In this document: positions 1 through 64,000 of the stretch, in pieces | Layout of the letters: each line of letters begins with the position of its first letter | How positions within the stretch are numbered: position 1 is the stretch's first letter | Notes under the pieces: model-generated | Database searches by the model: none | The model's input: only the letters and a program-made list of their open reading frames with translations | What the model was told of the DNA's origin: nothing | Translations under genes and position numbers: made by a program | NCBI GenBank assembly: GCA_028277745.1 | Contig: JANQFR010000068.1 | Span: forward strand, 1 to 64,000 | Reading direction: 5' to 3' | Source of the DNA: Phycisphaeraceae bacterium | Lineage (GTDB): Bacteria; Planctomycetota; Phycisphaerae; Phycisphaerales; Phycisphaeraceae | Length of the DNA: 64,000 nt

Positions 1-8
1 CGGACGAG

Positions 9-683
9 ATGACCCCCCTCCCGGCGGGCCTGCGCGACCGGCTGGAGACCGCCGCGGACCACGTGGCGGTCGGCGTGACCCCGGGCCACGACGAACGGAT
101 GGAGCGGCACTCGATCACCGAGTGGATCGCCCGGCCCACGCTGGTGATGCGGCTGGGCTGGTACGTGGCCGCCGCGTGCCTCGCGATCGCGGCGCTGGCG
201 TGGTCGGGCGTGTGGGGGGCGCGTGAAACGCCGAGCCTGCCGCCGCTGGGCGAACTGGCGTCCTTACCCCGGCCCGAGCCCGTTGCGCCTCAATCGCCGA
301 TGGACTTCCGGCTCCGCGAAGACGTCATGGTGATCGCATGGCAGGCCATCCAGGAGCCGCTGGCGGCGTTGGGCGTTACCGGCGAGGTCGTCTGGAGCAC
401 CGCCGAGCAGCGCGGATACGGGTTTTTCTACGGCCTGCCCGTGAATGACCCCGCGGCGGACCAGTACCAACTCTGGATCTTCGACAAGGCCCGACCCGCC
501 GAGTTCCCGGTGAACGGCGGCGTATTCGACTCGACCTTCGACCCGGAGTCCGACGTGCTGATCGTCACGATCGACCCGGAGTTGCACGTGTTTGACCCTG
601 TAGGCTTCGCCGTCACGCGCGAGCGTCCCGGCGGCGTGGTGGTGTCCGACCGCGAGCAGTTGCTGCTCCGGGCCGAACGCTGA
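9..683 (+). CDS. RskA-like anti-sigma factor, C-terminal part (N-terminus probably outside the window)
   Basis: Resembles the extracytoplasmic half of RskA-type anti-sigma-K factors, which sequester an ECF sigma factor at the membrane. One transmembrane helix lies at about residues 46-70. It is followed by the typical extracytoplasmic domain, with a YQLWIFD strand near residue 154 and a terminal FAVTRERPGG strand near 201. The first 30 residues (LPAGLRDRLETAA) look like the linker that normally joins the zinc-binding anti-sigma domain to the helix. The ATG at 9 is therefore probably internal and the gene begins before base 1. A partner sigma gene would be expected just upstream but is not visible. 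A terminator follows the stop codon. The family call is fairly confident; the partner is unknown. Confidence 0.7.
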   Translation: MTPLPAGLRDRLETAADHVAVGVTPGHDERMERHSITEWIARPTLVMRLGWYVAAACLAIAALAWSGVWGARETPSLPPLGELASLPRPEPVAPQSPMDFRLREDVMVIAWQAIQEPLAALGVTGEVVWSTAEQRGYGFFYGLPVNDPAADQYQLWIFDKARPAEFPVNGGVFDSTFDPESDVLIVTIDPELHVFDPVGFAVTRERPGGVVVSDREQLLLRAER

Positions 684-713
684 GCAGGTTGCATTTTGTC
701 CCCCCCTCCACAT

Positions 714-745
714 CCCCGGCCACCGTGGCCGGGGGTGTTTTATTT
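714..745 (+). terminator. Intrinsic terminator after the anti-sigma gene
   Basis: A perfect 9-bp GC stem (CCCCGGCCA/TGGCCGGGG, loop CCG) is followed by GGTGTTTTATTTAAT. It lies 30 bases after the stop codon and just before a family A palindrome. Confidence 0.8.
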
Positions 746-746
746 A

Positions 747-799
747 ATAGCCGGCGGGCTACGCCCGCCTGGTCCAGGGCCGCGTAGCGGCCCGGCTAT
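747..799. repeat. Family A palindromic element, copy 1
   Basis: A 53-bp element with outer arms ATAGCC/GGCTAT enclosing two hairpins, GGCGGGC-TAC-GCCCGCC and GGGCCGC-GTA-GCGGCCC, joined by TGGTCCA. Near-identical copies occur at 6555, 21350, 32494 (reversed) and 44676 (reversed, diverged). This copy sits between the convergent ends of the anti-sigma gene and fusA. Confidence 0.9.
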
Positions 800-814
800 G
801 AAGTGATGTCGTGA

Positions 815-2953
815 TCAGCTCTCGTTGCCTTCGAGCACCGCCTTGGCGATGTTCGGCGGAACGGGGCGGTAGTCCAGGGGCTCCATCGCGTAAGACGCCC
901 GGCCCTGTGACATGCCGCGGAGCGTGGTCGAGTAGCCGAACATCTCCGAGAGCGGCGCCTCGGCGGTGACCACGCGGGTGTTGCCGCGTTGCTCGGTGTC
1001 GCTGATGATCGCCCGGCGGCGGTTGAGGTCGCCGGTGACGTTGCCCAGGAACTCGTCGGGGGTGGTGACCACGACCTTCATGATCGGCTCGAGCAGCTGG
1101 AGGCCGGCTTTGCGGCAGGCTTCCTTGAACGCGATGGAGCCGGCCATCTCGAAGGCGATCTGCGACGAGTCGACGTCGTGGTACTTGCCGTCGATGAGGG
1201 TGACCTTGACGCCGATGAGCGGGTAGCCCGCCAGGACGCCGGACTTGGCGGTGTTGCGGCTGCCCACGGCGACGGAGGGGATGTACTCGCGCGGGATGGC
1301 CCCGCCGACGATCGCGTTGACGAACGCGACGCCGCCTTCGTAATCCAGCTCCTGCTCCTTGGCCTCGGCCTCGGTAATCGGCTCGATCTGGATCGTACAG
1401 TCGCCGAACTGGCCCCGGCCGCCGGTCTGCTTCTTGTGGACGCCCTGGGCCTCGGCGGGCTTGCTGATCGCCTCACGGTAGGCGACCCGCGGCGTGCCGA
1501 CGTTGACGTTGACCTTCATGTCGCGGGTCAGCTTGGTCTTGATGATGTCCAGGTGCAGCTCGCCCATGCCGGCGATGATGGTCTGGCCGGTCTCCTCGTC
1601 GAAGTTCGACCGGAACGACGGGTCCTCGCGGCGGATCGTGGCCAGCGCGTTGGAGAGCTTCTCCTTGTCGGCCGCGGTGCCGGGCTCGATCGACATCGAG
1701 ATCACCGGCTCGGGGAACTCCATGCGTTCGAGCACGATGGGGTCGTCCGGGTCGCAGAGGGTGTCGCCGGTGACCGAGTTCTTGAGGCCGACCAGCGCGA
1801 CGATCGTGCCGGCGGGGGCGGCGTCGAGGGCCTGGCGGTCCTTGGCGTGCATCTCGAAGATGCGGGAGATGATCTCGCGCTTGCCGTTGTTGGGGTTGAG
1901 CACCCGGCTGCCCTTCTGCAGCTTGCCGGAATAGACCCGGGCGTAGGTCAGGTCGCCGTGGGCGTCGTTGACGATCTTGAAGACCAGGGCCGACAGCGGG
2001 GCGTCCTCGTCGTGGGGGCGGGAGAGCTCTTCGGTCTTGTCCTTGACGGCGGTGCCCTTGACGTCGGGGACCTCGGTCGGGTTGGGCAGGTAGTCGATGA
2101 TGCCGTCGATCAGCCGTTGGACGCCGATGTACTTGAGCGCCGAGCCGGTGAAGACCGGGTGGATCTGCTTGGAGAGGGTGCCCTTGCGCAGGGCGGCCTT
2201 GAGCTCGTCGACGGTGAGCTCTTCCTCCATGAGGTACTTCTCGGTGAGGGTGTCGTCGAGTTCGGCGGCTTTCTCGACGAGGTCGTGGCGCCACTTGTCG
2301 GCCTCTTCGCGGAGGTCGTCGGGGATGTCGCGCTCCTCGACCGTGGCGCCCTGCGACTCGGCGGTGAAGTAGTAGGCCTTCATCGCCAGCAGGTCGATGA
2401 CGCCCTCGAAGGTGTCGGACGAGCCGATGGGGATCTGCACGGCCACGGCGTTGGCGCCGAGGCGCTCGCCGATCGTGCCGAAGCTGAAGCCGAAGTCGGC
2501 GCCGAGCTTGTCCATCTTGTTGATGAAGCAGATGGAGGGCACGCCGTAACGCTCGGCCTGGCGCCAGACGGTTTCGGACTGAGCTTCAACGCCTTCCTTG
2601 CCGTCGAAGACGACCACCGCGCCGTCGAGGACGCGCATGGAGCGTTCGACCTCGATGGTGAAGTCGACGTGGCCGGGGGTGTCGATGAGGTTGAGGATGT
2701 AGTCCACGTTGTCCTTGGGCCAGGGGCAGGTGGTCGCGGCGGACTGGATGGTGATGCCGCGTTGCTGCTCATCCTCGAGGAAGTCCATGGTGGCGGTGCC
2801 CTCGTGGACCTCGCCCATCTTGTAGGTCTTGCCGGTGTAGTAGAGGATCCGCTCGGTGCAGGTGGTCTTGCCGGCGTCGATGTGGGCGCAGATGCCGAAG
2901 TTGCGGGTCTTCTGGAGTCGGGTGAGCTTGGCGGGGGCGGTGGCGGTGGTCAT
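815..2953 (-). CDS. fusA: Translation elongation factor G
   Basis: A 712-residue EF-G, the GTPase that drives translocation of tRNA and mRNA on the ribosome. Length and domain order match the family. The P-loop AHIDAGKTT is at residues 23-31, switch II DTPGH at 91-95 and the guanine-specificity motif NKMD at 145-148. The EF-G domain IV/V region with PREYIPSV and GYPLIGVKV follows towards the C-terminus. An AAAGGG ribosome binding site lies 7 bases before the ATG. The gene stands alone: no rpsL, rpsG or tuf is adjacent, unlike the classical str operon, and it is divergent from metY. It could be a second EF-G paralogue, but nothing in the motifs suggests a degenerate copy. Confidence 0.97.
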
Positions 2954-3224
2954 GGTGCTGCCCTTTGAGCGGCGTTGGCGTTGGGGTCAAGAGGGATATC
3001 GGATCGGCGGTTCGCCTCGCGGGAGGGCGCGGCGGGAAGGCCGGGGGTAGCCGTTATCGGTCAAAGCGGACGCTTCGGGCCATATCTCGTTCAGGCAGGC
3101 ATAAGGATAACGCCTACCCGCCACAATGGCCTGGATTGGCAAAGGATAGCGGTTCTCAGGGCGTCGTCAAGGCCTCGGAACTTCATAAATCCGTCTATCC
3201 GGATACTTGAATTGTTGATGCCGG
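2954..3224. other. Non-coding part of the fusA-metY divergent region
   Basis: No credible gene is seen here. The region must hold the fusA promoter on the minus strand, but I could not find a convincing -35/-10 pair. The part next to metY is described separately as a possible structured leader. Confidence 0.5.
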
Positions 3225-3362
3225 GGTGATAGGCTACGCGACTCGCCTCACACGGTGTGCGGCGAATCCTCACCGAATCGGAGCGAGCAATCAATCCGGT
3301 AGAACCATTCGACGGGCCGGCGTCCGCAGCGTAGCGGCCGGCGGCCCCGAGAAGATACGGAG
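3225..3362 (+). promoter_or_regulatory. Candidate structured 5' leader of metY
   Basis: GGTGA at 3225-3229 can pair with TCACC at 3270-3274. This encloses a strong hairpin, TCGCC...CACA/TGTG...GGCGA, at 3243-3265. A second GC hairpin, GGGCCGGC with GCCGGCGGCCC, lies at 3314-3347 and ends 9 bases before the ACGGAG ribosome binding site at 3357-3362. A compact fold followed by a hairpin near the ribosome binding site is a riboswitch-like layout in front of a methionine gene. It matches no SAM or SAH riboswitch consensus I recognise, so this is only a candidate. Confidence 0.3.
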
Positions 3363-3368
3363 CCTCCA

Positions 3369-4682
3369 ATGTCTGACCCTTCGACCTATCGCCTCGGCAC
3401 CCAGTGTCTCCACGCCGGCCAGGAACCGGACAGCGCCACCAATTCCCGCGCGGTCCCGATCTACGCCACCACCTCCTTCACCTTCAACGACACCGACCAT
3501 GCCGCGGCCCTGTTCGGGCTTCAGGAGTTCGGCAACATCTACTCCCGGCTCATGAACCCGACCACCGACGTCCTCGAGAAGCGGCTCGCCGCGATGGACG
3601 GCGGCGCCACCGGCCTCGCCTTCGCCTCCGGACAGGCCGCCATCACCGCCTCCCTGCTCACCATCGTCCACGCCGGCCAGAACTTCATCTCCTCCACCGA
3701 CCTCTACGGCGGCACCTGGACCCTCTTCACCCAGACCTTCAAGAACCTGGGCATCGAGGTCCGCTTCTTCGATCCCCTCGAGCCCGGCAAGATCGCCGAG
3801 CTTGTTGATGAGAACACCCGCTGCGTCTACATGGAGTCGCTGGGCAACCCCAAGAACGACGTCCCCGACTTCCGCGCCATCAGCAGCGTCGCCCACGAGA
3901 ACGGCCTGCCGGTCATCTGTGACAACACCGTCATGACCCCGGCCCTGCTGCGGCCCATCGAGCACGGCATCGACATCGTTGTCTACTCCACCACCAAGTT
4001 CATCGGCGGCCACGGCACCCACATCGGCGGCGCCCTCATCGACAGCGGCAACTTCAAGTGGGCCGAGAACCCCGAGAAGTGGCCCGAGTTCTGCGCCCCG
4101 GCTCCCTCCTATCACGGCGCCGTCTTCGAAGAGCACCTGCGGCCCTTCGGCAACATCGCCTACAACCTCCACGCCCGCACCCACTGGCTGCGGGACACCG
4201 GCGGCTCGATGAGCCCGTTCGCCGCCTTCCTGTTCCTCCAGGGCCTGGAAACCCTGCACCTGCGTATGCCGCGGCATTGCGAGAACGCCCAGAAGGTCGC
4301 CGAGTACCTCGAGCGTCACGAAGCGGTCGAGTGGGTCAACTACCCCGGCCTGTCCAGCTCCAAGACCCACGCCAACGCGCAGAAGTACCTGCCCGACGGC
4401 TGCGGCGCAATCCTGGGCTTCGGCGTCAAGGGCGGCATCGAGGCCGGCAAGGCCGTCGTCAACAACACCAAGCTCTGCTCGCACCTGGCCAACGTCGGCG
4501 ACGCCAAGACGCTCATCATCCACCCCGCGTCGACCACCCACAGCCAGCTCACCGCCGAGGAGCAGGCCCAGACCGGCGTGACGCCCGAGTACGTCCGCCT
4601 CTCGGTCGGCATCGAGGACGCCGACGACATCATCGCCGACCTCGACCAGGCCCTGCACGCCGCCCAGACCGCCGCGGTCTGA
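3369..4682 (+). CDS. metY: O-acetylhomoserine sulfhydrylase (aminocarboxypropyltransferase)
   Basis: A 437-residue Cys/Met-metabolism PLP enzyme. It makes homocysteine from O-acetyl-L-homoserine and sulfide, the direct sulfhydrylation route. The PLP-binding lysine is Lys210 in YSTTKFIGGHG. Asp185 of CDNT sits where the pyridine-nitrogen ligand belongs, and the N-terminal THCLHAG-like motif appears as TQCLHAGQ. Length fits MetY (about 430) better than MetB/MetC (about 390). ACGGAG lies 6 bases before the ATG. The gene precedes metXW, which makes its substrate, with 59 bases between them that contain a strong terminator. O-succinylhomoserine specificity cannot be excluded from sequence alone. 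Confidence 0.92.
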   Translation: MSDPSTYRLGTQCLHAGQEPDSATNSRAVPIYATTSFTFNDTDHAAALFGLQEFGNIYSRLMNPTTDVLEKRLAAMDGGATGLAFASGQAAITASLLTIVHAGQNFISSTDLYGGTWTLFTQTFKNLGIEVRFFDPLEPGKIAELVDENTRCVYMESLGNPKNDVPDFRAISSVAHENGLPVICDNTVMTPALLRPIEHGIDIVVYSTTKFIGGHGTHIGGALIDSGNFKWAENPEKWPEFCAPAPSYHGAVFEEHLRPFGNIAYNLHARTHWLRDTGGSMSPFAAFLFLQGLETLHLRMPRHCENAQKVAEYLERHEAVEWVNYPGLSSSKTHANAQKYLPDGCGAILGFGVKGGIEAGKAVVNNTKLCSHLANVGDAKTLIIHPASTTHSQLTAEEQAQTGVTPEYVRLSVGIEDADDIIADLDQALHAAQTAAV

Positions 4683-4706
4683 GCCGGCTTGACAACCCGA
4701 CCCTTG

Positions 4707-4739
4707 AAGCCCGGGGACAACCGTCCCCGGGCTTTCTTT
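4707..4739 (+). terminator. Intrinsic terminator or attenuator between metY and metXW
   Basis: A perfect 12-bp stem (AAGCCCGGGGAC/GTCCCCGGGCTT) with loop AACC runs into TTTCTTT. The T-rich end stops 2 bases before the apparent metXW ATG at 4742, so the hairpin occupies the place where a ribosome binding site would be. Confidence 0.85.
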
Positions 4740-4741
4740 CC

Positions 4742-6547
4742 ATGAACGACGCCTTCGCCAGCTCCGACGCCTCACGCACCGCTGACCCGTTGATTCACGC
4801 CAGAACCGTGCGCTTCAAGGGCCCGCTGCATATGGTTCGCGAGGGCAGCCTCCCCCACGTCGACGTCACCTACGAAACCTACGGCTCGCTCAACGCCCAG
4901 CGTGACAACGCGGTCCTCGTCTGCCACGCCCTCACCGGCGATTCGCACGTCGCCCGACACGACGACGGCGACGCCCCCGGCTGGTGGGACATCGTCGTCG
5001 GGCCCGGCAAGGCGATCGACACCGACCGGTTCTTCGTGATCTGCTCGAACGTCCTGGGCTCCTGCCGCGGCACGACCGGGCCCAACTCCGTCAACCCCGC
5101 GACCGGCCTGCCCTACGGCCGCGACTTCCCGGCCGTCACCGTCGAGGATATGGTCGACGTGCAGGCCCGGCTGATCGACCACCTGGGGATCGACAAGCTC
5201 TTCGCGGTCGTCGGCGGGTCGCTGGGCGGGCACCAGGCGCTGGCGTGGGCGACCCGTTACCCCGACCGCGTGCTGGCTTGCGCCGTGATCGCCGCCTCGC
5301 CGCACCTGACCGCCCAGGCCCTGGCGTTCGACGTCGTCGGCCGCAACGCCATCCTCCGCGACCCGCACTTCCACGACGGCCAGTACTACGACCAGGACAC
5401 CAAGCCCGACACCGGCCTGGCGCTGGCGCGCATGCTCGGGCACATCACCTACCTCTCGCCCGAGTCGATGGCGATCAAGTTCGACGCCGACAAGTTCCAG
5501 CCGCGCGACGTGGCGACCGAGTTCGAAAAGCAGTTCAGCGTCGGGTCGTACCTGGCCTACCAGGGCGACAAGTTCGTCGAACGGTTCGACGCCAACAGCT
5601 ACATCACGATCAGCACCGCGATGGACCGCTTCGAGCTGGGCCGTTCGCCCGGCAGCCTCGCGCGGGCGTTGGGGGCGTCCAATTGCAGGTGGCTGGTGCT
5701 GAGCTTCACCAGTGACTGGCTCTTCCCGGCGTTCCAGTCGCGGCAGATCGTCGACGCGCTGATCGCCACCCGTCAGTACGTCAGTTACTGCAACGTCCAG
5801 AGCGACGCCGGGCACGACGCGTTCCTGCTGCCCAACGACCTGGACGCCTACGGCCAGATGCTCAAGGCGTTCCTCGAATCGACCACCCCCGACGCCACGT
5901 TCAGCCCGCTGTCCCCGGAGGACGACGACCCGAGCTGTGCGGTGCTGCACCACGACCGGATCGACTACGACCGCATGCTGCCGTTGATCGAGCCCGGGTC
6001 CTCGGTGCTCGACCTGGGCTGCGGCCGGGGCGGCCTGCTGACCCGGCTCGCGCACGAGCATGGCGCCGACCGGCTGGTCGGCGTCGAGCTGGACGAACAG
6101 AACATCCTCGCCACGCTCCAGCGCGGGTTCGACATCATCCAGGCCGACCTCAACGAGGGCCTGCCCGAGTTCGGCGACAACGAGTTCGACTACGTGGTCC
6201 TCTCACAGACCCTCCAGTCGATCATCCGCACCGAGGCGGTCGTCGATGAGATCGTCCGCGTCGGCCGGAGGGCGATCGTGAGCTTCCCCAACTTCGCCTA
6301 CAAGAAGATCCGCGACGCCCTGGCGGTCGACGGGCGCAGCCCCGGCACCGACGGCGGGCAACTGCCCTACGCCTGGTACAACACGCCCAACCGCCGGTTC
6401 CTGTCCGTGCTCGACTGGCGGGAGTTCTGCGCCGAGCGCGACCTGACGATCCACGACGCGGTCTACCTGAACACCGAGGAGAGCCGGACAGTCGTCGATA
6501 ACCCGAACCTCAACGCGGACCTGGCGATCTTCGTTATCAGTCGGTAG
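4742..6547 (+). CDS. metX-metW: Homoserine O-acetyltransferase fused to MetW methyltransferase-like domain
   Basis: A 601-residue fusion. Residues about 20-385 are MetX, an alpha/beta hydrolase that acetylates homoserine. It shows TYETYGSLN (43-51), nucleophile Ser160 in GGSLGGHQ, Asp325 in TSDWLF and His358 in AGHDAF. Residues about 405-601 are MetW, with a SAM-type motif VLDLGCGRGG (422-431) and the family signature SFPNFAYKK. MetX and MetW are normally adjacent separate genes, and MetW is known to assist MetX, so the fusion fixes a 1:1 ratio. Homology to MetX begins near residue 20, which supports a start close to 4742. The ATG directly follows a terminator hairpin and has no ribosome binding site. 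A family A palindrome lies just after the stop. Confidence 0.93.
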   Translation: MNDAFASSDASRTADPLIHARTVRFKGPLHMVREGSLPHVDVTYETYGSLNAQRDNAVLVCHALTGDSHVARHDDGDAPGWWDIVVGPGKAIDTDRFFVICSNVLGSCRGTTGPNSVNPATGLPYGRDFPAVTVEDMVDVQARLIDHLGIDKLFAVVGGSLGGHQALAWATRYPDRVLACAVIAASPHLTAQALAFDVVGRNAILRDPHFHDGQYYDQDTKPDTGLALARMLGHITYLSPESMAIKFDADKFQPRDVATEFEKQFSVGSYLAYQGDKFVERFDANSYITISTAMDRFELGRSPGSLARALGASNCRWLVLSFTSDWLFPAFQSRQIVDALIATRQYVSYCNVQSDAGHDAFLLPNDLDAYGQMLKAFLESTTPDATFSPLSPEDDDPSCAVLHHDRIDYDRMLPLIEPGSSVLDLGCGRGGLLTRLAHEHGADRLVGVELDEQNILATLQRGFDIIQADLNEGLPEFGDNEFDYVVLSQTLQSIIRTEAVVDEIVRVGRRAIVSFPNFAYKKIRDALAVDGRSPGTDGGQLPYAWYNTPNRRFLSVLDWREFCAERDLTIHDAVYLNTEESRTVVDNPNLNADLAIFVISR

Positions 6548-6554
6548 GGATGGC

Positions 6555-6607
6555 CACAGCCGGCGGGCTACGCCCGCCTGGTCCGGGGCCGTGTAGCGGC
6601 CCGGCTA
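6555..6607. repeat. Family A palindromic element, copy 2
   Basis: Same two-hairpin element as at 747-799, with a few substitutions (CAGCC for TAGCC at the left edge, GTGTAGC for GCGTAGC). It lies between the convergent ends of metXW and the HAD gene. Confidence 0.9.
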
Positions 6608-6627
6608 TTTCCGCCGTGCAACTCTCT

Positions 6628-7395
6628 CTAAACTGGCAGCCGATCAAGAATGTTCAGCACCCCTTCGATCTCGGCGTGCGGCGAGATGTAATCGGAGACG
6701 GGGTCCAGGTCGGGGTGCCGGTTGTCGGGCGCGGCGAACCAGGCGACGTTCTGGGCGATCGCGAGGTCGCCCGCGGTGTCGCCGATCCCCGCCAGCCGGT
6801 CGGGGTCGAGCTGGGCGTACTCGATCAGCCGGTGGATGCCGGTCGCCTTCGAGATGTGAGTCAGATCGCAGTTGATGTAGTTCCAGGTCAGCGAGATGCG
6901 GAACGGCCAGCCCTGCGCTTCGCATTGCGCCCGGATCAGCTTGCTTTTCTGCTGGAGGTAGTCGTGGTCGGGGTGGTAGGGCGAGACGGAGGCGGTCTTG
7001 CCCGGCTGGATGGTCAGGCCGTCGGGGCCGAAAGAGGCGTCGATCCAGTCGTAGAGGGTGCGCACGGCCACGAGGTGGTCGTGGGTGATGGCCGGGTCGA
7101 TGTGGAACGAGTTGTCGCCGGGGTGGTACACCCAGACGCCGTTCTCGCAGACGCAGGGCATGACGGTGTTGGCCAGCAGCCGGCAGACGCACTCGGCGAA
7201 GCCGTGCGGCCGGCCGGTGCAGACGGTGATGATCGGCCGGTCCCGCCGTTCGACCGCGCGGCGGTTGTAGTCGGCGACCCGCGCGAGCCGGTCGAGGTCC
7301 AGCGCGCCGCCCGACTCGGGGCACAGGCAGCCGTCGATGTCGCAGAGCAGGGCGTCGAACCGGGCGTCGGTGCGGAAAACAGGGAGCGGCGTCAT
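6628..7395 (-). CDS. HAD-superfamily hydrolase (phosphatase-like)
   Basis: A 255-residue cytosolic HAD hydrolase. The motif I aspartates are in CDIDG (Asp19, Asp21). Motif II is the Thr of VCTGRP, and motif IV is GIGDTAGD near the C-terminus. The long cap between motifs II and III is typical of Cof/sucrose-phosphatase-like type IIB enzymes, which usually dephosphorylate sugar phosphates. The exact substrate cannot be read from sequence. I chose the ATG at 7395 because an AGGA lies a normal distance upstream; the in-frame ATG at 7404 overlaps that site. The gene is divergent from the next one with only about 80 bases between them, so the promoters probably overlap. Confidence 0.8.
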   Translation of the reverse strand: MTPLPVFRTDARFDALLCDIDGCLCPESGGALDLDRLARVADYNRRAVERRDRPIITVCTGRPHGFAECVCRLLANTVMPCVCENGVWVYHPGDNSFHIDPAITHDHLVAVRTLYDWIDASFGPDGLTIQPGKTASVSPYHPDHDYLQQKSKLIRAQCEAQGWPFRISLTWNYINCDLTHISKATGIHRLIEYAQLDPDRLAGIGDTAGDLAIAQNVAWFAAPDNRHPDLDPVSDYISPHAEIEGVLNILDRLPV

Positions 7396-7477
7396 GGGCG
7401 ACATCCTAGCGATCTTCTGTTCATATGCGGTATGATGGTGGCGGGTAGTGATTTTCATCTCATTGCAAGGGGCTGTC

Positions 7478-8224
7478 ATGGAGCGACCGCTGCTGATCGT
7501 CAACATCGTTTTCACGGCGATCTTCGCTGTCTTGGTGATCATCCTGCTGTTCGACGTGTCGAAGATCGACACCCGCACCGGCGACCTGCCCGGCGCCGAA
7601 GAGCTCGGCGCCCTCGTGGAGGCGGCCCCCGGCCTGCACGATCAGGCGACCACGGTCGGGCAACGCCTGGCCCTGCTGCAGAAGCAGGTCTCCGACCTGA
7701 CCACGCAGATGCAGACGGCGTCGCAGGAACTGGCCCGGCTCACCGCGGAAGGCGCCGCCGTCCGCGAGCAGAACGACAGGCTCGCCTCACGCCTGGACAC
7801 GAATGACCAGGAGCGGATCGCCGGGTTCGAGACGCTCCGCGGCCAACTCGCTTCGCGCCTCCAGGCCACCGAAACCTCGCTCTCCGACATCAACACGCGT
7901 CTGAGTGACTTGATGAAAACCCTCGGCCTTACCGGCGTCGACATCTCCGGCGACTGGCTGCTGACCCTCCCCAGCGGCGCGACCCAGGCGGTCAGCCTGA
8001 CCGACATGGGCAACGACCGCTTCAACTTCAAGCCCGACTCGCTGCTGATGTCGGGCGTCTACCGCCTCGACGGCGACCGGCTGGCCATGCTGCGGCCCAA
8101 CGACCGCCGATTCACCGAGTTCACCTGGGCGGTCGAGGATGACGGGTCTCTGGTGCTCGTCGAGGAGCCCGACATTTCCCAGACCGGCCAGTCTTTCGCG
8201 GGCGCCACACTCACGCGGCCGTAG
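7478..8224 (+). CDS. Membrane-anchored coiled-coil protein of unknown function
   Basis: A 248-residue protein I do not recognise. One N-terminal signal-anchor helix (about residues 6-25) is followed by a heptad-rich coiled coil (about 45-150). A compact C-terminal beta-rich domain (about 160-248) contains GDWLLTLPSGATQAVSL and GVYRLDGDRLAML repeats of lipocalin-like or META-like flavour. The ATG at 7478 was chosen because AAGGGG precedes it and the anchor then starts at residue 4. A periplasmic or outer-face role is inferred from topology only. It precedes the pst locus but has its own spacing and is probably a separate unit. Confidence 0.65.
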   Translation: MERPLLIVNIVFTAIFAVLVIILLFDVSKIDTRTGDLPGAEELGALVEAAPGLHDQATTVGQRLALLQKQVSDLTTQMQTASQELARLTAEGAAVREQNDRLASRLDTNDQERIAGFETLRGQLASRLQATETSLSDINTRLSDLMKTLGLTGVDISGDWLLTLPSGATQAVSLTDMGNDRFNFKPDSLLMSGVYRLDGDRLAMLRPNDRRFTEFTWAVEDDGSLVLVEEPDISQTGQSFAGATLTRP

Positions 8225-8238
8225 CCCGCGGCGGCATT

Positions 8239-8267
8239 TTGAAATAAATCGTCGTTTATGGAATACT
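8239..8267 (+). promoter_or_regulatory. Probable sigma-70-type promoter of the pst operon
   Basis: TTGAAA and AATACT are separated by 17 bases (5/6 and 4/6 matches to consensus). They lie in an AT-rich patch of this GC-rich genome, about 60 bases before pstS. No Pho box was recognised. Confidence 0.5.
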
Positions 8268-8325
8268 CGCGCCCGCCCATGGCGTTGGTGGGGTGGTTGT
8301 CCCCCCTCACCTTGCGGAGTCATCC

Positions 8326-9165
8326 ATGCCCCGATTGTCGGTGACCGTCCTTGGTGTTGTTGCGGCCATGCTCGCGGCCTGCGGCGACGCGGGCCCTTCC
8401 TCCCGCGACCCCGACGCCCTCGAGGGACGGCTGACGCTGACCGGCTCGAGCACCGTCGCGCCGGTCGCGGCGGAGATCGCCAAGCGCTATGAAACCCTGC
8501 ACCCCGGCGTGCGCATCGACGTGCAGACCGGCGGCTCCTCCCGCGGCATCGCCGACGCCCGCGGCGGCCTGGCCGACATCGGCATGTCGTCCCGCGCGCT
8601 CAAGCCCGCCGAGCGGGACGGCGTTGTCGAGCACGTGCTCGCCCGGGACGGCGTCGCCTTCGTCATCCACGCCGACAACCCGGTCGAGACCCTCACCCAT
8701 GAACAGGTCCTCGACATCTACACCGGCCGGATCGACAACTGGCGTGACGTGGGCGGCCGAGATGCGCCGATCGTCGTGATCAACCGTGCCGAGGGCCGGT
8801 CGGAGTTGGAACTGGTGACCGGGCATTTCAGGATCAAGCCGTCGCAGATCGACGCCGACGTCGTCGCCGGGGAGAACCAGCAGTGCGTGAAACTGGTGTC
8901 GGGCAACCCCGACGCGATCGTCTACCTGTCGGTGGGCACGGCCGAGTTCGAGGCGAGCCGCGGGGCGCCGTTGAAGCCCCTGCCGATGGACGGGGTGGCG
9001 GCGTCGACCGCGACGGTCCGCGCCGGCGCCTTCCCGCTCGGCCGCCCCCTGGTGCTGATCACCCGGCCGGGCGCGTCGCCCCTGGCGGAATCGTTCGTCG
9101 CGTACGCGTTGTCCGACCAGGTCCACGACCTGATCGAGAGGCAGTCTTTTGTCCCGACCGATTAA
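8326..9165 (+). CDS. pstS: Phosphate-binding lipoprotein of the Pst transporter
   Basis: A 279-residue periplasmic substrate-binding protein. The N-terminal signal ends in a lipobox LAAC, so the mature protein is probably anchored by lipid. The family signature LTGSSTVAPVAAEIAKRYE opens the mature domain. GGSSRGIADA and DIGMSSRALK follow, as in PstS-like proteins that bind phosphate through a cluster of Ser/Thr/Asp side chains. The ATG at 8326 gives a proper signal peptide with GGAG upstream; earlier in-frame starts do not. Its end overlaps pstC, the first gene of the permease. Confidence 0.9.
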   Translation: MPRLSVTVLGVVAAMLAACGDAGPSSRDPDALEGRLTLTGSSTVAPVAAEIAKRYETLHPGVRIDVQTGGSSRGIADARGGLADIGMSSRALKPAERDGVVEHVLARDGVAFVIHADNPVETLTHEQVLDIYTGRIDNWRDVGGRDAPIVVINRAEGRSELELVTGHFRIKPSQIDADVVAGENQQCVKLVSGNPDAIVYLSVGTAEFEASRGAPLKPLPMDGVAASTATVRAGAFPLGRPLVLITRPGASPLAESFVAYALSDQVHDLIERQSFVPTD

Positions 9166-10018
9166 CGACACGCTGCTGGTCTGGGGGCTGCGGGCCTGCG
9201 GGGCGGTGTCCGGGTCGGTCGTGCTGCTGATCGCGGTGTTTGTCTTCAAAGAGGCGTGGCCGGCGTTGCGGGAAATCGGCCCCCTGCGTTTTCTGGGCGC
9301 GGACCCGTCGTGGCACCCGGTGGAGGGCGTGTTCAACCTGACGCCCATGGCGGCGGCGACCCTGGCGGTGACGGTGGGCGCGGTCGCCCTCGCCGCGCCA
9401 TTGGGCGTGCTGTCGGCTGTGTTCTGCCACGCCTACGCCCCGCGGTGGGCGGCGGGGGCGTATCGGAGGCTGATCGAACTGCTCGCGGGCGTCCCGTCGG
9501 TGGTGTACGGGTTCTGGGGTTTGGTGGTGCTGGTCCCGCTGGTCGCGCAGTGGCGGCCGCCTGGCGCGAGCCTGCTCTCGGGGGTGTTGATCCTGGCGGT
9601 GATGATCCTGCCGACGGTGGCGCTCTTGTCGGAGGCGGCGCTGAAGAACGTGCCGAGGGATTATGCGCGGGGCGCCGCGGCGCTGGGGCTGTCGCGCTGG
9701 GCGACGCTCTGGCGCGTCGTGCTGCCCGCGGCCCGTCCGGGGATCGCGACCGGCGTGTTGCTGGCGACCGGCCGGGCGATCGGCGAGACGATGGCGGTGC
9801 TGATGGTCTGCGGCAACGTTGTCCAACTGCCCGGCAGCCTCCTGGCGCCGGTGCGGACGCTGACCGCCAACATCGCGCTGGAGATGGGCTACGCCTACGG
9901 CGTCCACCGCTCGGCGTTGTTCGTCACCGGCGTGCTGCTCCTGGCGCTGGTGGCGGGGCTGGTCCTGCTGGCGGAGTGGCTGAGCCGGGGCGACGTCAGG
10001 GGGACCGCGCATGGTTGA
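9149..10018 (+). CDS. pstC: Phosphate ABC transporter permease PstC
   Basis: A 289-residue inner-membrane permease with six predicted helices. The conserved cytoplasmic EAA-like loop is present as YARGAAALGLSRWATLWRVV. The tail GETMAVLMVCGN is characteristic of PstC. It forms the channel together with PstA. The best start is a TTG at 9149 that overlaps the last 17 bases of pstS; no better ATG exists before the first helix. It overlaps pstA by 8 bases, which indicates tight translational coupling. Confidence 0.92.
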   Translation: MSRPINDTLLVWGLRACGAVSGSVVLLIAVFVFKEAWPALREIGPLRFLGADPSWHPVEGVFNLTPMAAATLAVTVGAVALAAPLGVLSAVFCHAYAPRWAAGAYRRLIELLAGVPSVVYGFWGLVVLVPLVAQWRPPGASLLSGVLILAVMILPTVALLSEAALKNVPRDYARGAAALGLSRWATLWRVVLPAARPGIATGVLLATGRAIGETMAVLMVCGNVVQLPGSLLAPVRTLTANIALEMGYAYGVHRSALFVTGVLLLALVAGLVLLAEWLSRGDVRGTAHG

Positions 10019-10877
10019 CGCGCTAAGGGCCCGGCGTCATCGGATCGAGGACCTCGCGGCCGCCGTGGTCGTATGGGCGGCGGCGCTGGGCGTGACCGCG
10101 GTGTTCGTCTGGATCCTGGGCGGGCTGCTATGGCGGGGGCTGGGGGGCGTGTCGTGGTCGTTCCTGGTCCAGGCGCCGCGGGACGCGGGCCGGGCGGGGG
10201 GCATCGGCCCGGTGCTGGTCTCGACCGGGCTGATCCTGGCGGTCTGCCTGGCGGTGTCGCTGCCGATCGGGCTGGGCGCGGCGGCGCTGCTGGCGGAATT
10301 CGCCTCCGACCGGCATCTGTTCGGCCGGCTGGTGCGGCGGAGCCTGGATGTGCTGGCGGGGGTGCCGTCGATCGTGTTCGGGCTGTTCGGCGGGGTGTTC
10401 TTCTGCCAGGTGCTGGGCATGGGCTTTTCGATCATGGCCGGTGGGCTGACGCTGGCGTGCATGGTGCTGCCGATCCTGATCCGCTCGGCCGAGGTGGGGT
10501 TCCGCTCCGTGCCGGACGAGCACCGACACGCGGCCGCGGCGCTGGGGCTGTCACGGGCGTCGACGCTGTTCAAGGTCTTGCTGCCCGCGGCGATGCCGGG
10601 GGTGATCGTGGGGGTGGTGCTGGGCGTCGGCCGGGCGATGGCCGAGACCGCGGCGCTGCTGTTCACCAGCGGGTACGTGGACCGGATGCCCGGATCGCTG
10701 TGGGACTCGGGCCGGTCGCTGTCGATCCACATCTATCACCTGGCGATGAACATCAGCGGCGGCGACGCCAACGCGGGCGCCTCGGCGATCGTGCTGATGG
10801 TGCTGCTGCTGGCGATCAACCTGGCCGCGTCGTTCATCGCGTCGCATTTCCTGCAGCGAGGAGTCGTAAGCGTATGA
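10011..10877 (+). CDS. pstA: Phosphate ABC transporter permease PstA
   Basis: A 288-residue inner-membrane permease partner of PstC. It has about six helices and an EAA loop HAAAALGLSRASTLFKVLLP. The motif GRAMAETAALLFTSGY is typical of PstA. It starts with an ATG inside the end of pstC and ends in an ATGA overlap with pstB, so the three genes are read as one coupled unit. Confidence 0.93.
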   Translation: MVDALRARRHRIEDLAAAVVVWAAALGVTAVFVWILGGLLWRGLGGVSWSFLVQAPRDAGRAGGIGPVLVSTGLILAVCLAVSLPIGLGAAALLAEFASDRHLFGRLVRRSLDVLAGVPSIVFGLFGGVFFCQVLGMGFSIMAGGLTLACMVLPILIRSAEVGFRSVPDEHRHAAAALGLSRASTLFKVLLPAAMPGVIVGVVLGVGRAMAETAALLFTSGYVDRMPGSLWDSGRSLSIHIYHLAMNISGGDANAGASAIVLMVLLLAINLAASFIASHFLQRGVVSV

Positions 10878-11698
10878 ACCGTGACGCCGCTTTACGCTTA
10901 ACCGCCTTCGACGACGTCTCGCCCCGACCGGCGCCGCCGCTGATCCGCACCTGCTGCCTGTCGGTGCACTACGGCGCCAAGACCGCGGTGCGCGACGTCG
11001 AACTGGATATCGCCGAGGGCGCGGTCACCGCGCTCATCGGCCCGTCCGGCTGCGGCAAGTCGAGCTTCCTCTACAGCCTCAACCGCATGACCGACCTGAT
11101 CCCCGGCTGCCGCGTGACCGGGGCGGTGCGGATCGACGGCACGGACGTCTGCGAGCCGGGTGTCGACACCGTGCTGCTGCGCCGCCGCGTGGGCATGATC
11201 TTCCAGAAGCCCAACCCGTTCCCGATGTCGATCCGGCGTAACATCGAGCTGCCGCTCAAGGAGCACGGCGTGCGCGGCCGGGCTCGCCGGGCCGAGGTCG
11301 TGGAGACGGTGCTGCGCGACGTGGGGCTGTGGGACGAGGTGAAGGACCGGCTGCACGCGCCGGCGCAGGGGCTGTCGGGCGGTCAGCAGCAGCGGCTGTG
11401 CATCGCCCGGGCGCTGGCGCTGGAGCCGCGCGTGCTGCTGATGGACGAGCCGTGTTCGGCGCTGGACCCGATCGCCAGCGGCGTGGTGGAAGACCTGATC
11501 CGGCGCCTGCGGGGGCGGGTGACCCTGCTGGTGGTGACGCACAACCTCGCCCAGGCCCGCCGCATCGCCGACGCGACCGGCGTATTCTGGGTGCGCGACG
11601 GCGCGGGCGCCCTCGTGGAGCACGGCCCGACCGACGCGGTGTTCGAGCGGCCGGCCGCCGAGGAAACCCGGCGCTACGTCACCGGCTTGCACGGCTGA
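10874..11698 (+). CDS. pstB: Phosphate ABC transporter ATPase PstB
   Basis: A 274-residue ATPase that powers phosphate uptake. Walker A GPSGCGKS is at residues 56-63, the Q-loop FQKPNPFPMSI follows and is diagnostic of PstB, the signature LSGGQQQR begins at 167 and Walker B VLLMDEP spans 187-193. The ATG overlaps the pstA stop. No phoU follows; the next gene encodes an ArsR-type regulator 93 bases downstream. Confidence 0.95.
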   Translation: MNRDAALRLTAFDDVSPRPAPPLIRTCCLSVHYGAKTAVRDVELDIAEGAVTALIGPSGCGKSSFLYSLNRMTDLIPGCRVTGAVRIDGTDVCEPGVDTVLLRRRVGMIFQKPNPFPMSIRRNIELPLKEHGVRGRARRAEVVETVLRDVGLWDEVKDRLHAPAQGLSGGQQQRLCIARALALEPRVLLMDEPCSALDPIASGVVEDLIRRLRGRVTLLVVTHNLAQARRIADATGVFWVRDGAGALVEHGPTDAVFERPAAEETRRYVTGLHG

Positions 11699-11791
11699 AC
11701 CGTCGTCCGCTTGACGTTTTTTGTTTTTGCCTCGACAAATCGGCGGACGGCTTCTTGAATAGAAGCGCCGCCGATCAACCCAGGAGCGCTT

Positions 11792-12118
11792 GTGCCGCTG
11801 ACCACCCTGAACCCCCACCGCTGCGCTGACAAACTCAAGGTCCTGGCCGACCCGGTCCGGCTGGCCGTGATCGAGCGCCTCAGCCGCGACGCGTGGGCGG
11901 TGACCGAGCTCGCCGAGGCGCTGGACGTCTCGCAGCCGCTGCTCTCCCATCACCTGAAGGTGCTCCGCGAGGCCGGGCTGGTCGTCGGCAAACGCAGCGG
12001 CAAGCGGACGGTCTATCGCCTGGCCAAGGGCGTCCGCAAAACCACCGACGGCCGGGCGATCGACCTGGCCTGTTGCCAGCTGTCGTTTGGCGTGAAACCG
12101 GACACGAACAGTGCGTAG
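11792..12118 (+). CDS. ArsR/SmtB-family transcriptional regulator
   Basis: A 108-residue winged-helix repressor-like protein. The recognition region VTELAEALDVSQPLLSHHLK is at residues 37-56, followed by the wing VGKRSGKRTVYRL. Candidate ligand cysteines are Cys11 and the pair Cys94-Cys95 near the C-terminus; the classic ELCVCDL motif of arsenic sensors is absent. The start is a GTG with CAGGAG upstream. Its position after pstB and before a thioredoxin-domain gene makes the pst genes or that gene plausible targets. The metal or other effector is unknown. Confidence 0.85.
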   Translation: MPLTTLNPHRCADKLKVLADPVRLAVIERLSRDAWAVTELAEALDVSQPLLSHHLKVLREAGLVVGKRSGKRTVYRLAKGVRKTTDGRAIDLACCQLSFGVKPDTNSA

Positions 12119-12154
12119 CAGGATGAAACCCCAACCCCTTGCCGAGGGGGCCCG

Positions 12155-14551
12155 ATGAAACGCCTGATCCTTTACTCCTCGATGCTCGCCGCCCTCGCGG
12201 CGCTGACCGGATCCTTCCTTATGAACAGCAGCGCTCAAACCCCCGCCCACCCCCACGCCGACAAACTCGTCAACGACGACGGGTCGTGGAAATACACCAA
12301 CGCCCTGATCGGTGAGACCAGCCCCTACCTGCTCCAGCATGCGCACAACCCGGTCGATTGGCGGCCGTGGGGCGCCGAGGCGTTTGAGGAGGCGCGCCGG
12401 CTCGACAAGCCGATCTTCCTCAGCGTCGGCTACTCCACCTGTTACTGGTGCCACGTCATGGAGCGGCAGAGCTTCGAGAACCCGGCGATCGCCGCGATCA
12501 TGAACGAGCACTACGTGAACATCAAGGTCGACCGCGAAGAGCGCCCCGACGTCGACGACCTCTACATGACCGCCACGCAGATCATGACCCGCAGCGGCGG
12601 CTGGCCGATGAGCGTGTTTCTCACCCCGCCCGGCGCCGACGGGCCCGACGACCCCGGCCTCAAGCCGTTCTACGCCGGCACCTACTTCCCCCCCGAGCCC
12701 GCGCCCGGCCGGCCGGGGTTCCCCCAGGTCCTCGAAGGCTTGTCCAAGGCCTGGCGCGAACAGCGCGGCGAAGTGCTCGAACAGGCCCGCAACCTGACCG
12801 CGGCCGTCGAGCAGACCCTCACCCAGCGCGATGCGCCCGGGCCCGTCGACGGCCAGACGATCCAGGACGCCGCCAACGGCCTGCTCCGCATCTACGACGC
12901 CGAGCACGGCGGGTTCGGCGTCGCCCCCAAGTTCCCCCAGCCCGCCAACGCCGGGCTCCTGCTCGCCGTCCTCCGCAACAACCCTATCCCCGACCTCGGC
13001 GATGCGATCCACCACACCCTCGATCGCATGGCCCGCGGCGGGATGTATGACCAGGTCGGCGGTGGATTCCACCGATACAGCACCGACGAGAAGTGGCTCG
13101 TGCCCCACTTCGAGAAAATGCTCTACGACAACGGCCAGCTCCTGTCGATCTACGCCGACGCGATGGCGTCGGCCGACGAGACCCAGCGCGAGCAGTACCG
13201 GCGTGTTATGCGCGAGACCGCTGATTACGTCTTGCGCGAAATGACGGACGAGACCGGCGCGTTCTGGTCGGCCCAGGACGCGGAGGTCAACGCCATGGAG
13301 GGCGGCAACTACGTCTGGACCGCCCAGCAGGTGAAGGACGCGATCGGCGACGCCGAACTGCAGGCGTTCGCGCTCAAGCTCTACGGCCTCGACCGCGGCA
13401 CGAATTTCCGCGACCCTCATCACCCCGGCGCCGAGGCGGTGAACGTGCTGTACCTGCCGACGCCGCTGCACGAGCTGGGCGACGGCGCCGCCGAGAAACG
13501 CCAACAGGTCAACGCGCAGCTGAAGGTGGTGCGTGACCGGCGCGACCAGCCCGGCACGGACGACAAGGTCCTGACCGCCTGGAACGGGCTGATGATCGCG
13601 GGGCTGGCCGACGCGTCGGTTACGTTGGATGAGCCGAGGTACGCCCAGGCGGCGGCGCGGGCGGCCGACGCGATCGTCGAGCACATGTCGGCCGCGGACG
13701 GCGGCCTCTACCGCACCATGCGTCGTAGCGAGGCGAAGGTGCTCGCGTTTCTGGAGGATTACGCCTTCTTCGTGCGCGGCCTGCTGGCCCTGCACCGCGC
13801 CGGCCTCGGCGACGGCAAGTATCTGGATTGGGCGAAGCGCTACACCGACGCCGCCATCGAGCGGTTCGCCGCGCCCGGAGGCGGGTATTACGACACCCTC
13901 GCCGACCAGGCCGACCTGCTGGTGCGCCAGAAGGGGGTCTATGACGGGGCGCTGCCCAGCGGCAACAGCGTGATGGCGCACAACCTTGTGGGGTTGTACG
14001 AAGCCATCGGCGATCCGGCGTACCTCGAACACGCTGCGGCGGACCTCCGCAGCGCCTCGACGTCGTTGGAGGAGCTGGGGCCGGGGGTGTCGCACCTGCA
14101 GGAGGCGGCCTTGCGGGTGCTCGAAGCCGCGCCGCCCGCGTTGCGTACGAAGCTGGCCGCCCCCGCGTCGGCCCGTCCGGAGGCCGGGGGGCCCGTGCGG
14201 GTGCGCGTCGAACCCGCGCAGGTCGCTTCGCCCGGCTCGCTGACCGTCACCCTCGCCATCGAACCGCCGTATCACCTCAACGCTAACCCCGCCTCGATGT
14301 CGAATCTGATCCCGACCCGGTTGTTTGTTGACAAGGAAGACGTCGAGATCGAGGTCGACTACCCTGAGCCGAAGGTAGCGCGGTTTGCGTTCGCGGACGA
14401 GCCGATCGCGGTGTATGAGGGCGAGGTGACATTGAAGGTGCGGGTGCGCGGCGACGCCGCGGGCGCGGCGCTCATGCTCGAATACCAGGCGTGCGACGAC
14501 GCGGCCTGCCTCGCGCCGCAGACCGTGCGCGTGCCGGTGACGTTCGAGTAA
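12155..14551 (+). CDS. YyaL-type thioredoxin-domain protein (DUF255) with a C-terminal DsbD-like domain
   Basis: A 798-residue protein in three parts. The N-terminus has a hydrophobic signal-like segment (about 5-20). A DUF255 thioredoxin-like domain follows with CYWCHVM (Cys96, Cys99). A large alpha/alpha-toroid region (about 240-680), related in fold to N-acylglucosamine epimerase-like proteins, carries [15 protein letters not shown] and [12 protein letters not shown]. After the usual end of YyaL, about 100 extra residues resemble the N-terminal domain of DsbD, with YHLNANPAS and [15 protein letters not shown] (Cys780, Cys785). The pairing suggests thiol-disulfide chemistry in the periplasm. 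YyaL family function is not firmly established. Confidence 0.85.
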
Positions 14552-14562
14552 CATGCCCGGCG

Positions 14563-15339
14563 ATGATCGACACGCATTGCCACCTGACCTATGACGGGCT
14601 ACGCGAGCGCGTCGACGCCGTGATCGCCGCGGCGAACGCCGCCGGGGTCGGCCGGATGATCAGCGTCGGAACGACGCCCGACGATGCTCGCCGCGCGGTC
14701 GCCCTGACCGAGCGATTCGACGGGGTGTACGCCACCGTCGGCCTGCATCCCCACTACGCCGCCGATGCCGACCTCGCCGCCCTGACCGCCGCGATGCGGC
14801 AGTTGGCGGAACATCCGCGCGTGGTCGCGCTGGGCGAGATGGGGCTGGACCGCCACTACCCCGACCCCCCGATCGCGGCCCAGCGCGAGGCGTTCGCCGC
14901 TCAACTGGCGGTGATGCGTGAACAGCCCGACATGCCGGGCGTCATCCACAACCGCGAGGCGACCGACGACACCCTCGCCATGATCGTCGACAGCGGCGTC
15001 GCCGGCGAGCGGTTCGTGTTCCATTGCTTCACGGGCGGGCCCGACGAGGCCGACCGCATCCTCGCCGCCGGCGCCATGATCAGCTTCACCGGCATCGTCA
15101 CGTTCGGCAGCGCCCGCGACGTGGCTGAGGCGAGCGACCGCGTGCCGCTGGACCGGCTGATGATCGAGACCGATTCGCCTTACCTGACCCCCGCCCCGCA
15201 CCGCAAGGTCCGGCCGAACCAGCCGCGGTACGTCGCGGACGTGGCCCGGTTCCTGGCGGCGCGGCGCGACATGCCGCTCGACGCGTTTGTGGCGCGGGTT
15301 GACGCCAACGCGGAGCGGTTTTTCGCGAAACTGCGGTGA
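14563..15339 (+). CDS. tatD: TatD-family metal-dependent deoxyribonuclease
   Basis: A 258-residue TIM-barrel hydrolase with the TatD metal ligands: His5 and His7 in DTHCH, Glu in ALGEMGLD, His in GVIHNRE, His in FHCFTG and Asp in IETDSPYL. TatD enzymes are Mg-dependent 3'-5' DNases linked to DNA repair or turnover. The ATG lies 11 bases after the preceding stop with no clear ribosome binding site. A family B repeat begins 4 bases after the stop. Confidence 0.92.
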   Translation: MIDTHCHLTYDGLRERVDAVIAAANAAGVGRMISVGTTPDDARRAVALTERFDGVYATVGLHPHYAADADLAALTAAMRQLAEHPRVVALGEMGLDRHYPDPPIAAQREAFAAQLAVMREQPDMPGVIHNREATDDTLAMIVDSGVAGERFVFHCFTGGPDEADRILAAGAMISFTGIVTFGSARDVAEASDRVPLDRLMIETDSPYLTPAPHRKVRPNQPRYVADVARFLAARRDMPLDAFVARVDANAERFFAKLR

Positions 15340-15343
15340 CCCG

Positions 15344-15423
15344 AAGCCGGCCCTGAGCGCAGCGAAGATCCGGATGGCTTGAGGCGGTCGAATCCGGACC
15401 TTCGCTGCGCTCAGGACCGGCTT
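15344..15423. repeat. Family B inverted repeat pair, copy 1
   Basis: Two 32-bp arms in inverted order. The left arm 15344-15375 reads AAGCCGGCCCTGAGCGCAGC onward, and the right arm 15392-15423 is its near-perfect complement. They are separated by 16 bases. The same arms, in opposite order, flank the transposase gene at 30536-31135. The pair lies between the convergent ends of tatD and the PilZ gene. Confidence 0.9.
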
Positions 15424-15446
15424 GACGTGCACTCGCCCCGGCGTGT

Positions 15447-15833
15447 TTACGCGGCGCGCTTCCGGCCGTGGTGCGTGAGGTAGCTCGTCAGGCGCCGGAC
15501 GTCGGTTTCGTTCTGGAACGTCTCGAAGGCCATGGCCATCCGGACCGGGCCGGGGGCGTCCTCATCCTCGTGGACGCGGACGATGTGCCCGGTCGCGCGG
15601 ATCGTGGCGTGGCTGTCGCCGGGCAGCATCCCCCGGATCTCGATGGCGGCGCCGGGCTCCATCGGCTCATCCAGCTCGAACCGCATGCCGCTGAGGGAGA
15701 TGTCGTAGATGTAGCCGGTGTGGCGGTAGGTGGTGTCTCCCACACGGCGGACCCGCAGCAGCGTGTACATGGCCGGCACGGGCAGCCGGGGGTGGCGGCG
15801 GGCTTCGGCGATCGGGAATCCGTAAGAGGACAT
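15447..15833 (-). CDS. PilZ-domain protein
   Basis: A 128-residue single-domain PilZ protein, a likely c-di-GMP receptor. The ARRHPRLPV segment supplies the RxxxR motif, and DISLSGMRFEL matches the D/NxSxxG motif that contacts c-di-GMP. CCGGAG lies 7 bases before the ATG at 15833, so I prefer this start to the ATG 24 bases earlier. No motility or cellulose genes adjoin it; the neighbouring sugar-nucleotide dehydratase is divergent. Binding is inferred from motifs only. Confidence 0.85.
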   Translation of the reverse strand: MSSYGFPIAEARRHPRLPVPAMYTLLRVRRVGDTTYRHTGYIYDISLSGMRFELDEPMEPGAAIEIRGMLPGDSHATIRATGHIVRVHEDEDAPGPVRMAMAFETFQNETDVRRLTSYLTHHGRKRAA

Positions 15834-15974
15834 GCGGGGCTCCGGGGTCTTGATCAACAGGTCCGAAGCGCGTATCGACGGGTTGAGGGGGCCGGTTTAG
15901 GCCGTACAGACGGAAAAATCCGCATCATCGGCGCCGCCTGCAGACGGGCGCGGGGTCCAGCCGATAACACGTGC

Positions 15975-17471
15975 ATGGATGACTCCGCCGCCTCGCTCGC
16001 CCGCATCGGCTCGCCGCTGCCCGAGCCGCCCCTGGCCGCCGCGACGCTGCTGGCGGGTGTCGCCACGAGCGTGTCGCAGCTCCGGAACGGGTTGTCGACG
16101 GTGCGCCCGGCGGTGCGCGTCGTGGGGTGCCTGCTGCCCCAGGCGGACGGCGCCGCCGACCCCGGCTGCCCGGTGCTGGGGGGGTTCGATGAACTGGAGC
16201 GGGTGCTCGAGCAGCACCCCGTCGATCAGGTTCTGCTGAGCCTGCCGTTGGCCATGAGTGGGCCGCTAGAGGCGATGGTCGAGCGGCTGGAACGGTCGGA
16301 TATCGCGTGGCGGTTCATGCCGACGCTCGCCGATCAACTGGCGGGGCGGACCCACGCGCCAGGCGGGCCCCGGCCTTCCTTCGGCCGGGATGAACTGGAT
16401 GTCGCCCGGCTGATCAACCGCCAGCCCCGGCCGCTGGACGACGCGGCGATCCGCCGGGCGTTGCAGGGCAAGCGGGTGCTTATCACCGGCGCGGGCGGCT
16501 CGATCGGCTCCGAGCTGGCGCGGATCGTCTGCCGGTTCGACCCCGCGGCGCTGCTGCTGGTCGAACGGTCGGAAAACGCGCTGTTCGAGATCGACCGGCA
16601 GATCAAGCGGCTCCACCCCGCGCTCGAACGGGCCGCGCTGCTTCACGACGTGACCGACGCCGACGCCACGCTCGACCTGCTGGACCGCGATCGGCCGGAC
16701 GTGATCTTCCACGCCGCCGCCCACAAGCACGTGCCCATGATGGAGGGCCACCCCGCCGCGGCGGTCGAGAACAACTTCTTCGGCACCCGCTCGGTCGCCG
16801 ACGCCGCCGACCGCTTCGGCGTCGAGCGGTTCGTCATGATCTCGACCGACAAGGCGGTCAACCCCTCGTCCGTCATGGGCGCCACCAAGCGGCTGGCCGA
16901 GCTTTACATCCAGCACCTCAACCGGACCAGCCGCACGATCTACGCCATGGTCCGGTTCGGCAACGTCCTGGGCTCGGCCTGCAGCGTGCTGCCGATCTGG
17001 GGCGACCAGCTCTCGCACGGCGGGCCGATCACCGTGACCCACCCGCAGATGACGCGTTACTTCATGACCATCCCCGAAGCCGCGGGCCTCGTGCTGCAGG
17101 CCGGCGCCTACGCCGACGGCGGCGAGGTCTTCCTGCTCGACATGGGCGAGCCGGTCAACATCCTCGGACTGGCGCGTCGTTTTGTCCGCCTGCGCGGGTT
17201 CGAACCCGACGTCGATATCGAGGTCAGGATCACCGGCGTCCGCCCCGGCGAGAAGCTCTTCGAAGAACTCGCCTACAGCGGCGAGGACAAGCGGCCCACC
17301 CCCCACCCCTCGGTCGCGATCTGGGCCACCGACCCCCCGGCCGACGCTTCGATGGCCGCGATCGTCACCGCCTTCGAACGCCTGCGCCGCCGGCGGGGCG
17401 TCGGGCGTGACGCGATTGTCGCTGCGCTGCGGTCGAGCCTCCCCGAGATGACCCACGCCGCCGCCGGCTGA
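15975..17471 (+). CDS. CapD/PglF-like nucleotide-sugar 4,6-dehydratase without membrane helices
   Basis: A 498-residue enzyme probably acting on UDP-GlcNAc in surface polysaccharide synthesis. Residues about 30-125 form a CoA-binding-like Rossmann remnant. The SDR catalytic domain starts with the NAD motif GAGGSIGS (172-179) and HAAAHKHVPMME. The active site STDKAVNP...MGATK keeps the Met301/Lys305 variant of the SDR Tyr/Lys pair seen in this family. WbpM, CapD and PglF normally have four N-terminal membrane helices; none is present here. The ATG at 15975 has no strong ribosome binding site. A longer start would run into sequence antisense to the PilZ gene and adds no helices. Confidence 0.82.
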   Translation: MDDSAASLARIGSPLPEPPLAAATLLAGVATSVSQLRNGLSTVRPAVRVVGCLLPQADGAADPGCPVLGGFDELERVLEQHPVDQVLLSLPLAMSGPLEAMVERLERSDIAWRFMPTLADQLAGRTHAPGGPRPSFGRDELDVARLINRQPRPLDDAAIRRALQGKRVLITGAGGSIGSELARIVCRFDPAALLLVERSENALFEIDRQIKRLHPALERAALLHDVTDADATLDLLDRDRPDVIFHAAAHKHVPMMEGHPAAAVENNFFGTRSVADAADRFGVERFVMISTDKAVNPSSVMGATKRLAELYIQHLNRTSRTIYAMVRFGNVLGSACSVLPIWGDQLSHGGPITVTHPQMTRYFMTIPEAAGLVLQAGAYADGGEVFLLDMGEPVNILGLARRFVRLRGFEPDVDIEVRITGVRPGEKLFEELAYSGEDKRPTPHPSVAIWATDPPADASMAAIVTAFERLRRRRGVGRDAIVAALRSSLPEMTHAAAG

Positions 17472-17527
17472 ATCGTCAGCCCGGCCCCGGCCGCCGCTGA
17501 ACGCCCATCATCCCGACAAGAAATCAC

Positions 17528-17556
17528 TTCACGCCGCCCATCCGGCGCGCTATGCT
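17528..17556 (+). promoter_or_regulatory. Possible promoter of the aldehyde dehydrogenase gene
   Basis: TTCACG and TATGCT, each 4/6 to consensus, are separated by 17 bases and lie 60 bases before the start codon. Confidence 0.35.
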
Positions 17557-17615
17557 GTTGTAGGTCACCTCTTACCGAACGCAACGCTCCTTACAACCTG
17601 TCTTGGAGACCCGCC

Positions 17616-19121
17616 ATGTCCATCGCTGATCCTGCTCACGCGTTTTCCCAGATCACCGAATCCTTCGTCAAAGCCCCCAAACGCATGTTGATCGACGGCC
17701 GGTTCGTCGACGCGACATCCGGCCAGACGTTTTCCGTCTACAACCCCGCCACGGGGGAGGTGATCAGCCAGGTCGCCTCCGCCGACGCGGACGACGTCGA
17801 CCTCGCCGTGCGCGCCGCGCGGCGGGCGTTCGAGTCCGGGCCGTGGTCGACGATGACCCCCTCCGAGCGCGGCAAGCTCATCTGGCGGATCGGCGACTTG
17901 ATCGAACAGCACAACGATGAGCTGGCCGAGCTGGAGACGATCGACAACGGCAAGCCGTTCGCCGTGGCGCAGGTCGCGGACGTGCCGCTGGCGGCGGACA
18001 TGTTCCGCTACATGGCCGGCTGGGCCACGAAGATCGAGGGCAATACGATCCCGATCTCCGTGCCGTATGCGCCCGGGGCGCAGTTCCAGGCGTTCACGCT
18101 CCGCGAGCCGGTGGGGGTGGTCGGGCAGATCATCCCGTGGAACTTCCCGCTGCTGATGGCCGCGTGGAAGCTGGCGCCGGCCCTGGCGTGCGGGAACACG
18201 GTCGTGCTGAAGGTCGCCGAGCAGACGCCGCTGTCGGCGTTGCGCCTCGCCGAGCTGATCGTCGAGGCGGGCCTGCCCGACGGCGTGGTCAACATCCTGA
18301 CCGGGTTCGGCGAGACGGCCGGCGCGCCGATCGCCGCGCACGACGGGGTGGACAAGGTCGCCTTCACCGGTTCGACCGAGGTGGGCAAGCTCATCGTCCA
18401 GGCGGCCGCGGGCAACCTCAAGAAGGTGACGCTCGAGCTGGGCGGCAAGAGCCCCAACATCATCCGCAGGGACGCCGATCTGAACAAAGCGATCCCCGGC
18501 GCGGCCGAGGCGATCTTCTTCAACCAGGGCCAGGTCTGCAGCGCCGGCTCGCGGCTGTATGTCGATGAGGCCATTTACGACGACGTGGTCGCCGGCGTGG
18601 CCGAGGAGTCCAACAGGATCAAGGTCGGCCACGGCATCCATCCGGAAACGCAGATGGGGCCACTGGTGAGCGACGAGCAGTTCAACCGGGTGTGCAGCTA
18701 CCTCCAGGCGGGCTTTGAGGCCGGCGCCGTCGCCGCGTCGGGCGGCGACAAGCTCGACCATCCCGGCTACTTCGTCAAGCCGACCGTGCTCACCGATGTC
18801 TCCCACGACATGAAGGTTGTGCAGGAGGAGATCTTCGGCCCGGTCGTGACCGCGATGCCGTTCAAGGACGACGAGCAGCTGGTGGGCATGGCTAACGACA
18901 CCCACTACGGCCTGGCCGCGGGGGTGTGGACCCGCGACGTCGCCGAAGCCCATCGGCTGGCCAGGGCCATCCGGGCCGGCACGGTCTGGGTCAACTGCTA
19001 CAGCATCTTCGACGCGGCCCTGCCGTTCGGCGGCTACAAGCAGTCGGGCTGGGGCCGGGAGATGGGCCACGCCGTGCTGGAGAACTACCTCGAAACCAAG
19101 TCGGTCTGCGTCGCGATGTGA
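17616..19121 (+). CDS. NAD(P)-dependent aldehyde dehydrogenase
   Basis: A 501-residue ALDH-superfamily enzyme that oxidises aldehydes to acids. It has the oxyanion Asn176 in PWNFPL, the general base Glu274 in LELGGKSPN, the cofactor loop FTGSTEVG (250-257) and catalytic Cys308 in GQVCSAGSR. Length and motifs fit the ALDH1/2 or betaine-aldehyde type class. The substrate cannot be settled by sequence. It is transcribed alone, with a TTGGAGA ribosome binding site before the ATG and a family C palindrome after the stop. Confidence 0.92.
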   Translation: MSIADPAHAFSQITESFVKAPKRMLIDGRFVDATSGQTFSVYNPATGEVISQVASADADDVDLAVRAARRAFESGPWSTMTPSERGKLIWRIGDLIEQHNDELAELETIDNGKPFAVAQVADVPLAADMFRYMAGWATKIEGNTIPISVPYAPGAQFQAFTLREPVGVVGQIIPWNFPLLMAAWKLAPALACGNTVVLKVAEQTPLSALRLAELIVEAGLPDGVVNILTGFGETAGAPIAAHDGVDKVAFTGSTEVGKLIVQAAAGNLKKVTLELGGKSPNIIRRDADLNKAIPGAAEAIFFNQGQVCSAGSRLYVDEAIYDDVVAGVAEESNRIKVGHGIHPETQMGPLVSDEQFNRVCSYLQAGFEAGAVAASGGDKLDHPGYFVKPTVLTDVSHDMKVVQEEIFGPVVTAMPFKDDEQLVGMANDTHYGLAAGVWTRDVAEAHRLARAIRAGTVWVNCYSIFDAALPFGGYKQSGWGREMGHAVLENYLETKSVCVAM

Positions 19122-19130
19122 GCGGTCCCG

Positions 19131-19190
19131 TTAGCCCCGGGTTTTGCCCGGGGAGCGTGGCCATCAACCCCGGGCAAAGCCCGGGGCTAA
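19131..19190. repeat. Family C palindromic element, copy 1
   Basis: A 60-bp element with outer arms TTAGC/GCTAA and two GC hairpins, CCCCGGG-TTTTG-CCCGGGG and CCCCGGGC-AAA-GCCCGGGG, joined by a 14-base spacer. Related copies are at 58681 and 63789 inside the ribosomal operon. This copy begins 9 bases after the aldehyde dehydrogenase stop. Confidence 0.9.
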
Positions 19191-19233
19191 AGGAAGGCTT
19201 GCATAACGCGGCCGGTTCGATGATCGTAACGTC

Positions 19234-20097
19234 ATGAGTGAATCGGTGGAGATGGGCCAGGACGGCAAGGTCGACCCGGGGACCGGCGCGCTGCTGGGGA
19301 CGTTCATCGGCTCGACGGCGTTGACGGGGCTGGCGATGGTCGGCGCGGTGGTGAGCGGCTCGGTGCTGCTGGCGGGGCTGGCGGTCTATGGATTGGGCGC
19401 CGCCGCGGCGATGGGTTCGGCCTGGTGGGTCGGCCGGGCGGTCCTCGGCGCCCCGGGGCCGGCCAGCGTCGAGCGGTATGAGCGCATGCCGGTGCTGGTG
19501 TCGGTGCTGACCGTGCTGGGGCTGACCGCGGCGGTGGTGCTGTTGGTCGGCCAGAGCCCGGTCCACTCGCCCGGGACCGCTGCGGTGTTTCTGGGCCTGG
19601 GGGCGTTGATCGGGGCGGGCGCCCTGTTCGGCGTGATCGGGACACTGACGCCCACGCAGCGCGACGCCACCGGCCGGATGCTCGAAACGGTGATGCTCTG
19701 GGTCATCGGGTTCATCGTGGCGGCGGTGGCGGCGATCCGCGGCGAGGGCTGGCTCGACGTTGGCGCCGGGTTGCTTGTGATCGGCTGGGCCATGGGGCGG
19801 GCGGGGTGGTGGTGCCGGGATGAGGTGCTCAAGGCCCTGGGCGGGCCGGCGGGGCGGTTCCATGTCGGGATGTTCAACGCCCAGGTGCGCGGCCTGCCGG
19901 GCGTGCGCACGGTGCACGGCACCCGGGCCTGGGCCGTCGACGCGGATCGCACCGCCCTGGTGACGCACCTGGTCCTCGACCCGCAGACCTCGGCCGACGA
20001 GGAAGCCGAGGTCCGCCGCCGGGTGCGCGAACTGGCGGCCTGGGGCGCGTTCGAGCAGGTGAGCATCGACGTGTCTCGCGGCGGCGACGGATCGTAA
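19234..20097 (+). CDS. CDF-like membrane protein lacking obvious metal-site residues
   Basis: A 287-residue protein with about six hydrophobic helices up to residue 190. A C-terminal cytoplasmic domain reads like that of cation diffusion facilitators: LPGVRTVHGTRAWAV then ALVTHLVLD. The CDF metal ligands in helices 2 and 5 (HxxxD and HxxxD or DxxxD) are not seen; the equivalent helices carry only Gly, Ala, Leu and Trp. It may be a degenerate or repurposed CDF homologue rather than a metal exporter. It stands alone between a family C repeat and a solute-binding lipoprotein. The family call rests mainly on the C-terminal domain and overall topology. Confidence 0.55.
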   Translation: MSESVEMGQDGKVDPGTGALLGTFIGSTALTGLAMVGAVVSGSVLLAGLAVYGLGAAAAMGSAWWVGRAVLGAPGPASVERYERMPVLVSVLTVLGLTAAVVLLVGQSPVHSPGTAAVFLGLGALIGAGALFGVIGTLTPTQRDATGRMLETVMLWVIGFIVAAVAAIRGEGWLDVGAGLLVIGWAMGRAGWWCRDEVLKALGGPAGRFHVGMFNAQVRGLPGVRTVHGTRAWAVDADRTALVTHLVLDPQTSADEEAEVRRRVRELAAWGAFEQVSIDVSRGGDGS

Positions 20098-20150
20098 ACC
20101 GCGGTATCCTGACTTCGGGTACGGAAGCCTTCTCGCATCAGGAGATGAAC

Positions 20151-20927
20151 ATGATCGATCGATGGTTGGGCGTATGGGCGGTGCTGCTGGCCGCCGCGGG
20201 GCTGTTCTTCGGGGGCTGCGCGGCCACGCCCCAGGACGGGCCGACGGACGTGCTGCGGGTCGGCGTGGCGCCCACCGGCCCGCCCCTGATCTACAAGGAA
20301 GGCTTCGAGCTCAAGGGCCTTGAGGTCGACATGGCCCGCCGCCTGGCGCAGGCCCTCGACAAACGCCCCCAGTTCAAGCAGTACGAGTTCGCCGATCTGA
20401 TCAAGGCCCTGCGCCGCGGTGAGATCGACATCATCATGGCGGGCATGTCCGTGACGCCGGCGCGGTCGCGAAGGATCGCGTTCGCCAGCCCCTACCTGAC
20501 CGTGGGGCAGATGGCGCTGTGCCGGGCCGACGAACGGGACCAGTTCTCGACGACCGGCTCGATCCTCCTGACCCGCGGCCGGGTCGGCGCCGAGAAGGGC
20601 ACCACCGGGCAGCTGTTCGTCCTGCAGAGCTTCCCATACGCTGAAAAACTGCAATACAACTCGACCGCCGCCGCGGTCGGCGCGTTGAAGCTCGGCAGCA
20701 TCGACCTGGTCATCACCGACGGGCCTTACGCCTACTGGTTCGCCAAGCAGGACGCCCCGCAGATCGTCATCCCCACCTACACCACGTTCACCAGCGAGTT
20801 TCTCGCCTGGGGCGTGAACAAGAACAACACGGCCCTGCTGGACGAGGTGAACCGGGTGCTGGCCGAGTGGCGCCAGAGCGGCGCGCTCGACGACATGGTG
20901 GACCAGTGGATGCAGAAGATCGAGTGA
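20151..20927 (+). CDS. Amino-acid-type ABC transporter substrate-binding lipoprotein
   Basis: A 258-residue family 3 extracellular solute-binding protein. The signal peptide ends in a lipobox FGGC. The mature part shows VGVAPTGPPLIYKE, GLEVDMARRLAQAL and DLIKALRRGEIDIIMAGM, the usual polar amino acid binding-protein pattern. AGGAG lies 6 bases before the ATG at 20151; an ATG 6 bases earlier touches that site and is less likely. No permease or ATPase gene adjoins it, so it may serve a transporter encoded elsewhere. The ligand is unknown. Confidence 0.85.
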   Translation: MIDRWLGVWAVLLAAAGLFFGGCAATPQDGPTDVLRVGVAPTGPPLIYKEGFELKGLEVDMARRLAQALDKRPQFKQYEFADLIKALRRGEIDIIMAGMSVTPARSRRIAFASPYLTVGQMALCRADERDQFSTTGSILLTRGRVGAEKGTTGQLFVLQSFPYAEKLQYNSTAAAVGALKLGSIDLVITDGPYAYWFAKQDAPQIVIPTYTTFTSEFLAWGVNKNNTALLDEVNRVLAEWRQSGALDDMVDQWMQKIE

Positions 20928-20966
20928 CCCGTCGTCCCCGGGCCGGCGCCCCGCTAGAATGCTCCC

Positions 20967-21335
20967 ATGCTTGATCAACTGAAAAACCTCAAACACCTGG
21001 CCGGGCTGCTGGGCAACGCCGACGAACTGAAGGAGAAGTTCGAGCAGCTCCAGGCGGAGCTCGAGCGGATGGAGGTCGACGCCGACGCCGGCGCCGGGGC
21101 GGTGCGGGTCATCGTCAACGGCAAGATGCGGGTCCTCCGCGTCGAGCTCGACCCGGCCATGATCGCCACCATCGCCGGCGCCGGCGCCGAGGCGGACCGG
21201 GAGATGGTCGAGGACCTGATCGCCTCCGCCACCAACGCGGCGATCGCCCGCGCCCAGGACATGATGCGCGACCACATGAGCCAGCTCGCCGGCGGGCTGA
21301 ACCTGCCCGGCCTCGACCAGCTCATGGGCGGGTGA
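20967..21335 (+). CDS. YbaB/EbfC family nucleoid-associated protein
   Basis: A 122-residue DNA-binding protein. The coiled helix KEKFEQLQAELERMEVDADAG is the family start. VRVIVNGKMRVLRVELDP follows, then a long amphipathic helix with NAAIARAQDMM. EbfC-like proteins form tweezer-shaped dimers that coat DNA. In most genomes this gene sits between dnaX and recR; here neither neighbour is present. A family A element follows the stop. Confidence 0.9.
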   Translation: MLDQLKNLKHLAGLLGNADELKEKFEQLQAELERMEVDADAGAGAVRVIVNGKMRVLRVELDPAMIATIAGAGAEADREMVEDLIASATNAAIARAQDMMRDHMSQLAGGLNLPGLDQLMGG

Positions 21336-21349
21336 AGCGATCGTGTCTT

Positions 21350-21402
21350 ATAGCCGGCGGGCTACGCCCGCCTGGGCCAGGGCCGCGTAGCGGCCCGGCT
21401 AT
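21350..21402. repeat. Family A palindromic element, copy 3
   Basis: Almost identical to the copy at 747-799, with one changed base in the spacer (GGGCCA for GGTCCA). It lies between the convergent ends of ybaB and the Rieske gene. Confidence 0.92.
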
Positions 21403-21433
21403 TGGACATACCGTCAGGACACTGTATTCAGGG

Positions 21434-21874
21434 CTACACGTGCACGACCACCCACTGCTGGTCGACCGTCACCTCAAAGGTTTCAACGGAAGGGTCCTCT
21501 TCGTCGGCCCCCACCGTCCGGGTCGCCGCCGGGCAGCCTTCGGCCGGCTCGACCGCGACCTCGTACGACTTGACGCGCACGCGGTGAGGGTTGAAGACGC
21601 TTTGCCCCGTGGTGATGTCGAACTCCCACCCGTGCCAGGGGCAGCGGACGATCCGGCCCTCACGCCCGTAGCGGTACTCGCCCGCCGGCGAAGGCAGGGT
21701 GGTGCCGCTGACCCGGCCCATGCACAGCGGCGCCCGCTGATGGGGGCAGACGTTGCGGATGGCGTGATAATCGCCGTCGAGGTTGAACACGCCGATGGAG
21801 CGGCCGTTGATCTCAATGATCCTGCGCTGGCCGGGAGGCAACTCGTCGACGGTGCAGACGCGGTGAGCGGTCAT
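21434..21874 (-). CDS. Rieske [2Fe-2S] ferredoxin-like protein
   Basis: A 146-residue soluble Rieske protein. The cluster ligands are Cys43 and His45 in CPHQRAP and Cys78 and His81 in CPWHGW. A 32-residue insertion separates the two motifs. There is no signal peptide, so it acts in the cytosol, probably as an electron carrier for an oxygenase or as a regulatory subunit. It overlaps the amidohydrolase gene by 4 bases and is the last gene of an IclR-controlled unit. No oxygenase or reductase gene is in view. Confidence 0.88.
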   Translation of the reverse strand: MTAHRVCTVDELPPGQRRIIEINGRSIGVFNLDGDYHAIRNVCPHQRAPLCMGRVSGTTLPSPAGEYRYGREGRIVRCPWHGWEFDITTGQSVFNPHRVRVKSYEVAVEPAEGCPAATRTVGADEEDPSVETFEVTVDQQWVVVHV

Positions 21875-22986
21875 GAAGAGGGTTCCTGCGGGTTGAGCTG
21901 ATAAAGGTCCGCCGCGTTCTTGAAGAAGATCCGGTCGGCCAGGTCCTGGGACAACTTCGGGAACGCGTGCTTCGGGTCATCGAAGTCCCAGTGGGGGTAG
22001 TCGCTGGAATACATCAGCACCTCGCCCGCGTGCATCATCTCGAAGATTTGCAGCAGGTGCTCGGGCTTCTCGGGCTCCTCGATCGGCTGACTCGTGAGGC
22101 GCACGTGCTGGCGGATGACCTGGCTGGGCGGCTCGGTGAGCCAGGGGGCGAGCTCACGCAGGGCTTTCCAGTTCTTGTCGAGCCGCCACATCAGGTGCGG
22201 CAGCCACGCGATCCCGCCCTCGACGGCGACGAAGATCAGGCCCGGGAACCGCTGGAACACCCCCTCGCACACCAGCGAGGTGAGGTGGGCCATGTAGTTC
22301 TGCGACAGGCTGGTGTGCCACTCGAAATACGAGGAGGGATAGCCCGCCGAGGTCGCCGGGCCGGAGATGCCGTTGCCCTCGGCGCCCGGGTGGACCGCGA
22401 CCGGCAGGCCCATCTCTTCAGCGGCTTCGTAGATCGGCCAGTAATACGCGTTGCCGAACGGGATGCGGGCGGCCGAGCACATGATGACCTGTTTCATCTT
22501 CGGGTGGCCGCCGACCCGCCGGATCTCCGCCGCGGCGGCGTCGGGCCACTGGGGCGCGACCAGCAGGGCCCCGAGGAACCGCTCGCCGCCGGGCGTGTGC
22601 TGCAGCCAGGTCTCGATCATGTAGTCGTTGTACGCGCTGCACGCGGCGGCGGCGTAGCGGTAATCGGCGCTTACGCCCAGCCCCAGCGTGCCCGCGGGGT
22701 GGAGGACGCCGTAGTCGATGCCGTAGCGGTCGAAGTGATGCTCGAGCAGGTAATCCGGGTCGGAGCCGGGCTGGCCGCCCTGGGGCGGGACCGCGTCGCT
22801 GCGGTCCACGCCGATCGGGCTGCGGTAGCCCACCGATCCGGGCGCGACCCAGCCCCGCTTGCGGAGGGCTGCGGGCATCCGTTTCAGCATCTCCTGATGG
22901 TCGGGGGCGTGATGCACATCGGTGTCGATCAGCGTCAGCGATCGGCCGGACCGGAGGCCGGGGGAAGGGGCGGTGTCGGTGGTCAT
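21871..22986 (-). CDS. Amidohydrolase family 2 (ACMSD-like) hydrolase or decarboxylase
   Basis: A 371-residue TIM-barrel enzyme of the amidohydrolase 2 family. That family includes aminocarboxymuconate-semialdehyde, gamma-resorcylate and carboxyvanillate decarboxylases. Candidate metal ligands are Asp/His in DTDVHH near residue 22, His in PVAVHPGAEG and Asp in YSSDYPHWDFD. The family HxH has become DxH, as in many uncharacterised members. It is translationally coupled to the downstream Rieske gene. With IclR upstream, an aromatic catabolic step is a reasonable inference but the substrate is open. Confidence 0.82.
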   Translation of the reverse strand: MTTDTAPSPGLRSGRSLTLIDTDVHHAPDHQEMLKRMPAALRKRGWVAPGSVGYRSPIGVDRSDAVPPQGGQPGSDPDYLLEHHFDRYGIDYGVLHPAGTLGLGVSADYRYAAAACSAYNDYMIETWLQHTPGGERFLGALLVAPQWPDAAAAEIRRVGGHPKMKQVIMCSAARIPFGNAYYWPIYEAAEEMGLPVAVHPGAEGNGISGPATSAGYPSSYFEWHTSLSQNYMAHLTSLVCEGVFQRFPGLIFVAVEGGIAWLPHLMWRLDKNWKALRELAPWLTEPPSQVIRQHVRLTSQPIEEPEKPEHLLQIFEMMHAGEVLMYSSDYPHWDFDDPKHAFPKLSQDLADRIFFKNAADLYQLNPQEPSS

Positions 22987-22992
22987 GGGGAT

Positions 22993-23775
22993 CTAAGCCT
23001 CCACGGCGACGCGGGCGTCGGCGGTCTGGGAGAGTTGGGCGGCCAGGGTGGCCACGGTTTCGGTCAATTGACGGCAGGTGAAGCCGACGCGCGGGACCTG
23101 ATCGGCGGCGACGTACCCGCCCAACGCCCCGATCAGCCGGCCACGGGGGTCGAAGACCGGGGCGGCGGCGCGCCAGCCATCGTCACGATGGCCCAGCGGG
23201 GTGGCGCACCCCAGCTGGCGGACCTCCTCAATGAAGGCGTCGAGCCGGCCCTGGTCTTCCCAGAGGTGGGCGCCGTACTCCGCGAATGAATAGCGCCGCC
23301 GATAGGCCAGGCGGCGCTCGGCGTCCCAGAAGGCCTGAAAAACCAGGGCGGACGCCGAGCCGTAAGGACTCATGGGCTGGGCGGAGGATCGTTCGACCCG
23401 ACCCGGCCTCTCGGGGGTCGTGCGGAGGGTGGCCATGACGTCGCCGTCGACGGCCTGAGCGAAAGAGACCCGCGTTTGCGGCAACTCCTCGGCCAGCCGC
23501 AGCACCGCCCGCTCGACCCGCCGCATCATGTCATTCGCCTCAACGCGATCAGACAGCCGACGGGCCGCGGGTCCCAGGCCGTAACGGGGCGGCCCGGCCT
23601 GGCGCTCCACGTAGGCGTGGGCCGCCAGCGTGCGCAGCAGGTTGTGAGCCGTGGTGGGCTTGATCCCCGCGGCCTCGGCGGCCTGCTGAAGCGTGAGGCC
23701 CTCCGGGGCGTCGGCCAGCGTGTCGAGGAGACGCAGGCTGCGTGAAACAGATTGAATCAGGTCGTTCTGCGGCAT
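22993..23775 (-). CDS. IclR-family transcriptional regulator
   Basis: A 260-residue regulator. The N-terminal helix-turn-helix LTLQQAAEAAGIKPTTAHNL is at residues 27-46, and a C-terminal IclR effector domain follows (about 85-255). Such proteins control aromatic and acid catabolism. It is the first gene of a unit with the amidohydrolase 6 bases downstream. An AT-rich palindrome sits 3 bases upstream of its start codon and suggests autoregulation. Confidence 0.92.
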   Translation of the reverse strand: MPQNDLIQSVSRSLRLLDTLADAPEGLTLQQAAEAAGIKPTTAHNLLRTLAAHAYVERQAGPPRYGLGPAARRLSDRVEANDMMRRVERAVLRLAEELPQTRVSFAQAVDGDVMATLRTTPERPGRVERSSAQPMSPYGSASALVFQAFWDAERRLAYRRRYSFAEYGAHLWEDQGRLDAFIEEVRQLGCATPLGHRDDGWRAAAPVFDPRGRLIGALGGYVAADQVPRVGFTCRQLTETVATLAAQLSQTADARVAVEA

Positions 23776-23778
23776 ACA

Positions 23779-23816
23779 TTCATCAATGATGAAAAATTAT
23801 TCATTATTAATGATTA
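23779..23816. promoter_or_regulatory. Probable IclR operator and promoter region
   Basis: TTCATCA-A-TGATGAA (23779-23793) is a perfect palindrome. It is followed by a looser AT-rich near-palindrome (TTATTCATTATTAATGATTA). The block is the most AT-rich in the region and lies directly before the IclR start, the usual place for an IclR operator. Confidence 0.55.
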
Positions 23817-23877
23817 TGGCGGGTTATCCTGAAAAGATCAAGCCCGCAGGCGGGATTGAGATTGCTACCATGCCGCG

Positions 23878-24492
23878 ATGCCGTTGATTGATGTGGCTTG
23901 TGACGCCGAGGGACACAGCCTGACGCCGGGCGCCGGGAAGCTGCTGCGGGACGCGGAGAGCCGTATCGAGCGGTTCATGCACGAGCGGCGGGATTCGCCG
24001 ATCGCGGGGTTCGTCCCCAGCGACTTCACCGCGGTATGGCGCGTCCTGGCGGCCATCCAGGACGGGCGGCTGGCGCCGGGGTCGGCGTTCTGCGAATGGG
24101 GCAGCGGATTCGGCGTCGTCGCCTGCCTGGCGGCGATGCTGGGTTACGACGCCTGCGGCATCGAGATCGAGCACGACCTGGTCGCGGAGGCCGAGGGGCT
24201 GGCCGAGGATCACGGCCTGCACGTCGCTTTCACACAGGGCAGCTTCGTCCCCGAGGGCGGCGACCACTTCACGGACAACATGATGAGCGACGTCGCGTGG
24301 CTGGCGGTCGGGGAGGCCAGCGGCTACGACGCGCTGGGCCTGGACGTGGACGATTTCGACGTGGTGTTCGCCTATCCCTGGCCCGGTGAGGAAAGCGTGG
24401 TCGAGGATCTTTTCGAGCATTACGCCGGGCGCGGCGCGTTGCTTGTGACCTACCGCGGACGCGAGGCGGTGTGGGTGCAGCGCAAGGTCTAG
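23878..24492 (+). CDS. SAM-dependent methyltransferase-like protein
   Basis: A 204-residue class I methyltransferase-like fold. The glycine-rich SAM motif is CEWGSGFGVVACLAA (about residues 77-91), followed by the acidic end of strand 2 in CGIEIEHD. Later, DFDVVFAYPWPGE takes the place of the usual NPP(Y/F)-type catalytic loop. The target is unknown. It is transcribed alone and ends at a strong terminator. It could be an orphan SAM-binding protein, since no known substrate-specific motif is seen. Confidence 0.65.
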   Translation: MPLIDVACDAEGHSLTPGAGKLLRDAESRIERFMHERRDSPIAGFVPSDFTAVWRVLAAIQDGRLAPGSAFCEWGSGFGVVACLAAMLGYDACGIEIEHDLVAEAEGLAEDHGLHVAFTQGSFVPEGGDHFTDNMMSDVAWLAVGEASGYDALGLDVDDFDVVFAYPWPGEESVVEDLFEHYAGRGALLVTYRGREAVWVQRKV

Positions 24493-24513
24493 CGGATCGT
24501 TTTTTGCTCGAAG

Positions 24514-24553
24514 AAGCCCAGGGACTGCAGTCCCTGAGCTTCAGTGTTTTTTT
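24514..24553 (+). terminator. Intrinsic terminator after the methyltransferase gene
   Basis: The stem AAGC-CAGGGACTG / CAGTCCCTG-GCTT contains an 18-bp perfect palindrome and is followed by a run of seven T. It lies between convergent genes. Confidence 0.8.
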
Positions 24554-24571
24554 GCGTCGTTGGAGTTGGCG

Positions 24572-25195
24572 TTAATCTATAAAGGGATTGGTCGGCCGCA
24601 GGTGCGGGCGGTAGCGGTTGAGGCCGTCGCCTTGCTCTTCGAGTTGGTCGCGGTGTTCGGGGCTGTCGATGATGTGCATCGAGTAGGGGTTGGACCATTC
24701 GTTCTGGTCCTGCCGGAACCGGATGTCGGGGTTGACCACCAGCTCGCCGTCGATGAGGTCGAGCCGACAGCGTTCGAGGGCGCGGGTGGCGCGTCCCGAG
24801 CCGGAGACGAGGCCGTCGCTGGTGAAGCTGGAGCCGTGGCAGGGGCACTTGAACTTGTTGGCGTGGCGGTTGTATCGGGTGCCGCAGGCGTTGTGGGTGC
24901 AGATGGCCGAGAGGGCGACGATCATGACGCCGGAGGAGGAGAAGGTGGAGACGACCCAGACGCCATGCGATTTGCGGAAGTCGGTGTAGACGCCGAAGCT
25001 CTTGTAGAGATCGGGCGGCCCGATGGCGAAGGGCTCGGTGGCGAGTTTTTCCCGGTCGGGCCGGTCTGAGCCGGCGCGGGCGGCCTGGGGGGCGGCAGGG
25101 TTGTCGCAGCCCAGGACGGTGAGGGCGACGGCGGAGACGGCGGCGCCGGCGAAAGCCCGGCGGGTGACCTTCGGCTGATCGGGCGGTTGATCCAT
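24572..25195 (-). CDS. Exported Rieske [2Fe-2S] protein with Tat-like lipoprotein signal
   Basis: A 207-residue respiratory-type Rieske protein. The N-terminus has a Tat-like TRRAFAG motif, a hydrophobic stretch and a lipobox VLGC (Cys30), so it is probably exported folded and lipid-anchored. The cluster motifs are CTHNAC (99-104) and CPCHGSSF (117-124), the classic spacing of bc1/b6f Rieske subunits. No cytochrome b gene adjoins it, so its redox partner is elsewhere or it belongs to an alternative complex. The gene is followed upstream on this strand by a glycosyltransferase. Confidence 0.88.
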   Translation of the reverse strand: MDQPPDQPKVTRRAFAGAAVSAVALTVLGCDNPAAPQAARAGSDRPDREKLATEPFAIGPPDLYKSFGVYTDFRKSHGVWVVSTFSSSGVMIVALSAICTHNACGTRYNRHANKFKCPCHGSSFTSDGLVSGSGRATRALERCRLDLIDGELVVNPDIRFRQDQNEWSNPYSMHIIDSPEHRDQLEEQGDGLNRYRPHLRPTNPFID

Positions 25196-25228
25196 ACCGA
25201 TGTTATCGGTCGTGGGCGGGGAGAGATT

Positions 25229-26458
25229 TCAATTTCGCGGCCGCCGGCGGGGCGATGCGTCTTTCAAGGCCTGTTCGTAGGTCGTCACGCAGCGCCGCGC
25301 CGCGTCGTCCCAGGTCAGCCCGCCCAGCTCGGCGTTGGCGCGCCGGGCCATCTCCTCGCCGACCGGCGGGTGGTGCAGCACCCCGAGGACCTTGTTGGCG
25401 ATGTCGTCGGTGTCCCAGAAGTCGACCCGCAGCACGTGCCGGACCGCCTCGCCGACGCCGGCGGTCCGTGACAGGATCACCGGCACGTGATGGCTCATCG
25501 CTTCGAGCGCCGCGATCCCGAACGGCTCGCTGACCGAGGGCATCACGTACACGTCGGCCATCTTGAAGACGCGCCGGACCTCGTCGCCCGTGAGGAAGCC
25601 GGTGAACAGCACCTTGTGGCCCAGGCCGCTGCGCGCGACCTGCTCCACCATCTCCGCGGCCTGGTCGCCGGCGCCCGCCACGATGAACTTGATCCGCTCG
25701 TCGCGTTGCAGCACCTTCCGGGCCGCCGCCAGGAAGAACTCGGGCCCTTTCTGCATGGTGATCCGTCCGAGGAACAGCACGACCTTGTCGGTGCGGTCGA
25801 TGGTGGTCGGCTCGTCGCGATCGACGGCGAGGTCGATGCCGTTGTGGACCACGTCGATGCGGGCGGGATTGACGCCGAAGCGCTGCTCGACCTGGCGGGC
25901 GGTGAATCGGGAGACGCAGATCACGCGGGTCGCGGCGTGGAGGCCGCGGCGTTCGATCGCGACGATGGCGGGGTCGGCGCCGGCGCCGGCGCGGTCGAAC
26001 TCCGAGGAGTGCAGGTGGGCGATCCACGGCCGGCCGAGGACGCGGGCCACGGCGATGCCGGCGGGGTAGGTGAGCCAGTCGTGGGCGTGGATGAGGTCGA
26101 CTTCCATGTCACGCGCGACCCGGACGCAGTGGTGGGCGTAACGCCGGGCCTGGTCGGTGAGGTCGCCCCCGTAGCCGGCCGGGCCCCCGACGACCGACGC
26201 GGCGGAGGGGGGCCGGCTCGGCGTGAACGGCGCCTGCGTGGGAGCGGGGTAGGGGCTGCGGAATTTGGCACGCACGGCTTTGAAGGTCACGTTAGGCAGG
26301 TCGGCGGGGAGCGCCGGCGGCGGGTCATCGCCGGTCGGGAGCACGAACGTCACCCGGACGTTGCGTCGTCCTAAAGCCTTGGTCAGCCCGTCGCACGCGG
26401 CGCCGAGGCCGCCGGAGATCATGGGCGGGAACTCCCACCCGAGCATGAGGATGTGCAT
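25229..26458 (-). CDS. GT4/GT5-type glycosyltransferase (glycogen-synthase-like)
   Basis: A 409-residue GT-B fold enzyme. The N-terminal WEFPPMISGGLG matches the K/WxGGL motif of starch/glycogen synthase-like transferases. HAHDWLTYPAG and VVHNGID mark the acceptor half. LFLGRITMQKGPEFFL and MPSVSEPFGIAALEAM (the E-x7-E motif) mark the nucleotide-sugar half. It is likely to use UDP- or ADP-glucose for glycogen or a related glucan. I prefer the ATG at 26458 over the TTG directly before it. Sugar specificity is uncertain. Confidence 0.85.
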   Translation of the reverse strand: MHILMLGWEFPPMISGGLGAACDGLTKALGRRNVRVTFVLPTGDDPPPALPADLPNVTFKAVRAKFRSPYPAPTQAPFTPSRPPSAASVVGGPAGYGGDLTDQARRYAHHCVRVARDMEVDLIHAHDWLTYPAGIAVARVLGRPWIAHLHSSEFDRAGAGADPAIVAIERRGLHAATRVICVSRFTARQVEQRFGVNPARIDVVHNGIDLAVDRDEPTTIDRTDKVVLFLGRITMQKGPEFFLAAARKVLQRDERIKFIVAGAGDQAAEMVEQVARSGLGHKVLFTGFLTGDEVRRVFKMADVYVMPSVSEPFGIAALEAMSHHVPVILSRTAGVGEAVRHVLRVDFWDTDDIANKVLGVLHHPPVGEEMARRANAELGGLTWDDAARRCVTTYEQALKDASPRRRPRN

Positions 26459-26496
26459 CAAACCGATTTCATCTGAGAGGAAAGGGGAGCCGGGGT

Positions 26497-26979
26497 TTAG
26501 CCTTCTTCGTCGCCGGCGCTCATATCGCCCAGCTCACGGAAGCAGGCTTCGTAGGCCAGCAAGGCCTTGGAGATGCGGTCGATCATGGGTTCGCCATCGA
26601 TCTTGTCGTCGCCGACGCGGATGACCGAGCGGAAGACGAATTCCTTGGCGTCGTTGCGGTAGTGCTCGATCTCGAGGGAGGTGTCCCAGCCCTGGTCGAC
26701 GAGCTCCTCTTCGAGCAGTTCCTCGAACTTGTCGCCGACGTGCATGACATCGGCTTCGATGGATTCGCTGAGCCAGCGGTCGGGCGTGTAGAGGCCGACG
26801 TAGATGACGTCGTGTTCGGGCAGGTTCACCTCAGCACGGTACTCGGCGGGAGATTCGCAGTTCTTGGCCAGGCAGCGGAGGCGCTCGTCGGTGCGGCGGA
26901 CCTTGGCGAACACGCTGGCGTTACGCACGCGGTCGCCGACTTCTTCGTAGAGCGCCTGGCATTCATCGCAGATCATCAT
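26497..26979 (-). CDS. Conserved-type protein with N-terminal CxxC and YbjN-like features, function unknown
   Basis: A 160-residue protein I cannot assign. It starts MMICDECQALYEE, a possible zinc CxxC, with two more cysteines at RCLAKNCES. A mixed alpha/beta body follows with GDKFEELLEEELVDQGWD and the acidic tail MSAGDEEG. The second half faintly resembles YbjN or secretion-chaperone-like folds, but that is a weak impression. GGAA lies 6 bases before the ATG at 26979. It may be co-transcribed with the glycosyltransferase, 38 bases downstream. Confidence 0.5.
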   Translation of the reverse strand: MMICDECQALYEEVGDRVRNASVFAKVRRTDERLRCLAKNCESPAEYRAEVNLPEHDVIYVGLYTPDRWLSESIEADVMHVGDKFEELLEEELVDQGWDTSLEIEHYRNDAKEFVFRSVIRVGDDKIDGEPMIDRISKALLAYEACFRELGDMSAGDEEG

Positions 26980-27110
26980 TGGGGTTCCTTGCGACAGGCC
27001 GGCGGCGGGCCGGCGGGTTTGGGGCACAACAATAGTCGCGCCGCGGGCGGGGAACAAGCCGGGCCGCCACAGTTCGGCCCCGCGGGCCGTCGCCTGAGCG
27101 CTGCGCGGCT

Positions 27111-27280
27111 GCGGATGGCAGATGGATGATGGCAGATGGCAGATGGGACAGAGCGCCCATGACCGGGATACCGAGGGGACACCACGGGGCGTATATCATC
27201 TACCCAGAAATCAACCAACAACTCACTATTCGATCCTCTGCGACCCATCTGCCATCCGCCATCTCACATCTGTCATTTCC
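27111..27280. repeat. Long imperfect inverted repeat with GATGGCAG motifs
   Basis: The left arm (about 27111-27152) is built of tandem GCAGATGG/GATGATGG units. The right arm (about 27236-27280) is the complement of part of it: GATGGCAGATGGG-CAGAG pairs with CTCTG-CCCATCTGCCATC. About 83 bases lie between. The right arm overlaps the last codons of the rRNA methyltransferase. It is a MITE- or REP-like structure, seen once in the window. The rest of the gap 26980-27110 shows nothing I can name. Confidence 0.6.
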
Positions 27281-28067
27281 CGCCCGCCCGGACCGCCTCG
27301 TACATCAGCACCCCCGCCGCGACCGAGGCGTTGAGCGAGTCGACCAGCGGTCCCGCATTGGGCAGGGCGACCCGCTGGCCCCCGGTCTCGTCGGCCAGCG
27401 CCAGCCACCGCTCGCTGAGCCCCGCGTCCTCCGGGCCGATCACCAGCGCCAGCGGCCCGCTCCAGTCCGCCCGGCGGTAGTCGACCGACCCCGCCGGCGT
27501 CGCCGCCACTGCCCGCAGGCCGCTCGACCGGACCCACGCGATCGCCTCGTCCTCGCCCAGCACCAGCGTCGGCATCACGAACACCCCGCCCGTGCTCGAC
27601 CGGATCGCGTTGGGGTTGAACACGTCCACCACCGACCCGGCCGCTATCACCGCGTCGAACCCCGCAGCGCAGGCCGTCCGCACCATCGCGCCCAGGTTGC
27701 CCGGCTTCTCCGTCCCCACCGCCATCAACACCCGCGTCGACCCGCTGACCTTCAACCCTTCGAGCGTCCAGCGCGGCTTCTCCACCACCGCCAGCACGCC
27801 TTCCGGCTCGCGGTGATACGTCATCTTCACCAGTAGCTCGGCGGGGACCTCGTACACCGACTTGCTCGGCCACCCGGCGTCGCCGATGAGTTGCGGACAC
27901 ACCCACAACTCCCGCACCCGCAGCCCCGCCTCGACCGCCCGGCTCACCTCGCGCACGCCCTCGGCCAGGAAGACCTCGGCTCCGCGCCGCGACCGCGACC
28001 GCCGCAGCTTCATCACCGCCTTCACCCGCGGGTTGGCGGCGCTCGTGATGGTCATGCGGTCCGGCAC
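27273..28067 (-). CDS. SpoU/TrmH-family RNA 2'-O-ribose methyltransferase
   Basis: A 264-residue SPOUT enzyme that methylates ribose 2'-OH in rRNA or tRNA. An N-terminal substrate-binding domain (about 1-100) is followed by the knot domain. Its motifs are EKPGNLGAMVRTA (motif 1), LALVIGPEDAGLS (motif 2) and VDSLNASVAAGVLMYE (motif 3). The layout matches RlmB/TsnR-like rRNA methyltransferases. The exact target is not readable from sequence. The 3' end reaches into the inverted repeat at 27236-27280. Confidence 0.88.
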   Translation of the reverse strand: MPDRMTITSAANPRVKAVMKLRRSRSRRGAEVFLAEGVREVSRAVEAGLRVRELWVCPQLIGDAGWPSKSVYEVPAELLVKMTYHREPEGVLAVVEKPRWTLEGLKVSGSTRVLMAVGTEKPGNLGAMVRTACAAGFDAVIAAGSVVDVFNPNAIRSSTGGVFVMPTLVLGEDEAIAWVRSSGLRAVAATPAGSVDYRRADWSGPLALVIGPEDAGLSERWLALADETGGQRVALPNAGPLVDSLNASVAAGVLMYEAVRAGGK

Positions 28068-28113
28068 GGCCGCATCTTAGCGATCGGCCCGCTCCCGCGA
28101 TAAGGTGGCGGCC

Positions 28114-29637
28114 ATGAACCCTTCCTCCCCTTCACCGATGAACGTCCTCTTCGTCATGACCGATCAGCACATCGCCGGCTGCACCGGTTACGAAAACCAC
28201 CCCCACGCCCTCACCCCGAACATGGACCGCCTCGCCGCCTCGGGCGTCCGCTTCCGCCATTGCTACACCGCCAACCCCATCTGCACGCCGACCCGCGTGT
28301 CGATCCTCTCCGGCCAGTACTGCCACAACCACGGCTACTTCGGCCTCGACGGGCCGACCCCCGCCCGGCTGCCGTCGTTCCTGGGACACTTCAAGCAGCA
28401 CGGCTACCGCACCGCCGCGGTGGGCAAACTCCATCTGCCCAATCAGCCGCGGGAGTGGGCGCGCGAGGATTGCGACCTGTATCTCGACATCATGAACGTG
28501 AACAACGACGGGCTGACGTATCTCAGCTACCTCAAGCAGCACGGCCACGAGGGCGACTTCGACGCGTCCTGGCTGATCGATGCGCCGACCCGCGACAACA
28601 ACCCCCGCGACGCCCGGCCGTCGAACATGCCGTTTGAGCACAGCGTGGAAGGCTACGCCACGCGCCACGCGATCGACTTCATCGACGACGCGGCCGACCG
28701 CGGTCAGCCGTTCTGCATGGAGGTGAGCTATCACCGGCCGCACCAGGTGTACACCCCGGACAAGCGGTTCTGGGACATGTATCCCGATGACCTGCCCCTG
28801 CCGCCGTTTGCGTTGGACGACGCGCCGGACCGCCCGCCGCACTTCCGCCGCATGGCCGAGGGCGGCCGACGCATGGAGCCGCTCTACGAACCCAAAACGA
28901 TGGAGGAGCGGTACCGCCGCGTCTGGCGGGGATACCTCGCCTGCATCACGCACTGCGATCACGGCTTGGGCCTGCTCATGGACCACCTCGAGGCCCGCGG
29001 GCTCGCCGATAACACGGTCGTGGTTTATTCCGCCGACCACGGCGCCTACTCCGGCCTGTTCGGCGTCCCCGAAAAGGCGCCGGGGATCTGTTCCGAGCAG
29101 GTCTGCCGCATCCCGTCGGTCTGGCGCGTGCCCGGCCTCACGCCGCCCGACCGGGAGTCGCGCCGGCTCGCCCACATCGTCGACCTCGCCCCCACCCTCG
29201 TGTCTCTCTGTGGTCTTCCTGGGATGGATTGGGTCGATGGCTGCGACCTCACGCCCCTGCTGCGAGGCGGCGACGCGCCGCTGCGCGACGTCGCCGTGAC
29301 CGAGCACCCCTGGAGCAAGAGCGTCCGCTGGGACCACTGGCGGCTGGTCCATTATCAACGCGCCATGTTCCCCGGCCAGGACACGGGCGAGCTTTACGAC
29401 CTCGACGCCGACTCGTGGGAGCAACGCAACCTGTATCACGACGCCGAGCATCAGCCGACCGTGCAGGAGGGCCGCCGCCGGCTGCTCGAGTGGCTGATCG
29501 CCACCACCCGGCACGTGACGAGCCTGCCCGTGCTGCGCGACGATGACGGGCGCCCCCTGCCTCAAGCGGCCGACGGCAAACAGTCCAACGCTTACTCCGA
29601 AGACGCCCGTCTCAGCCAGAACCTGAATTATCTTTGA
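28114..29637 (+). CDS. Sulfatase without a signal peptide
   Basis: A 507-residue type I sulfatase that hydrolyses sulfate esters. The formylglycine site is CTPTR (57-61), followed by VSILSGQ. Metal-site residues include MTDQH near the start and VVYSADHGAYSG towards the C-terminal half. Most planctomycete sulfatases are exported; this one starts directly with the catalytic fold, so it is probably cytosolic. I chose the ATG at 28114 (AAGG about 8 bases upstream) over a GTG 9 bases earlier. Sugar-type genes follow on the other strand, which suggests a role in using a sulfated carbohydrate. Confidence 0.92.
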   Translation: MNPSSPSPMNVLFVMTDQHIAGCTGYENHPHALTPNMDRLAASGVRFRHCYTANPICTPTRVSILSGQYCHNHGYFGLDGPTPARLPSFLGHFKQHGYRTAAVGKLHLPNQPREWAREDCDLYLDIMNVNNDGLTYLSYLKQHGHEGDFDASWLIDAPTRDNNPRDARPSNMPFEHSVEGYATRHAIDFIDDAADRGQPFCMEVSYHRPHQVYTPDKRFWDMYPDDLPLPPFALDDAPDRPPHFRRMAEGGRRMEPLYEPKTMEERYRRVWRGYLACITHCDHGLGLLMDHLEARGLADNTVVVYSADHGAYSGLFGVPEKAPGICSEQVCRIPSVWRVPGLTPPDRESRRLAHIVDLAPTLVSLCGLPGMDWVDGCDLTPLLRGGDAPLRDVAVTEHPWSKSVRWDHWRLVHYQRAMFPGQDTGELYDLDADSWEQRNLYHDAEHQPTVQEGRRRLLEWLIATTRHVTSLPVLRDDDGRPLPQAADGKQSNAYSEDARLSQNLNYL

Positions 29638-29666
29638 TCCGAACAACTGCAGCGCGGCAGCGCGTC

Positions 29667-30503
29667 TCAGGTCACGGTCCGGTAGCGTTCGGCGATGAGC
29701 GCGAGGTAGTCGTGCTGGTCCATTGCCCAGTAGTGCTCGCTGAAGACCTCGACCTCGTTAAATCCGTCGAAGCCGGCCCGCTCGACCATGGCGCGGATGC
29801 CGGCGATGTCGGCGCAGCCGTCGCCCATGAGGCCACGGTCGGTGAGCAGGTGGCGGGTGTTGACGCGCCAGTCGCAGACGTGGAAACCCAGGAGCGTCCC
29901 CTGCTGCCCGGCCAACTCGATCTCACGTTCGAGGTCGGGGTCCCACCAGACGTGGTAGACGTCGACGGCGATGCCGAGCATGGGGTGGCGGAGAGCCTCA
30001 CAGATCGCGCGGGCCTCGGCCATGCGGTTGACGCACGACTTGTCGCCGGCGTACATCGGGTGCAGCGGCTCGATGGAGAGCTTCACGTCGACCTGCTGGG
30101 CGTGGTCGAGGCAGGCGGCGATGCCGTCGCTCACTTGCTTGCGCGCCTCGGCCAGCGGTAGCCCGGGCGTCGCGCCGACCACCAGCACCACCTGCCCGGC
30201 TCCGAGCGCGGCGGCCTCGTCGAGCATCGTCTTGTTGTGGTCGATCGCCTTCTGTCGATCGGCGTCATCCAATGCCGTGAAGAACCCGCCCCGCACGTAC
30301 GCGGGCACGGCCAGGCCCGAGCCCTTCACCGTCTTGACCGCTTCCTCCAGCCCGACGCCGCCTTCCTCGGGGGCGACCGTGTTCCGCCAGATGCTGATCG
30401 CCGCGACCCCCGCCGCGGCGTAGGCGTCGCAGCACTGCCGCAGCGACCAGGGTTTGTTGGTCATCGTGTGGACAGCGCATTGTGAGAGGTCGTTGAGCGG
30501 CAT
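29667..30503 (-). CDS. Sugar phosphate isomerase/epimerase-type TIM-barrel protein
   Basis: A 278-residue AP-endonuclease-2-like TIM barrel, the fold of inosose dehydratases, hydroxypyruvate isomerases and sugar epimerases. Candidate metal ligands are Glu in LSIEPLHPMY, Asp/His in AVDVYHVWWDP, His in GFHVCDWRV and Glu in NEVEVFSEHYW. GGAG lies 6 bases before the ATG. It is in the same orientation as the Gfo/Idh oxidoreductase gene upstream, and the two were probably one transcription unit. A family B repeat and transposase cassette of about 700 bp now separates them. The substrate is unknown. Confidence 0.82.
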   Translation of the reverse strand: MPLNDLSQCAVHTMTNKPWSLRQCCDAYAAAGVAAISIWRNTVAPEEGGVGLEEAVKTVKGSGLAVPAYVRGGFFTALDDADRQKAIDHNKTMLDEAAALGAGQVVLVVGATPGLPLAEARKQVSDGIAACLDHAQQVDVKLSIEPLHPMYAGDKSCVNRMAEARAICEALRHPMLGIAVDVYHVWWDPDLEREIELAGQQGTLLGFHVCDWRVNTRHLLTDRGLMGDGCADIAGIRAMVERAGFDGFNEVEVFSEHYWAMDQHDYLALIAERYRTVT

Positions 30504-30516
30504 GTGGTGCTCCGAG

Positions 30517-30606
30517 ATCCGGACCTTCGCTTCGCTCAGGACCGGCTTTGACGTTGGTCCATGAATTGTTTGAGAAGCCGGTCCTGAGCGCAGCGAAGGT
30601 CCGGAT
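30517..30606. repeat. Family B inverted repeat pair, copy 2 (left flank of the transposase)
   Basis: Arms of 32 bp at 30517-30548 and 30575-30606, in inverted orientation with a 26-base spacer. One base differs from the other copies (TTCGCTTCGC for TTCGCTGCGC). Most of the pair is inside the transposase coding sequence and encodes its last 23 residues and stop codon. Confidence 0.92.
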
Positions 30607-31135
30607 CCCCATCGTTTCGGTCATAACGCCACACCCAGGCCCCCTGCGCGCCATGGCTGACGATGTAGTGAAAAACCGTGCGCTGGTGTTCTACATCTTT
30701 AATCCGGATCGGCTTGCCGCCGTCAGCCCACACCCGCCCGGGCTGCGCCTCCCGGATGGCGTGCGATGACGCCTGCCTGAGCCGGCCGACCTCGCGTTTC
30801 ACCCACTCCCAGCCATCCGGCAAGGCAAGAAGCAGGTGGGTGTGCGTGGCTCCCGCCGCAAGGACCAGGCAAGGTGAATTCATTTCGGTTGCTTTCTCCA
30901 GCATGGCCTGACCCAAACGAGGCAACACCGATGATGGGAGGACAACGGGTTTCGAACTGCGCACCTTTTGATAGACGGCCAATCCTGCGTGTTCACCGGT
31001 TGGCGGGCGGCGTTTGTAATCGCCGCTGCTGTGGAGGCGGTGTTTTCGTGAGCGGAACCCGCGTTCGTCGCCTGGAAGCCATTGGCCCCGGCAGGTGAGG
31101 ATGATGTGCCACCAAGCGCGATTCAGTCCCGGCAT
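30536..31135 (-). CDS. REP-associated tyrosine transposase-like protein (Y1/HUH family)
   Basis: A 199-residue protein. It begins with NRAWWHIILTCRG, the usual first strand of IS200-like Y1 transposases. The metal-binding HUH motif is His98-Thr-His100 in ATHTHLLLALP. The candidate nucleophile is Tyr157 in the helix RTVFHYIVSHGAQG, with the family VWADGGKPIRI segment just before. RAYTs are single-copy domesticated relatives of IS200 transposases that cut REP hairpins. The start at 31135 was chosen because homology begins there; the open frame extends further upstream only through the repeat and antisense to the oxidoreductase. Residues 177-199 are encoded by the REP arm. No canonical NHxHL or YxxNP was seen, so it is a divergent member. 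Confidence 0.75.
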   Translation of the reverse strand: MPGLNRAWWHIILTCRGQWLPGDERGFRSRKHRLHSSGDYKRRPPTGEHAGLAVYQKVRSSKPVVLPSSVLPRLGQAMLEKATEMNSPCLVLAAGATHTHLLLALPDGWEWVKREVGRLRQASSHAIREAQPGRVWADGGKPIRIKDVEHQRTVFHYIVSHGAQGAWVWRYDRNDGDPDLRCAQDRLLKQFMDQRQSRS

Positions 31136-31148
31136 GGGGGTTAGTGTA

Positions 31149-31222
31149 ATCCGGACCTTCGCTGCGCTCAGGACCGGCTTCTCGGACGCAAAGCCGGTCC
31201 TGAGCGCAGCGAAGGTCCGGAT
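31149..31222. repeat. Family B inverted repeat pair, copy 3 (right flank of the transposase)
   Basis: Perfectly complementary 32-bp arms at 31149-31180 and 31191-31222 with a 10-base loop. It lies between the transposase start and the stop codon of the Gfo/Idh gene. Confidence 0.93.
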
Positions 31223-31227
31223 CCCCC

Positions 31228-32385
31228 CTACAACCCGGGCACGTCCACCCAGCGCTTCTCCTTCCACGACTGCATCCCCAGTTCCGCCAACTGCACGCCC
31301 CTGGCGCCCTCCATCAGCGTCCACCGGAACGGCTCGTCCAGCGCGACGTGCCGCAGGAACAGCTCCCACTGGATCTTGAACGCGTTGTCGTATTCGATGT
31401 TGTTCGGCACGAGCTGCCAGCCGCCGTAGAAGTCGATCGGCTGGGGGATGTCGGGGTTCCATACCGGCTTTGGCGTTTCGGCGGCGCTCTGGACGTAGAC
31501 CTCGCGCAGCCCGGCGACGGCTGAGCCCTTCACGCCGTCGACCTGGACGGTCAGCAGGTCGTCGCGGCGGACGCGGGTGCACCAGGAGCTGTTGAACTGG
31601 CACATCGTGCCGTCTTCGAGCAGGAACATGGCGTAGGCCGAGTCGTCGGCGGTGGCGTCGTAGGGTTGGCCGGATTCGTCGCGGCGCTGCGGGATGTCGG
31701 TGGCGCCGTGGGCGACGAGCGACTTGATCGGGCCGAAGAGGTTGGAGATGACGTACTGCCAGTGGCAGAACATGTCGATCATGATGCCGCCGCCGTCTTC
31801 GGCGCGGTAGTTCCACGAGGGGCGTTGGGCGGGCTGGTCGAGGTCCATGCCGGTGAAGACCCAGTAGCCGAACTCGCCGCGCACGGAGAGGATCTTGCCG
31901 AAGAAGCCCAACTCCTTGAGCATCGCGATCTTGCGGAAGGACGAGAGCCAGAGCTTGTCCTGGACGACGCCGTTCTTGAGCCCCGCGCCGTCGACGAGTC
32001 GGGCGAGACGGACGGCCTCGTCGGTCTGGGTGGCGGTGGGCTTCTCGCAGTAGATCGCCTTGCCGGCCTTGACGGCCATCTCGATGAAGCCGGCGCGTTG
32101 GAGCGTGCCGGAGGCGTCGAAGAAGACCTCGTAGTCGCCGTGCTTGCCGTCGAGGGCGCCCTGGACGTCGGTGGTGTATCTGAGCCCGCCGTGGGCGTCG
32201 GCGAGGGCCTGGAGCTTATTGGCGTTGCGGCCGGTGAGGATGGGGTCGGGCATGAGCGTGAGGTCGGGGCTGACCTTGACGCCGCCTTGTTGGATGATGG
32301 CGAGGATCGAGCGGATGAGGTGCTGGTTGGTCCCCATGCGTCCGGTGACGCCGTTCATAATGATGCCGATGCGGCGTTGTTCCAC
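31228..32385 (-). CDS. Gfo/Idh/MocA-family NAD(P)-dependent oxidoreductase
   Basis: A 385-residue dehydrogenase probably acting on a sugar or inositol derivative. A Rossmann N-terminus ([13 protein letters not shown]) precedes the family motif [12 protein letters not shown] and a C-terminal substrate domain. The latter includes the usual acid/His region [13 protein letters not shown]. The start is a GTG with AAGGAG 7 bases upstream. It reads towards the TIM-barrel isomerase gene, an arrangement typical of sugar catabolic operons, now interrupted by the REPIN-RAYT cassette. The substrate cannot be deduced. Confidence 0.88.
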
Positions 32386-32493
32386 GGGAGGCTCCTTGGC
32401 GGTGGATCGTTGACAGGTAAAAGGTAAGCCGCGGACCGCCCGGCGTCGTTAGACGAAGCGGACAAGCGGGTTGGCGAATCGGGACATGAGCGG

Positions 32494-32546
32494 ATAGCCG
32501 GGCCGCTACGCGGCCCCGGGCCAGGCGGGCGTAGCCCGCCGGCTAT
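32494..32546. repeat. Family A palindromic element, copy 4 (reversed)
   Basis: The reverse complement of the copy at 747-799, with one or two changed spacer bases. It lies between the start of the Gfo/Idh gene and the end of the AraC gene, the only copy of the five not at a convergent junction. Confidence 0.92.
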
Positions 32547-32572
32547 GAAGGTCGGAATCAAAGCCATCCCCC

Positions 32573-33433
32573 TCACCCGATGGACGGGTCGGCGCGGAAC
32601 GCGGTGGGGCTCATGCCCGCCTGCTGGCTGAACCACCGGCTGAACGTGGCGACCGTCGAGAACCCCACCGCCTCGGCGACCTGGACCACCTTGAGCCGGT
32701 CCTGGCTCAGCAGCTCCCGGGCGAGCTGGAACCGCCGCGCCGTGATGTAGGTGTGAGGCGTGCAGCCGAACGCCGCCTCGAAGCGCCGGGTGAAGTGGCG
32801 CGGCGAGAAGTGGGCGACCTTCGCCAGCTCCTCCAGCGACGGCGGGTCGGCCACGCGCTGCTCGATCATCGCCACCGCCCGGTTCAGGCCCCGCTCCAGC
32901 TCCTCCGGCTCATCGCTCACGTGCGTCGTTTCCTTCGCGTCCCGCGGCCAGAGGCACAACGCCTCGCTCAGCCGCGCCAGCAGCAGCGGCGGCCGCACCG
33001 CCTCCACCAGCCCCAGCCGCATCACCACCCGCAGCGCCGCGGTCAGCGCCTTGTCCTCCCGCAGCCCCGTGAGCAGCGTCGGCCACGACCGCCGCTTTAC
33101 CGCCGGCCACGACGGCTCGACCCGCAGCCGCAGGTGATACACCCGCGACGGCTCGTCGCCGCGCACCAGCTCGTAGCCGTGCTCCTGCCGCGGGTAGGCC
33201 ACCATCGCCGTCACGCCGTGGATCGGCGTCCACCGCTGGTCACACCACACCCGCCCGTTGCAGCCGACCAGCAGGTCGAACTGCAGCTCCCGCTCGTGCG
33301 TGTGCGGCGCGATCGCGAACGACGGGTCGACCCGGTGCGTCAGCGTCTGCGCCAGCCGCGTCGGCTGGGCGAACAGCCTCGCGCAGCTGTCGCGCAGGGC
33401 GTCCTGGTGCGAACTCGCGTCGTCCGACGGCAT
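32573..33433 (-). CDS. AraC-family transcriptional regulator
   Basis: A 286-residue regulator. The N-terminal half is a cupin-like sensing region with APHTHERELQFDLLVG. The C-terminal half (about 185-285) holds two helix-turn-helix motifs: SLEELAKVAHFSPRHFTRRF and VVQVAEAVGFSTVATFSRWF. It lies after the efflux operon and before the Gfo/Idh operon in the same direction. Either could be its target; AraC regulators near Gfo/Idh genes usually govern sugar use. Confidence 0.9.
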   Translation of the reverse strand: MPSDDASSHQDALRDSCARLFAQPTRLAQTLTHRVDPSFAIAPHTHERELQFDLLVGCNGRVWCDQRWTPIHGVTAMVAYPRQEHGYELVRGDEPSRVYHLRLRVEPSWPAVKRRSWPTLLTGLREDKALTAALRVVMRLGLVEAVRPPLLLARLSEALCLWPRDAKETTHVSDEPEELERGLNRAVAMIEQRVADPPSLEELAKVAHFSPRHFTRRFEAAFGCTPHTYITARRFQLARELLSQDRLKVVQVAEAVGFSTVATFSRWFSQQAGMSPTAFRADPSIG

Positions 33434-33460
33434 CGGCCGTGATGGTAACCGCTGGCGCGG

Positions 33461-33979
33461 TTATTGCGCGACGTACACCCCCTCGGCCGTCACCACCAGG
33501 GTCTGGTCGTTGGGCCGCTGGGCCACCGTGCCCACCACGATCACCTCATTCAAAGGCTTGAGCTGGCCCTCCGACAGGACCACCGGCGTCCCGTCGGCTT
33601 GGCGGAGCTGAACCGTCGCGGCGTTCGCGGCGATCGTTTCGGGCAGCTCGCAGCAATAGTCCCAAGGCGTTGGGCAACCGTCATTGAGATTGTCCGCACA
33701 ACTCGGCAGGGCCGGGTCCATGATGACGAACAGCCCGGAATCGGGGCTGATCGGCTCCATGCGCCCGCCGATCTTGCCGCGGACCACGACCCGATCACCC
33801 GCGGCCGCGGCGGCCTTCACCTTCACGACGCCGAGGGCGCCGTCAGGTGCGCTGGTCAGCCGCCACGACGCATCGTCCGCATCGGCGTCCGCCGAAGCGC
33901 CGCCGGATTCATTCGATTGGCCGCAGCCCCATAGAGCGAAGGTCAACGTCAAGAGCAAGAGGAGCGGGAATCTACGCAT
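33461..33979 (-). CDS. Lipoprotein with OB-like domain and Cys loop, last gene of the efflux operon
   Basis: A 172-residue exported lipoprotein with signal peptide and lipobox ALWGC. The mature part shows strands GDRVVVRGKIGG, SGLFVIMDP and LNEVIVVGTVAQR that look like a small OB-fold. A loop with four cysteines is inserted (CADNLNDGCPTPWDYCC). The function is unknown. It lies 20 bases after the second permease gene in the same operon, so it probably works with the transporter at the outer face. Confidence 0.6.
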   Translation of the reverse strand: MRRFPLLLLLTLTFALWGCGQSNESGGASADADADDASWRLTSAPDGALGVVKVKAAAAAGDRVVVRGKIGGRMEPISPDSGLFVIMDPALPSCADNLNDGCPTPWDYCCELPETIAANAATVQLRQADGTPVVLSEGQLKPLNEVIVVGTVAQRPNDQTLVVTAEGVYVAQ

Positions 33980-33999
33980 GTGAGGATCTCCAGAAAAAG

Positions 34000-35175
34000 T
34001 TAGTGAGATTTCAAAGCTTCATTGATCGGCAAGCGTAAACAACGGATCGCTGGCGGGATCGCGCCAATGAGGCCCACGAGCAGCCCACCGGCGGCGCCGG
34101 TGAGCAGCACCGGCGCGTCGAGCGTCAGCGCGAACGCCCCCATCGAGAACCGCACCGCCACGCCGTCGAGGGCGACCAGCCCGATCGCCAGGCCGATCAC
34201 GGTCCCGCAGGCGGCGGCGAAGAGCGACTCCTCGCTGAGGTTCAGCACGATCGCCACGCGGGTGAAGCCCAGCGCCTGGAGCATGCCCACCTCGCGCACG
34301 CGGGCGGCGAAGGCGGCGTACATCGTGTTGAGCCCGCCCAGCAGCCCGCCCATCGCGATCAGGCCCGCGGTCAAGAGGATCATGATCCGGATCGGCCGGT
34401 AGAACGCGGCGATCGACGCGTAATAATCCGCCTCGCGGACCGCGGCGATCTCCAGGTCCAGCCGACTCTTGGCGAACAGGTCCACCTCGGCGTACCGCCC
34501 ATTGGCGCCGAGGCTTACGACCACGCACGACAGCGACGCCTCACGCTTGGTCGCGATCTGCAGGTCGGTCAGCGGGACCCAGACCTCGGCGTCCATCACC
34601 GTGTTGGGCGCAGCGAACCGGCCGACGATGGTCCAGTCGCGGTTGTCGAAGTGCAGCGTCCGGCCGACCGCCAGCCGCTCGTCGGGCACGCCCATCCGGA
34701 TGGCCGCCAGCGCGCCGACCATGACCTCCTCGGCGCCGGAGTCGGGCGCGCGGCCCTCGATGATCTCCACCTCGGGGTGCACCAGCAGGGCGACGTCGCG
34801 CACGCCGCGCAGCACCGCGGGCAATTCTCGCTCGCTGTCGGCCGACTCGCGCAGCGGCAGGGCGATGTGGATCTCCGGCGACACGAACGGCCGGCCGTCG
34901 GCCGTCTTGATCCCCGGCAGGCTCGCCGCGGCGACGCCCTCGACCGACGCGTCGATCTGCGACCGCTCGATCGCCTCCTCGCTGCCCGCGCCCAGCAGGA
35001 TGACGTTCTCGTGCAGCGCCTCGTGCTGCGTAAGCGTCTGCTGCATCCCGCGCACGAAGCCGGCGGCCGCCAGGACCAGCAGCGCCACCAGCGCCGCGCC
35101 CAGCAGCGACGCGGCCAGCCGGACCGGGCTGCGCCCGAGGTTGCGGAAGGCGTATTCAAAAGGGAGTTGCCGCAT
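34000..35175 (-). CDS. FtsX-like ABC transporter permease (second)
   Basis: A 391-residue MacB/LolC-type permease. One N-terminal helix (about 14-34) is followed by a large periplasmic MacB-PCD domain. Three C-terminal helices follow from about residue 270, with ARVREVGMLQALGFTRVAI, the typical FtsX cytoplasmic turn. It pairs with the previous permease gene, only 3 bases upstream. The two are different proteins, so the transporter is likely a heterodimer. Confidence 0.87.
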   Translation of the reverse strand: MRQLPFEYAFRNLGRSPVRLAASLLGAALVALLVLAAAGFVRGMQQTLTQHEALHENVILLGAGSEEAIERSQIDASVEGVAAASLPGIKTADGRPFVSPEIHIALPLRESADSERELPAVLRGVRDVALLVHPEVEIIEGRAPDSGAEEVMVGALAAIRMGVPDERLAVGRTLHFDNRDWTIVGRFAAPNTVMDAEVWVPLTDLQIATKREASLSCVVVSLGANGRYAEVDLFAKSRLDLEIAAVREADYYASIAAFYRPIRIMILLTAGLIAMGGLLGGLNTMYAAFAARVREVGMLQALGFTRVAIVLNLSEESLFAAACGTVIGLAIGLVALDGVAVRFSMGAFALTLDAPVLLTGAAGGLLVGLIGAIPPAIRCLRLPINEALKSH

Positions 35176-35178
35176 GCG

Positions 35179-36330
35179 TTACACCGTCCTGAAACAAGCC
35201 GCGATCTCGTGGCGCGTCGCCTGCCACGCCGGGACCAGCCCCGCCGCCACGCCCAGGGCGCCGCAGATCAACAGCCCCGACGCCAGCAGCCCCGGCCCGG
35301 CGGTGATCGGGATCGACTGGCCCTCGACTGATAGCGCGAAGCTGCCGAAGGACGCCGCCAGCACCGCCGCCAGCGCCCCGATCGCCCCGCCCGCCAGCGC
35401 GATCACCACGCCCTCGGCCACGATCAGCCCCGCCACCTGCCGACCGGTGTAGCCCAGCGTCTGCAGGATCGCGTGCTCGGCGATCCGGCTCTGCACGCTC
35501 AGCACGATCGCGTTGCCCACCAGCGCCAGCACCGCGACCAGGCACCCCAGCCCCAGCCACCGCGCGAAGCCGACCAACTCGATGATGTCGTCGGCGATCT
35601 TGCCGACAAACGCCTTCTCGGTGTAGGTCGACGTCGGCTCCTGCGCGGTCTCGAACAACGCATCGATCTGCGCCGACACCGGCTCCAGCTGCGACGGCTC
35701 ATCCACCTGGACGTTGAACTGCGTGACGATCCCCAGCTGGTCGCGCCCGGCCAGCTGGACGAACTCCAGCGCGGTGTAGGCCACGTTCTGGTCCTGCGCC
35801 TCGTCGGACCGGATCACGCCGGCGACGTAGGTGGTGATGCCGGCGGCATCGAAGGTCATGCCCGGCGTCAGGCCGCGCCGGTTGGCGAGGGTCTCGCCGA
35901 TCAGCGCCGCGTCGGTGCGGCGATGCCAGTCCTCGATCGAGCCGGACAAGACCTTCAGCTTGTCGTCGCGATCCTCCAGGAACGCGTCTTTCGGCACGCC
36001 GCGGAAGGTGACCACGTCCAGGCTCGTCCGGCAGTTGCTCACCACGACCTTGACGGGGATGACCGACGCGACGCCGTCGATCCGCTGGATCCGTGAGGTG
36101 TAGTCCTGCGGGAGCTGGCTGGTGGCCGGGCAGAACCGGTCCTTGCGGTAGACCACGAGGTTGGTGTCCGCGGCGGTGGCCTGGGTGGCGATCGTGACGC
36201 CGCGCTGCATCGCCTGCACCGCGGTGAACAGGAACATCGCGATCGCGATCCCGCCGAGGGTCAGCAGCGTCCGCACCCGGTGGCGGACGACCTGTTTAAG
36301 GATCAGGGGTAGAAAACGCAGTATCTTCAT
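35179..36330 (-). CDS. FtsX-like ABC transporter permease (first)
   Basis: A 383-residue permease with an N-terminal helix (about 14-34), a periplasmic domain and three C-terminal helices. The FtsX-type turn SRIAEHAILQTLGYTGRQVA is present. It overlaps the ATPase gene by 4 bases and is followed at once by a second, different permease. Transporters of this class use mechanotransmission to move lipoproteins, peptides or small molecules out through a partner adaptor rather than classical uptake. Confidence 0.87.
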   Translation of the reverse strand: MKILRFLPLILKQVVRHRVRTLLTLGGIAIAMFLFTAVQAMQRGVTIATQATAADTNLVVYRKDRFCPATSQLPQDYTSRIQRIDGVASVIPVKVVVSNCRTSLDVVTFRGVPKDAFLEDRDDKLKVLSGSIEDWHRRTDAALIGETLANRRGLTPGMTFDAAGITTYVAGVIRSDEAQDQNVAYTALEFVQLAGRDQLGIVTQFNVQVDEPSQLEPVSAQIDALFETAQEPTSTYTEKAFVGKIADDIIELVGFARWLGLGCLVAVLALVGNAIVLSVQSRIAEHAILQTLGYTGRQVAGLIVAEGVVIALAGGAIGALAAVLAASFGSFALSVEGQSIPITAGPGLLASGLLICGALGVAAGLVPAWQATRHEIAACFRTV

Positions 36331-37055
36331 GAGGCCACCTCCGCGGCGGAAGGCTCGTATTGGGCAGAAGGATCGACGATTTCGTCATGGACGAGCTTGC
36401 CCTTGTCCAGGTGCAAGGTCCGCCTGGCGTAGCGGGTCGTGCCCGGGTCGTGGGTGACCATGATGACGGTCTTGTTCAGCTCGCGGTTGAGCTGCTGCAC
36501 GAGCTGCATGATGGCGTGGGCCGACGGCTTGTCGAGGTCGCCGGTGGGTTCGTCGGCGACGAGGATCGTCGGGTCGGTCACGATCGCGCGGGCGATGGCG
36601 ACGCGCTGCTCCTGCCCGCCTGACATCTGGCGGGGGAAGTGGTGGGCCCGGTCGGCGATGCCGACACGCTCCAGCGCCTCGGCCACGCGCCGGCGACGCT
36701 CCATGCGCGTCAACTTCTGCAGAAGCATCGGCAGCTCGACGTTCTCGAACGCGGTGAGCACCGGCACGAGGTTGTAGAGCTGGAAGATGTAGCCGATGTG
36801 GGTCGAGCGCCACGCCGCGAGCTTGTTGCGGCGGAAGCGCGTCACGTCCTCGCCGCCGATCACGAGCGAGCCGGACGTCGGCCGGTCGATCCCCGCGATC
36901 AGGTTCAGCAGGGTTGTCTTGCCCGATCCCGACGGGCCCATCAGGGCGAGGAACTCGCCGCGGTCGACGTCCAGGTCCAGCCCGTCCAGCGGGCGGATGA
37001 CCGTGTCGGCCTTGTGGTATTCGCGGGTCAGCTCCCGGCAGGCGATCAGCGTCAT
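36327..37055 (-). CDS. MacB/LolD-type ABC transporter ATPase
   Basis: A 242-residue ATPase. Walker [13 protein letters not shown] is near residue 40, signature [15 protein letters not shown] near 144 and Walker [13 protein letters not shown] near 165, followed by the H-loop VTHDP. These match the LolD/MacB/SalX class. It overlaps both the adaptor gene upstream and the first permease gene downstream by 4 bases. Confidence 0.95.
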
Positions 37056-38620
37056 GCCCCACCCCCTTCCTGACCGTCAAAGCGGACGGTTTCGCCCGGG
37101 GTGAGCGCCTCGGGCCGGCTCACGAGCAGGTCGCCGGGCCGGAGGTTGCTGATGACGGTGGCGTAGCCGTTCTCCTGGCCGAGCACCGTGACGGGCTCGG
37201 GCTCGACCCGGCCGCGCAGCCCCCGGCGGTCGCGCACCACCCAGACCCGGTCGCCGTCGAGGCACGCCGTCGGCGCCTTCACCCGGCTCCGCGTGTCCGC
37301 GCCATCTCCACGTTTGACCTCGCCGCCCCCGCGCGGCAGGAACTTCACCCGCGTGAGCATCTCCGGCCGCAGCAGCGGCGACGGGTCAATCACCCGCACC
37401 TTGACCTGCAGGGTGTTCTTCTGGAGGTCCGCCTCGTGGGTGATCCGTGTGACCTGTCCCTTGAACGTCATGTCGGGCAGCACATCAACGATGACCTCGC
37501 ACGACTGGCCGACAAAGACCTGCGACGCGTCGGCCAGGGGCACGTCGACGCGGACCTGGATGTGGTCCGGGTCGTACATGTGGATGAAGTGAGCCGAATG
37601 GCGGTCATCCATGGCGAGCATGACCTTGTCGCCGGGGGTCTTGAGGCGGCGCATGACGTAGCCGTCCATGGGCGCGTGGATCGTCATGCGGTCGAGCCGG
37701 AGTTCGGCCTCGGCCAGCGTGGTCCTCGCGTGGTCCGTCTCCGCCCGGGCGGCCATGACCTGGGCCTTGGCGCGGTCGAGCCGCCGCCGCTCGTCGACGC
37801 GCAGGTCGGCGGCGCGCTGCGCGGCGACCCGCTCGGCGTCGAGCCGTTCGATCCGGGCGTTGAGGATGGGCTCGCGCGCCTCCATCGACTTGAGCGCCGC
37901 CCGGCGCGCCGCGACCTGCTGCCGCGCTACGATCAGCTCGCGGTCGGTCGCCGCCCCCGCCTCGGAGATGTGTTCGATGCGGGCCAGCTCTTCCCGCCAA
38001 CGCTTCAGCGTCGCCTCGGCCTCTTCGATCATCGCCGGCAACTGCGCCAGCTCCGCCCGGGCCTCCTGAAGCCCCGCGGCGGTCGCGGCGACCGCGCGGT
38101 CGCGCTCCACTGGCTCGTCCCAGTCGACCTGGGCCGCCTTAAGCTCCGCCTCCGCCAGTCGCAGGTTCGCCTCGGCCGACGCCAGGTCCGCCTCGGCCGA
38201 CCGCAGGGCCAGCTCCGCGTCGTCCTTGACGAGTTCAGCCACGAGTTGGCCGGCCTCGACCCGCTCGCCCTCGAGCACGTGGATCGACGCCACCACCCCG
38301 TCGGCCAGCGCGCTGACGGCGGTGTAGTACGGGTCCGGCTCCAGCCAGCCGGGCGCCTGCACCAGGCGCGTGGGACGGGGCTCGGTTTCGAGGCCGGCTT
38401 CCCGCATCGGCGTCGGATCGGCCGACACGGCGACGGGGATCACGGCCATCACCCGCACCGCCCGGACCGGCTGCAGCACGTCCAGGGCGGGGAACGTGGT
38501 CAGAGCCAGAAGCAGAACGACAACAAGGATCAAGACCCAGTAATGTCGGTGGCCCAGCCAACGCAAGGCGGGCGCTCGGCCGGCCGGTCGGGCCGGGGGA
38601 TCGGAGGTTGATTTAGACAC
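37052..38620 (-). CDS. HlyD/MacA-type periplasmic adaptor protein
   Basis: A 522-residue membrane fusion protein. An N-terminal helix (about 28-48) anchors it in the inner membrane. A biotinyl-lipoyl-like half (VLEGERVEAGQLVAEL) leads into a long alpha-helical hairpin (about 130-290), closed by the second lipoyl half (IHAPMDGYVMRRL). A beta-barrel and a C-terminal domain follow. Such adaptors link the ABC permease to the cell exterior. No TolC-like gene adjoins, so an outer-membrane partner would be encoded elsewhere. Confidence 0.88.
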   Translation of the reverse strand: MSKSTSDPPARPAGRAPALRWLGHRHYWVLILVVVLLLALTTFPALDVLQPVRAVRVMAVIPVAVSADPTPMREAGLETEPRPTRLVQAPGWLEPDPYYTAVSALADGVVASIHVLEGERVEAGQLVAELVKDDAELALRSAEADLASAEANLRLAEAELKAAQVDWDEPVERDRAVAATAAGLQEARAELAQLPAMIEEAEATLKRWREELARIEHISEAGAATDRELIVARQQVAARRAALKSMEAREPILNARIERLDAERVAAQRAADLRVDERRRLDRAKAQVMAARAETDHARTTLAEAELRLDRMTIHAPMDGYVMRRLKTPGDKVMLAMDDRHSAHFIHMYDPDHIQVRVDVPLADASQVFVGQSCEVIVDVLPDMTFKGQVTRITHEADLQKNTLQVKVRVIDPSPLLRPEMLTRVKFLPRGGGEVKRGDGADTRSRVKAPTACLDGDRVWVVRDRRGLRGRVEPEPVTVLGQENGYATVISNLRPGDLLVSRPEALTPGETVRFDGQEGGGA

Positions 38621-38692
38621 AATAAACTCCGCGTGGTTCGTGACGGTTGATTCACGCCGGCGCTTGGCCGGCGCGCAATAACGCTACGAGGA

Positions 38693-39067
38693 TCACACGC
38701 GGGGTTGAGGGGGCCGGATCATCACATCGACGGCGGAAGACTCTGCATGCTCAGACAACACCGTTCGGATCACCGCCGAACGGTCCCGCGGAATCAGGTC
38801 AAAGGTGATGGTCCACATCACAGGGCCGGCCGAGGCGCACTTCACGCAATTGGAGCAGTCCACGCCGCCGCTGTTCCCCGGGCAGCAGGGGCACGAATCA
38901 TGGTGGGATGAGCCGGGCAACTGCATCGTCGCCGGCGCCCGGTCACTCGCCGCGGCGGCTTCCGCGCGCGCCATGCAGCACTCCCCGGCCGCGGCGTCGG
39001 CGGCGGTCAGGCCCAGGGCGAGGGCGGCGAAGATGGCCAGTATCCACTGCTTCACGTCTTTAATCAT
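38693..39067 (-). CDS. Small exported Cys-rich protein
   Basis: A 124-residue protein with a signal peptide (about 1-28) and a dense cysteine-histidine region: GECCMARAE, then SHHDSCPCCPGN, then DCSNCVKCA. It resembles small metal-linked periplasmic proteins near heavy-metal or multidrug efflux genes. It is the first gene of the operon with the adaptor and ABC transporter, which raises the idea of metal sensing or metal export. The cysteine pattern matches no named motif I can confirm. Confidence 0.6.
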   Translation of the reverse strand: MIKDVKQWILAIFAALALGLTAADAAAGECCMARAEAAAASDRAPATMQLPGSSHHDSCPCCPGNSGGVDCSNCVKCASAGPVMWTITFDLIPRDRSAVIRTVLSEHAESSAVDVMIRPPQPRV

Positions 39068-39191
39068 ACCCGGAGCGTCGGGCTCGGGAAGCGCACAATA
39101 ATGATTTATCGCTTTTTCGACAGTGATTCCTTAACCTTCACTACGCGGATTAGCTCCGGCGGGTTCGGCGGGCGGCTCAGGCCCCTCGCCG

Positions 39192-39818
39192 TCATGGCCG
39201 CCGGATGTGCTCATCAATCAGACGTTCGACGGTGAGGCGTGCGACGCGGGCCGCATCGTTGCGGCCGTGCACCTGCCGCAGGATCAGCGTGCCCTCCAGG
39301 AGCATCGTGTACTGATCGGCGAAGGTTTCCGGGTCGTCCGCGCCCGCCCGCCTCGCGAGGTCGCGGACCGCGTCGCGGTTGCGGCGCTTGTGGGCGGCCG
39401 CCGCCTCGTGCACCGGGTCGTGCGGGTTGGGGAACTCGGCCGCGGTGTTGATGAAGATGCACCCGCCGAAGTCCGGGTCGTTGAACCACAGGTCCAGGAC
39501 GTCGAAGAAGCCGACGAGCTGATCACGCGGGTCGTCGCCCGCCAGCTCGCGGACCGCACGCTGCCAGGCCTGGTCCTCCCATTCATCGCGCCGGCGCACC
39601 GCTTCAATGATCAGATCGTCTTTCCCGGTGAAGCATTTATAGAAGGTGGTCTTGGCGACGCCGGCGACGGCGAGGATGCGGTCGACGCCGACCGCGTTGA
39701 ATCCGTTCCGATAGAACAGCTCGATCGCCGTGTCCAGCAGCCGCTCGCGGGCGTTGCGCGGGGGGTCGGGGACGCCGAACAACTCGGCCACCGGTTTGAC
39801 GCTGTGCGTCTGGGGCAT
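39192..39818 (-). CDS. TetR-family transcriptional regulator
   Basis: A 208-residue repressor. The N-terminal helix-turn-helix VDRILAVAGVAKTTFYKCF is at about residues 49-67, preceded by RERLLDTAIELFYRNGFNAVG, the family start. The C-terminal ligand domain contains GGCIFINTAAEF, common in TetR proteins that respond to oxidants or electrophiles. It is divergent from an OsmC gene, with two perfect palindromes between them. Repression of OsmC and of itself is a reasonable inference. Confidence 0.9.
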   Translation of the reverse strand: MPQTHSVKPVAELFGVPDPPRNARERLLDTAIELFYRNGFNAVGVDRILAVAGVAKTTFYKCFTGKDDLIIEAVRRRDEWEDQAWQRAVRELAGDDPRDQLVGFFDVLDLWFNDPDFGGCIFINTAAEFPNPHDPVHEAAAAHKRRNRDAVRDLARRAGADDPETFADQYTMLLEGTLILRQVHGRNDAARVARLTVERLIDEHIRRP

Positions 39819-39845
39819 CGTCCCCTCATTATGCGGCACGGCCGG

Positions 39846-39862
39846 GTGTACTCCAAGTACAC
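39846..39862. promoter_or_regulatory. Candidate TetR operator 1
   Basis: GTGTACT-CCA-AGTACAC is a perfect 7-bp inverted repeat, 28 bases before the TetR start codon. Confidence 0.6.
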
Positions 39863-39866
39863 CCCA

Positions 39867-39885
39867 AGTGAACCTCGAGTTCACT
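39867..39885. promoter_or_regulatory. Candidate TetR operator 2
   Basis: AGTGAAC-CTCGA-GTTCACT is a perfect 7-bp inverted repeat. It lies 4 bases from operator 1, between the divergent TetR and OsmC genes. Confidence 0.6.
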
Positions 39886-39971
39886 GCCCGACGCTCCCCG
39901 GCGCGATAGGGTGGAGGTAGCAAGCAAGCCGGGCCGAGTCGAAGCACCTTCCACCCTTTAGGAGAACGCTC

Positions 39972-40541
39972 ATGGCCACCACCGACACCCAACCGAACAC
40001 CTACCTCAACGGGCTCGATATCGACGCCATCCGCGGCATGATCGCCCGGATCGAGGCCGACCCGGATATGGGCCAGACGCGCTGGAAGATCCGCAGCCTG
40101 TGGGCCGGCGGGGCGCAGACGGAACACCACGTCGACGGCTTCGAGCTGGGCGGGCAGACCGTCGATCGCCGGTTCAAGATCATGGTTGATGAGCCGCATG
40201 AACTGGCCGGGACCAACCGCAACCCCAACCCGCAGGAGACCCTGCTCGCGGCGATGAACGCCTGCATGATGGTCGGCTACGTCGCGGTCGCCACCGTCAT
40301 GGGCGTCCGGCTCACCCGCCTCGAAGTCGAAACGACCGGCGAGATCGACCTTCGCGGGTTCCTCGGCATCGACGAGACGGTCAAGCCCGGATATGACAAG
40401 CTCAAGCAGGTCGTCCACATCGCCGGCGACGGGACGCCCGAGCAGTTCGCCAAGATGCACGAGGTCGTGCTGCGGACCAGCCCGAACTACTTCAACATGA
40501 CCGCCGCGATCCGCGTCGACAGCGAGATGGTGGTGGAATAG
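39972..40541 (+). CDS. OsmC-family peroxiredoxin-like protein
   Basis: A 189-residue OsmC/Ohr-superfamily protein. The helix with the reactive cysteine is NPQETLLAAMNACMMVGY. The second OsmC cysteine is not evident, so it may belong to the one-Cys subgroup of unknown substrate rather than true organic hydroperoxide reductases. TTTAGGAG precedes the ATG. It is divergent from the TetR regulator and ends at a strong terminator. Confidence 0.85.
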   Translation: MATTDTQPNTYLNGLDIDAIRGMIARIEADPDMGQTRWKIRSLWAGGAQTEHHVDGFELGGQTVDRRFKIMVDEPHELAGTNRNPNPQETLLAAMNACMMVGYVAVATVMGVRLTRLEVETTGEIDLRGFLGIDETVKPGYDKLKQVVHIAGDGTPEQFAKMHEVVLRTSPNYFNMTAAIRVDSEMVVE

Positions 40542-40572
40542 GGCGGGTTAGCCTGCCCTCGCGGGCCTCATG

Positions 40573-40610
40573 GCGCGCCCCACGCCCGCGTCGGGCGCGC
40601 TTTATCATTT
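40573..40610 (+). terminator. Intrinsic terminator after OsmC
   Basis: The stem GCGCGCCC/GGGCGCGC with a 12-base loop is followed by TTTATCATTTAATT. Confidence 0.75.
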
Positions 40611-40765
40611 AATTGAAATTCATTGCACTCAACCGGGCGTTCTCATCGTTTGTATCAACAGTACGCATCACGATCGCATCGACCGAATCCGTAGCGTGAC
40701 GGAACCGGGAGGGTCCCGGACATTCCTCGGGCGCCGGCGCAAGCCTGCAGCGATGCCGCAGCCGA

Positions 40766-40784
40766 TCGATTCAGGCTGAATCGA
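40766..40784. promoter_or_regulatory. Palindrome upstream of cysK
   Basis: TCGATTCA-GGC-TGAATCGA is a perfect 8-bp inverted repeat, 47 bases before the cysK start. A second small hairpin (CCGGGA/TCCCGG) lies at about 40709-40723. Either could be an operator or leader hairpin. The rest of the 222-base region 40611-40831 shows nothing I can name. Confidence 0.35.
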
Positions 40785-40831
40785 CCTGTCATCGGATCGT
40801 TTCTCATTGTTTATGTCAGGGAGTATGGATC

Positions 40832-41791
40832 ATGACCACATTGACCGAGCCCGCGGCGCCGCTCCGGCGGCGGGCGTACGACAACATCATTGCCACCACC
40901 TACAGCACGCCGCTGGTGCGTTTGAACCGGGTCGCGCCGCCGGGGGCGAACGTGCTGGTGAAGTGCGAGTTTTTCAACCCGATGGCGAGCGTCAAGGACC
41001 GGATCGGTCGGGCCATGATCGAGGCGGCTGAGCGCGACGGCCTGGTGAACGCCCGGACACATATCATCGAGCCGACCAGCGGCAACACCGGCATCGCGCT
41101 GGCGTTCGTGTGCGCCGCGAAGGGCTACCGGCTGACGCTGACGATGCCCGAGTCGATGTCGCTGGAGCGCCGGGCGCTGCTCAAGGCCCTCGGCGCCGAC
41201 CTGGTGCTCACCCCCGCCCCCGACGGCATGAAGGGCGCCATCGCCAAGGCGGCCGAGCTGGTCTCCACCTCCGACAACGCCTGGATGCCCCAGCAGTTCG
41301 AGAACCCCGCCAACCCCGAGGTCCACTACCGCACCACCGGCCCGGAGATCTGGGACGACACCAACGGTGAGGTCGACATGATCGTCACCGGCGTGGGCAC
41401 CGGCGGGACGATCACCGGGGTGAGCCGCTACTTCAAGGAGCGTAAGGGTGAGGGTTTCAGCGCCATCGCGGTGGAGCCCGAGGCCTCCCCGGTGATCGCC
41501 GGCGGCAAGCCCGGGCCCCACAAGATCCAGGGCGTCGGCGCCGGGTTCATCCCGCGGAACCTCGACGTGTCCCTCCTGAGCGGCACGGTCGCGGTCAGCA
41601 ATGAAGACGCCTTCGAGTGGGCCGGCCGGGTCGCGCGCGAGGAGGGCGTCTTCGGCGGGATCTCGACCGGGGCGAACATCTGCGCCGCGTGCCGCGTCGC
41701 CGCCCGGCCGGAGAACGCCGGCAAGACGATCGTCACCACCGCCTGCTCCTTCGGCGAACGGTACCTCAGCACACCGTTATTCGAGGGGTAG
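40832..41791 (+). CDS. cysK: Cysteine synthase (O-acetylserine sulfhydrylase)
   Basis: A 319-residue PLP enzyme that makes cysteine from O-acetylserine and sulfide. The PLP lysine is Lys55 in NPMASVKDR. The substrate loop [12 protein letters not shown] and the phosphate-binding [10 protein letters not shown] are present, and the C-terminal SFGERYLST is typical of CysK. GGGAG precedes the ATG. It is monocistronic. CysM cannot be fully excluded but the motifs favour CysK. Confidence 0.93.
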
Positions 41792-41925
41792 CCGGGTGAG
41801 AGCAAAGGCCCGCACGGCCTTTGGCGCCGCGGCTTTCGCGGATCTCAGTTCTTTTGTAACGAGCGCGCCTCGCCGCCTCTCTTTGGCGCCCGCGGAGTTT
41901 TGGCGGTCGCCGTTGAAGCGACTGA

Positions 41926-41953
41926 TTGACTTATCGGTTGCTGAGACAATAAT
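41926..41953 (+). promoter_or_regulatory. Probable promoter of the exported OB-fold protein gene
   Basis: TTGACT and AATAAT, each 5/6 to consensus, are separated by 16 bases and lie 62 bases before the start codon. The remaining gap after cysK (41792-41925) holds a small AAAGGCC/GGCCTTT hairpin at 41804-41822 and no gene. Confidence 0.5.
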
Positions 41954-42015
41954 CCCCCGTCGCCTGCGAGCTAAGCGGCAGAGGATTCCGCGAGGATTAA
42001 TCTCTGCTTTTCGGG

Positions 42016-42870
42016 ATGATGATGAATACGAAATTACATTTACGGATGGCGGCTGGCCTGATCGGCGCCGTGATGCCGGTCGGGTCGGTCTTGGCGGATC
42101 AGCCCCACGCGGAGCCCCGCCACGAGCGCCTTCCAGATGCGGTGGCCCATGCCCTTGAGGAACGGTTTGACCGGGCGCTGATCGACGGGGTGGACGCCGA
42201 TGTCGAGTTAGGCCTGCTGGTGTATGAGGTCGACTTGTATCAGGACGGCCGGGAGATCGGGGTCGAAGCGCTGCCCGATGGCACGATCCTGACGATCGCG
42301 ACCGAGACCCGGCTGGCGCTGTTGCCGGCAACGGTTTTGGAGGCGCTGCCTCAGCGGCTGCGCGGAAGCCGGGCCGACGTCGATCGGATCGAGGTCCTTC
42401 ACGGCTTTGGCGACGGGCCGACGCCGCGTGTGGTTTATCACGTCCGGCACCACGACCAGCACTGGCTGGTGAACGAGGCCGGTCAGGCCCCGGGAGCCGG
42501 CGCCGACCGCCGGGATCGACCCGAGGGCAACGCATTGGGCGATCGAGGCCAGGACGGCCGCGGGGCCGAGGACCGGCCCGCCGAGCCGACGCACCGCATC
42601 GCCGACGTACGGCGAGGCCAAACAGTCGTGCTGCGCGGCGAAGTCCAACGCATCCAGGACGAGGACGAGTTCGTGCTGCGGGATGAAAGCGGCACGATCG
42701 AAGTCTACATCGGCTGGAAAAACGATATGCCCCTGCGGGTCGGCCAGACCGTCACGGTCCATGGCGTGGCTGATGACGATGCGTTTCCCGGGAGGCGTCC
42801 GGATGTATATGCTCGACGCTTGGTCCTGCCCGACGGTGAGACCATCCAGCTTCGTGGAGAAAACGACTAA
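42016..42870 (+). CDS. Exported protein with PepSY-like region and C-terminal OB-fold domain
   Basis: A 284-residue protein of unknown function with a signal peptide (about 1-27). A PepSY-like segment (about 40-150) contains YEVDLYQDGREIGVEALPDG. A charged linker (about 155-195) joins it to an OB-fold (about 198-284) of the bacterial YgiW/YdeI type, with TVVLRGEVQRIQDEDEFVLR and VGQTVTVHGVAD. Proteins with this OB-fold are periplasmic and often stress-linked. The combination with PepSY is not one I know. Three ATG codons in a row (42016, 42019, 42022) could each start translation. Confidence 0.6.
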   Translation: MMMNTKLHLRMAAGLIGAVMPVGSVLADQPHAEPRHERLPDAVAHALEERFDRALIDGVDADVELGLLVYEVDLYQDGREIGVEALPDGTILTIATETRLALLPATVLEALPQRLRGSRADVDRIEVLHGFGDGPTPRVVYHVRHHDQHWLVNEAGQAPGAGADRRDRPEGNALGDRGQDGRGAEDRPAEPTHRIADVRRGQTVVLRGEVQRIQDEDEFVLRDESGTIEVYIGWKNDMPLRVGQTVTVHGVADDDAFPGRRPDVYARRLVLPDGETIQLRGEND

Positions 42871-42908
42871 CCGCTTTCTTCGCCCACGGGGTCTTTGGGC
42901 AGCATAAA

Positions 42909-42945
42909 GATTAAAAGACGCCCACGGGCGAGAGGCCCGTGGGCG
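42909..42945 (-). terminator. Intrinsic terminator after hsp20
   Basis: Read on the minus strand, an 11-bp perfect stem (CGCCCACGGGC/GCCCGTGGGCG, loop CTCTC) runs into TCTTTTAATC. Confidence 0.8.
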
Positions 42946-42996
42946 CGGAGGGTGCTTCCTTGCACGTGCGGTTGCGGCCGCAATCGTCGTGAGGGA

Positions 42997-43410
42997 TCAG
43001 TTGACCTCGATCTTGCGGGGCTTGACCTCGTCGCGCTTGGCGATGCGGAGGGTGAGCACGCCGTGTTCAAGGTGAGCGTTGATCTTCGACGTGTCGACGT
43101 AGTTGGGGAACCGGAAACTGCGGGACACCTTCAACGATCGGCGCTCGCGCAGGTGGGCGGTCGCCTTCTCGTCGCCTTCCGCCTTCTTCGCCGACCGCTC
43201 GGCGGAGATGCGGAGGGTGTTGCCCTCGCTGGTCACCTCGATCTGGTCGCGGGTGAACCCCGGCAACTCGGCTTCGAGGACGACCTCTTCCTTGGTCTCG
43301 GTCACGTCGACGGGGTAGGTCACCGGCTCGGACTCCTGGCCGAACCAGCGGTCGAACTCACGGGTGATCGCGGCAAACGGGTCGTGGCTGCGGTAAAGGG
43401 TCGGGATCAT
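42997..43410 (-). CDS. Hsp20/alpha-crystallin family small heat-shock protein
   Basis: A 137-residue ATP-independent chaperone. The alpha-crystallin domain (about 32-130) shows YPVDVTETKEEVVLEAELPG, SFRFPNYVDTSKINAHLEHG and GVLTLRIAK. A short C-terminal tail carries an I-x-V-type motif (KIEVN). AAAGGAG precedes the ATG. A sigma-54-like promoter lies upstream; no CIRCE element is seen. It is monocistronic, with a clear terminator. Confidence 0.93.
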   Translation of the reverse strand: MIPTLYRSHDPFAAITREFDRWFGQESEPVTYPVDVTETKEEVVLEAELPGFTRDQIEVTSEGNTLRISAERSAKKAEGDEKATAHLRERRSLKVSRSFRFPNYVDTSKINAHLEHGVLTLRIAKRDEVKPRKIEVN

Positions 43411-43470
43411 GGCAATACTCCTTTCGTGGTTTCATACGTCTGCGGGGCACGCCCGCGACGGGATACCTGT

Positions 43471-43486
43471 TACAAGCCGTGTGCCA
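43471..43486 (-). promoter_or_regulatory. Sigma-54-like promoter upstream of hsp20
   Basis: On the minus strand, TGGCAC-ACGGC-TTGTA resembles the -24/-12 consensus TGGCACG-N4-TTGCW, with two mismatches, one of them in the -12 GC. It would place the transcript start about 50 bases before the hsp20 ATG. Confidence 0.35.
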
Positions 43487-43637
43487 AACGATGTTTCGGT
43501 AAAATATTTCAAAATATAGATTTATGTGATACGTGGCCGCGGCGTGACTGCCAGATCGGCAGGATTTGGCCGAAGATGATCAACCTTGGCAAGCCGACCG
43601 TTTTGCCAGGCGGGGCCCGGGCCTTAACAATGGGCGG

Positions 43638-44675
43638 ATGACGATCCGAGCCGCCATTGTGGGCCCGACCGGCTATACCGGGCTTTTCCTGACCGAATTG
43701 TTGCTGCGCCACCCCGGCGCCGCGTTGACCTACCTGGCCAGCCGGCGTGAGCCGCCGGTCGACCTGCGTGACGAGTTCCCCCGCCTGCACGGCCGGCTGG
43801 ACGACGAGCTTGCGGTCTCCCGGCCGATCGACCCCCAGGCCATCGCCGCTGCGGCGGACGTGGCGTTTCTCTGTCTTCCCCATAAGGCCGCGATGGAGCA
43901 CACGCCGGCCCTGCTCGATGCCGGGCTCCGGGTGATCGACCTCAGCGCCGACTACCGGCTGCGGGACGCCGACGTTTACGAGCGGGTGTACGACACGCCG
44001 CACGAGGACGCCGACCGGCTCGGCGAGGCGGTCTACGGCCTGCCCGAGTTGTTCCGCGACCAGATCCGCGGCGCCCAACTCGTCGCCAACCCCGGCTGCT
44101 ATCCCACCGCGGCGGCGCTGGCGGTCGCGCCGTTGATCCACGCCGGCCTCGTGTCGGCCGATCGCGTCATCGTCAACGCCGCCTCCGGCGTCACCGGCGC
44201 CGGACGCAAGGAAAAGGCCCACCTGCACTTCCCCGAGCAGAGCCAGGCGTACATGGCCTACGGCGCCATCGGCGGCCACCGCCACCAACCCGAGATCGAG
44301 CAGACCCTCGAACACGCCGCCGGCCGGCCCGTCCCGGTCCTCTTCGTCCCGCACCTGCTGCCCATCGACCGGGGCATCCTCGAGACGATTTATCTCGACC
44401 CCACGCCCGGCGTCGACGAAGCCCGGTTGATGGAGGCTTACCATCGGGCTTACGCGGACGAGCCGTTCGTGCGGGTCAAGCGCGACCCGCCGAACGTCAA
44501 GCACGTGGTCGACACCAATTGCTGCGACCTGTCGGTGCGCCTCACCGGCCCGGCCGACAGGCCGACGGTGGTCGCCTTCGCCGCCGAGGACAACATGATC
44601 AAGGGCGCATCGGGTCAGGCGATCCAGAACATGAACCTGATGTTCGGCCTGGACGAGACGGCGGGGCTGCGCTGA
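43638..44675 (+). CDS. argC: N-acetyl-gamma-glutamyl-phosphate reductase
   Basis: A 345-residue arginine-pathway enzyme. It reduces N-acetylglutamyl phosphate to the semialdehyde with NADPH. An N-terminal Rossmann motif IVGPTGYTGLFLTELLLRHP is followed by DLSADYRLRD and the catalytic Cys154 in NPGCYPTA. The base His lies in GGHRHQPEI, and HLLPIDRGI is also conserved. The ATG at 43638 places the Rossmann motif correctly, and GGGCGG precedes it. No other arg gene is nearby. A family A palindrome touches the stop codon. Confidence 0.95.
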   Translation: MTIRAAIVGPTGYTGLFLTELLLRHPGAALTYLASRREPPVDLRDEFPRLHGRLDDELAVSRPIDPQAIAAAADVAFLCLPHKAAMEHTPALLDAGLRVIDLSADYRLRDADVYERVYDTPHEDADRLGEAVYGLPELFRDQIRGAQLVANPGCYPTAAALAVAPLIHAGLVSADRVIVNAASGVTGAGRKEKAHLHFPEQSQAYMAYGAIGGHRHQPEIEQTLEHAAGRPVPVLFVPHLLPIDRGILETIYLDPTPGVDEARLMEAYHRAYADEPFVRVKRDPPNVKHVVDTNCCDLSVRLTGPADRPTVVAFAAEDNMIKGASGQAIQNMNLMFGLDETAGLR

Positions 44676-44727
44676 ATAGCCGGGCCGCTACGCGGCCCTG
44701 GTCCGGGCGCGCGTCGCCCGCCAGCTA
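44676..44727. repeat. Family A palindromic element, copy 5 (reversed, diverged)
   Basis: Begins at the base after the argC stop. The ATAGCCGGGCCGCTACGCGG half is intact. The other half is mutated (GGGCGCGCGTCGCCCGCCAGCTAA). It lies at the convergent argC-nth junction and supplies the nth stop codon. Confidence 0.85.
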
Positions 44728-45375
44728 ACCACCGAGTTGTTGGCAGCACGTCCGCCCCAGCGGGCACCCGTCGCCCTGGGGGTTGCGGGCCTTGCATACC
44801 GCGCGGCCGTGCCAGATGAGCAGGTGGCTCAGCAGGGTCCAGTGCTTGCGGGGGAACAGGTCCATGAGGTCGCGTTCGATCTGCACGGCGTTTTTATCAT
44901 CGGCGTCGGTGAACCCCAGCCGCTTGGCGATCCGGCCGACGTGGGTGTCGACGACGACGCCTTCCTGCTTGTCGAACGCGTCGCCCAGGACCACGTTGGC
45001 GGTCTTGCGGGCGACGCCGGGGAGGGTGAGCAGGTCTTCCATGGCGTCGGGGACTTTGCCGCCGAAGTCGTCGACGATCGCGATCGCGGCGCCTTTGATG
45101 TTTTTCGCCTTGTTGCGGAAGAAGCCGGTGGTGCGGATCAGCTCTTCGATCTTTTCAACCGGCGCGTCAGCCATTTTCTGTGGGGTGGGGTAGGCCTTGA
45201 AGAGGGCGGGGGTGACCTTGTTGACGCGCACGTCGGTGCACTGGGCCGAGAGGATGGTGGCCACGAGCAGCTCGAAGGCGTTGCGGTGGTCGAGGGCGCA
45301 GTGGGCGTCGGGGTAGGCGTCGAGCAGTTTGCGGTAGATCCGCATGGCGCGGCGTCGGTCGGCGGGGTCGGCCAT
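44725..45375 (-). CDS. nth: Endonuclease III
   Basis: A 216-residue base-excision-repair glycosylase/AP lyase for oxidised pyrimidines. The helix-hairpin-helix is LPGVARKTANVVL, with catalytic Lys124, and Asp143 is in VVDTHVGR. The C-terminal iron-sulfur loop has Cys194, Cys204 and Cys210. The expected second cysteine (position 201 in C-x6-C-x2-C-x5-C) is glycine, and an extra Cys211 is present. I chose the ATG at 45375; a TTG at 45399 would overlap the preceding gene. The last codons lie in the family A repeat. Confidence 0.92.
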   Translation of the reverse strand: MADPADRRRAMRIYRKLLDAYPDAHCALDHRNAFELLVATILSAQCTDVRVNKVTPALFKAYPTPQKMADAPVEKIEELIRTTGFFRNKAKNIKGAAIAIVDDFGGKVPDAMEDLLTLPGVARKTANVVLGDAFDKQEGVVVDTHVGRIAKRLGFTDADDKNAVQIERDLMDLFPRKHWTLLSHLLIWHGRAVCKARNPQGDGCPLGRTCCQQLGG

Positions 45376-45385
45376 CGTGGTCGTT

Positions 45386-45940
45386 TCAGTTGCGGGCAAG
45401 GGTGCAGAGGTCGACGGTGGCGGCGTGCTCGAGGTCCTCGATGAGGTCGAGCGCGGCGGCGCACGAACCGGCGGCGGCGAGCAGGCCCACGCCGCGGACC
45501 GCCACGGCCGGGGCGGCGCCGATCGCCTGTTCCAGGCCGGCCTGGTCTTCGGCGGCGACGATCGGCAGGGGCTCGCATCCGGTCAGTTCGAGGGCCGCGG
45601 CGTCCGGGTGCAGCCGCAGCATGCTCGTGACGCTCGCCGGCGCGGCCAGCGCGGTGGCGCGGACGCCGCCAGGTCGGTCGGACTGGTACGCCGCCCGGTG
45701 CAGCCGCCACGCCGCCTCGTCGAGCCGGCCGTCGCCCATGATCGGATGGCCGCCCATGTCGACACACAGCAGCTGCGCCGGCTCGAGGTCGGCCCGCCTC
45801 ACCCCGCAGGGCGTGACCAGGAACCGGCGCCGGCCCCACTCGGCCGACACCGCGCCCCCCGTGCCCGCGATCAGGCGGCGCATCCACATCTGGTGGGCCG
45901 CGTGGCAGACGGCGCTTCGGAGTCTTGCTTCGTCATCCAT
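45386..45940 (-). CDS. Class II aldolase/adducin-like protein, probably without the zinc site
   Basis: A 184-residue protein with the fold pattern of fuculose/ribulose-phosphate aldolases: GTGGAVSAEWG, FLVTPCGV, LEPAQLLCVDMGG and RLDEAAWRLHRAAY. The zinc ligands normally found as HxHP are replaced by LAAPASVTSM, so classical aldolase activity is unlikely. It could be a pseudoenzyme or bind another ligand. Its start overlaps the upstream membrane protein gene by 8 bases, and nth follows downstream in the same direction. Confidence 0.6.
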   Translation of the reverse strand: MDDEARLRSAVCHAAHQMWMRRLIAGTGGAVSAEWGRRRFLVTPCGVRRADLEPAQLLCVDMGGHPIMGDGRLDEAAWRLHRAAYQSDRPGGVRATALAAPASVTSMLRLHPDAAALELTGCEPLPIVAAEDQAGLEQAIGAAPAVAVRGVGLLAAAGSCAAALDLIEDLEHAATVDLCTLARN

Positions 45941-46523
45941 CGGGCGACTCGGTTTCTCCTCCCCGCGGTGTCGGTTCCGATCCCAGCACGAACGGCGAGA
46001 TCACACATGCCCCGGCCAAGAGCAGCAACATGCCGCCGGCGGTCTTTTCACTGGCCTCATGATACGGCTCAAACGCGGCGCGTGCTTCGGCACGCTGCCC
46101 CGCCGTCAGCGCCGGGTCGTACATCCGGGACCGGTGGGTGTCGATCGCCGGCGCGATCACCCACAGGTGCGCCGCCAGCAGACCCGCCGCGACCACGAGC
46201 AACCCCAGCCGCACGAGGTTCATGACGCGCCACCGCAGCCCCCACACCGACCACTGCAGCACCACGCACGCCAGCAGCCCCACGGCGCAGATGATTTCCA
46301 CCACCGCCAGCCCGCCCAGCACGTTCCCGACCACACCCCCGGCCAGGATGTTCGCGGCCTGGTCCGCCAGCGCCGGGTCGTTGTACGGCTCCGCCCCCAG
46401 CACCGGGTCATACGACCGCACCGTGCGGAAGGTGATCCCCGCCCCCACCGCCAGCATCACCAGGCCGCCGCACCACACGCCCAGCAGCAGGTAATACACG
46501 CCGTCCACCGATCGCCGGATCAT
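45933..46523 (-). CDS. Membrane protein resembling DUF4149
   Basis: A 196-residue inner-membrane protein with four predicted helices (about 8-30, 60-80, 88-120, 160-180). The two outer helices flank a loop with FRTVRSYDPVLG and a second with AIDTHRSRMYDPALTAGQR. These features resemble DUF4149-type proteins of unknown function. It lies 3 bases downstream of moaE and overlaps the next gene, so the three are one transcription unit. Confidence 0.6.
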   Translation of the reverse strand: MIRRSVDGVYYLLLGVWCGGLVMLAVGAGITFRTVRSYDPVLGAEPYNDPALADQAANILAGGVVGNVLGGLAVVEIICAVGLLACVVLQWSVWGLRWRVMNLVRLGLLVVAAGLLAAHLWVIAPAIDTHRSRMYDPALTAGQRAEARAAFEPYHEASEKTAGGMLLLLAGACVISPFVLGSEPTPRGGETESPDG

Positions 46524-46526
46524 CGT

Positions 46527-46976
46527 TTACGCCTCGCCTTTCGTCACCAACCGCCCCTCGACGAAGGTCTCGCCCCGCTCCCACACCTCGCGCTTCCAGA
46601 CCGGCGCTTCGACCTTGACCCGGTCGATCACCCGCCGGCACGCGTCGAACGCCTCGCCCCGGTGAGCCGCCGCGACCTGGATCACGACGCTCGCCTCGCC
46701 GAGCCCGACGTCGCCCTGGGCGTGCGCGGCGCGGACCGCCAGGCAGCCGCTCCGCGCCGCCTCTTCCTCGGCGATCGTCCGCAGCACCCGCTGCGCCATC
46801 GGCTCGTACGCCTCATACCGCAGACGCACCAGCCTGCCGAATTCGGGATGGGTTTCCGCCCGCGTCCGGCCGACGAACACGCATTCAGCGCCGGCGCCTT
46901 CGGGCCAGGACAGCGTTTCGATCGCGACCGGTCCCTGGACAAGTGATGCGGTGATGAGCGGCGCAGGCGGCGACAT
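46527..46976 (-). CDS. moaE: Molybdopterin synthase catalytic subunit
   Basis: A 149-residue MoaE. It transfers sulfur from MoaD thiocarboxylate to precursor Z to form molybdopterin. Family features are GAECVFVGRTR, LRYEAYEPMAQRVL, AAAHRGEAFDACRRVIDRVK and VKVEAPVWKREVW, which holds the active-site lysines. The ATG at 46976 matches the domain start. No moaD or other Mo-cofactor gene is present here. Its presence implies molybdoenzymes elsewhere in the genome. Confidence 0.93.
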   Translation of the reverse strand: MSPPAPLITASLVQGPVAIETLSWPEGAGAECVFVGRTRAETHPEFGRLVRLRYEAYEPMAQRVLRTIAEEEAARSGCLAVRAAHAQGDVGLGEASVVIQVAAAHRGEAFDACRRVIDRVKVEAPVWKREVWERGETFVEGRLVTKGEA

Positions 46977-47011
46977 GGCCGCAGATTGTAGCGGTTCGGA
47001 TTGCCGGGCAC

Positions 47012-48433
47012 CTATCGGCGCGGGGCGGACCACGGGTCAACCCATCGGCGCTTGAGTGGCAAGGTCACCTCGCGGTAATGGCTCAAGTTGGCTCGCTCGA
47101 GGTAAACCTGGCCGGGCAGAAACTCATCACTTAATTCAGTAAGCCGCGCTTGAAGACGATCCTCCATCATGTGCTGCAGGGCGGCGTGCTCGTGCCGACC
47201 GATCAGGTTGGTCATCTGAAACGGATCCGCCCGGTTGTCAAACAACAGCCAGGGGCCGTCCAGGTCACGGACATACGTGTAACGGTCCGTGCGCAGGCCG
47301 CGGTAGGCCCGCATCCCGTTGAACCGGATCTCGGTGAATTCCGCCGCCATGATCAGGAAGGCCGCTTCCTCCCCGGAGGGCCGCCGCTCTCCACGCACTA
47401 TCGGCGACCAGTCCCTGCCTTCCACCGCATCGGGGATGTCGAGGCCCGCCAACCCGAGCAGGGTCGGCATGATGTCGGGTGAATCGATGGGAACCGTAAT
47501 CTCACGCGCCTTCGCGGCCCCCTGCCGCGGGTCATAAAGCAGGAACGGCACATCGACCGACTCGGCAAACGGGAACAGCTTGGTGTTGAGCCCCTGGCTC
47601 TTGGCCATCTCGCCGTGGTCGGAGGTGAAAACAATGATGGTGTTGTCGGCGATCCCCGCTTGATCCACGGCATCAAGCACGATCGGGAGGCAGTCATCCA
47701 GCGCGGCGATGTGGGCGTAGTACCCCGCCAGGTGTGCCCGGGCGTCGGCTTCCAGGCCCGGGGGAACATTCGGCCTGAGCGTCAACGGCCGATCTGAATA
47801 CATCGCGCGGTATTGGTCCGGCGCGGAGTCGAGCGGGGAGTGGGGCGGCCCCCATGAGAGCATCAGGAGGAACGGCGGGTCGGCGTCCGCATGGTCGCGG
47901 ATGTACCGGGCCGCCTCCCGGCTCTGCGCAAAAGCGTCATAACCCGCCCATGTATGGCGGGTCGGCTCGTCATTCCAGTAATAGTGAGAGTGGTTGTAGT
48001 CGTGGGAGCACTCGAAGCCTTTCCAGTCGTCGAAACCCATCTGATAGTCGCGCGGCACGCGTTGGGCTCGCCGGCCGAAGGCGCCGTCCGGGCTGCCGTA
48101 CAGGTGCCACTTGCCGATGTACGCCGTCCGGTACCCCCCGGCCTTGAACGCCCTCGCGATGGATTCGCAACCGGGGTCAAGCTCCACATCGTTGATGAAA
48201 ACGCCATGGGTTAATGGGTATTGCCCGGTCATCAGGCTGGCGCGGTAGGGGCAACACACGGGGCATCCGCTGACGGCGTTGGGGAAATTGATGCAACGCG
48301 CGGCGAAGGCGTCCAGGTGGGGCGTGTGCGCATTGGGGTCCCCCGCATACCCCGCGGCCTGAGCGCGCCACTCGTCGGCGAAAATAAAAACAATGTTCGG
48401 GCGCCCGCGGGCGCCCGAGGGCGTGCGGTTCAT
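47012..48433 (-). CDS. Sulfatase without a signal peptide (second)
   Basis: A 473-residue type I sulfatase. The formylglycine motif is CCPYR (Cys60 to Arg64), followed by ASLMTGQYPLTHG. FIFADEWRAQ supplies N-terminal metal ligands and VFTSDHGEMAKSQG the later ones. The order and size resemble choline-sulfatase or glucosamine-type sulfatases. No signal peptide is visible, as with the sulfatase at 28114, so both may act in the cytosol. It is only distantly similar to that one and lies alone, 35 bases upstream of moaE. The substrate is unknown. Confidence 0.92.
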   Translation of the reverse strand: MNRTPSGARGRPNIVFIFADEWRAQAAGYAGDPNAHTPHLDAFAARCINFPNAVSGCPVCCPYRASLMTGQYPLTHGVFINDVELDPGCESIARAFKAGGYRTAYIGKWHLYGSPDGAFGRRAQRVPRDYQMGFDDWKGFECSHDYNHSHYYWNDEPTRHTWAGYDAFAQSREAARYIRDHADADPPFLLMLSWGPPHSPLDSAPDQYRAMYSDRPLTLRPNVPPGLEADARAHLAGYYAHIAALDDCLPIVLDAVDQAGIADNTIIVFTSDHGEMAKSQGLNTKLFPFAESVDVPFLLYDPRQGAAKAREITVPIDSPDIMPTLLGLAGLDIPDAVEGRDWSPIVRGERRPSGEEAAFLIMAAEFTEIRFNGMRAYRGLRTDRYTYVRDLDGPWLLFDNRADPFQMTNLIGRHEHAALQHMMEDRLQARLTELSDEFLPGQVYLERANLSHYREVTLPLKRRWVDPWSAPRR

Positions 48434-48606
48434 ATCAACCTCTCCGGTCGGCCGCGCCGGCCGGGCGGCGTCGGTTGCTTCCGCTCAGCCCGCCGGGAGG
48501 GCTGTGCCCGGGCGATGGCGGACGCGAGGCTCACGCCGGTGTTCCACGCGGGCGACAGTCTGGGCGATTTCTGCGATTTCGGACAGTGTCGCGCAGCATC
48601 AGATAC

Positions 48607-48648
48607 ATCTGGACCTTCGGCCGCCTGCGGCGTCCTCGGGACCGGCTT
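48607..48648. repeat. Degenerate family B arm
   Basis: ATCTGGACCTTC...ACCGGCTT matches the ends of the family B arm, but the middle is replaced by GGCCGCCTGCGGCGTCCTC. It lies between the sulfatase start and the transaldolase stop and may be an old remnant. Confidence 0.5.
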
Positions 48649-48653
48649 GGCAG

Positions 48654-49712
48654 TCAGCTCGCGGCGGCGAGTTGCTCACGCTTGGCCTTGATCGAGGCGA
48701 GCAGCTTCTTGAAGGGGTCGGCGAATTTCGCGGTGCCTTCCTCCATCAGGACGCGCTCCAACTCGGCGTCGTCGACCTTCTCGTCGATATCGTTGAGCAC
48801 CTCGATCGGGGGCATCTCATCGACGCGGCGGGCGTAGGTCTTGCCCAGGGCCTGGACCGCGTCGTTGGTGGCTGGAGGATTGGTCTGGATGTCCGAGCCG
48901 GCGAGGGCTTCGACGTATTTGTCTTTCGGGTCTTCAGGCTTCTTCGTGCCGGTGGAGGCGAAGATGATCTCCTGGTCGAGCTTGAGGCCCTTGTCGGCCC
49001 AGAAGTCCTGGTTGGACTTCCAGAGCCGCTTGACGTTGACGATGCCGACCAGGCCCTGGGCGGCTTCACTGAGCTGTGGCACGTGCTTCTCGGTGTAGAC
49101 ATCAACGCGGGAGACGAAGATGGAGTAGACGCTCTTGAAGCGGTCAAGCTCGCCGAAACGCTGCCGGCCGCGCCACACGGCTTCGCGGGCGAGGTTGTAC
49201 TGGCGCTCGGAGAAGATGAGCGTGACGTTGAGGGTGATCCCGGCGGCGGCGAGCTCTTCGAGGGCGTCGAGGCCCGCCGCGGTGGCGGGGACCTTGATCA
49301 TGCGGTTTTCGTGGCCGGCAGCCCACTTCTTACCCAGCTCGATGTACCGCTTGACCCGTTCCTCATGGGGCGGGCCGAGCTCGGTGTCTTCCAGCAGCGG
49401 GTCGAGCTCGAAGCTGACGTAGCCGTCGTTGCCCTGGGTGTTGGCCCAGGCGGGGTGAAACTTGTTCTGGGCGTACCGGACCATCTGGTCGGTCATGGCC
49501 CAGGCGAGGTCTTCGTCGTTGAGCCCGTCGGCGATGAGCTTGGCGATGTCGTTGTCGTAGCGGCCGGTCTCGAGGAGGCCGGAGATGATGATGGGGTTGG
49601 AGGTGGCGCCGGTGGCCCCGTAAGCCAGGTTTTTCTCGATCTCGTCGGGGTCGACCGAGTCGAGCCAGAGCTTGGTGCCGCAGGCGACGAGGGATTCGAG
49701 GGGGGTGGTCAT
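48654..49712 (-). CDS. tal: Transaldolase
   Basis: A 352-residue TIM-barrel enzyme of the non-oxidative pentose phosphate pathway. It moves a dihydroxyacetone unit between sugar phosphates. The Schiff-base Lys140 lies in [20 protein letters not shown] and [15 protein letters not shown] are standard strand ends. The length fits the longer subfamily that includes actinobacterial and planctomycete enzymes. GGACG-type purines precede the ATG. It is transcribed alone, though the thioredoxin gene lies 49 bases upstream in the same direction. Confidence 0.93.
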
Positions 49713-49761
49713 ATCGGCGTCCTTTCGGGTCGTTCGGGGGCGTTCGTGCAGCCGGTGAATC

Positions 49762-50262
49762 CTACCGTGGGGATTGGCCGGCTGTCATGGCCGATAGCCA
49801 GTTTTTCATGTCTGCGGGATCGAGAGGGCCCGAGACCCGGCCGATCTCGCGTCCGTCCGGGTCCGCCGCGACCAGGGTGGGCAGGCCCTTGATCTGCATT
49901 TCGGCCGCGGCGTAGCTCTGGGGGTCCTCCGGCGCGGGGGCGGTCATGTCCATCTTGACGGGGACAAAGTCGGCTCCGATGAGTTCAACCACGTCGTCGC
50001 GGCTGTAAACAAATTGTTTCATTTTGCGGCAGGGCGAGCACCAGTCGGCGGTGAAATTGATCAGGACGAGTTTATCTTGAGAGCGGGCTTCGGCCTGGGC
50101 GTCGATCAGGTCTTCGCGCCAGGGGACCCGGTCCTCGCCGACCGCGCCGCGGATGAGGGTGAAGACGAACGCGCAGGCCATGATGAACAGGATGAAGCCG
50201 GCGACGGTGGTCGCGCGGTTGGGCTTGAGCGGGGCGGGCTGGCGGTCGGGTGAGGATGGCAT
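49762..50262 (-). CDS. Membrane-anchored thioredoxin-like protein
   Basis: A 166-residue protein. A signal-anchor helix (about 18-38) is followed by a thioredoxin domain with the active site CSPC (Cys75, Cys78) in [14 protein letters not shown] and cis-Pro in KGLPTLVA. The fold and CxxC context resemble the C-terminal domain of DsbD and other periplasmic reductases. It may work on periplasmic thiols together with proteins such as the YyaL-type protein at 12155, but that link is inference. It may be co-transcribed with the kinase gene upstream. Confidence 0.85.
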
Positions 50263-50328
50263 GGCGGCTATGAACCCAACGGTTTGAGGGCGGAGGTTGT
50301 TCCCGGCGGCGCCGGGGAGGCCCGTGCG

Positions 50329-51573
50329 TCAGTTGCCGGCGATGGTGAGGAGCATGATGATCAGGCCGACGGCCAGGAGCCAGCCAGCGACGGCGACCCA
50401 GAAGATCGGCTGGCTGGTCAGCGGCGGGGCGGGGCCGGCCCGGTCGATGGACACGACCGACGAGGCGGCGGTCTCCTCGGCCTCGGAGTCGAGGGCGGAA
50501 AGGGAGACCAGGTCGAAGAGTCGGCGGGCCTGGGGCGGGGCCTCGCCGCGGGCGACGGCTTCGAGGTCGGTCTGCATGTCGCCGGCCGTGGCGTATCGCT
50601 TCTTGCGGTCTTTGGCCATGGCGACCTCGATGATCTCCGCCAGGCCGTTGGTGAGGTCTTTGTTGATGTGGTCGGGGGGGGTGAGGTCTTCCTTGAGGTG
50701 CTTGTGCATCACGGCCGAGGGGTTGGGGCCGTCGAAGGGGACCTGTCCGGTGACCATGTGATAGAGGGTGGCGCCGAGGCCGTAGATGTCGGCGCGGGCG
50801 TCAACGTCGACCTCGCCGCGGATCTGTTCGGGGCTGATGTAGTAGGGGGTGCCGAAAGCCTTGCCGGCCTCGGCCTCGGCGGCCTCGCGGTCGGAGATCG
50901 CGCGGGCCAGGCCCATGTCGGCGAGCTTGGCCGTGCCGTTGCGGGTGATCATGATGTTCTTGGGCTTCACGTCCCGGTGGATGAAGCCCGCTTTGTGGGC
51001 GTGCTCGAGCGCCTTGGCGGTCTGGATGGCGATCTCGAGGGCGCGGGACTCTTCGTACCGGCCGTTGGCCTGGAGTTCTTCGAAGACGCTGTTGCCCTCG
51101 ACGTACTCCATGACGAAGTAGTGGGTCTCGCCGTGCTGGCCGACGTCGAGGGCGCCGACGATATTGGGGTGGTTGAGCTTGGCGGCGGCGCGGCCCTCGG
51201 CGTAGAAGCGTTCGACGAACTGCTTGTTGTTGGTGTGCTTGCGGGGCAGGACCTTGATGGCGACCATCCGATCGAGGCTGAGCTGGCGGGCTTTATAGAC
51301 GGTGGCCATGGCACCGGCGCCGAGGCGTTCGAGCATCTGGTAGCCCGGGATCTGGCGGGTGGCGCGTTGCTCCTCGATCTCGGGCAGGAGCCGCTCGATC
51401 TGTTTCCGCGTCACCAGGCCGCGTTCGACCAGCATCTGGCTGAGGCTCTGGTTGTTGGCCTCGGTGTCCCGCGTCTGGACGAGTTCGGCGACCTCGTCGG
51501 CGGTGGCCAGGCCGCGTTCGACGACAAGTCGTCCGAGCACGGTGTCGACACTGGTGGACGAGGTATCGGGCAT
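50329..51573 (-). CDS. Membrane-anchored Ser/Thr protein kinase with N-terminal helical repeat
   Basis: A 414-residue kinase. The N-terminus carries two copies of an LGRLVVERGLATADEVAEL-type unit (12-30 and 45-63), like the MshEN/GspE N-terminal module. The kinase domain (about 78-345) has the G-loop GAGAMATV (85-92), Lys107, HRDVKPKN (199-206) and DMG (219-221) in place of DFG. A short linker leads to one C-terminal helix (about 388-411). With the catalytic part N-terminal to the helix, the kinase faces the cytosol and almost nothing lies outside. Targets are unknown. Confidence 0.9.
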   Translation of the reverse strand: MPDTSSTSVDTVLGRLVVERGLATADEVAELVQTRDTEANNQSLSQMLVERGLVTRKQIERLLPEIEEQRATRQIPGYQMLERLGAGAMATVYKARQLSLDRMVAIKVLPRKHTNNKQFVERFYAEGRAAAKLNHPNIVGALDVGQHGETHYFVMEYVEGNSVFEELQANGRYEESRALEIAIQTAKALEHAHKAGFIHRDVKPKNIMITRNGTAKLADMGLARAISDREAAEAEAGKAFGTPYYISPEQIRGEVDVDARADIYGLGATLYHMVTGQVPFDGPNPSAVMHKHLKEDLTPPDHINKDLTNGLAEIIEVAMAKDRKKRYATAGDMQTDLEAVARGEAPPQARRLFDLVSLSALDSEAEETAASSVVSIDRAGPAPPLTSQPIFWVAVAGWLLAVGLIIMLLTIAGN

Positions 51574-51796
51574 CAGCAGGCGATTACGGGAAGGTGCTCA
51601 ATACAGCCGAGAGGGCATGGGTCACAATGTGATGGGCAAGGTATGAGCCGCGACGGGCGGTGTCAATCATGAATTCGAGGGCAACATCGGCCATAAAGCC
51701 GGAAGGCTCAAATCATTGTAACCTGTGCGGGCAAAAGGGCGCAACCATCGCTAGAATCCGATGAGCGGCCGGGTGGCCGTGCAAGGGCATCGCTCC

Positions 51797-52822
51797 ATGA
51801 TCCTCCTGGCTCAGAGCAACGGGCAGATCAGCCGTCGGCTGGCCGCGGATCTGGCGGACGTCGAGTCGCGTTTCGCGGCCGAGTTGCACAGCGACCTGAG
51901 CTGCGTCAACGAACTGGCCGGCCATATCGAGCGTTATCGGGGCAAGATGCTGCGGCCGACGTTGGTCCTGGTGTCGGCCATGGCGGTGGACCTCGACGCC
52001 GACGGCGTCCGTGAGGCCCACCGCGTGCTGGCGACCGTGACCGAGATGGTCCATATGGCCACCCTGGTGCACGACGACATCCTCGACGAGGCCGAGATGC
52101 GGCGGCGCGGCGCCACGGTCAACCACCTCAACGGCAACGAGACGGCCGTGATGCTCGGCGACTACCTCATCAGCCACGCGTACCACCTGTGCTCATCGCT
52201 ATCGGACTCGCAGATCAGCCGTATGGTCGCCGCGGCGACCAACACCGTGTGCGAGGGCGAGCTGCTCCAACTCGCCAACCGTCGCAACCATCAGCTCGAT
52301 GAGCCGACCTATTTCGAGATCATCCGCCGCAAGACCGCGAGCCTCTGCGGGGCGTGCTGCCGGATCGCCGCGACGATCAGCCGGGCCGACGAGAGCCAGG
52401 CCGCCGCGTTGGACGCTTACGGCCAGAAGCTGGGCATCGCGTTCCAGATCGTCGACGACGTGCTGGACCTGGTCGGCGACGAGGGCACGGTCGGCAAGAC
52501 GCTGGGGCTTGACCTGGAGAAGACCAAGCTGACCCTGCCGGTGATCCATTACCTGCGGGAGGAGACGCCCGAGCACCGGGCGGCGTTGGCGCGGCTGCTG
52601 GACCGGTTGGCGGACGCGTCGGTCGGGCCCGATCGCCGCGCGGAGCTGACCTCGCAGGTCCGGGGCCTGCTCCGCGGCAGCGCGTCGCTGGACTACGCGC
52701 GGGGCTGGGCCGGCCGGCTGGTGGACGAGGCGAAGACCCAGGTCGCCGAACACCTGCCCGAATCGCCCGCCCGGGCCCTGCTGATCGAGATGGCCGACGC
52801 CGTGGTCAGCCGGAGGTATTGA
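51797..52822 (+). CDS. Polyprenyl diphosphate synthase
   Basis: A 341-residue trans-isoprenyl diphosphate synthase for the lipid tail of quinones or the cell-wall carrier. The first Asp-rich motif is VHDDILDEAEMRRRG; the second is FQIVDDVLDLVGD. RYRGKMLRPTLV is the usual N-terminal substrate loop. Product length (C30-C50) cannot be set from sequence. The start is uncertain: the ATG at 51797 (AAGGG upstream) is preferred, but one at 51761 is also in frame. It is divergent from the kinase gene. Confidence 0.88.
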   Translation: MILLAQSNGQISRRLAADLADVESRFAAELHSDLSCVNELAGHIERYRGKMLRPTLVLVSAMAVDLDADGVREAHRVLATVTEMVHMATLVHDDILDEAEMRRRGATVNHLNGNETAVMLGDYLISHAYHLCSSLSDSQISRMVAAATNTVCEGELLQLANRRNHQLDEPTYFEIIRRKTASLCGACCRIAATISRADESQAAALDAYGQKLGIAFQIVDDVLDLVGDEGTVGKTLGLDLEKTKLTLPVIHYLREETPEHRAALARLLDRLADASVGPDRRAELTSQVRGLLRGSASLDYARGWAGRLVDEAKTQVAEHLPESPARALLIEMADAVVSRRY

Positions 52823-52942
52823 TGAAAACCCCGGAGCGGGATGGATTTTGGTCATGTCCCTTATCGGTATCGTTCGATAATAGCTTTGGCCCGGGCGTGG
52901 CGATAAAGTTTGACATTGGCTTTCTGGACGGGGATTGATGTG

Positions 52943-54640
52943 ATGAGTGAACCGTTGCCCCGCATCTTGATCTATGGCGGCCGCGTATCGGGCCGGAGCC
53001 CGGTCGCGGAAACGCTGTCCCATCATTTCCAGGTCGATGTCGTGGACGACATGGACTCGGCGCTGACCGCGCTGCGCGAGCAGGAATACCACGCGGTGTT
53101 CGCGGACGTGGGCGACTTCCTCCCGCTGGAGCGGGCGCTGGTCGGCGAGAAGTCCAGCCTCGTGCTCAACACGATCGGCGAAGGGGTGTGCATCGTCGAC
53201 AAGGACGGCCGGCTGAGCTGGACCAACACCAAGATGCGGGCCTTCTCCCCCGAGGTGACCGAACGCGTCAAGCGGGTCTGCGTCCAGGCCCTCCAGATCT
53301 TCGGCTCGCAATCCGGGCCGATCTCCGACCTGTCCCAGACCCGTTCGAAGAAGTTCACGTTCCAGGTGGAGGAGCGGTACTTCGAGATGATCTGCTCGCC
53401 GGTGGTGGATCACGAGGGCCGGGTGATGCAGGTCGTGGCGGTCGTGTGGGACGCCACCAGCGGCAAACGCCTGCAGTCCAAGATCGACGCCATCGACGCG
53501 TCCGGCCGCGAGCTGGCGCGGATCGACACCGACGCCGTCGCCGAGCTCGCCCCCTCCGAGCGGCTCAAGCTGCTTCAGGACAAGATCATCAGGTATTCCA
53601 AGGACCTGATGCACTTCGACCACTTCGCCATCCGCCTGCTTCATAAGAAGACCAACAAGCTCGAGGTCGTCATCAGCGAGGGGTTGCCGCTCGAGGCGCT
53701 GGAGATCGACCTCTACGCCCAGCCCGAGGGCAACGGTATCTCCGGTTACGTCGCGGCGACCGGCCGGTCCTACATCTGCCACGACACCGAGAAGGACCCG
53801 CGGTACGTGTTGGGCTTGCGGCACTGCAAGAGTTCGCTAACCGTGCCGCTCAACCTCTTCGGCGAGGTCGTGGGCGTCTATAACATCGAGTCGGAGTCGG
53901 TCGGCGCGTTCAACGAGGACGACCGCCAGTTCGCCGAGATCTTCGGGCGGTACGTGGCGCTGGCGCTCAACATCCTCGACCTGTTGGTCGTCGAACGTTA
54001 CACGACCTCGGGCAAGATCACCGACAGCGTGGTCCAGGAGATGGCCCAGCCGCTCAACGACATCGTCACCGAGGCGCAGTCGCTGATGGAGGAGTACATC
54101 GGCGACGACGCCATGCGGGGCCGGCTCAACAAGATCGTCGATTATGTCGGGGCGATCCGCGCGACGATCCGCGACGTCGCCGCCGGGCCCAACGCCGTGC
54201 TGGGCTCCCAACGCGACGGCGAGGCGCCGGCCGACCCCGGCCTGGCCCAGAAGCAGGTCCTGATCGCCGACGACGAGCCGAACATCCGCAAAACCATCGG
54301 GGACGTGCTCGCCCGCAAGGGGTGCAAGGTCACGGTCTGCAAGGACGGTTACGAGGCCTGCTCCGAACTGGATCAGCACGCGTTCGACCTGGTCATCAGC
54401 GACATCAAGATGCCCTACCGCAACGGCTACGAGATCTTCGCCGCGGCCCAGCGCAGCCGCGACGGGACGCCGGTGCTGTTGATGACCGGCTTCGGCTATG
54501 ACCCGCACCACTCGATCGTCCGCGCCAGCCAGGAAGGGCTGTCGGCCGTGATGTTCAAGCCCTTCAAGGTCGAGCAACTCCTGGAGGAGGTGCGCAAGGC
54601 GCTGGGGGTGGAAGCCCCCGCGGGCTCTGACGCGTCTTGA
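52943..54640 (+). CDS. PAS-GAF-receiver regulatory protein lacking a kinase core
   Basis: A 565-residue sensor-like protein. A receiver-like N-terminus (about 5-68, Asp55) is followed by a PAS domain (about 72-172) and a GAF domain (about 205-345). Next come helices that look like a histidine-kinase dimerisation segment (about 355-415), but the phospho-His position is Gln365 (VVQEMAQPLND). No ATPase domain follows. The C-terminus is a full receiver with Asp443/Asp444, Asp487, Thr515 and Lys539. It probably acts as a phosphate-receiving partner or phosphorylation-independent switch. GGGG precedes the ATG. Its stop overlaps the rsmB start. Confidence 0.85.
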   Translation: MSEPLPRILIYGGRVSGRSPVAETLSHHFQVDVVDDMDSALTALREQEYHAVFADVGDFLPLERALVGEKSSLVLNTIGEGVCIVDKDGRLSWTNTKMRAFSPEVTERVKRVCVQALQIFGSQSGPISDLSQTRSKKFTFQVEERYFEMICSPVVDHEGRVMQVVAVVWDATSGKRLQSKIDAIDASGRELARIDTDAVAELAPSERLKLLQDKIIRYSKDLMHFDHFAIRLLHKKTNKLEVVISEGLPLEALEIDLYAQPEGNGISGYVAATGRSYICHDTEKDPRYVLGLRHCKSSLTVPLNLFGEVVGVYNIESESVGAFNEDDRQFAEIFGRYVALALNILDLLVVERYTTSGKITDSVVQEMAQPLNDIVTEAQSLMEEYIGDDAMRGRLNKIVDYVGAIRATIRDVAAGPNAVLGSQRDGEAPADPGLAQKQVLIADDEPNIRKTIGDVLARKGCKVTVCKDGYEACSELDQHAFDLVISDIKMPYRNGYEIFAAAQRSRDGTPVLLMTGFGYDPHHSIVRASQEGLSAVMFKPFKVEQLLEEVRKALGVEAPAGSDAS

Positions 54641-55926
54641 GCGGGCCGCGCAGGAACACCGACGCCGGCCGCGAAGCCGCCGCCCGGGCGATCGCCCATT
54701 GTGCGGCTCGGTTCGACCACATGCCCCCCGGCTCACTGGACACGGCCGGCCTGCCGCCCCGCGACGGGGCCCTGGCGGTCGCGATCCACCGCCTGACCCT
54801 GCAACGCTGGCTGACGCTGGCGCACCTGGCGGATGCGTTTCTTAAGAAGCCGCTGCGCCGCCTGGAGCCCGCCATGCAGGGTGTGCTGCTGACCGGCGCG
54901 GCCCAACTCGTGTTCATGGACCGGCTGCCGACTCACGCGGTGGTCGACGAATCGGTGAGCCTGGCCCGCCGCCTGGTGAGGCCCAAGGCGGCGGGGATGG
55001 CCAACGCGGTGCTCCGCCGTATCGCGGCCCTGGTCGACGCGGCGGTTCCCGACCTGCCCTGGACCCCCGCGCGGGACCGTCTGCCGCTGGGCGCCGGGTC
55101 GGTCGTGCTCACCGAGCCCTGCCTGCCCGACCCGGCCGACCGGGTGGCGTACTGGTCGGTCGTCACCAGTTGCCCCACCCGGCTCGTGCAGGCCTGGTTT
55201 GATGCTTTCGGCTTCGAGGAGGCCGCCGGGCTGCTGCGGCACGGCCTGGAGACGCCGCCCACGATCGTGGTCGACGAGCACGGCGCGGCTGCCGCCTGGA
55301 CCGACACCCACGCGGCGCTGACCCAATACCTCGACGCCGACCCCCGCCGACGCGTGCAGGACCCCGCCTCCGCGGTGCCGGTCGACGCCACGGCCGGGCT
55401 GGACGTGCGGTCCGCCTACGACCCCTGTGCCGGGCGGGGCACCAAGACCCGCCAACTCGCGGCCCTGCACCCGGCCGCCGACGTCTGGGCCGATGATCCG
55501 GATGATGGCCGCGCCGCGGACCTCGCCGCACTGCCCGCGATCATGCCCAAGGTCCGCCTCGGCCCCCCGCCCGGGCCGGTCGACCTGCTGCTGCTGGATG
55601 TGCCCTGCTCCAACACCGGCGTCCTCGCCCGCCGGCCCGAGGCCCGCTACCGCTACCGCCAGTCGGTGGTCCGCGACCTGGTCGCTCTCCAGCAGCAGAT
55701 CGCGGACCACCACCTGAGGCACGCCCGGCCCGGCGGGCACGTGCTGTACGCCACCTGCAGCATCGAGCCCGCCGAGAACCAGGGGCAGGCCCGCTGGCTC
55801 GCCCAGCAGTGCGGCGGCCGGATCATCCATGAGGCTCTCGCGCTTCCCGCCGGCCGCGATGATGCGTACCATGACGGCGGCTACCATGCCCTGATCCGGC
55901 TCCCCGACCCCCAGTCCCCCGGTTGA
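54637..55926 (+). CDS. rsmB: 16S rRNA (cytosine-967 C5)-methyltransferase RsmB-like
   Basis: A 429-residue enzyme. The N-terminal NusB-like RNA-binding domain (about 10-140) has RLEPAMQGVLLTGAAQL and THAVVDESVSLAR. The C-terminal SAM domain has AYDPCAGRGTKT, LLDVPCSNTGVLARRPE (catalytic PC motif) and YATCSIEPAENQ (second conserved Cys). The start is a TTG that overlaps the preceding stop codon, indicating translational coupling to the regulator gene. No fmt or def gene adjoins, unlike many genomes. Confidence 0.88.
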   Translation: MSGPRRNTDAGREAAARAIAHCAARFDHMPPGSLDTAGLPPRDGALAVAIHRLTLQRWLTLAHLADAFLKKPLRRLEPAMQGVLLTGAAQLVFMDRLPTHAVVDESVSLARRLVRPKAAGMANAVLRRIAALVDAAVPDLPWTPARDRLPLGAGSVVLTEPCLPDPADRVAYWSVVTSCPTRLVQAWFDAFGFEEAAGLLRHGLETPPTIVVDEHGAAAAWTDTHAALTQYLDADPRRRVQDPASAVPVDATAGLDVRSAYDPCAGRGTKTRQLAALHPAADVWADDPDDGRAADLAALPAIMPKVRLGPPPGPVDLLLLDVPCSNTGVLARRPEARYRYRQSVVRDLVALQQQIADHHLRHARPGGHVLYATCSIEPAENQGQARWLAQQCGGRIIHEALALPAGRDDAYHDGGYHALIRLPDPQSPG

Positions 55927-55929
55927 AAC

Positions 55930-56331
55930 ATGCCCGTCCGAATGGCTCTTTCCCGTATCCTGATCCGCGAGACGAACGACACCCACGTCGTCGAGCTGCG
56001 TGAAGTCGAGGGCGAGCGGGTTTTCCCGATCGTCATCGGCCTGACCGAGGCCGCTGCCATCGAACGCCGGCTCATGGGACACGACCCCCCACGTCCGCAG
56101 ACCCATGAACTGCTCGCCGACGTCATCGAACAACTCGGCTACCGGCTGGAAAAGGTCGTCATCAGCGATCTGCGGAACCACACGTTCTACGCCCGTCTGT
56201 ACTTACGCAAGGGCGACGACGTGGTCGACATCGATTCGCGCCCCAGCGACGCGATCGCGCTGGGGATCGCCACCGAGGTGCCGATTTTTGTCGCCGAGCG
56301 GGTGCTCGACGAGGTCTGCGGGCCCAACTGA
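55930..56331 (+). CDS. DUF151 bifunctional nuclease-family protein
   Basis: A 133-residue single-domain protein. VFPIVIGLTEAAAIERRL and the closing DIDSRPSDAIALGIATEVPIF are the DUF151 signatures. Members are described as RNase/DNase-like proteins, yet their cellular role is poorly known. It begins 3 bases after rsmB and probably ends that operon, before the promoter of the ribosomal cluster. Confidence 0.9.
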   Translation: MPVRMALSRILIRETNDTHVVELREVEGERVFPIVIGLTEAAAIERRLMGHDPPRPQTHELLADVIEQLGYRLEKVVISDLRNHTFYARLYLRKGDDVVDIDSRPSDAIALGIATEVPIFVAERVLDEVCGPN

Positions 56332-56361
56332 CGAAAAATTCACCAAAAGTTCGTAAGTCGT

Positions 56362-56389
56362 TTGACAGCCCCGCTCACTCGGATACACT
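56362..56389 (+). promoter_or_regulatory. Sigma-70 promoter of the S10 ribosomal operon
   Basis: A perfect TTGACA -35 and TACACT -10 (4/6) are 16 bases apart, with an AT-rich upstream tract (GAAAAATTCACCAAAAGTTC). It lies 77 bases before rpsJ and gives a leader of about 70 bases. Confidence 0.8.
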
Positions 56390-56466
56390 ACGCGGCTCCC
56401 CGTTGCCCGGCGTAGTGGGAAGACGATCAGGACCCAACCCCGCATTGCACTTGAAGGCTCGATGGT

Positions 56467-56775
<309 letters not shown>

Positions 56776-56897
56776 CGCAAGTCGGGCTTGTTTGTTTTAA
56801 GCGGGGCTCGCCCCGTGTATTGAAAGATCAAAACGGGCCATGATCCTCTGGCGTCGAGCCACGATCCGCCTCCCGAGGCAGCCCCGGAGATGAACCG

Positions 56898-57578
56898 ATG
56901 CCCAAAGCCATCCTCGGCCGAAAAGTTGGTATGACCCGCCTCTACGACGACGAGGGCCGTAACGTCCCCGTCACCGTGATTCAGGCCGGGCCCTGCTTCG
57001 TCAGCCAGGTGAAGACGGCCGACACCGACGGGTACGATGCGATCCAGATCGCGTTCGAGGACATCAAGGGCCGCGGCTCGACGATGCCTGAGATCGGCCA
57101 CGACGCGAAGGCGGGCCTGACGCCCAAGCGGTTCCGCCGCGAGGTCCGGCTCGACGAGGCCGAGGTCGGCAGCTACGAGGCCGGCCAGGAGCTGACCGTC
57201 GAGACGTTCGCCGACGTCAAGTTCGTCGACGTCGTGGGCACGAGCAAGGGCAAGGGCACCGCGGGCCCGATGAAGCGGCACGGCTTCAAGGGCCAACTCG
57301 CCAGCCACGGCGTGGAGCGTAAGCACCGCTCCCCCGGCTCGGTCGGCGGGCGGTCGAGCAACCTCGGCACCGGCAAGCCCAAGAAGGGCATCCGGATGGC
57401 CGGCCGGATGGGCGACGAGCGCGTCACCGTACGCAGCCTCTCCATCGTCGGCGTGGATAAAGATCAGAACTTGCTGCTCGTCAAGGGCCCGGTGCCCGGC
57501 GGCAAGAAGGGTTTCGTGGTGATTCGGGAGGCCAAGCGGCTTTACAAGCGAAAGGCGAACCTCGCCCAGGCGTCATAG
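56898..57578 (+). CDS. rplC: Ribosomal protein L3
   Basis: A 226-residue 50S protein that nucleates early 23S rRNA assembly. It has the N-terminal ILGRKVGMTRLYDDEGR and the extended loop segment KRHGFKGQLASHGVERKHR. CCGGAGA precedes the ATG. A 154-base gap to rplD is unusually long for this operon and shows only GC hairpins. Confidence 0.97.
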   Translation: MPKAILGRKVGMTRLYDDEGRNVPVTVIQAGPCFVSQVKTADTDGYDAIQIAFEDIKGRGSTMPEIGHDAKAGLTPKRFRREVRLDEAEVGSYEAGQELTVETFADVKFVDVVGTSKGKGTAGPMKRHGFKGQLASHGVERKHRSPGSVGGRSSNLGTGKPKKGIRMAGRMGDERVTVRSLSIVGVDKDQNLLLVKGPVPGGKKGFVVIREAKRLYKRKANLAQAS

Positions 57579-57732
57579 GTCCCACCCCGCCGCGGCCACC
57601 GGCCGCGACGCGAGACGGAAACCGTGACGCCGCGACAAGTGAGACCCCATCGCACCGAGTCGTCGGGCCCCTGATCATCAAGCCCCACACGGCGAAGCAA
57701 ACGCATCCCTGAAGGGACCGTAGGTAAAGAAG

Positions 57733-58398
57733 ATGATTCAAATCCCAGTCCATAACGCGTCGGGCAAGCAGGTCGGCGCCCTCGACCTCGACGAGCAGCT
57801 GCTCGGCGGCGAGGTGCGGTTCGGCCTGCTCAAGCAGGCCTACGTCCGCTATCACGCCAACCGCCGGCAGGGCACGGCCAAGACCAAGAGCCGCGGCGAG
57901 ACCGCCTTCTCCACCCGCAAGCTCTACCGTCAGAAGGGCACCGGCAACGCCCGCCGCGGGTCGGCCGGCACCAACATCATGCGGTCCGGCGGCCACGGCT
58001 TCGCGAAACGCACCCGCTCCTTCCGCCAAGCCATGCCCGCCAAGATGCGGCGACTCGCCAACCGCAACGCACTGCTCGCCAAGGCCCTCGACAACGAACT
58101 CAAGCTCATCGACGGCGTCGCCTACGACAAGCCCTCCACCAAGCAATTCAAAACCCTGCTCGCCTCCCTCCAAGTCGACCGCTCCTGCCTGGTCGCCCTC
58201 GCCGACACCCGCGGCAACGAAGCCAAGTCGGCCTCCAACCTCGAAAACGTCAGCCTCACCCGTGTCGACCGCCTCAACGCCTTCGACGTGCTGAACCACC
58301 GCTACCTCGTGGCTGACAAGGCCGCGTTCGAGGCTTACCTTGCATCCTTCAACGGCGACGCCGCCCAGGAACTCACCAAGGAGGAGGCTGATCAATGA
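57733..58398 (+). CDS. rplD: Ribosomal protein L4
   Basis: A 221-residue 50S protein whose long loop lines the exit tunnel. The loop is visible as KSRGETAFSTRKLYRQKGTG, followed by RRGSAGTNIMRSGGHGF. In enterobacteria L4 also represses this operon; whether it does here is unknown. It overlaps rplW by an ATGA. Confidence 0.97.
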   Translation: MIQIPVHNASGKQVGALDLDEQLLGGEVRFGLLKQAYVRYHANRRQGTAKTKSRGETAFSTRKLYRQKGTGNARRGSAGTNIMRSGGHGFAKRTRSFRQAMPAKMRRLANRNALLAKALDNELKLIDGVAYDKPSTKQFKTLLASLQVDRSCLVALADTRGNEAKSASNLENVSLTRVDRLNAFDVLNHRYLVADKAAFEAYLASFNGDAAQELTKEEADQ

Positions 58399-58676
58399 GT
58401 GAAACCACCCAGATCATCAAGAAGCCGCTGATCACCGAGAAGTCGACCTGGGAGTCCGGCGCCCGCAACCGCTACTCCTTCGAGGTCGCCAAGGACGCCC
58501 GCAAGCCGCAGATCAAGCAGGCGATCGAATCGCTCTACGGCGTGCGGGTCGAGAAGGTCAGCACGCAGGTCCGCAAGGGCCGGTATTTCCGCACCCGTTT
58601 CGGCCCGGCCAAGAAGCCGGACTGGAAGAAAGCCACCGTACAGATCCACGAGGACGACCGCATCGAACTGTTCTAA
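58395..58676 (+). CDS. rplW: Ribosomal protein L23
   Basis: A 93-residue tunnel-exit protein that binds trigger factor and SRP. It opens with IIKKPLITEKSTW and contains NRYSFEVAKDARKPQIKQA. Its start overlaps the end of rplD. A family C palindrome fills the gap to rplB. Confidence 0.96.
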   Translation: MSETTQIIKKPLITEKSTWESGARNRYSFEVAKDARKPQIKQAIESLYGVRVEKVSTQVRKGRYFRTRFGPAKKPDWKKATVQIHEDDRIELF

Positions 58677-58680
58677 CCCG

Positions 58681-58729
58681 TTAGCCCCGGGCTTTGCCCG
58701 GGGAGCCCCCCGGCAGAGCCGGGGGCTAA
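58681..58729. repeat. Family C palindromic element, copy 2 (inside the ribosomal operon)
   Basis: Outer TTAGCCCC/GGGGGCTAA arms enclose hairpins CCCCGGGC-TTT-GCCCGGGG and CCCCCCGGC-AGA-GCCGGGGG. It occupies the whole rplW-rplB gap and ends 12 bases before the chosen rplB start. Confidence 0.88.
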
Positions 58730-58741
58730 ATGGATAAAGAC

Positions 58742-59599
58742 ATGGCCATCCGCATCTATAAGAAGACAACCGCCGGCCGACGCAACGCCTCGGTCAACCT
58801 CTATTCCGAGGTGACCAAGACCACGCCGGAGAAGACGCTGCTCGAGAAGAAGCGGAAGCACGGCGGCCGCAACCACCACGGCAAGATCACCGTGCAGTGC
58901 CGCGGCGGCGGCAACAAGCAGCGCTACCGCCGCATCGACTTCCGCCGCAACAAGGACGGCGTCGCCGCGAAGGTCATCGGCGTCGAGTACGACCCCAACC
59001 GCTCGTGCAACATCGCGCTGCTCGAGTACGCCGACGGCGAGCGGCGCTACATCATCGCCCCGATCGGCCTGACCGACGGCGACCAGGTCGTCAGCAGCCA
59101 GGAGCGGGTCGAGCCCTCGGTCGGCAACTGCATGCCGCTGTCAGCCATCCCCGCCGGTTTGACCGTGCACAACGTCGAGCTCGAGCCCGGCCGCGGCGGC
59201 CAGATCTGCCGCTCCGCCGGCTCCTACGCCCGGCTGACCAACAAAGAGGGCAAGTGGGCCACCCTCGTCCTGCCCTCCGGCGAGATCCGTCAGGTCCTGC
59301 TCGTCTGCCGGGCCACCATCGGCCAGGTGGGCAACACCGACCACAACCGCGTTTCCCTCGGCAAGGCCGGTCGGGCCCGCAACCTCGGCCGCCGGCCCCG
59401 CACCCGCGGCGTCGCCAAGAACCACCACGACCACCCGATGGGCGGCGGCGACGGCAAGTCCAAGGGCAACCGCGCCCCCGCCTCCAAGACCGGCGTCTTC
59501 GCCAAGGGCGGGCCCACCCGGAAGAAGACCAAGGCGTCCAACAAACGCATCATCCGTCGCCGCGCCTCCAAGCGCTACGGCATCCTGAGGCTGAAATAA
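58742..59599 (+). CDS. rplB: Ribosomal protein L2
   Basis: A 285-residue 50S core protein near the peptidyl transferase centre. It has [19 protein letters not shown] and the terminal [11 protein letters not shown] segment with the conserved histidine before it ([12 protein letters not shown]). I chose the ATG at 58742 because [14 protein letters not shown] matches the usual L2 start; an ATG 12 bases earlier touches the family C repeat. Confidence 0.97.
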
Positions 59600-59602
59600 C
59601 CT

Positions 59603-59890
59603 ATGGCACGATCACTCAAAAAAGGCCCGTTTGTCGACGAGAAGCTCTACCGCAAGGTCGAGAAGCTCAACCAGATGAACCGCAAGGAGCCGGTCAAGAC
59701 CTGGTCGCGCGCCTGCACCATCGTCCCCGAGTTCGTCGGCCACACCTTCCTGGTCCACAACGGCAAGGCGTTCCCCAACGTCTTCGTGACCGAGGACATG
59801 GTCGGCCACAAGCTCGGCGAGTTCAGCCCGACCCGTATGTTCCGCGCCCACACCACCGGCACCAAGGCCCAACGCGCCCGCGGCGTCTGA
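59603..59890 (+). CDS. rpsS: Ribosomal protein S19
   Basis: A 95-residue 30S head protein beginning [14 protein letters not shown], with [16 protein letters not shown] and [10 protein letters not shown]. It starts 3 bases after the rplB stop, so the two are coupled. Confidence 0.97.
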
Positions 59891-59913
59891 CGCCGCGTTG
59901 ATGGATCAACACC

Positions 59914-60243
59914 ATGCCTTACACCAACGTCCACCGCAGCGCCCGCATCAGCCCGACCAAGGCCCGCCTGGTCGTCGACCTGATCCGCGGCAAGAGCGTC
60001 GACGACGCGCTGATGGCCCTCGAGTTCAGCAAGAAGCGTGCGGCGGTGTTCGTGCGTAACGCCCTCAACGCCGCCGTCGCCAACGCCGACCAGGACGAGG
60101 CCGACAGCCGCCGCCTGCGGGTGGTCGACGCCCGCGTCGACGAGGGCGTGACCATCAAGCGATTCCAACCCAAGGACCGTGGCCGGGCCCACCCAATCAA
60201 GAAGCGCACCAGCCACATCACCGTGAGCGTCGACGAGGCGTAA
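59914..60243 (+). CDS. rplV: Ribosomal protein L22
   Basis: A 109-residue 50S protein that lines the exit tunnel. It has [20 protein letters not shown] and the loop end [15 protein letters not shown]. The gap to rpsC carries a small GC hairpin at 60258-60273. Confidence 0.96.
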
Positions 60244-60257
60244 ACCGTTAGTCAAGC

Positions 60258-60273
60258 CGCGGCCTCGGCCGCG
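60258..60273. repeat. GC hairpin in the rplV-rpsC gap
   Basis: CGCGGC-CTCG-GCCGCG type stem after a TTAG, one of several hairpins that occupy the gaps of this operon. Confidence 0.5.
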
Positions 60274-60289
60274 CAATCGAGAGACCCAC

Positions 60290-60994
60290 ATGGGACAGAA
60301 AACGCATCCATTCGGCTACCGCGTCGGCATCACCGAGGCCCACAAGAGCCGCTGGTACGCCCCCAAGGCGCTGTACGGCGAGCTGCTGGTTGAGGACCAG
60401 AAGATCCGCAACTACTGCGACCAGCGCCTCAACCGCAAGCCGCCCTTCGCGGCCGTCTCCGATATCCACATCGAGCGGACCCGCGAAGAGCTCAAGGTCA
60501 TCATCAAGACCGCCCGCCCCGGCCTGGTGATCGGCCCTAAGGGCAGCGAGATCGACATGCTGACCCAGGACCTGCAGCGCCTCACCGGCCGCAACGTCTC
60601 GATCAACTGCATCGAGATCCATAACCCCGACCTGGACTCGCAGCTGATCGCCGAGTCGATCGCCGAGCAGCTCAAGAAGCGGGCCAGCTTCCGCCGGGTG
60701 ATGAAGATGAAGGCCGAGGCGACAATGACCGCCGGCGCCAAGGGCGTGAAGATCCAGCTCTCGGGCCGGCTGGGCGGTCACGAGATGAGCCGCAGCGAAG
60801 ACATCCGCCTCGGGGCGATCCCCCTGGCGACCCTGCAGGCCAACATTGATTACGGGTTCGCCGAGGCGGACACGACCTACGGCGTCATCGGCGTCAAGGT
60901 GTGGGTCTACAAGGGCCTGTACGAAGAGGTCGCCGAGGGCGAGATCGAATCCCGCGCCGCCGGCGCCCGGCCCCGTGCGAGAGGACGCCGCTGA
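60290..60994 (+). CDS. rpsC: Ribosomal protein S3
   Basis: A 234-residue 30S protein at the mRNA entry site. It starts MGQKTHPFGYRVGI and has the KH-domain motif VIGPKGSEIDML. The C-terminal domain ends YGVIGVKVWVYKG, and a basic tail follows. Downstream lies a 133-base gap filled by the hairpin array. Confidence 0.97.
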   Translation: MGQKTHPFGYRVGITEAHKSRWYAPKALYGELLVEDQKIRNYCDQRLNRKPPFAAVSDIHIERTREELKVIIKTARPGLVIGPKGSEIDMLTQDLQRLTGRNVSINCIEIHNPDLDSQLIAESIAEQLKKRASFRRVMKMKAEATMTAGAKGVKIQLSGRLGGHEMSRSEDIRLGAIPLATLQANIDYGFAEADTTYGVIGVKVWVYKGLYEEVAEGEIESRAAGARPRARGRR

Positions 60995-61002
60995 CCCTGA
61001 GA

Positions 61003-61115
61003 TATAAAGCCGCGGATGTTATCCGCGGCCCCGAACCGCGGACAACGCCGCGGCCGCGAAAACCGCGGATAACCCCGCGGACCCGAAAACCGCGGATGAC
61101 ATCCGCGGCTTTATA
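61003..61115. repeat. Family D: array of four hairpin units between rpsC and rplP
   Basis: Four hairpins built on CCGCGG...CCGCGG lie at 61010-61028, 61036-61053, 61063-61080 and 61090-61108, a period of 26-27 bases. The array is closed by a perfect outer pair TATAAAG (61003-61009) and CTTTATA (61109-61115). The first and last 26 bases are inverted copies with one mismatch. It ends 12 bases before rplP. Confidence 0.9.
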
Positions 61116-61127
61116 GAGAGAAACGTC

Positions 61128-61544
61128 ATGCCCCTGATGCCCAAACGAGTCAAGTTCCGCAAGCAGCAACGCGGGAACATCAAAGGCAACGCCCAGCGCG
61201 GCAACTACGTCGCATTCGGCGAGTACGGCCTGCAGCTGCTCGAGGGCGGCTGGCTCACCGCCCGCCAGATCGAGGCCGGCCGTGTCGCCGCCCGGCAGTA
61301 CGTGTCCCGCGAGGGCAAGCTGTTCGTCCGCGTGTTCCCGGACAAGCCGATCAGCAAGAAGCCGCTGGAGACGCGGATGGGCAAGGGCAAGGCCGAGCCA
61401 GAGTACTGGGTCGCCCGGGTCAAGCCCGGCACGGTCGTGTACGAGCTGACCGGCGTGCCCAAGGACCTGGCCCGCCAGGCGTTCACCCGCGTGGCGCACA
61501 AGATGCCGTTCCGCTGCCGCTTCGTGGAGCGCCGCCACGCATAA
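61128..61544 (+). CDS. rplP: Ribosomal protein L16
   Basis: A 138-residue 50S protein near the A-site. It starts MLMPKR-like as MPLMPKRVKFRKQQRG, with RQYVSREGKLFVRVFPDKP and RMGKGKAEPEYWVARVKPG. The GAGAGAAA before the ATG directly follows the family D array, so ribosome loading may be affected by it. Confidence 0.97.
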   Translation: MPLMPKRVKFRKQQRGNIKGNAQRGNYVAFGEYGLQLLEGGWLTARQIEAGRVAARQYVSREGKLFVRVFPDKPISKKPLETRMGKGKAEPEYWVARVKPGTVVYELTGVPKDLARQAFTRVAHKMPFRCRFVERRHA

Positions 61545-61560
61545 ATCATGAGCTAACGCC

Positions 61561-61576
61561 GCGGCCCGTCGGCCGC
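61561..61576. repeat. GC hairpin in the rplP-rpmC gap
   Basis: GCGGCC-CGTC-GGCCGC follows GAGCTAACGCC, 17 bases before rpmC. Confidence 0.5.
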
Positions 61577-61592
61577 AACAGGGAACCGTCCC

Positions 61593-61811
61593 ATGCCGAT
61601 CAAGAAAACCGAACTCCACAAGATGAGCGACGCGGAGCTGACCGAAGAGGTCGAGCGTCAGCGCAAGCGTCACTTCGAGCTGCGTTGCCAGTCGGTCACG
61701 GAGAAGCTCGAAAACCCCCGCGAGCTGAGCAACATCCGCCGCGATGTCGCCCGCATGCTCACCGAGCAGCGCAGCCGCCAGATCAAGCAGGAGCAGGCCG
61801 CCAATGTCTGA
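61593..61811 (+). CDS. rpmC: Ribosomal protein L29
   Basis: A 72-residue helical 50S protein at the tunnel exit. It has LHKMSDAELTEEVERQRK, and NIRRDVARMLTEQRSR matches the family core. Its end overlaps rpsQ by 8 bases. Confidence 0.93.
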   Translation: MPIKKTELHKMSDAELTEEVERQRKRHFELRCQSVTEKLENPRELSNIRRDVARMLTEQRSRQIKQEQAANV

Positions 61812-62091
61812 AACCGCCGCCCCCACCCCGCGCCGCCTCACCGGTATGAAGATCGGCCTCGTCGTCAGCGACAAGCGCGACAAGACCCGCACCGTCGAGG
61901 TCGACTACAAGGTGAAGCACCCCAAGTACGGCAAGTACCTTAAGCGCCAGCTCAAGTTCCAGGTCCACGACCAGGACAACGCCAGCAAGGCGGGCGACCG
62001 CGTCGAGATCGCGTCCTGCCGGCCGATCAGCAAGACCAAGTCCTGGCGGCTGGTCCGCGTGGTGGAGGAAGGCATCCGGTCCGAACACTGA
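61804..62091 (+). CDS. rpsQ: Ribosomal protein S17
   Basis: A 95-residue 30S OB-fold protein with GLVVSDKRDKTRTVEVDYK, HPKYGKYLKRQLKF and GDRVEIASCRPISKTKSW. The ATG at 61804 lies inside the end of rpmC. Confidence 0.96.
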   Translation: MSETAAPTPRRLTGMKIGLVVSDKRDKTRTVEVDYKVKHPKYGKYLKRQLKFQVHDQDNASKAGDRVEIASCRPISKTKSWRLVRVVEEGIRSEH

Positions 62092-62099
62092 CCCTTAAC

Positions 62100-62120
62100 G
62101 CCGTGGGCGGCTCCCGCGGC
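62100..62120. repeat. GC hairpin in the rpsQ-rplN gap
   Basis: GCCGTGGG-CGGCT-CCCGCGGC (one G-T pair) follows CCCTTAAC, again matching the gap hairpin pattern of this operon. Confidence 0.5.
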
Positions 62121-62134
62121 CTGGAATCCCAGCC

Positions 62135-62521
62135 ATGATCCAACAAGAATCACGAGTCGACGTAGCGGACAACAGCGGCGCCAAGGTGGCGTACGTCATC
62201 CGTGTGCTCGGCGCCAAGACCGCCCGGGGCAAGTCCACCCGGCCGTCCGCCTCGGTGGGCGACCGGGTCGTGTGCTCGGTCAAGAAGGCGCTGCCCGGGT
62301 CGGACATGAAGTCCGGCACGATCGTCAAGGCCGTGGTCGTGCGGACCAACTACCCGGTCCGCCGCCCCGACGGCAGCTACGTCCGCTTCGACAAGAACGC
62401 GGTCGTGCTCATCGACGACGACGGCAACCCGCGCGGCACCCGCATCTTCGGCGCCGTCGCCCGCGAGCTGCGTGAGAAGAACTACATGAAGATCGTCTCC
62501 CTCGCGTCGGAGGTCGTGTAA
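62135..62521 (+). CDS. rplN: Ribosomal protein L14
   Basis: A 128-residue 50S protein that contacts the small subunit. It begins [17 protein letters not shown], and [21 protein letters not shown] is its conserved end. An internal segment [20 protein letters not shown] matches well. It is a few residues longer than the usual 122. The gap to rplX contains a CTGGCCCCTGGCCACTGGCC repeat. Confidence 0.96.
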
Positions 62522-62566
62522 ACCGACACACACTGGCCCCTGGCCACTGGCCCCTGAGACAAAACC

Positions 62567-62902
62567 ATGCCAAGACACATTCGTAAGGGCGACAACGTGA
62601 TCGTGACCGCCGGCTCCGACAAGGGCCGGCAGGGCAAGGTACTCCGCGTGATCCCCGACAAGGACCAGGTCGTGATCGAGGGCGTCAACGTCCACAAGCG
62701 TCACGTCCGGCCGTCGCAGCAGAACCAGCAGGGCGGCGTGGTCGAGCGCGAGCTGCCGATGCACATCAGCAACGTCTCGCCTGTCGACAAGAACGGCAAG
62801 CCCACCCGCGTCCGCTTTGTCCGCAAGGACGACGGCTCCAAGACCCGCATCGCCGCGACCACCGGCGAGCAGCTCGGCCCCGAACTCAAGAAGGCCCGTT
62901 AA
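62567..62902 (+). CDS. rplX: Ribosomal protein L24
   Basis: A 111-residue 50S assembly protein. The KOW motif GDNVIVTAGSDKGRQGKVLR is at the N-terminus, and VEGVNVHKRHVRPS-like sequence follows. Length is in the normal range. Confidence 0.96.
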   Translation: MPRHIRKGDNVIVTAGSDKGRQGKVLRVIPDKDQVVIEGVNVHKRHVRPSQQNQQGGVVERELPMHISNVSPVDKNGKPTRVRFVRKDDGSKTRIAATTGEQLGPELKKAR

Positions 62903-62917
62903 CCCGAGGCAACCGCC

Positions 62918-63493
62918 ATGACCCCACGCCTGAAACAGAAATACAGCGACGAGGTCGCCCCCAAGCTCGCCAGCGAGTTCAGCGTCAAGAACCGCCTCGC
63001 GCTGCCGAAGCTGGAGAAGGTGATCCTCACCGTCGGCCTCGGCGACCAACTCGAGGGCACCAAGATCAACCCCCGCGCCAAGGAGCAGGTCATCCAGGAC
63101 CTGAGCCTGATCACCGGCCAACGCCCGATCATGAAGCGGGCCAAGAAGTCGGTCGCCAACTTCAAGCTCCGCGCCGGCTACGAGGTCGGGGCCATGGTCA
63201 CCCTCCGCGGCGACCGGATGTGGGAGTTTCTCGACCGCCTGATCAACCTCGCCATCCCCCGGATCAAGGACTTCCGCGGCCTCAACGACAAGTCCTTCGA
63301 CGGCCGGGGCAACTACGCCTTCGGCGTGAACGAGCAGGGCATCTTCCCCGAGATCGACATGGCCAACGCCCAGTTCACCCACGGGATGAACATCAACCTC
63401 GTGTTTAGAAACTCCAACAACGAAATGTCGCGCGTCGCGCTCAAAGAGCTCGGTGTGCCGTTCCGCAAGCCCGAAGACGCCAAACGCAACTAA
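62918..63493 (+). CDS. rplE: Ribosomal protein L5
   Basis: A 191-residue 50S protein that binds 5S rRNA and the P-site tRNA loop. It has [35 protein letters not shown] and [18 protein letters not shown]. It starts 15 bases after rplX. Confidence 0.97.
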
Positions 63494-63506
63494 GCGAGAA
63501 CCTCCC

Positions 63507-63776
63507 ATGGCTTCCAAGTCCACCGTGACGCGCAACGAGAACATCAGCAAGACGGTCGCCAAGTACGCCGATCTGCGGCACAAGCTCAAGGCCGAGGGCG
63601 ACTACGCCGCCCTCCAGCGGCTGCCCCGCAACGCCAGCCCGACCCGTGTCCGCAGCCTCTGCGCCCTGACCGGCCGCAGCCGCGGCGTGTACCGCAAGTT
63701 CAAGATCAGCCGCATCAAGCTCCGCGAGTTGGCGCTGGAAGGCAAGATCCCCGGCATGCGAAAGGCGTCCTGGTAA
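63507..63776 (+). CDS. rpsN: Ribosomal protein S14 (zinc-free form)
   Basis: An 89-residue 30S protein. [20 protein letters not shown] and [16 protein letters not shown] are conserved. The CxxC...CxxC zinc ribbon is absent, so it is the C-minus form, and length fits that class. The ATG at 63507 follows ACCTCCC. Confidence 0.95.
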
Positions 63777-63788
63777 CTCCGCACCCCA

Positions 63789-63816
63789 TTAGCCCCGGGC
63801 TCGGCCCGGGGGCCAA
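63789..63816. repeat. Family C half-element, copy 3 (inside the ribosomal operon)
   Basis: A single hairpin TTAGCCCCGGGC-TCG-GCCCGGGGGCCAA, matching one half of the element at 19131. It fills the rpsN-rpsH gap and ends 9 bases before rpsH. Confidence 0.8.
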
Positions 63817-63825
63817 GAGAGAACT

Positions 63826-64000
63826 ATGGCACTATCCGACCCCATCGCCGACATGCTGACCCGGATCCGCAACGCCTCGCGCAACGGCGCGAAGAGCGTC
63901 GACATCCGCAACAGCAAGGTGTGCTCCGGCATCGCCAGGGCCCTGCAGGACGAAGGCTACGTCGAGGGCTTCAACGTCATCGACGACGGCCGGCAGGGCA
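63826..64000 (+). CDS. rpsH: Ribosomal protein S8 (partial, runs off the window)
   Basis: The first 58 codons of S8, a 30S protein that in some bacteria represses the spc operon. MALSDPIADMLTRIRNASRN is the classic start, followed by a variable strand and SGIARALQDEGYVEGF. The reading frame is open to base 64000. GAGAGAA precedes the ATG. Confidence 0.95.
   Translation, partial: MALSDPIADMLTRIRNASRNGAKSVDIRNSKVCSGIARALQDEGYVEGFNVIDDGRQG

Follow-up and report, generated by a model that had tools for sequence, protein, structure and literature searches.

Introduction

Among bacterial transposases that appear to be retained for the sake of their repeats, RAYT-REP pairs are the chief example. 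The biochemistry consulted here rests on three proteobacterial pairs from two groups (PMC8266576), and a diverse, mostly planctomycete branch that differs in Tyr motif and foot would reveal how guide sequence and protein change jointly. The RAYT/TnpA-REP proteins of Pseudomonas, Stenotrophomonas and E. coli combine an HUH motif with one Tyr, their genes occur at low copy number between inverted REPs, inverted REP doublets are dispersed through the genome, and several unlike RAYT-REP pairs can be found in one genome. The system described here, located in a 64,000-nucleotide stretch of DNA (the window), is alike in all these respects and in fold. It differs in having Y-x-x-x-H instead of Y-x-x-x-NP, an AAG/ACG foot instead of GTAG (or GTGG), and an additional conserved insertion, WLPGDPRGFRxRxHRxHSSGDY, between strand 1 and helix A; its protein also scores under the family cut-offs.

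Two other groups of Y1 enzymes are relevant for comparison. Class 3 TnpA-Y1 proteins from Planctomycetes, Acidobacteria and Proteobacteria (Quentin et al., 2018) share with the window family the planctomycete hosts, a similar length (178), an extended N-terminal conservation, a W-T/A motif, and atypical flanking hairpins that sometimes reach high copy number. Membership in this class was considered and rejected, as its description sets it apart by a Y-V-[VI]-[AENY]-E-Q motif, whereas the window family mostly has Y-I-x-x-H, and by a CnGA foot (PMC6006769) instead of AAG/ACG. IS200/IS605 elements (IS608, ISDra2) have in common with the window system the fold, the HUH-Y motifs and the subterminal hairpins. 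No paper describing this transposase family was found in the openly readable literature.

We conclude that the locus is very probably a REPtron (RAYT-REPIN system) whose enzyme belongs to a divergent branch of Y1 HUH transposases found mainly in planctomycetes. A divergent RAYT-REPIN system had been proposed in a preliminary description of the window, and the proposal is supported by 126 repeat arms in the genome, by retention of the HUH and Tyr residues in 71/71 homologues and by repeats framing 58/69 homologue loci.

The transposase gene and its repeats

The gene was read from the window as a minus-strand frame with an ATG at 31135 and a stop codon at 30538-30536. Its product has H98-T-H100 as HUH motif and Y157 as candidate catalytic Tyr (Table 1). 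All elements of the arrangement noted earlier, a 199-codon gene with His-Thr-His and Tyr between two pairs of 32-bp inverted arms, are present, and the third arm pair that had been reported 15 kb away could be located. The last 23 residues and the stop codon, which had been attributed to the left repeat, indeed fall within the left repeat unit at 30517-30607.

Table 1. Features of the transposase unit, its host neighbours and the dispersed REPIN of the window
Feature	Position	Strand	Basis or remark
RAYT-like Y1 HUH transposase gene	30536..31135	-	ORF, conserved HUH/Tyr, profile match, AF2 fold; 199 codons plus stop
Repeat-encoded C-terminus, residues 177-199 plus stop codon	30536..30607	-	Coordinates; most homologues end earlier
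REP arm F, outer left	30517..30548	+	
REP arm R, inner	30575..30606	-	Abuts and overlaps gene 3' end
REP arm F, inner	31149..31180	+	13 nt from start codon
REP arm R, outer right	31191..31222	-	
Whole unit	30517..31222		706 nt; between two host genes that are adjacent without the unit in six relatives
Dispersed REPIN, same family	15344..15423		R-16-F; two convergent genes have their 3' ends on either side
Host neighbour, xylose-isomerase-like TIM barrel gene	29667..30503	-	
Host neighbour, Gfo/Idh/MocA oxidoreductase gene	31228..32385	-	Stop codon 5 nt from outer right arm

The 32-nt arms at the gene are 97-100% complementary; their core is matched six times in the window and never in 100 shuffles. 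They are ordered F-26-R-gene-F-10-R. The inner pair is thus organised like a REPIN, with the gene standing in for the spacer, and the distant pair (R-16-F) is arranged opposite to the two gene-flanking pairs (F-26-R and F-10-R). Rfam gave no matches in the region of the transposase unit.

A divergent branch of Y1 HUH transposases

The window protein scored 15.2 bits with both the Pfam Y1_Tnp model (cut-off 23) and the NCBIfam REP_Tyr_transpos model NF047646 (cut-off 80), below threshold in each case; at E<=0.01, these two models match 43 and 44 of its 71 homologues. A single-sequence PDB search with the window protein returned chance matches only, and a profile was required. With the profile of homologues, the best solved relative was 4er8 (E. 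coli TnpA-REP, E=2.3e-4), in whose alignment Y157 corresponds to Y115 and H161 to N119 (4er8 residues numbered by counting from the alignment). The AF2 model of the window protein (pLDDT 90.6) has 4er8 and IS608/ISDra2 TnpA as its nearest folds. Its comparison with 4er8 gave a Foldseek E of 2.3e-5 and a VIA Z of 10.6 over 126 residues at 3.5 A, and that with IS608 TnpA a Z of 11.5 over 105 residues at 2.4 A.

Residues H98, H100, W136 and Y157 are invariant, so that every one of the 71 homologues retains the HUH and Tyr residues whose conservation had been put forward as a check on the RAYT assignment. Four positions after the Tyr, at position 161, His is found in 54/71 homologues, Gln in 10/71 and Lys, Arg or Glu in 7/71; Asn is found in none (0/71). 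The window protein has H161, and class 1 IS200/IS605 enzymes have Y-x-x-x-Q. In IS608 and TnpA-REP, Q131 and N119, respectively, serve as metal ligands. Because residue 161 is equivalent to these two, it may likewise be a metal ligand in the window family. Both have been termed essential (PMC6006769).

A conserved stretch lies between strand 1 and helix A (W19, D23, R25, G26, R28, H35 and G38), and the published class table contains no counterpart of similar size to this insertion (PMC6006769). The family lacks two sequence marks of RAYT/TnpA-REP, Y-x-x-x-NP and GTAG, and shares their structural and organisational marks. Since both sequence marks are absent, it stands outside the published subclasses. 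The label "divergent" given to the system at the outset was an understatement, as its Tyr motif, foot and N-terminal insertion are all outside the twelve published subclasses (PMC6006769).

Homologues are present in 28/50 good-quality genomes, the source genome included. Their named hosts are mostly Phycisphaerales, with some Gemmataceae, Isosphaeraceae and Pirellulales, and the few that appear under other phylum labels may come from mislabelled bins.

Repeats around homologous genes

A repeat shared by both flanks (score 16 or more) was found at 58/69 homologue loci, compared to 4/137 in a control in which flanks were swapped between loci. Homologues lacking flanking arms and the HUH and Tyr residues would have spoken against the assignment; most are framed by repeats of their own. 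This result also bears on the alternative that the palindromes act as transcription terminators, or form a MITE family of no relation to the gene, which would lie among them by accident. The hairpins are long and near-perfect, and the copy 15 kb away sits between convergent genes, as such a reading would have it. We find it scarcely credible, however, because of the contrast between 58/69 loci and the control, because all seven other Y1 genes of the genome also have palindromes near one or both ends, and because the repeat consensus contains no T-run.

At 120 flanking hairpins, AAG (39), which is the foot of the window arm, and ACG (29) were the most frequent trinucleotides on the 5' side. Known REP feet are GTAG and CGTC (PMC3733652). 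In two genomes (G057 and G030) the repeat pattern of the homologue tested was hardly or not dispersed, with 2 and 3 matches, respectively. Divergence of protein and REP was correlated (Mantel r 0.24, p<=0.0005), but we do not take this as proof of coevolution: the correlation is carried almost entirely by pairs with more than 50% protein identity, and common descent of the whole locus therefore explains it equally well.

A dispersed REPIN population

Copy number, spacing and orientation of the arm across the genome had been proposed as a check. In the 5.1-Mb genome (99 contigs), a search allowing up to 3 mismatches recovered 126 arms and none with the reversed pattern used as control, which corresponds to an estimated 63 REPINs (126 arms divided by two). 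The arm is abundant in this genome only, with 125 copies compared to 0-9 per genome in 60 relatives. The surroundings were read at 57 places, covering most of the arms. By set criteria, 52 of these are complete two-arm units, and at one of the remaining five an arm is paired with a diverged one. All 52 fall into a single class, AAGCC...GGAT - spacer - ATCC...GGCTT (R-spacer-F, 80 nt), with a spacer of 13-26 nt that measures 16 nt in 37/52.

An individual arm takes up a REP fold that comprises an AAG foot, a 4-bp stem, one mismatch and a second stem, and the two arms together form one long hairpin. Arms are on average 96% identical to their consensus and vary strongly at two columns only. Both columns are the same in the two arms of 25/52 REPINs, where 6.3 were expected and 14 was the maximum in 2000 shuffles. 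As the two arms vary jointly, the pair is copied or corrected as one.

REPIN flanks are near one consensus at 30/52 loci compared to 0/207 displaced controls, a contrast that is somewhat flattering because the consensus was built from the same loci. The consensus contains terminal inverted repeats, AGAACGTGTGTGAG...GTGATC on one side and the complement CTCACACACGTTCT on the other. Insertion of REPINs into a second, older repeat was considered as its origin and rejected: no flank copy without a REPIN was found (0 matches for the empty flank), and all six flank matches (6/6) lay at REPINs. A better reading is that the flank was the outer portion of a longer ancestral element, a portion lost or decayed in the other copies. 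Spacer orientation relative to the flank shows no clear bias (16 vs 21), and no empty REPIN site was found.

Insertion of the unit between host genes

On one side of the unit lies a Gfo/Idh/MocA oxidoreductase gene and on the other a xylose-isomerase-like TIM barrel gene; the transposase gene and both neighbours share one strand. In six relatives (L177-L181 and L183) the two host genes are adjacent in the same order and the transposase is absent; their matches to the host genes are 32-223 nt apart and 55-83% identical. A further relative, L184, has both genes in reversed order and was left out of this set. The 706-nt unit accounts for the extra length at the window locus. Its absence between the host genes of the six relatives is a direct hint of insertion, and we therefore regard the unit as an insertion. 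No target duplication was identified. In L177 and L179, the gap between the oxidoreductase and TIM barrel genes carries other palindromes with an AAAG foot, as if the site attracts REPs.

An inserted unit with hairpins on both ends could also be an ordinary IS200/IS605-type insertion sequence, in which the gene mobilises itself, the hairpins mark the left and right ends of the element and the dispersed pairs represent remnants left by deletion. The REPIN layout shared by the inner arms and the gene would suit such an element, and REPINs may in fact be deleted derivatives of a gene-carrying unit. Nonetheless, this alternative as a whole seems highly improbable to us. The gene is present once and REPINs about 63 times, so that most repeat copies are gene-less. 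Further family members in the genome are remote, the next best being 37% identical over the aligned part, whereas IS200 copies inside one genome are alike to about 99% (PMC6006769, Table 1). In addition, the Tyr motif is not Y-x-x-x-Q, the neighbours are host metabolic genes, and TnpB is absent.

The transposase thus most likely works as a RAYT with a REPIN population. By comparison with other RAYTs, such an enzyme would bind the REP hairpin as single-stranded DNA, would use the 5' AAG foot as they use GTAG, and would cut beside this foot through Y157, with the catalytic metal held by H98, H100 and probably H161. Two-arm REPINs would be copied or moved in trans.

A C-terminus encoded by the repeat

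It was suggested in the preliminary description that the repeat had rewritten the protein tail. This is borne out by the homologues, most of which are without the tail: they have a median of 10 residues after W169, compared to 30 in the window protein. The end of the reading frame overlaps a repeat in 15/69 loci, by about 50 nt or more in six of them, and no overlap exists in the other 54. At least five changes are needed to explain the long overlaps on the tree, which is a quick one with many weak forks. Repeats do rewrite C-termini, and have done so more than once in this family. REPs directly behind RAYT stop codons were already noted (PMC2817692), as were REP termini that provide stop codons (PMC3733652).

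The repeat-encoded tail is probably a by-product of read-through after loss of an earlier stop. A gene that abuts a REP would lose its old stop codon, and translation would then continue across the REP as far as the following in-frame stop. The branch of the window protein is long (0.88 compared to 0.26-0.51 in its sisters), and the protein differs at two near-invariant positions, with K120 changed to R and T15 to C. Because of this long branch and these two changes, the window copy may be in slow decay.

The C-terminal tail of E. coli TnpA-REP makes contact with the GTAG foot and modulates activity, which rose when the last 13 residues were deleted (PMC8266576). By analogy, a function of the repeat-encoded tail is conceivable. 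The tail would then be an adaptation, a REP-supplied C-terminal helix that aids binding of the protein's own REP, with repeat and protein evolving together; this would be compatible with a RAYT-REPIN system. Residues 178-197 are modelled as one helix (block means of 80-86 pLDDT), the E. coli tail offers a precedent, and long repeat-encoded tails arose repeatedly. Even so, adaptation is very unlikely in our opinion, given that 54/69 homologues have no repeat overlap, that the pLDDT of a lone helix says little and that there are signs of relaxed constraint on the window copy. It is likewise unlikely, though somewhat less so, that the family constitutes a further class of REP-processing HUH enzymes, defined by His as third metal ligand, an AAG/ACG guide foot and a REP that repeatedly supplies the C-terminal helix. 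If this were true, substrate and enzyme would share sequence.

Other repeat families and Y1 genes in the genome

The genome contains seven further single Y1 genes (contigs C40, C2, C75, C39, C74, C35 and C17; L001-L003 and L160-L163) with their own palindromes nearby. L001, a canonical Y-x-x-x-NP gene, is associated with a GTAG foot, and the Y-x-x-x-H genes of the same genome mostly with AAAG or GAAG. Counting the window gene, eight different Y1 genes coexist, every one of them close to its own palindromes, and the genome offers a natural setting in which to test REP specificity.

Another REPIN family is found in the window at 747-799, 6556-6608, 21350-21402, 32494-32546 and 44676-44728; its foot is ATAG, and its two arms differ from each other, having GGGCCG and GCGGGC stems. 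Its core pattern has 230 exact matches in the genome and none in the control. The Y1 gene at about 111 kb of G000:C2 is likely its transposase; the same repeats flank that gene.

Inverted repeats at 61003-61115 (TATAAAGCCGCGGATG...) are like those around another Y1 gene (G000:C75:4921-5382), whose last residues and stop codon (S-R-G-stop) also come from its repeat. Finally, a family of palindromes with a TTAG foot (GTTAGCCCCGGGCTTTGCCCGGGG) occurs at 19127-19156, 19168-19193, 58677-58706 and 63785-63814.

Follow-up and report, generated by a model that had tools for sequence, protein, structure and literature searches.

A REPIN-like hairpin array between rpsC and rplP of a Phycisphaeraceae bacterium, probably spread by a divergent RAYT transposase

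How does an array of CCGCGG-based palindromes come to lie between two ribosomal protein genes, and is it a part of the operon or a visitor? We addressed this in a window of 64,000 nt, the whole stretch of DNA analysed. The array (61003-61115, 113 bases) begins 8 nt beyond the TGA stop codon (60992-60994, plus strand) of rpsC, the upstream gene for ribosomal protein S3 (60290-60994, plus strand; open reading frame with Pfam PF00189 Ribosomal_S3_C, E 7.6e-34), and makes up 113 of the 133 nt of the gap. A 12-nt leader, GAGAGAAACGTC (61116-61127, plus strand), in which GAGAG is by eye the sole ribosome-binding-site-like stretch, separates it from rplP, the downstream gene for ribosomal protein L16 (61128-61544, plus strand; open reading frame with PF00252 Ribosomal_L16, E 3.2e-50). 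The layout is REPIN-like, with two tagged REP units enclosing two degenerate ones. Unit 1 (61003-61028, plus strand) and unit 4 (61090-61115, minus strand), members of a repeat that we call family A, consist of the tag TATAAAG and a 19-nt hairpin (CCGCGGATGTTATCCGCGG and CCGCGGATGTCATCCGCGG, respectively), and are inverted with their tags pointing outward. Unit 2 (61036-61053, plus strand, CCGCGG-ACAACG-CCGCGG) and unit 3 (61063-61080, plus strand, CCGCGG-ATAACC-CCGCGG) have no tag, and their pairing is limited to 6-bp CCGCGG stems.

A preliminary description of this DNA had reported four CCGCGG-based hairpins at a 26-27 base period, closed by matching TATAAAG/CTTTATA ends and stopping 12 bases before rplP, the first and last units being inverted copies with one mismatch. 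The period (CCGCGG starts at 61010, 61036, 61063 and 61090; spacing 26, 27 and 27), the inverted tags and the distance to rplP all hold, and the outer 26-mers, 61003-61028 and 61090-61115 read on the opposite strand, have one mismatch in 26. In 200 dinucleotide shuffles of the 1 kb around the element, inverted repeats with one mismatch or none were 14 long at most, and 0 of 200 attained the 26 of the element. As for the four hairpins, the four CCGCGG units stand, but the inner two are degenerate and the predicted minimum-energy RNA fold is a single 26-bp hairpin pairing unit 1 with unit 4. This fold is very stable, at -79.4 kcal/mol compared to -45.0 +/- 3.7 in shuffles (z -9.3; DNA fold, z -8.3) and, lying in a transcribed gap that adjoins rplP, would suit a resident cis-acting RNA of the ribosomal operon, a leader-like or processing hairpin maintained by selection whose likeness to copies elsewhere is secondary. 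An Rfam scan of the element, however, gave no family at threshold, and a ribosomal leader or riboswitch was rejected on that ground; an intrinsic terminator or promoter was likewise rejected, since a simple scan of the element found no intrinsic terminator and no sigma-70 promoter.

The gap, which had been described as normally only a few bases, turned out to measure 50-141 nt in 17 same-family relatives, and the element's repeat is missing from it in 17 of 17, which speaks against a selected resident RNA and for an insertion. Other genomes have elements of their own around this place. In G006 (L056, another genus), the rpsC-rplP gap contains an unrelated doublet of palindromes, whose perfect 24-bp arms start with ATATAGCCCCGGCC; in G009, a single family A-like unit, CATAAAGCCGCGGATG, lies just after rplP; and in G014, a TACAAAGCCGCCGATG unit lies elsewhere within the rplP locus. 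The operon therefore receives such elements more than once; for a cis-acting RNA, the doublet in the same gap of G006 could mean recurrent use, and the unit after rplP in G009 would fit as well.

Copies elsewhere in the same genome (G000) bear most directly on the question. The family A unit, a 7-nt foot TATAAAG plus a 19-nt hairpin CCGCGGATGNCATCCGCGG, was found by BLAST with the array and by a foot search allowing one mismatch at 13 places (20 units) on 8 of 99 contigs, a low copy number compared to typical REPs: C17:105687-105751; C35:10978; C47, the element under study; C53:80017-80130, part of a larger copy (C53:80010-80137) with inner units; C75:4855-4915 and C75:5416-5487, which flank a RAYT gene; C77:75125; C82:40636-40692, a doublet inside valS; and C84:27505, C84:45227 (copy C84:45199-45252, occupying the 92-nt groES-groEL gap), C84:46917-46966, C84:50314 (a symmetrical palindrome, C84:50307-50339, with a foot at both ends) and C84:58871. 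They thus comprise singles, doublets (also at C82 and C84), the one symmetrical two-footed palindrome and larger arrays. Another of the copies lies directly after groEL. A strict family A pattern, run on 20 chosen genomes, matched two, G000 (7 places) and G014 (1), with 0 matches in G000 for the reversed control pattern. A blastn search for a plasmid-borne relative gave no match.

These copies make it hardly credible that the array consists of chance GC-rich palindromes multiplied by local replication slippage and unrelated to any mobile system. CCGCGGAT by itself, as that reading would have it, shows no excess in the window (12 occurrences vs 9.0 expected), whereas CCGCGGAT-N(0-20)-ATCCGCGG was found twice against 0.01 expected, and the dinucleotide shuffles, the 7-nt foot common to copies on 8 contigs and the strict-pattern counts contradict a chance origin. 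A resident cis-acting RNA is also very unlikely, given family A units between groES and groEL, after groEL, in valS and beside two RAYTs. The preliminary description had proposed an inserted element that expanded internally, and had named two findings that would tell against it, an array present in all relatives and no other copy of its arms in the genome; neither was found. Insertion is borne out by the tagged unit at 13 places, two of them flanking a transposase gene, and by its absence from the gap in the relatives. Internal expansion is supported by the direct 27-base register of units 2-4, in which unit 3 is 85% identical to unit 2, and by the inner units of the C53:80010-80137 copy.

Which kind of mobile element, then, is it? 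Outer ends that form 26-bp inverted repeats, together with an internal tandem repeat, would agree with a MITE of a double-strand (DDE) transposon served by an ordinary transposase, as would the two-footed symmetrical palindrome. One-footed single units are nevertheless common, the shared module being the unit and not the pair, and visual inspection of the family A copies examined revealed no target duplication. Moreover, the gene between the two C75 copies encodes a Y1/HUH enzyme, and to a MITE we accordingly give little credence.

The C75 open reading frame (164-191 aa, start uncertain) has the motifs EPTHLHLL and YIQRHP, and matches NCBIfam REP_Tyr_transpos NF047646 at E 5.4e-9 (36.1 bits, below the curated cut-off of 80 bits) and Y1_Tnp PF01797 at E 0.0023, also below the curated cut-off. 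A second RAYT of the genome, on C35, is flanked by a sister family (family B) with the tag TGTAAAG and the stem CCGCGGGCAAYGCCCGCGG. A search with PF01797 alone gave only C40:14763 in this genome and missed both RAYTs, which were recovered by alignment-based search. Three named homologues of the C75 RAYT come from one Pirellulales MAG and from two loci of one Phycisphaeraceae MAG. Across 397 genomes of the class, a profile search gave strong matches (E < 1e-70) to two genes of G000 and in G023, G027, G033, G181 and G114; G079 has a broken copy. Weaker matches occur in 211 of the 397 genomes, for the most part to Y1 proteins of other kinds. In a tree of 28 Y1 proteins, the ten RAYTs that are unbroken group as a single clade (support 99/98), in which the two from the present genome sit in different sub-branches. 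All ten have the HUH and single catalytic Tyr motifs, the latter as YIxRHN/YVxRHN in eight and as YIQRHP and YIRRHH in the two G000 copies. An AlphaFold2 model, made for the L088 homologue (pLDDT 74, pTM 0.71; residues 16-42 not resolved), has the IS200/IS605 fold of the TnpAY1 superfamily: the first 30 PDB matches are all IS200/IS605 TnpA structures (such as 2xqc, E 1.3e-5) or the TnpAREP-REP complex of E. coli (4er8, E 1.7e-3).

The C75 RAYT has 164 aa compared to 173-181 aa in the other nine, which end in a PYxWITP-like tail. It is without this conserved tail and stops in the loop of a reversed REP (G000:C75:4890-4916) that supplies the stop codon. Judged by sequence, a REP insertion probably truncated the gene and, because the tail is missing and the stop codon is that of the REP, the enzyme may be inactive; family A may now be fading, or be served by another enzyme. 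In 5 of the 10 unbroken RAYT genes, the stop codon TAA belongs to the TAAAG foot of the downstream REP.

Is this pairing of transposase and hairpin peculiar to C75? We examined 11 RAYT loci with +/-600 bp of flanks, about 18.7 kb in all, and relaxed the unit rule, since the stems of G027, G033, G181 and G114 are 17 nt long and escaped the strict 19-nt rule. The foot near RAYTs is [CT][AG]TAAAG, and under the relaxed rule footed hairpins occur at 10 of the 11 loci (27 units), compared to 2 units in the 162.5 kb of background from 48 rplP and valS loci of relatives; at L089 the hairpins are imperfect only, under the unit rules used. When no pairing filter was applied, the RAYT loci had 26 TAAAGCC sites and the background 6; a 19-nt hairpin with 7 or more of its 9 pairs follows 20 of the former and 1 of the latter. 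Hairpins next to the planctomycete homologues keep this architecture but not the stem, which is CCGCGGATGNCATCCGCGG at C75 and CCGCGGGCAAYGCCCGCGG (foot TGTAAAG) at C35 of the present genome, CCGCGAATGGTATTCGCGG in G023, CGCGACC..GGTCGCG in G027, G033, G181 and G114, CCGGCGATGGTATCGCCGG at L087 and CCGCCGTCGCCGACGGCGG at L088. Pairing is kept as the stems change between genomes, with 32 double-change cells against 10.0 in shuffles and 7 of 9 stem pairs changed on both sides (18 units). As these 18 units were preselected as hairpins, the count is partly circular and the percentage paired is not informative; what carries weight is solely that the stem changes from genome to genome. G014 and G009 hold TAAAG-type hairpins though the RAYT matches there belong to other branches.

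Elements of this kind are well known, including copies in genes and feet that provide stop codons, to judge from the accessible parts of PMC3116915 and PMC3733652, to which, as to those of the other sources below, our comparison is limited. As in REPs, a footed palindrome occurs here in dispersed copies and, at C75, flanks a RAYT gene; as in REPINs, an inverted doublet is predicted to fold as one hairpin, and single units also occur. The closest likeness is to the GI-GIII REPINs of Pseudomonas fluorescens SBW25 (Bertels and Rainey 2011, PMC3116915), inverted doublets of tagged palindromes with a spacer that form one hairpin, in which each RAYT adjoins its own type and tandem clusters occur. 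The present elements differ in having the foot TAAAG instead of GTAG, about 13 places instead of hundreds, inner units duplicated within the doublet, and a planctomycete host. With the GTAG and CGTC REPs (Di Nocera et al. 2013, PMC3733652) they share a short hairpin tagged at one foot by unpaired bases, the occurrence of dimers and of copies within genes, and a tag that can give the flanking gene its stop codon, but the tag TAAAG falls in neither superfamily, [CT][AG]TAAAG being neither the foot GT[AG]G of the one nor the foot CGTC of the other. TnpAY1 classes 1-3 (Quentin et al. 2018, PMC6006769) resemble them in a small HUH/Y1 protein with hairpin flanks (REPtron-like) and in two RAYTs per genome, each with its own REP family. 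Their Y motifs, tabulated in Table 1 of that paper, are Y---Q (class 1), Y---NP (class 2) and Y----Q (class 3) vs YIxRHN here, and their feet GT[AG]G and CnGA vs TAAAG; the present enzymes thus show neither the Y---NP of class 2 nor the Y----Q and CnGA foot of class 3. The feet in these two broad surveys are GTAG, CGTC and CnGA (PMC3733652, PMC6006769), and planctomycetes are named in them for GTAG elements and for class 3, whereas the string TAAAG is not present in the available text of either. On sequence, the foot and catalytic motif of this REP/RAYT branch differ from those in the accessible portions of the surveys. The TnpAREP proteins of E. coli, Stenotrophomonas and Marinomonas (PMC8266576) bind foot plus hairpin, as is predicted here, and are known from in vitro work, whereas the present RAYT branch is known from sequence and a model. 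In GTAG as in TAAAG, the last two foot bases are AG. This in vitro TnpAREP work is of the Corneloup type.

Altogether, we favour, with a probability of about 0.82, the reading that the array is a non-autonomous mobile hairpin of REP/REPIN type, spread in trans by a RAYT, that inserted between rpsC and rplP and was then enlarged by inner tandem duplication. Against it weigh the few places occupied, the shortened C75 RAYT with its scores under the cut-offs, the imperfect hairpins at L089, the partial circularity of the pairing count and the hairpins of G014 and G009. In such a scheme, an element entering the gap would have had two outward-facing units and a spacer able to fold as one long single-strand hairpin. 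A divergent Y1/HUH RAYT encoded elsewhere, flanked by family A units, would most likely bind the single-stranded foot plus hairpin, and cut and rejoin it, spreading units in trans at replication forks. By analogy with TnpAREP, in which the last two foot bases are tied to the choice of a CT cleavage site (PMC8266576, as far as its available text goes), a cut at CT might be selected through the AG of the foot. The 27-base repeats could then have slipped or recombined unequally, bringing the array to four units.

These results link an unusual array inside an essential operon to a transposase, and the two RAYTs of the genome, whose REPs differ in both foot and stem, offer a natural pair for studying REP discrimination. 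Within the operon, the element is probably tolerated and not selected for. In E. coli, REPs near a stop codon are reported to lower translation (Liang et al. 2015). By analogy, the present element, so close to the rpsC stop codon, may reduce translation of rpsC or protect the mRNA upstream of it, as REPs can according to the accessible part of PMC6006769. With copies in rpsC-rplP, groES-groEL and valS, the elements settle in transcribed essential operons, and an effect on expression is therefore directly measurable. A wider proposal, which we advance tentatively and hold to be somewhat doubtful, is that TAAAG hairpins and YIxRHN transposases form a separate, phylum-wide Planctomycetota REP/RAYT subclass with its own recognition rule, which settles in essential operons and sets their expression. 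If so, such elements would repeatedly enter the tightest essential operons (rpsC-rplP, groES-groEL), even in frame in valS, and set the expression of all three; and since the RAYT frame ends in its own downstream REP foot in half of the intact genes, the enzyme could bind the end of its own gene.

The valS gene of the present genome (1036 aa, open throughout) contains an in-frame 71-bp family A doublet (G000:C82:40629-40699; L086:2130-2200), and the loop that holds this REP doublet contains a whole in-frame Y1 transposase in other genomes. Relatives of valS were collected by tblastn, and Pfam finds tRNA-synt_1 and Y1_Tnp in one protein in G004 and G026. With the Y1 domains of these two as queries, 56 of 201 genomes of the order gave matches, in 15 of which the match lies inside an open frame of 988-1529 aa (loci L188, L190, L192-L194 and L196-L207). 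All 15 frames have ValS motifs on both sides of the Y1 domain and inverted repeats of 14-31 nt around it, of the type ACGAGCCGCGACCGTGAGGGAGCGG; pattern searches found the HUH motif in 14 and, in 10, a tyrosine motif of the YVxx[EQ]Q type. The inserted domain is of NHVH...YVxEQ type, unlike the RAYTs of the element's clade. G022 (L189) has another Y1 type, MPDHVHLLI, at the same place in valS. In the open-licence literature, neither searches on a valS-Y1 fusion nor those on planctomycete REPs gave a description of it.

The window holds two further repeats. One is a second doublet family, ATAGCCGGCGGGCTACGCCCGCC...GGCCGCGTAGCGGCCCGGCTAT, present in both orientations at 747-799, 6556-6608, 21350-21402, 32494-32546 and 44676-44728, that resembles another REPIN family; the other, AAGCCGGTCCTGAGCGCAGCGAAGGTCCGGAT, forms inverted pairs at 15344-15423, 30516-30607 and 31149-31222.
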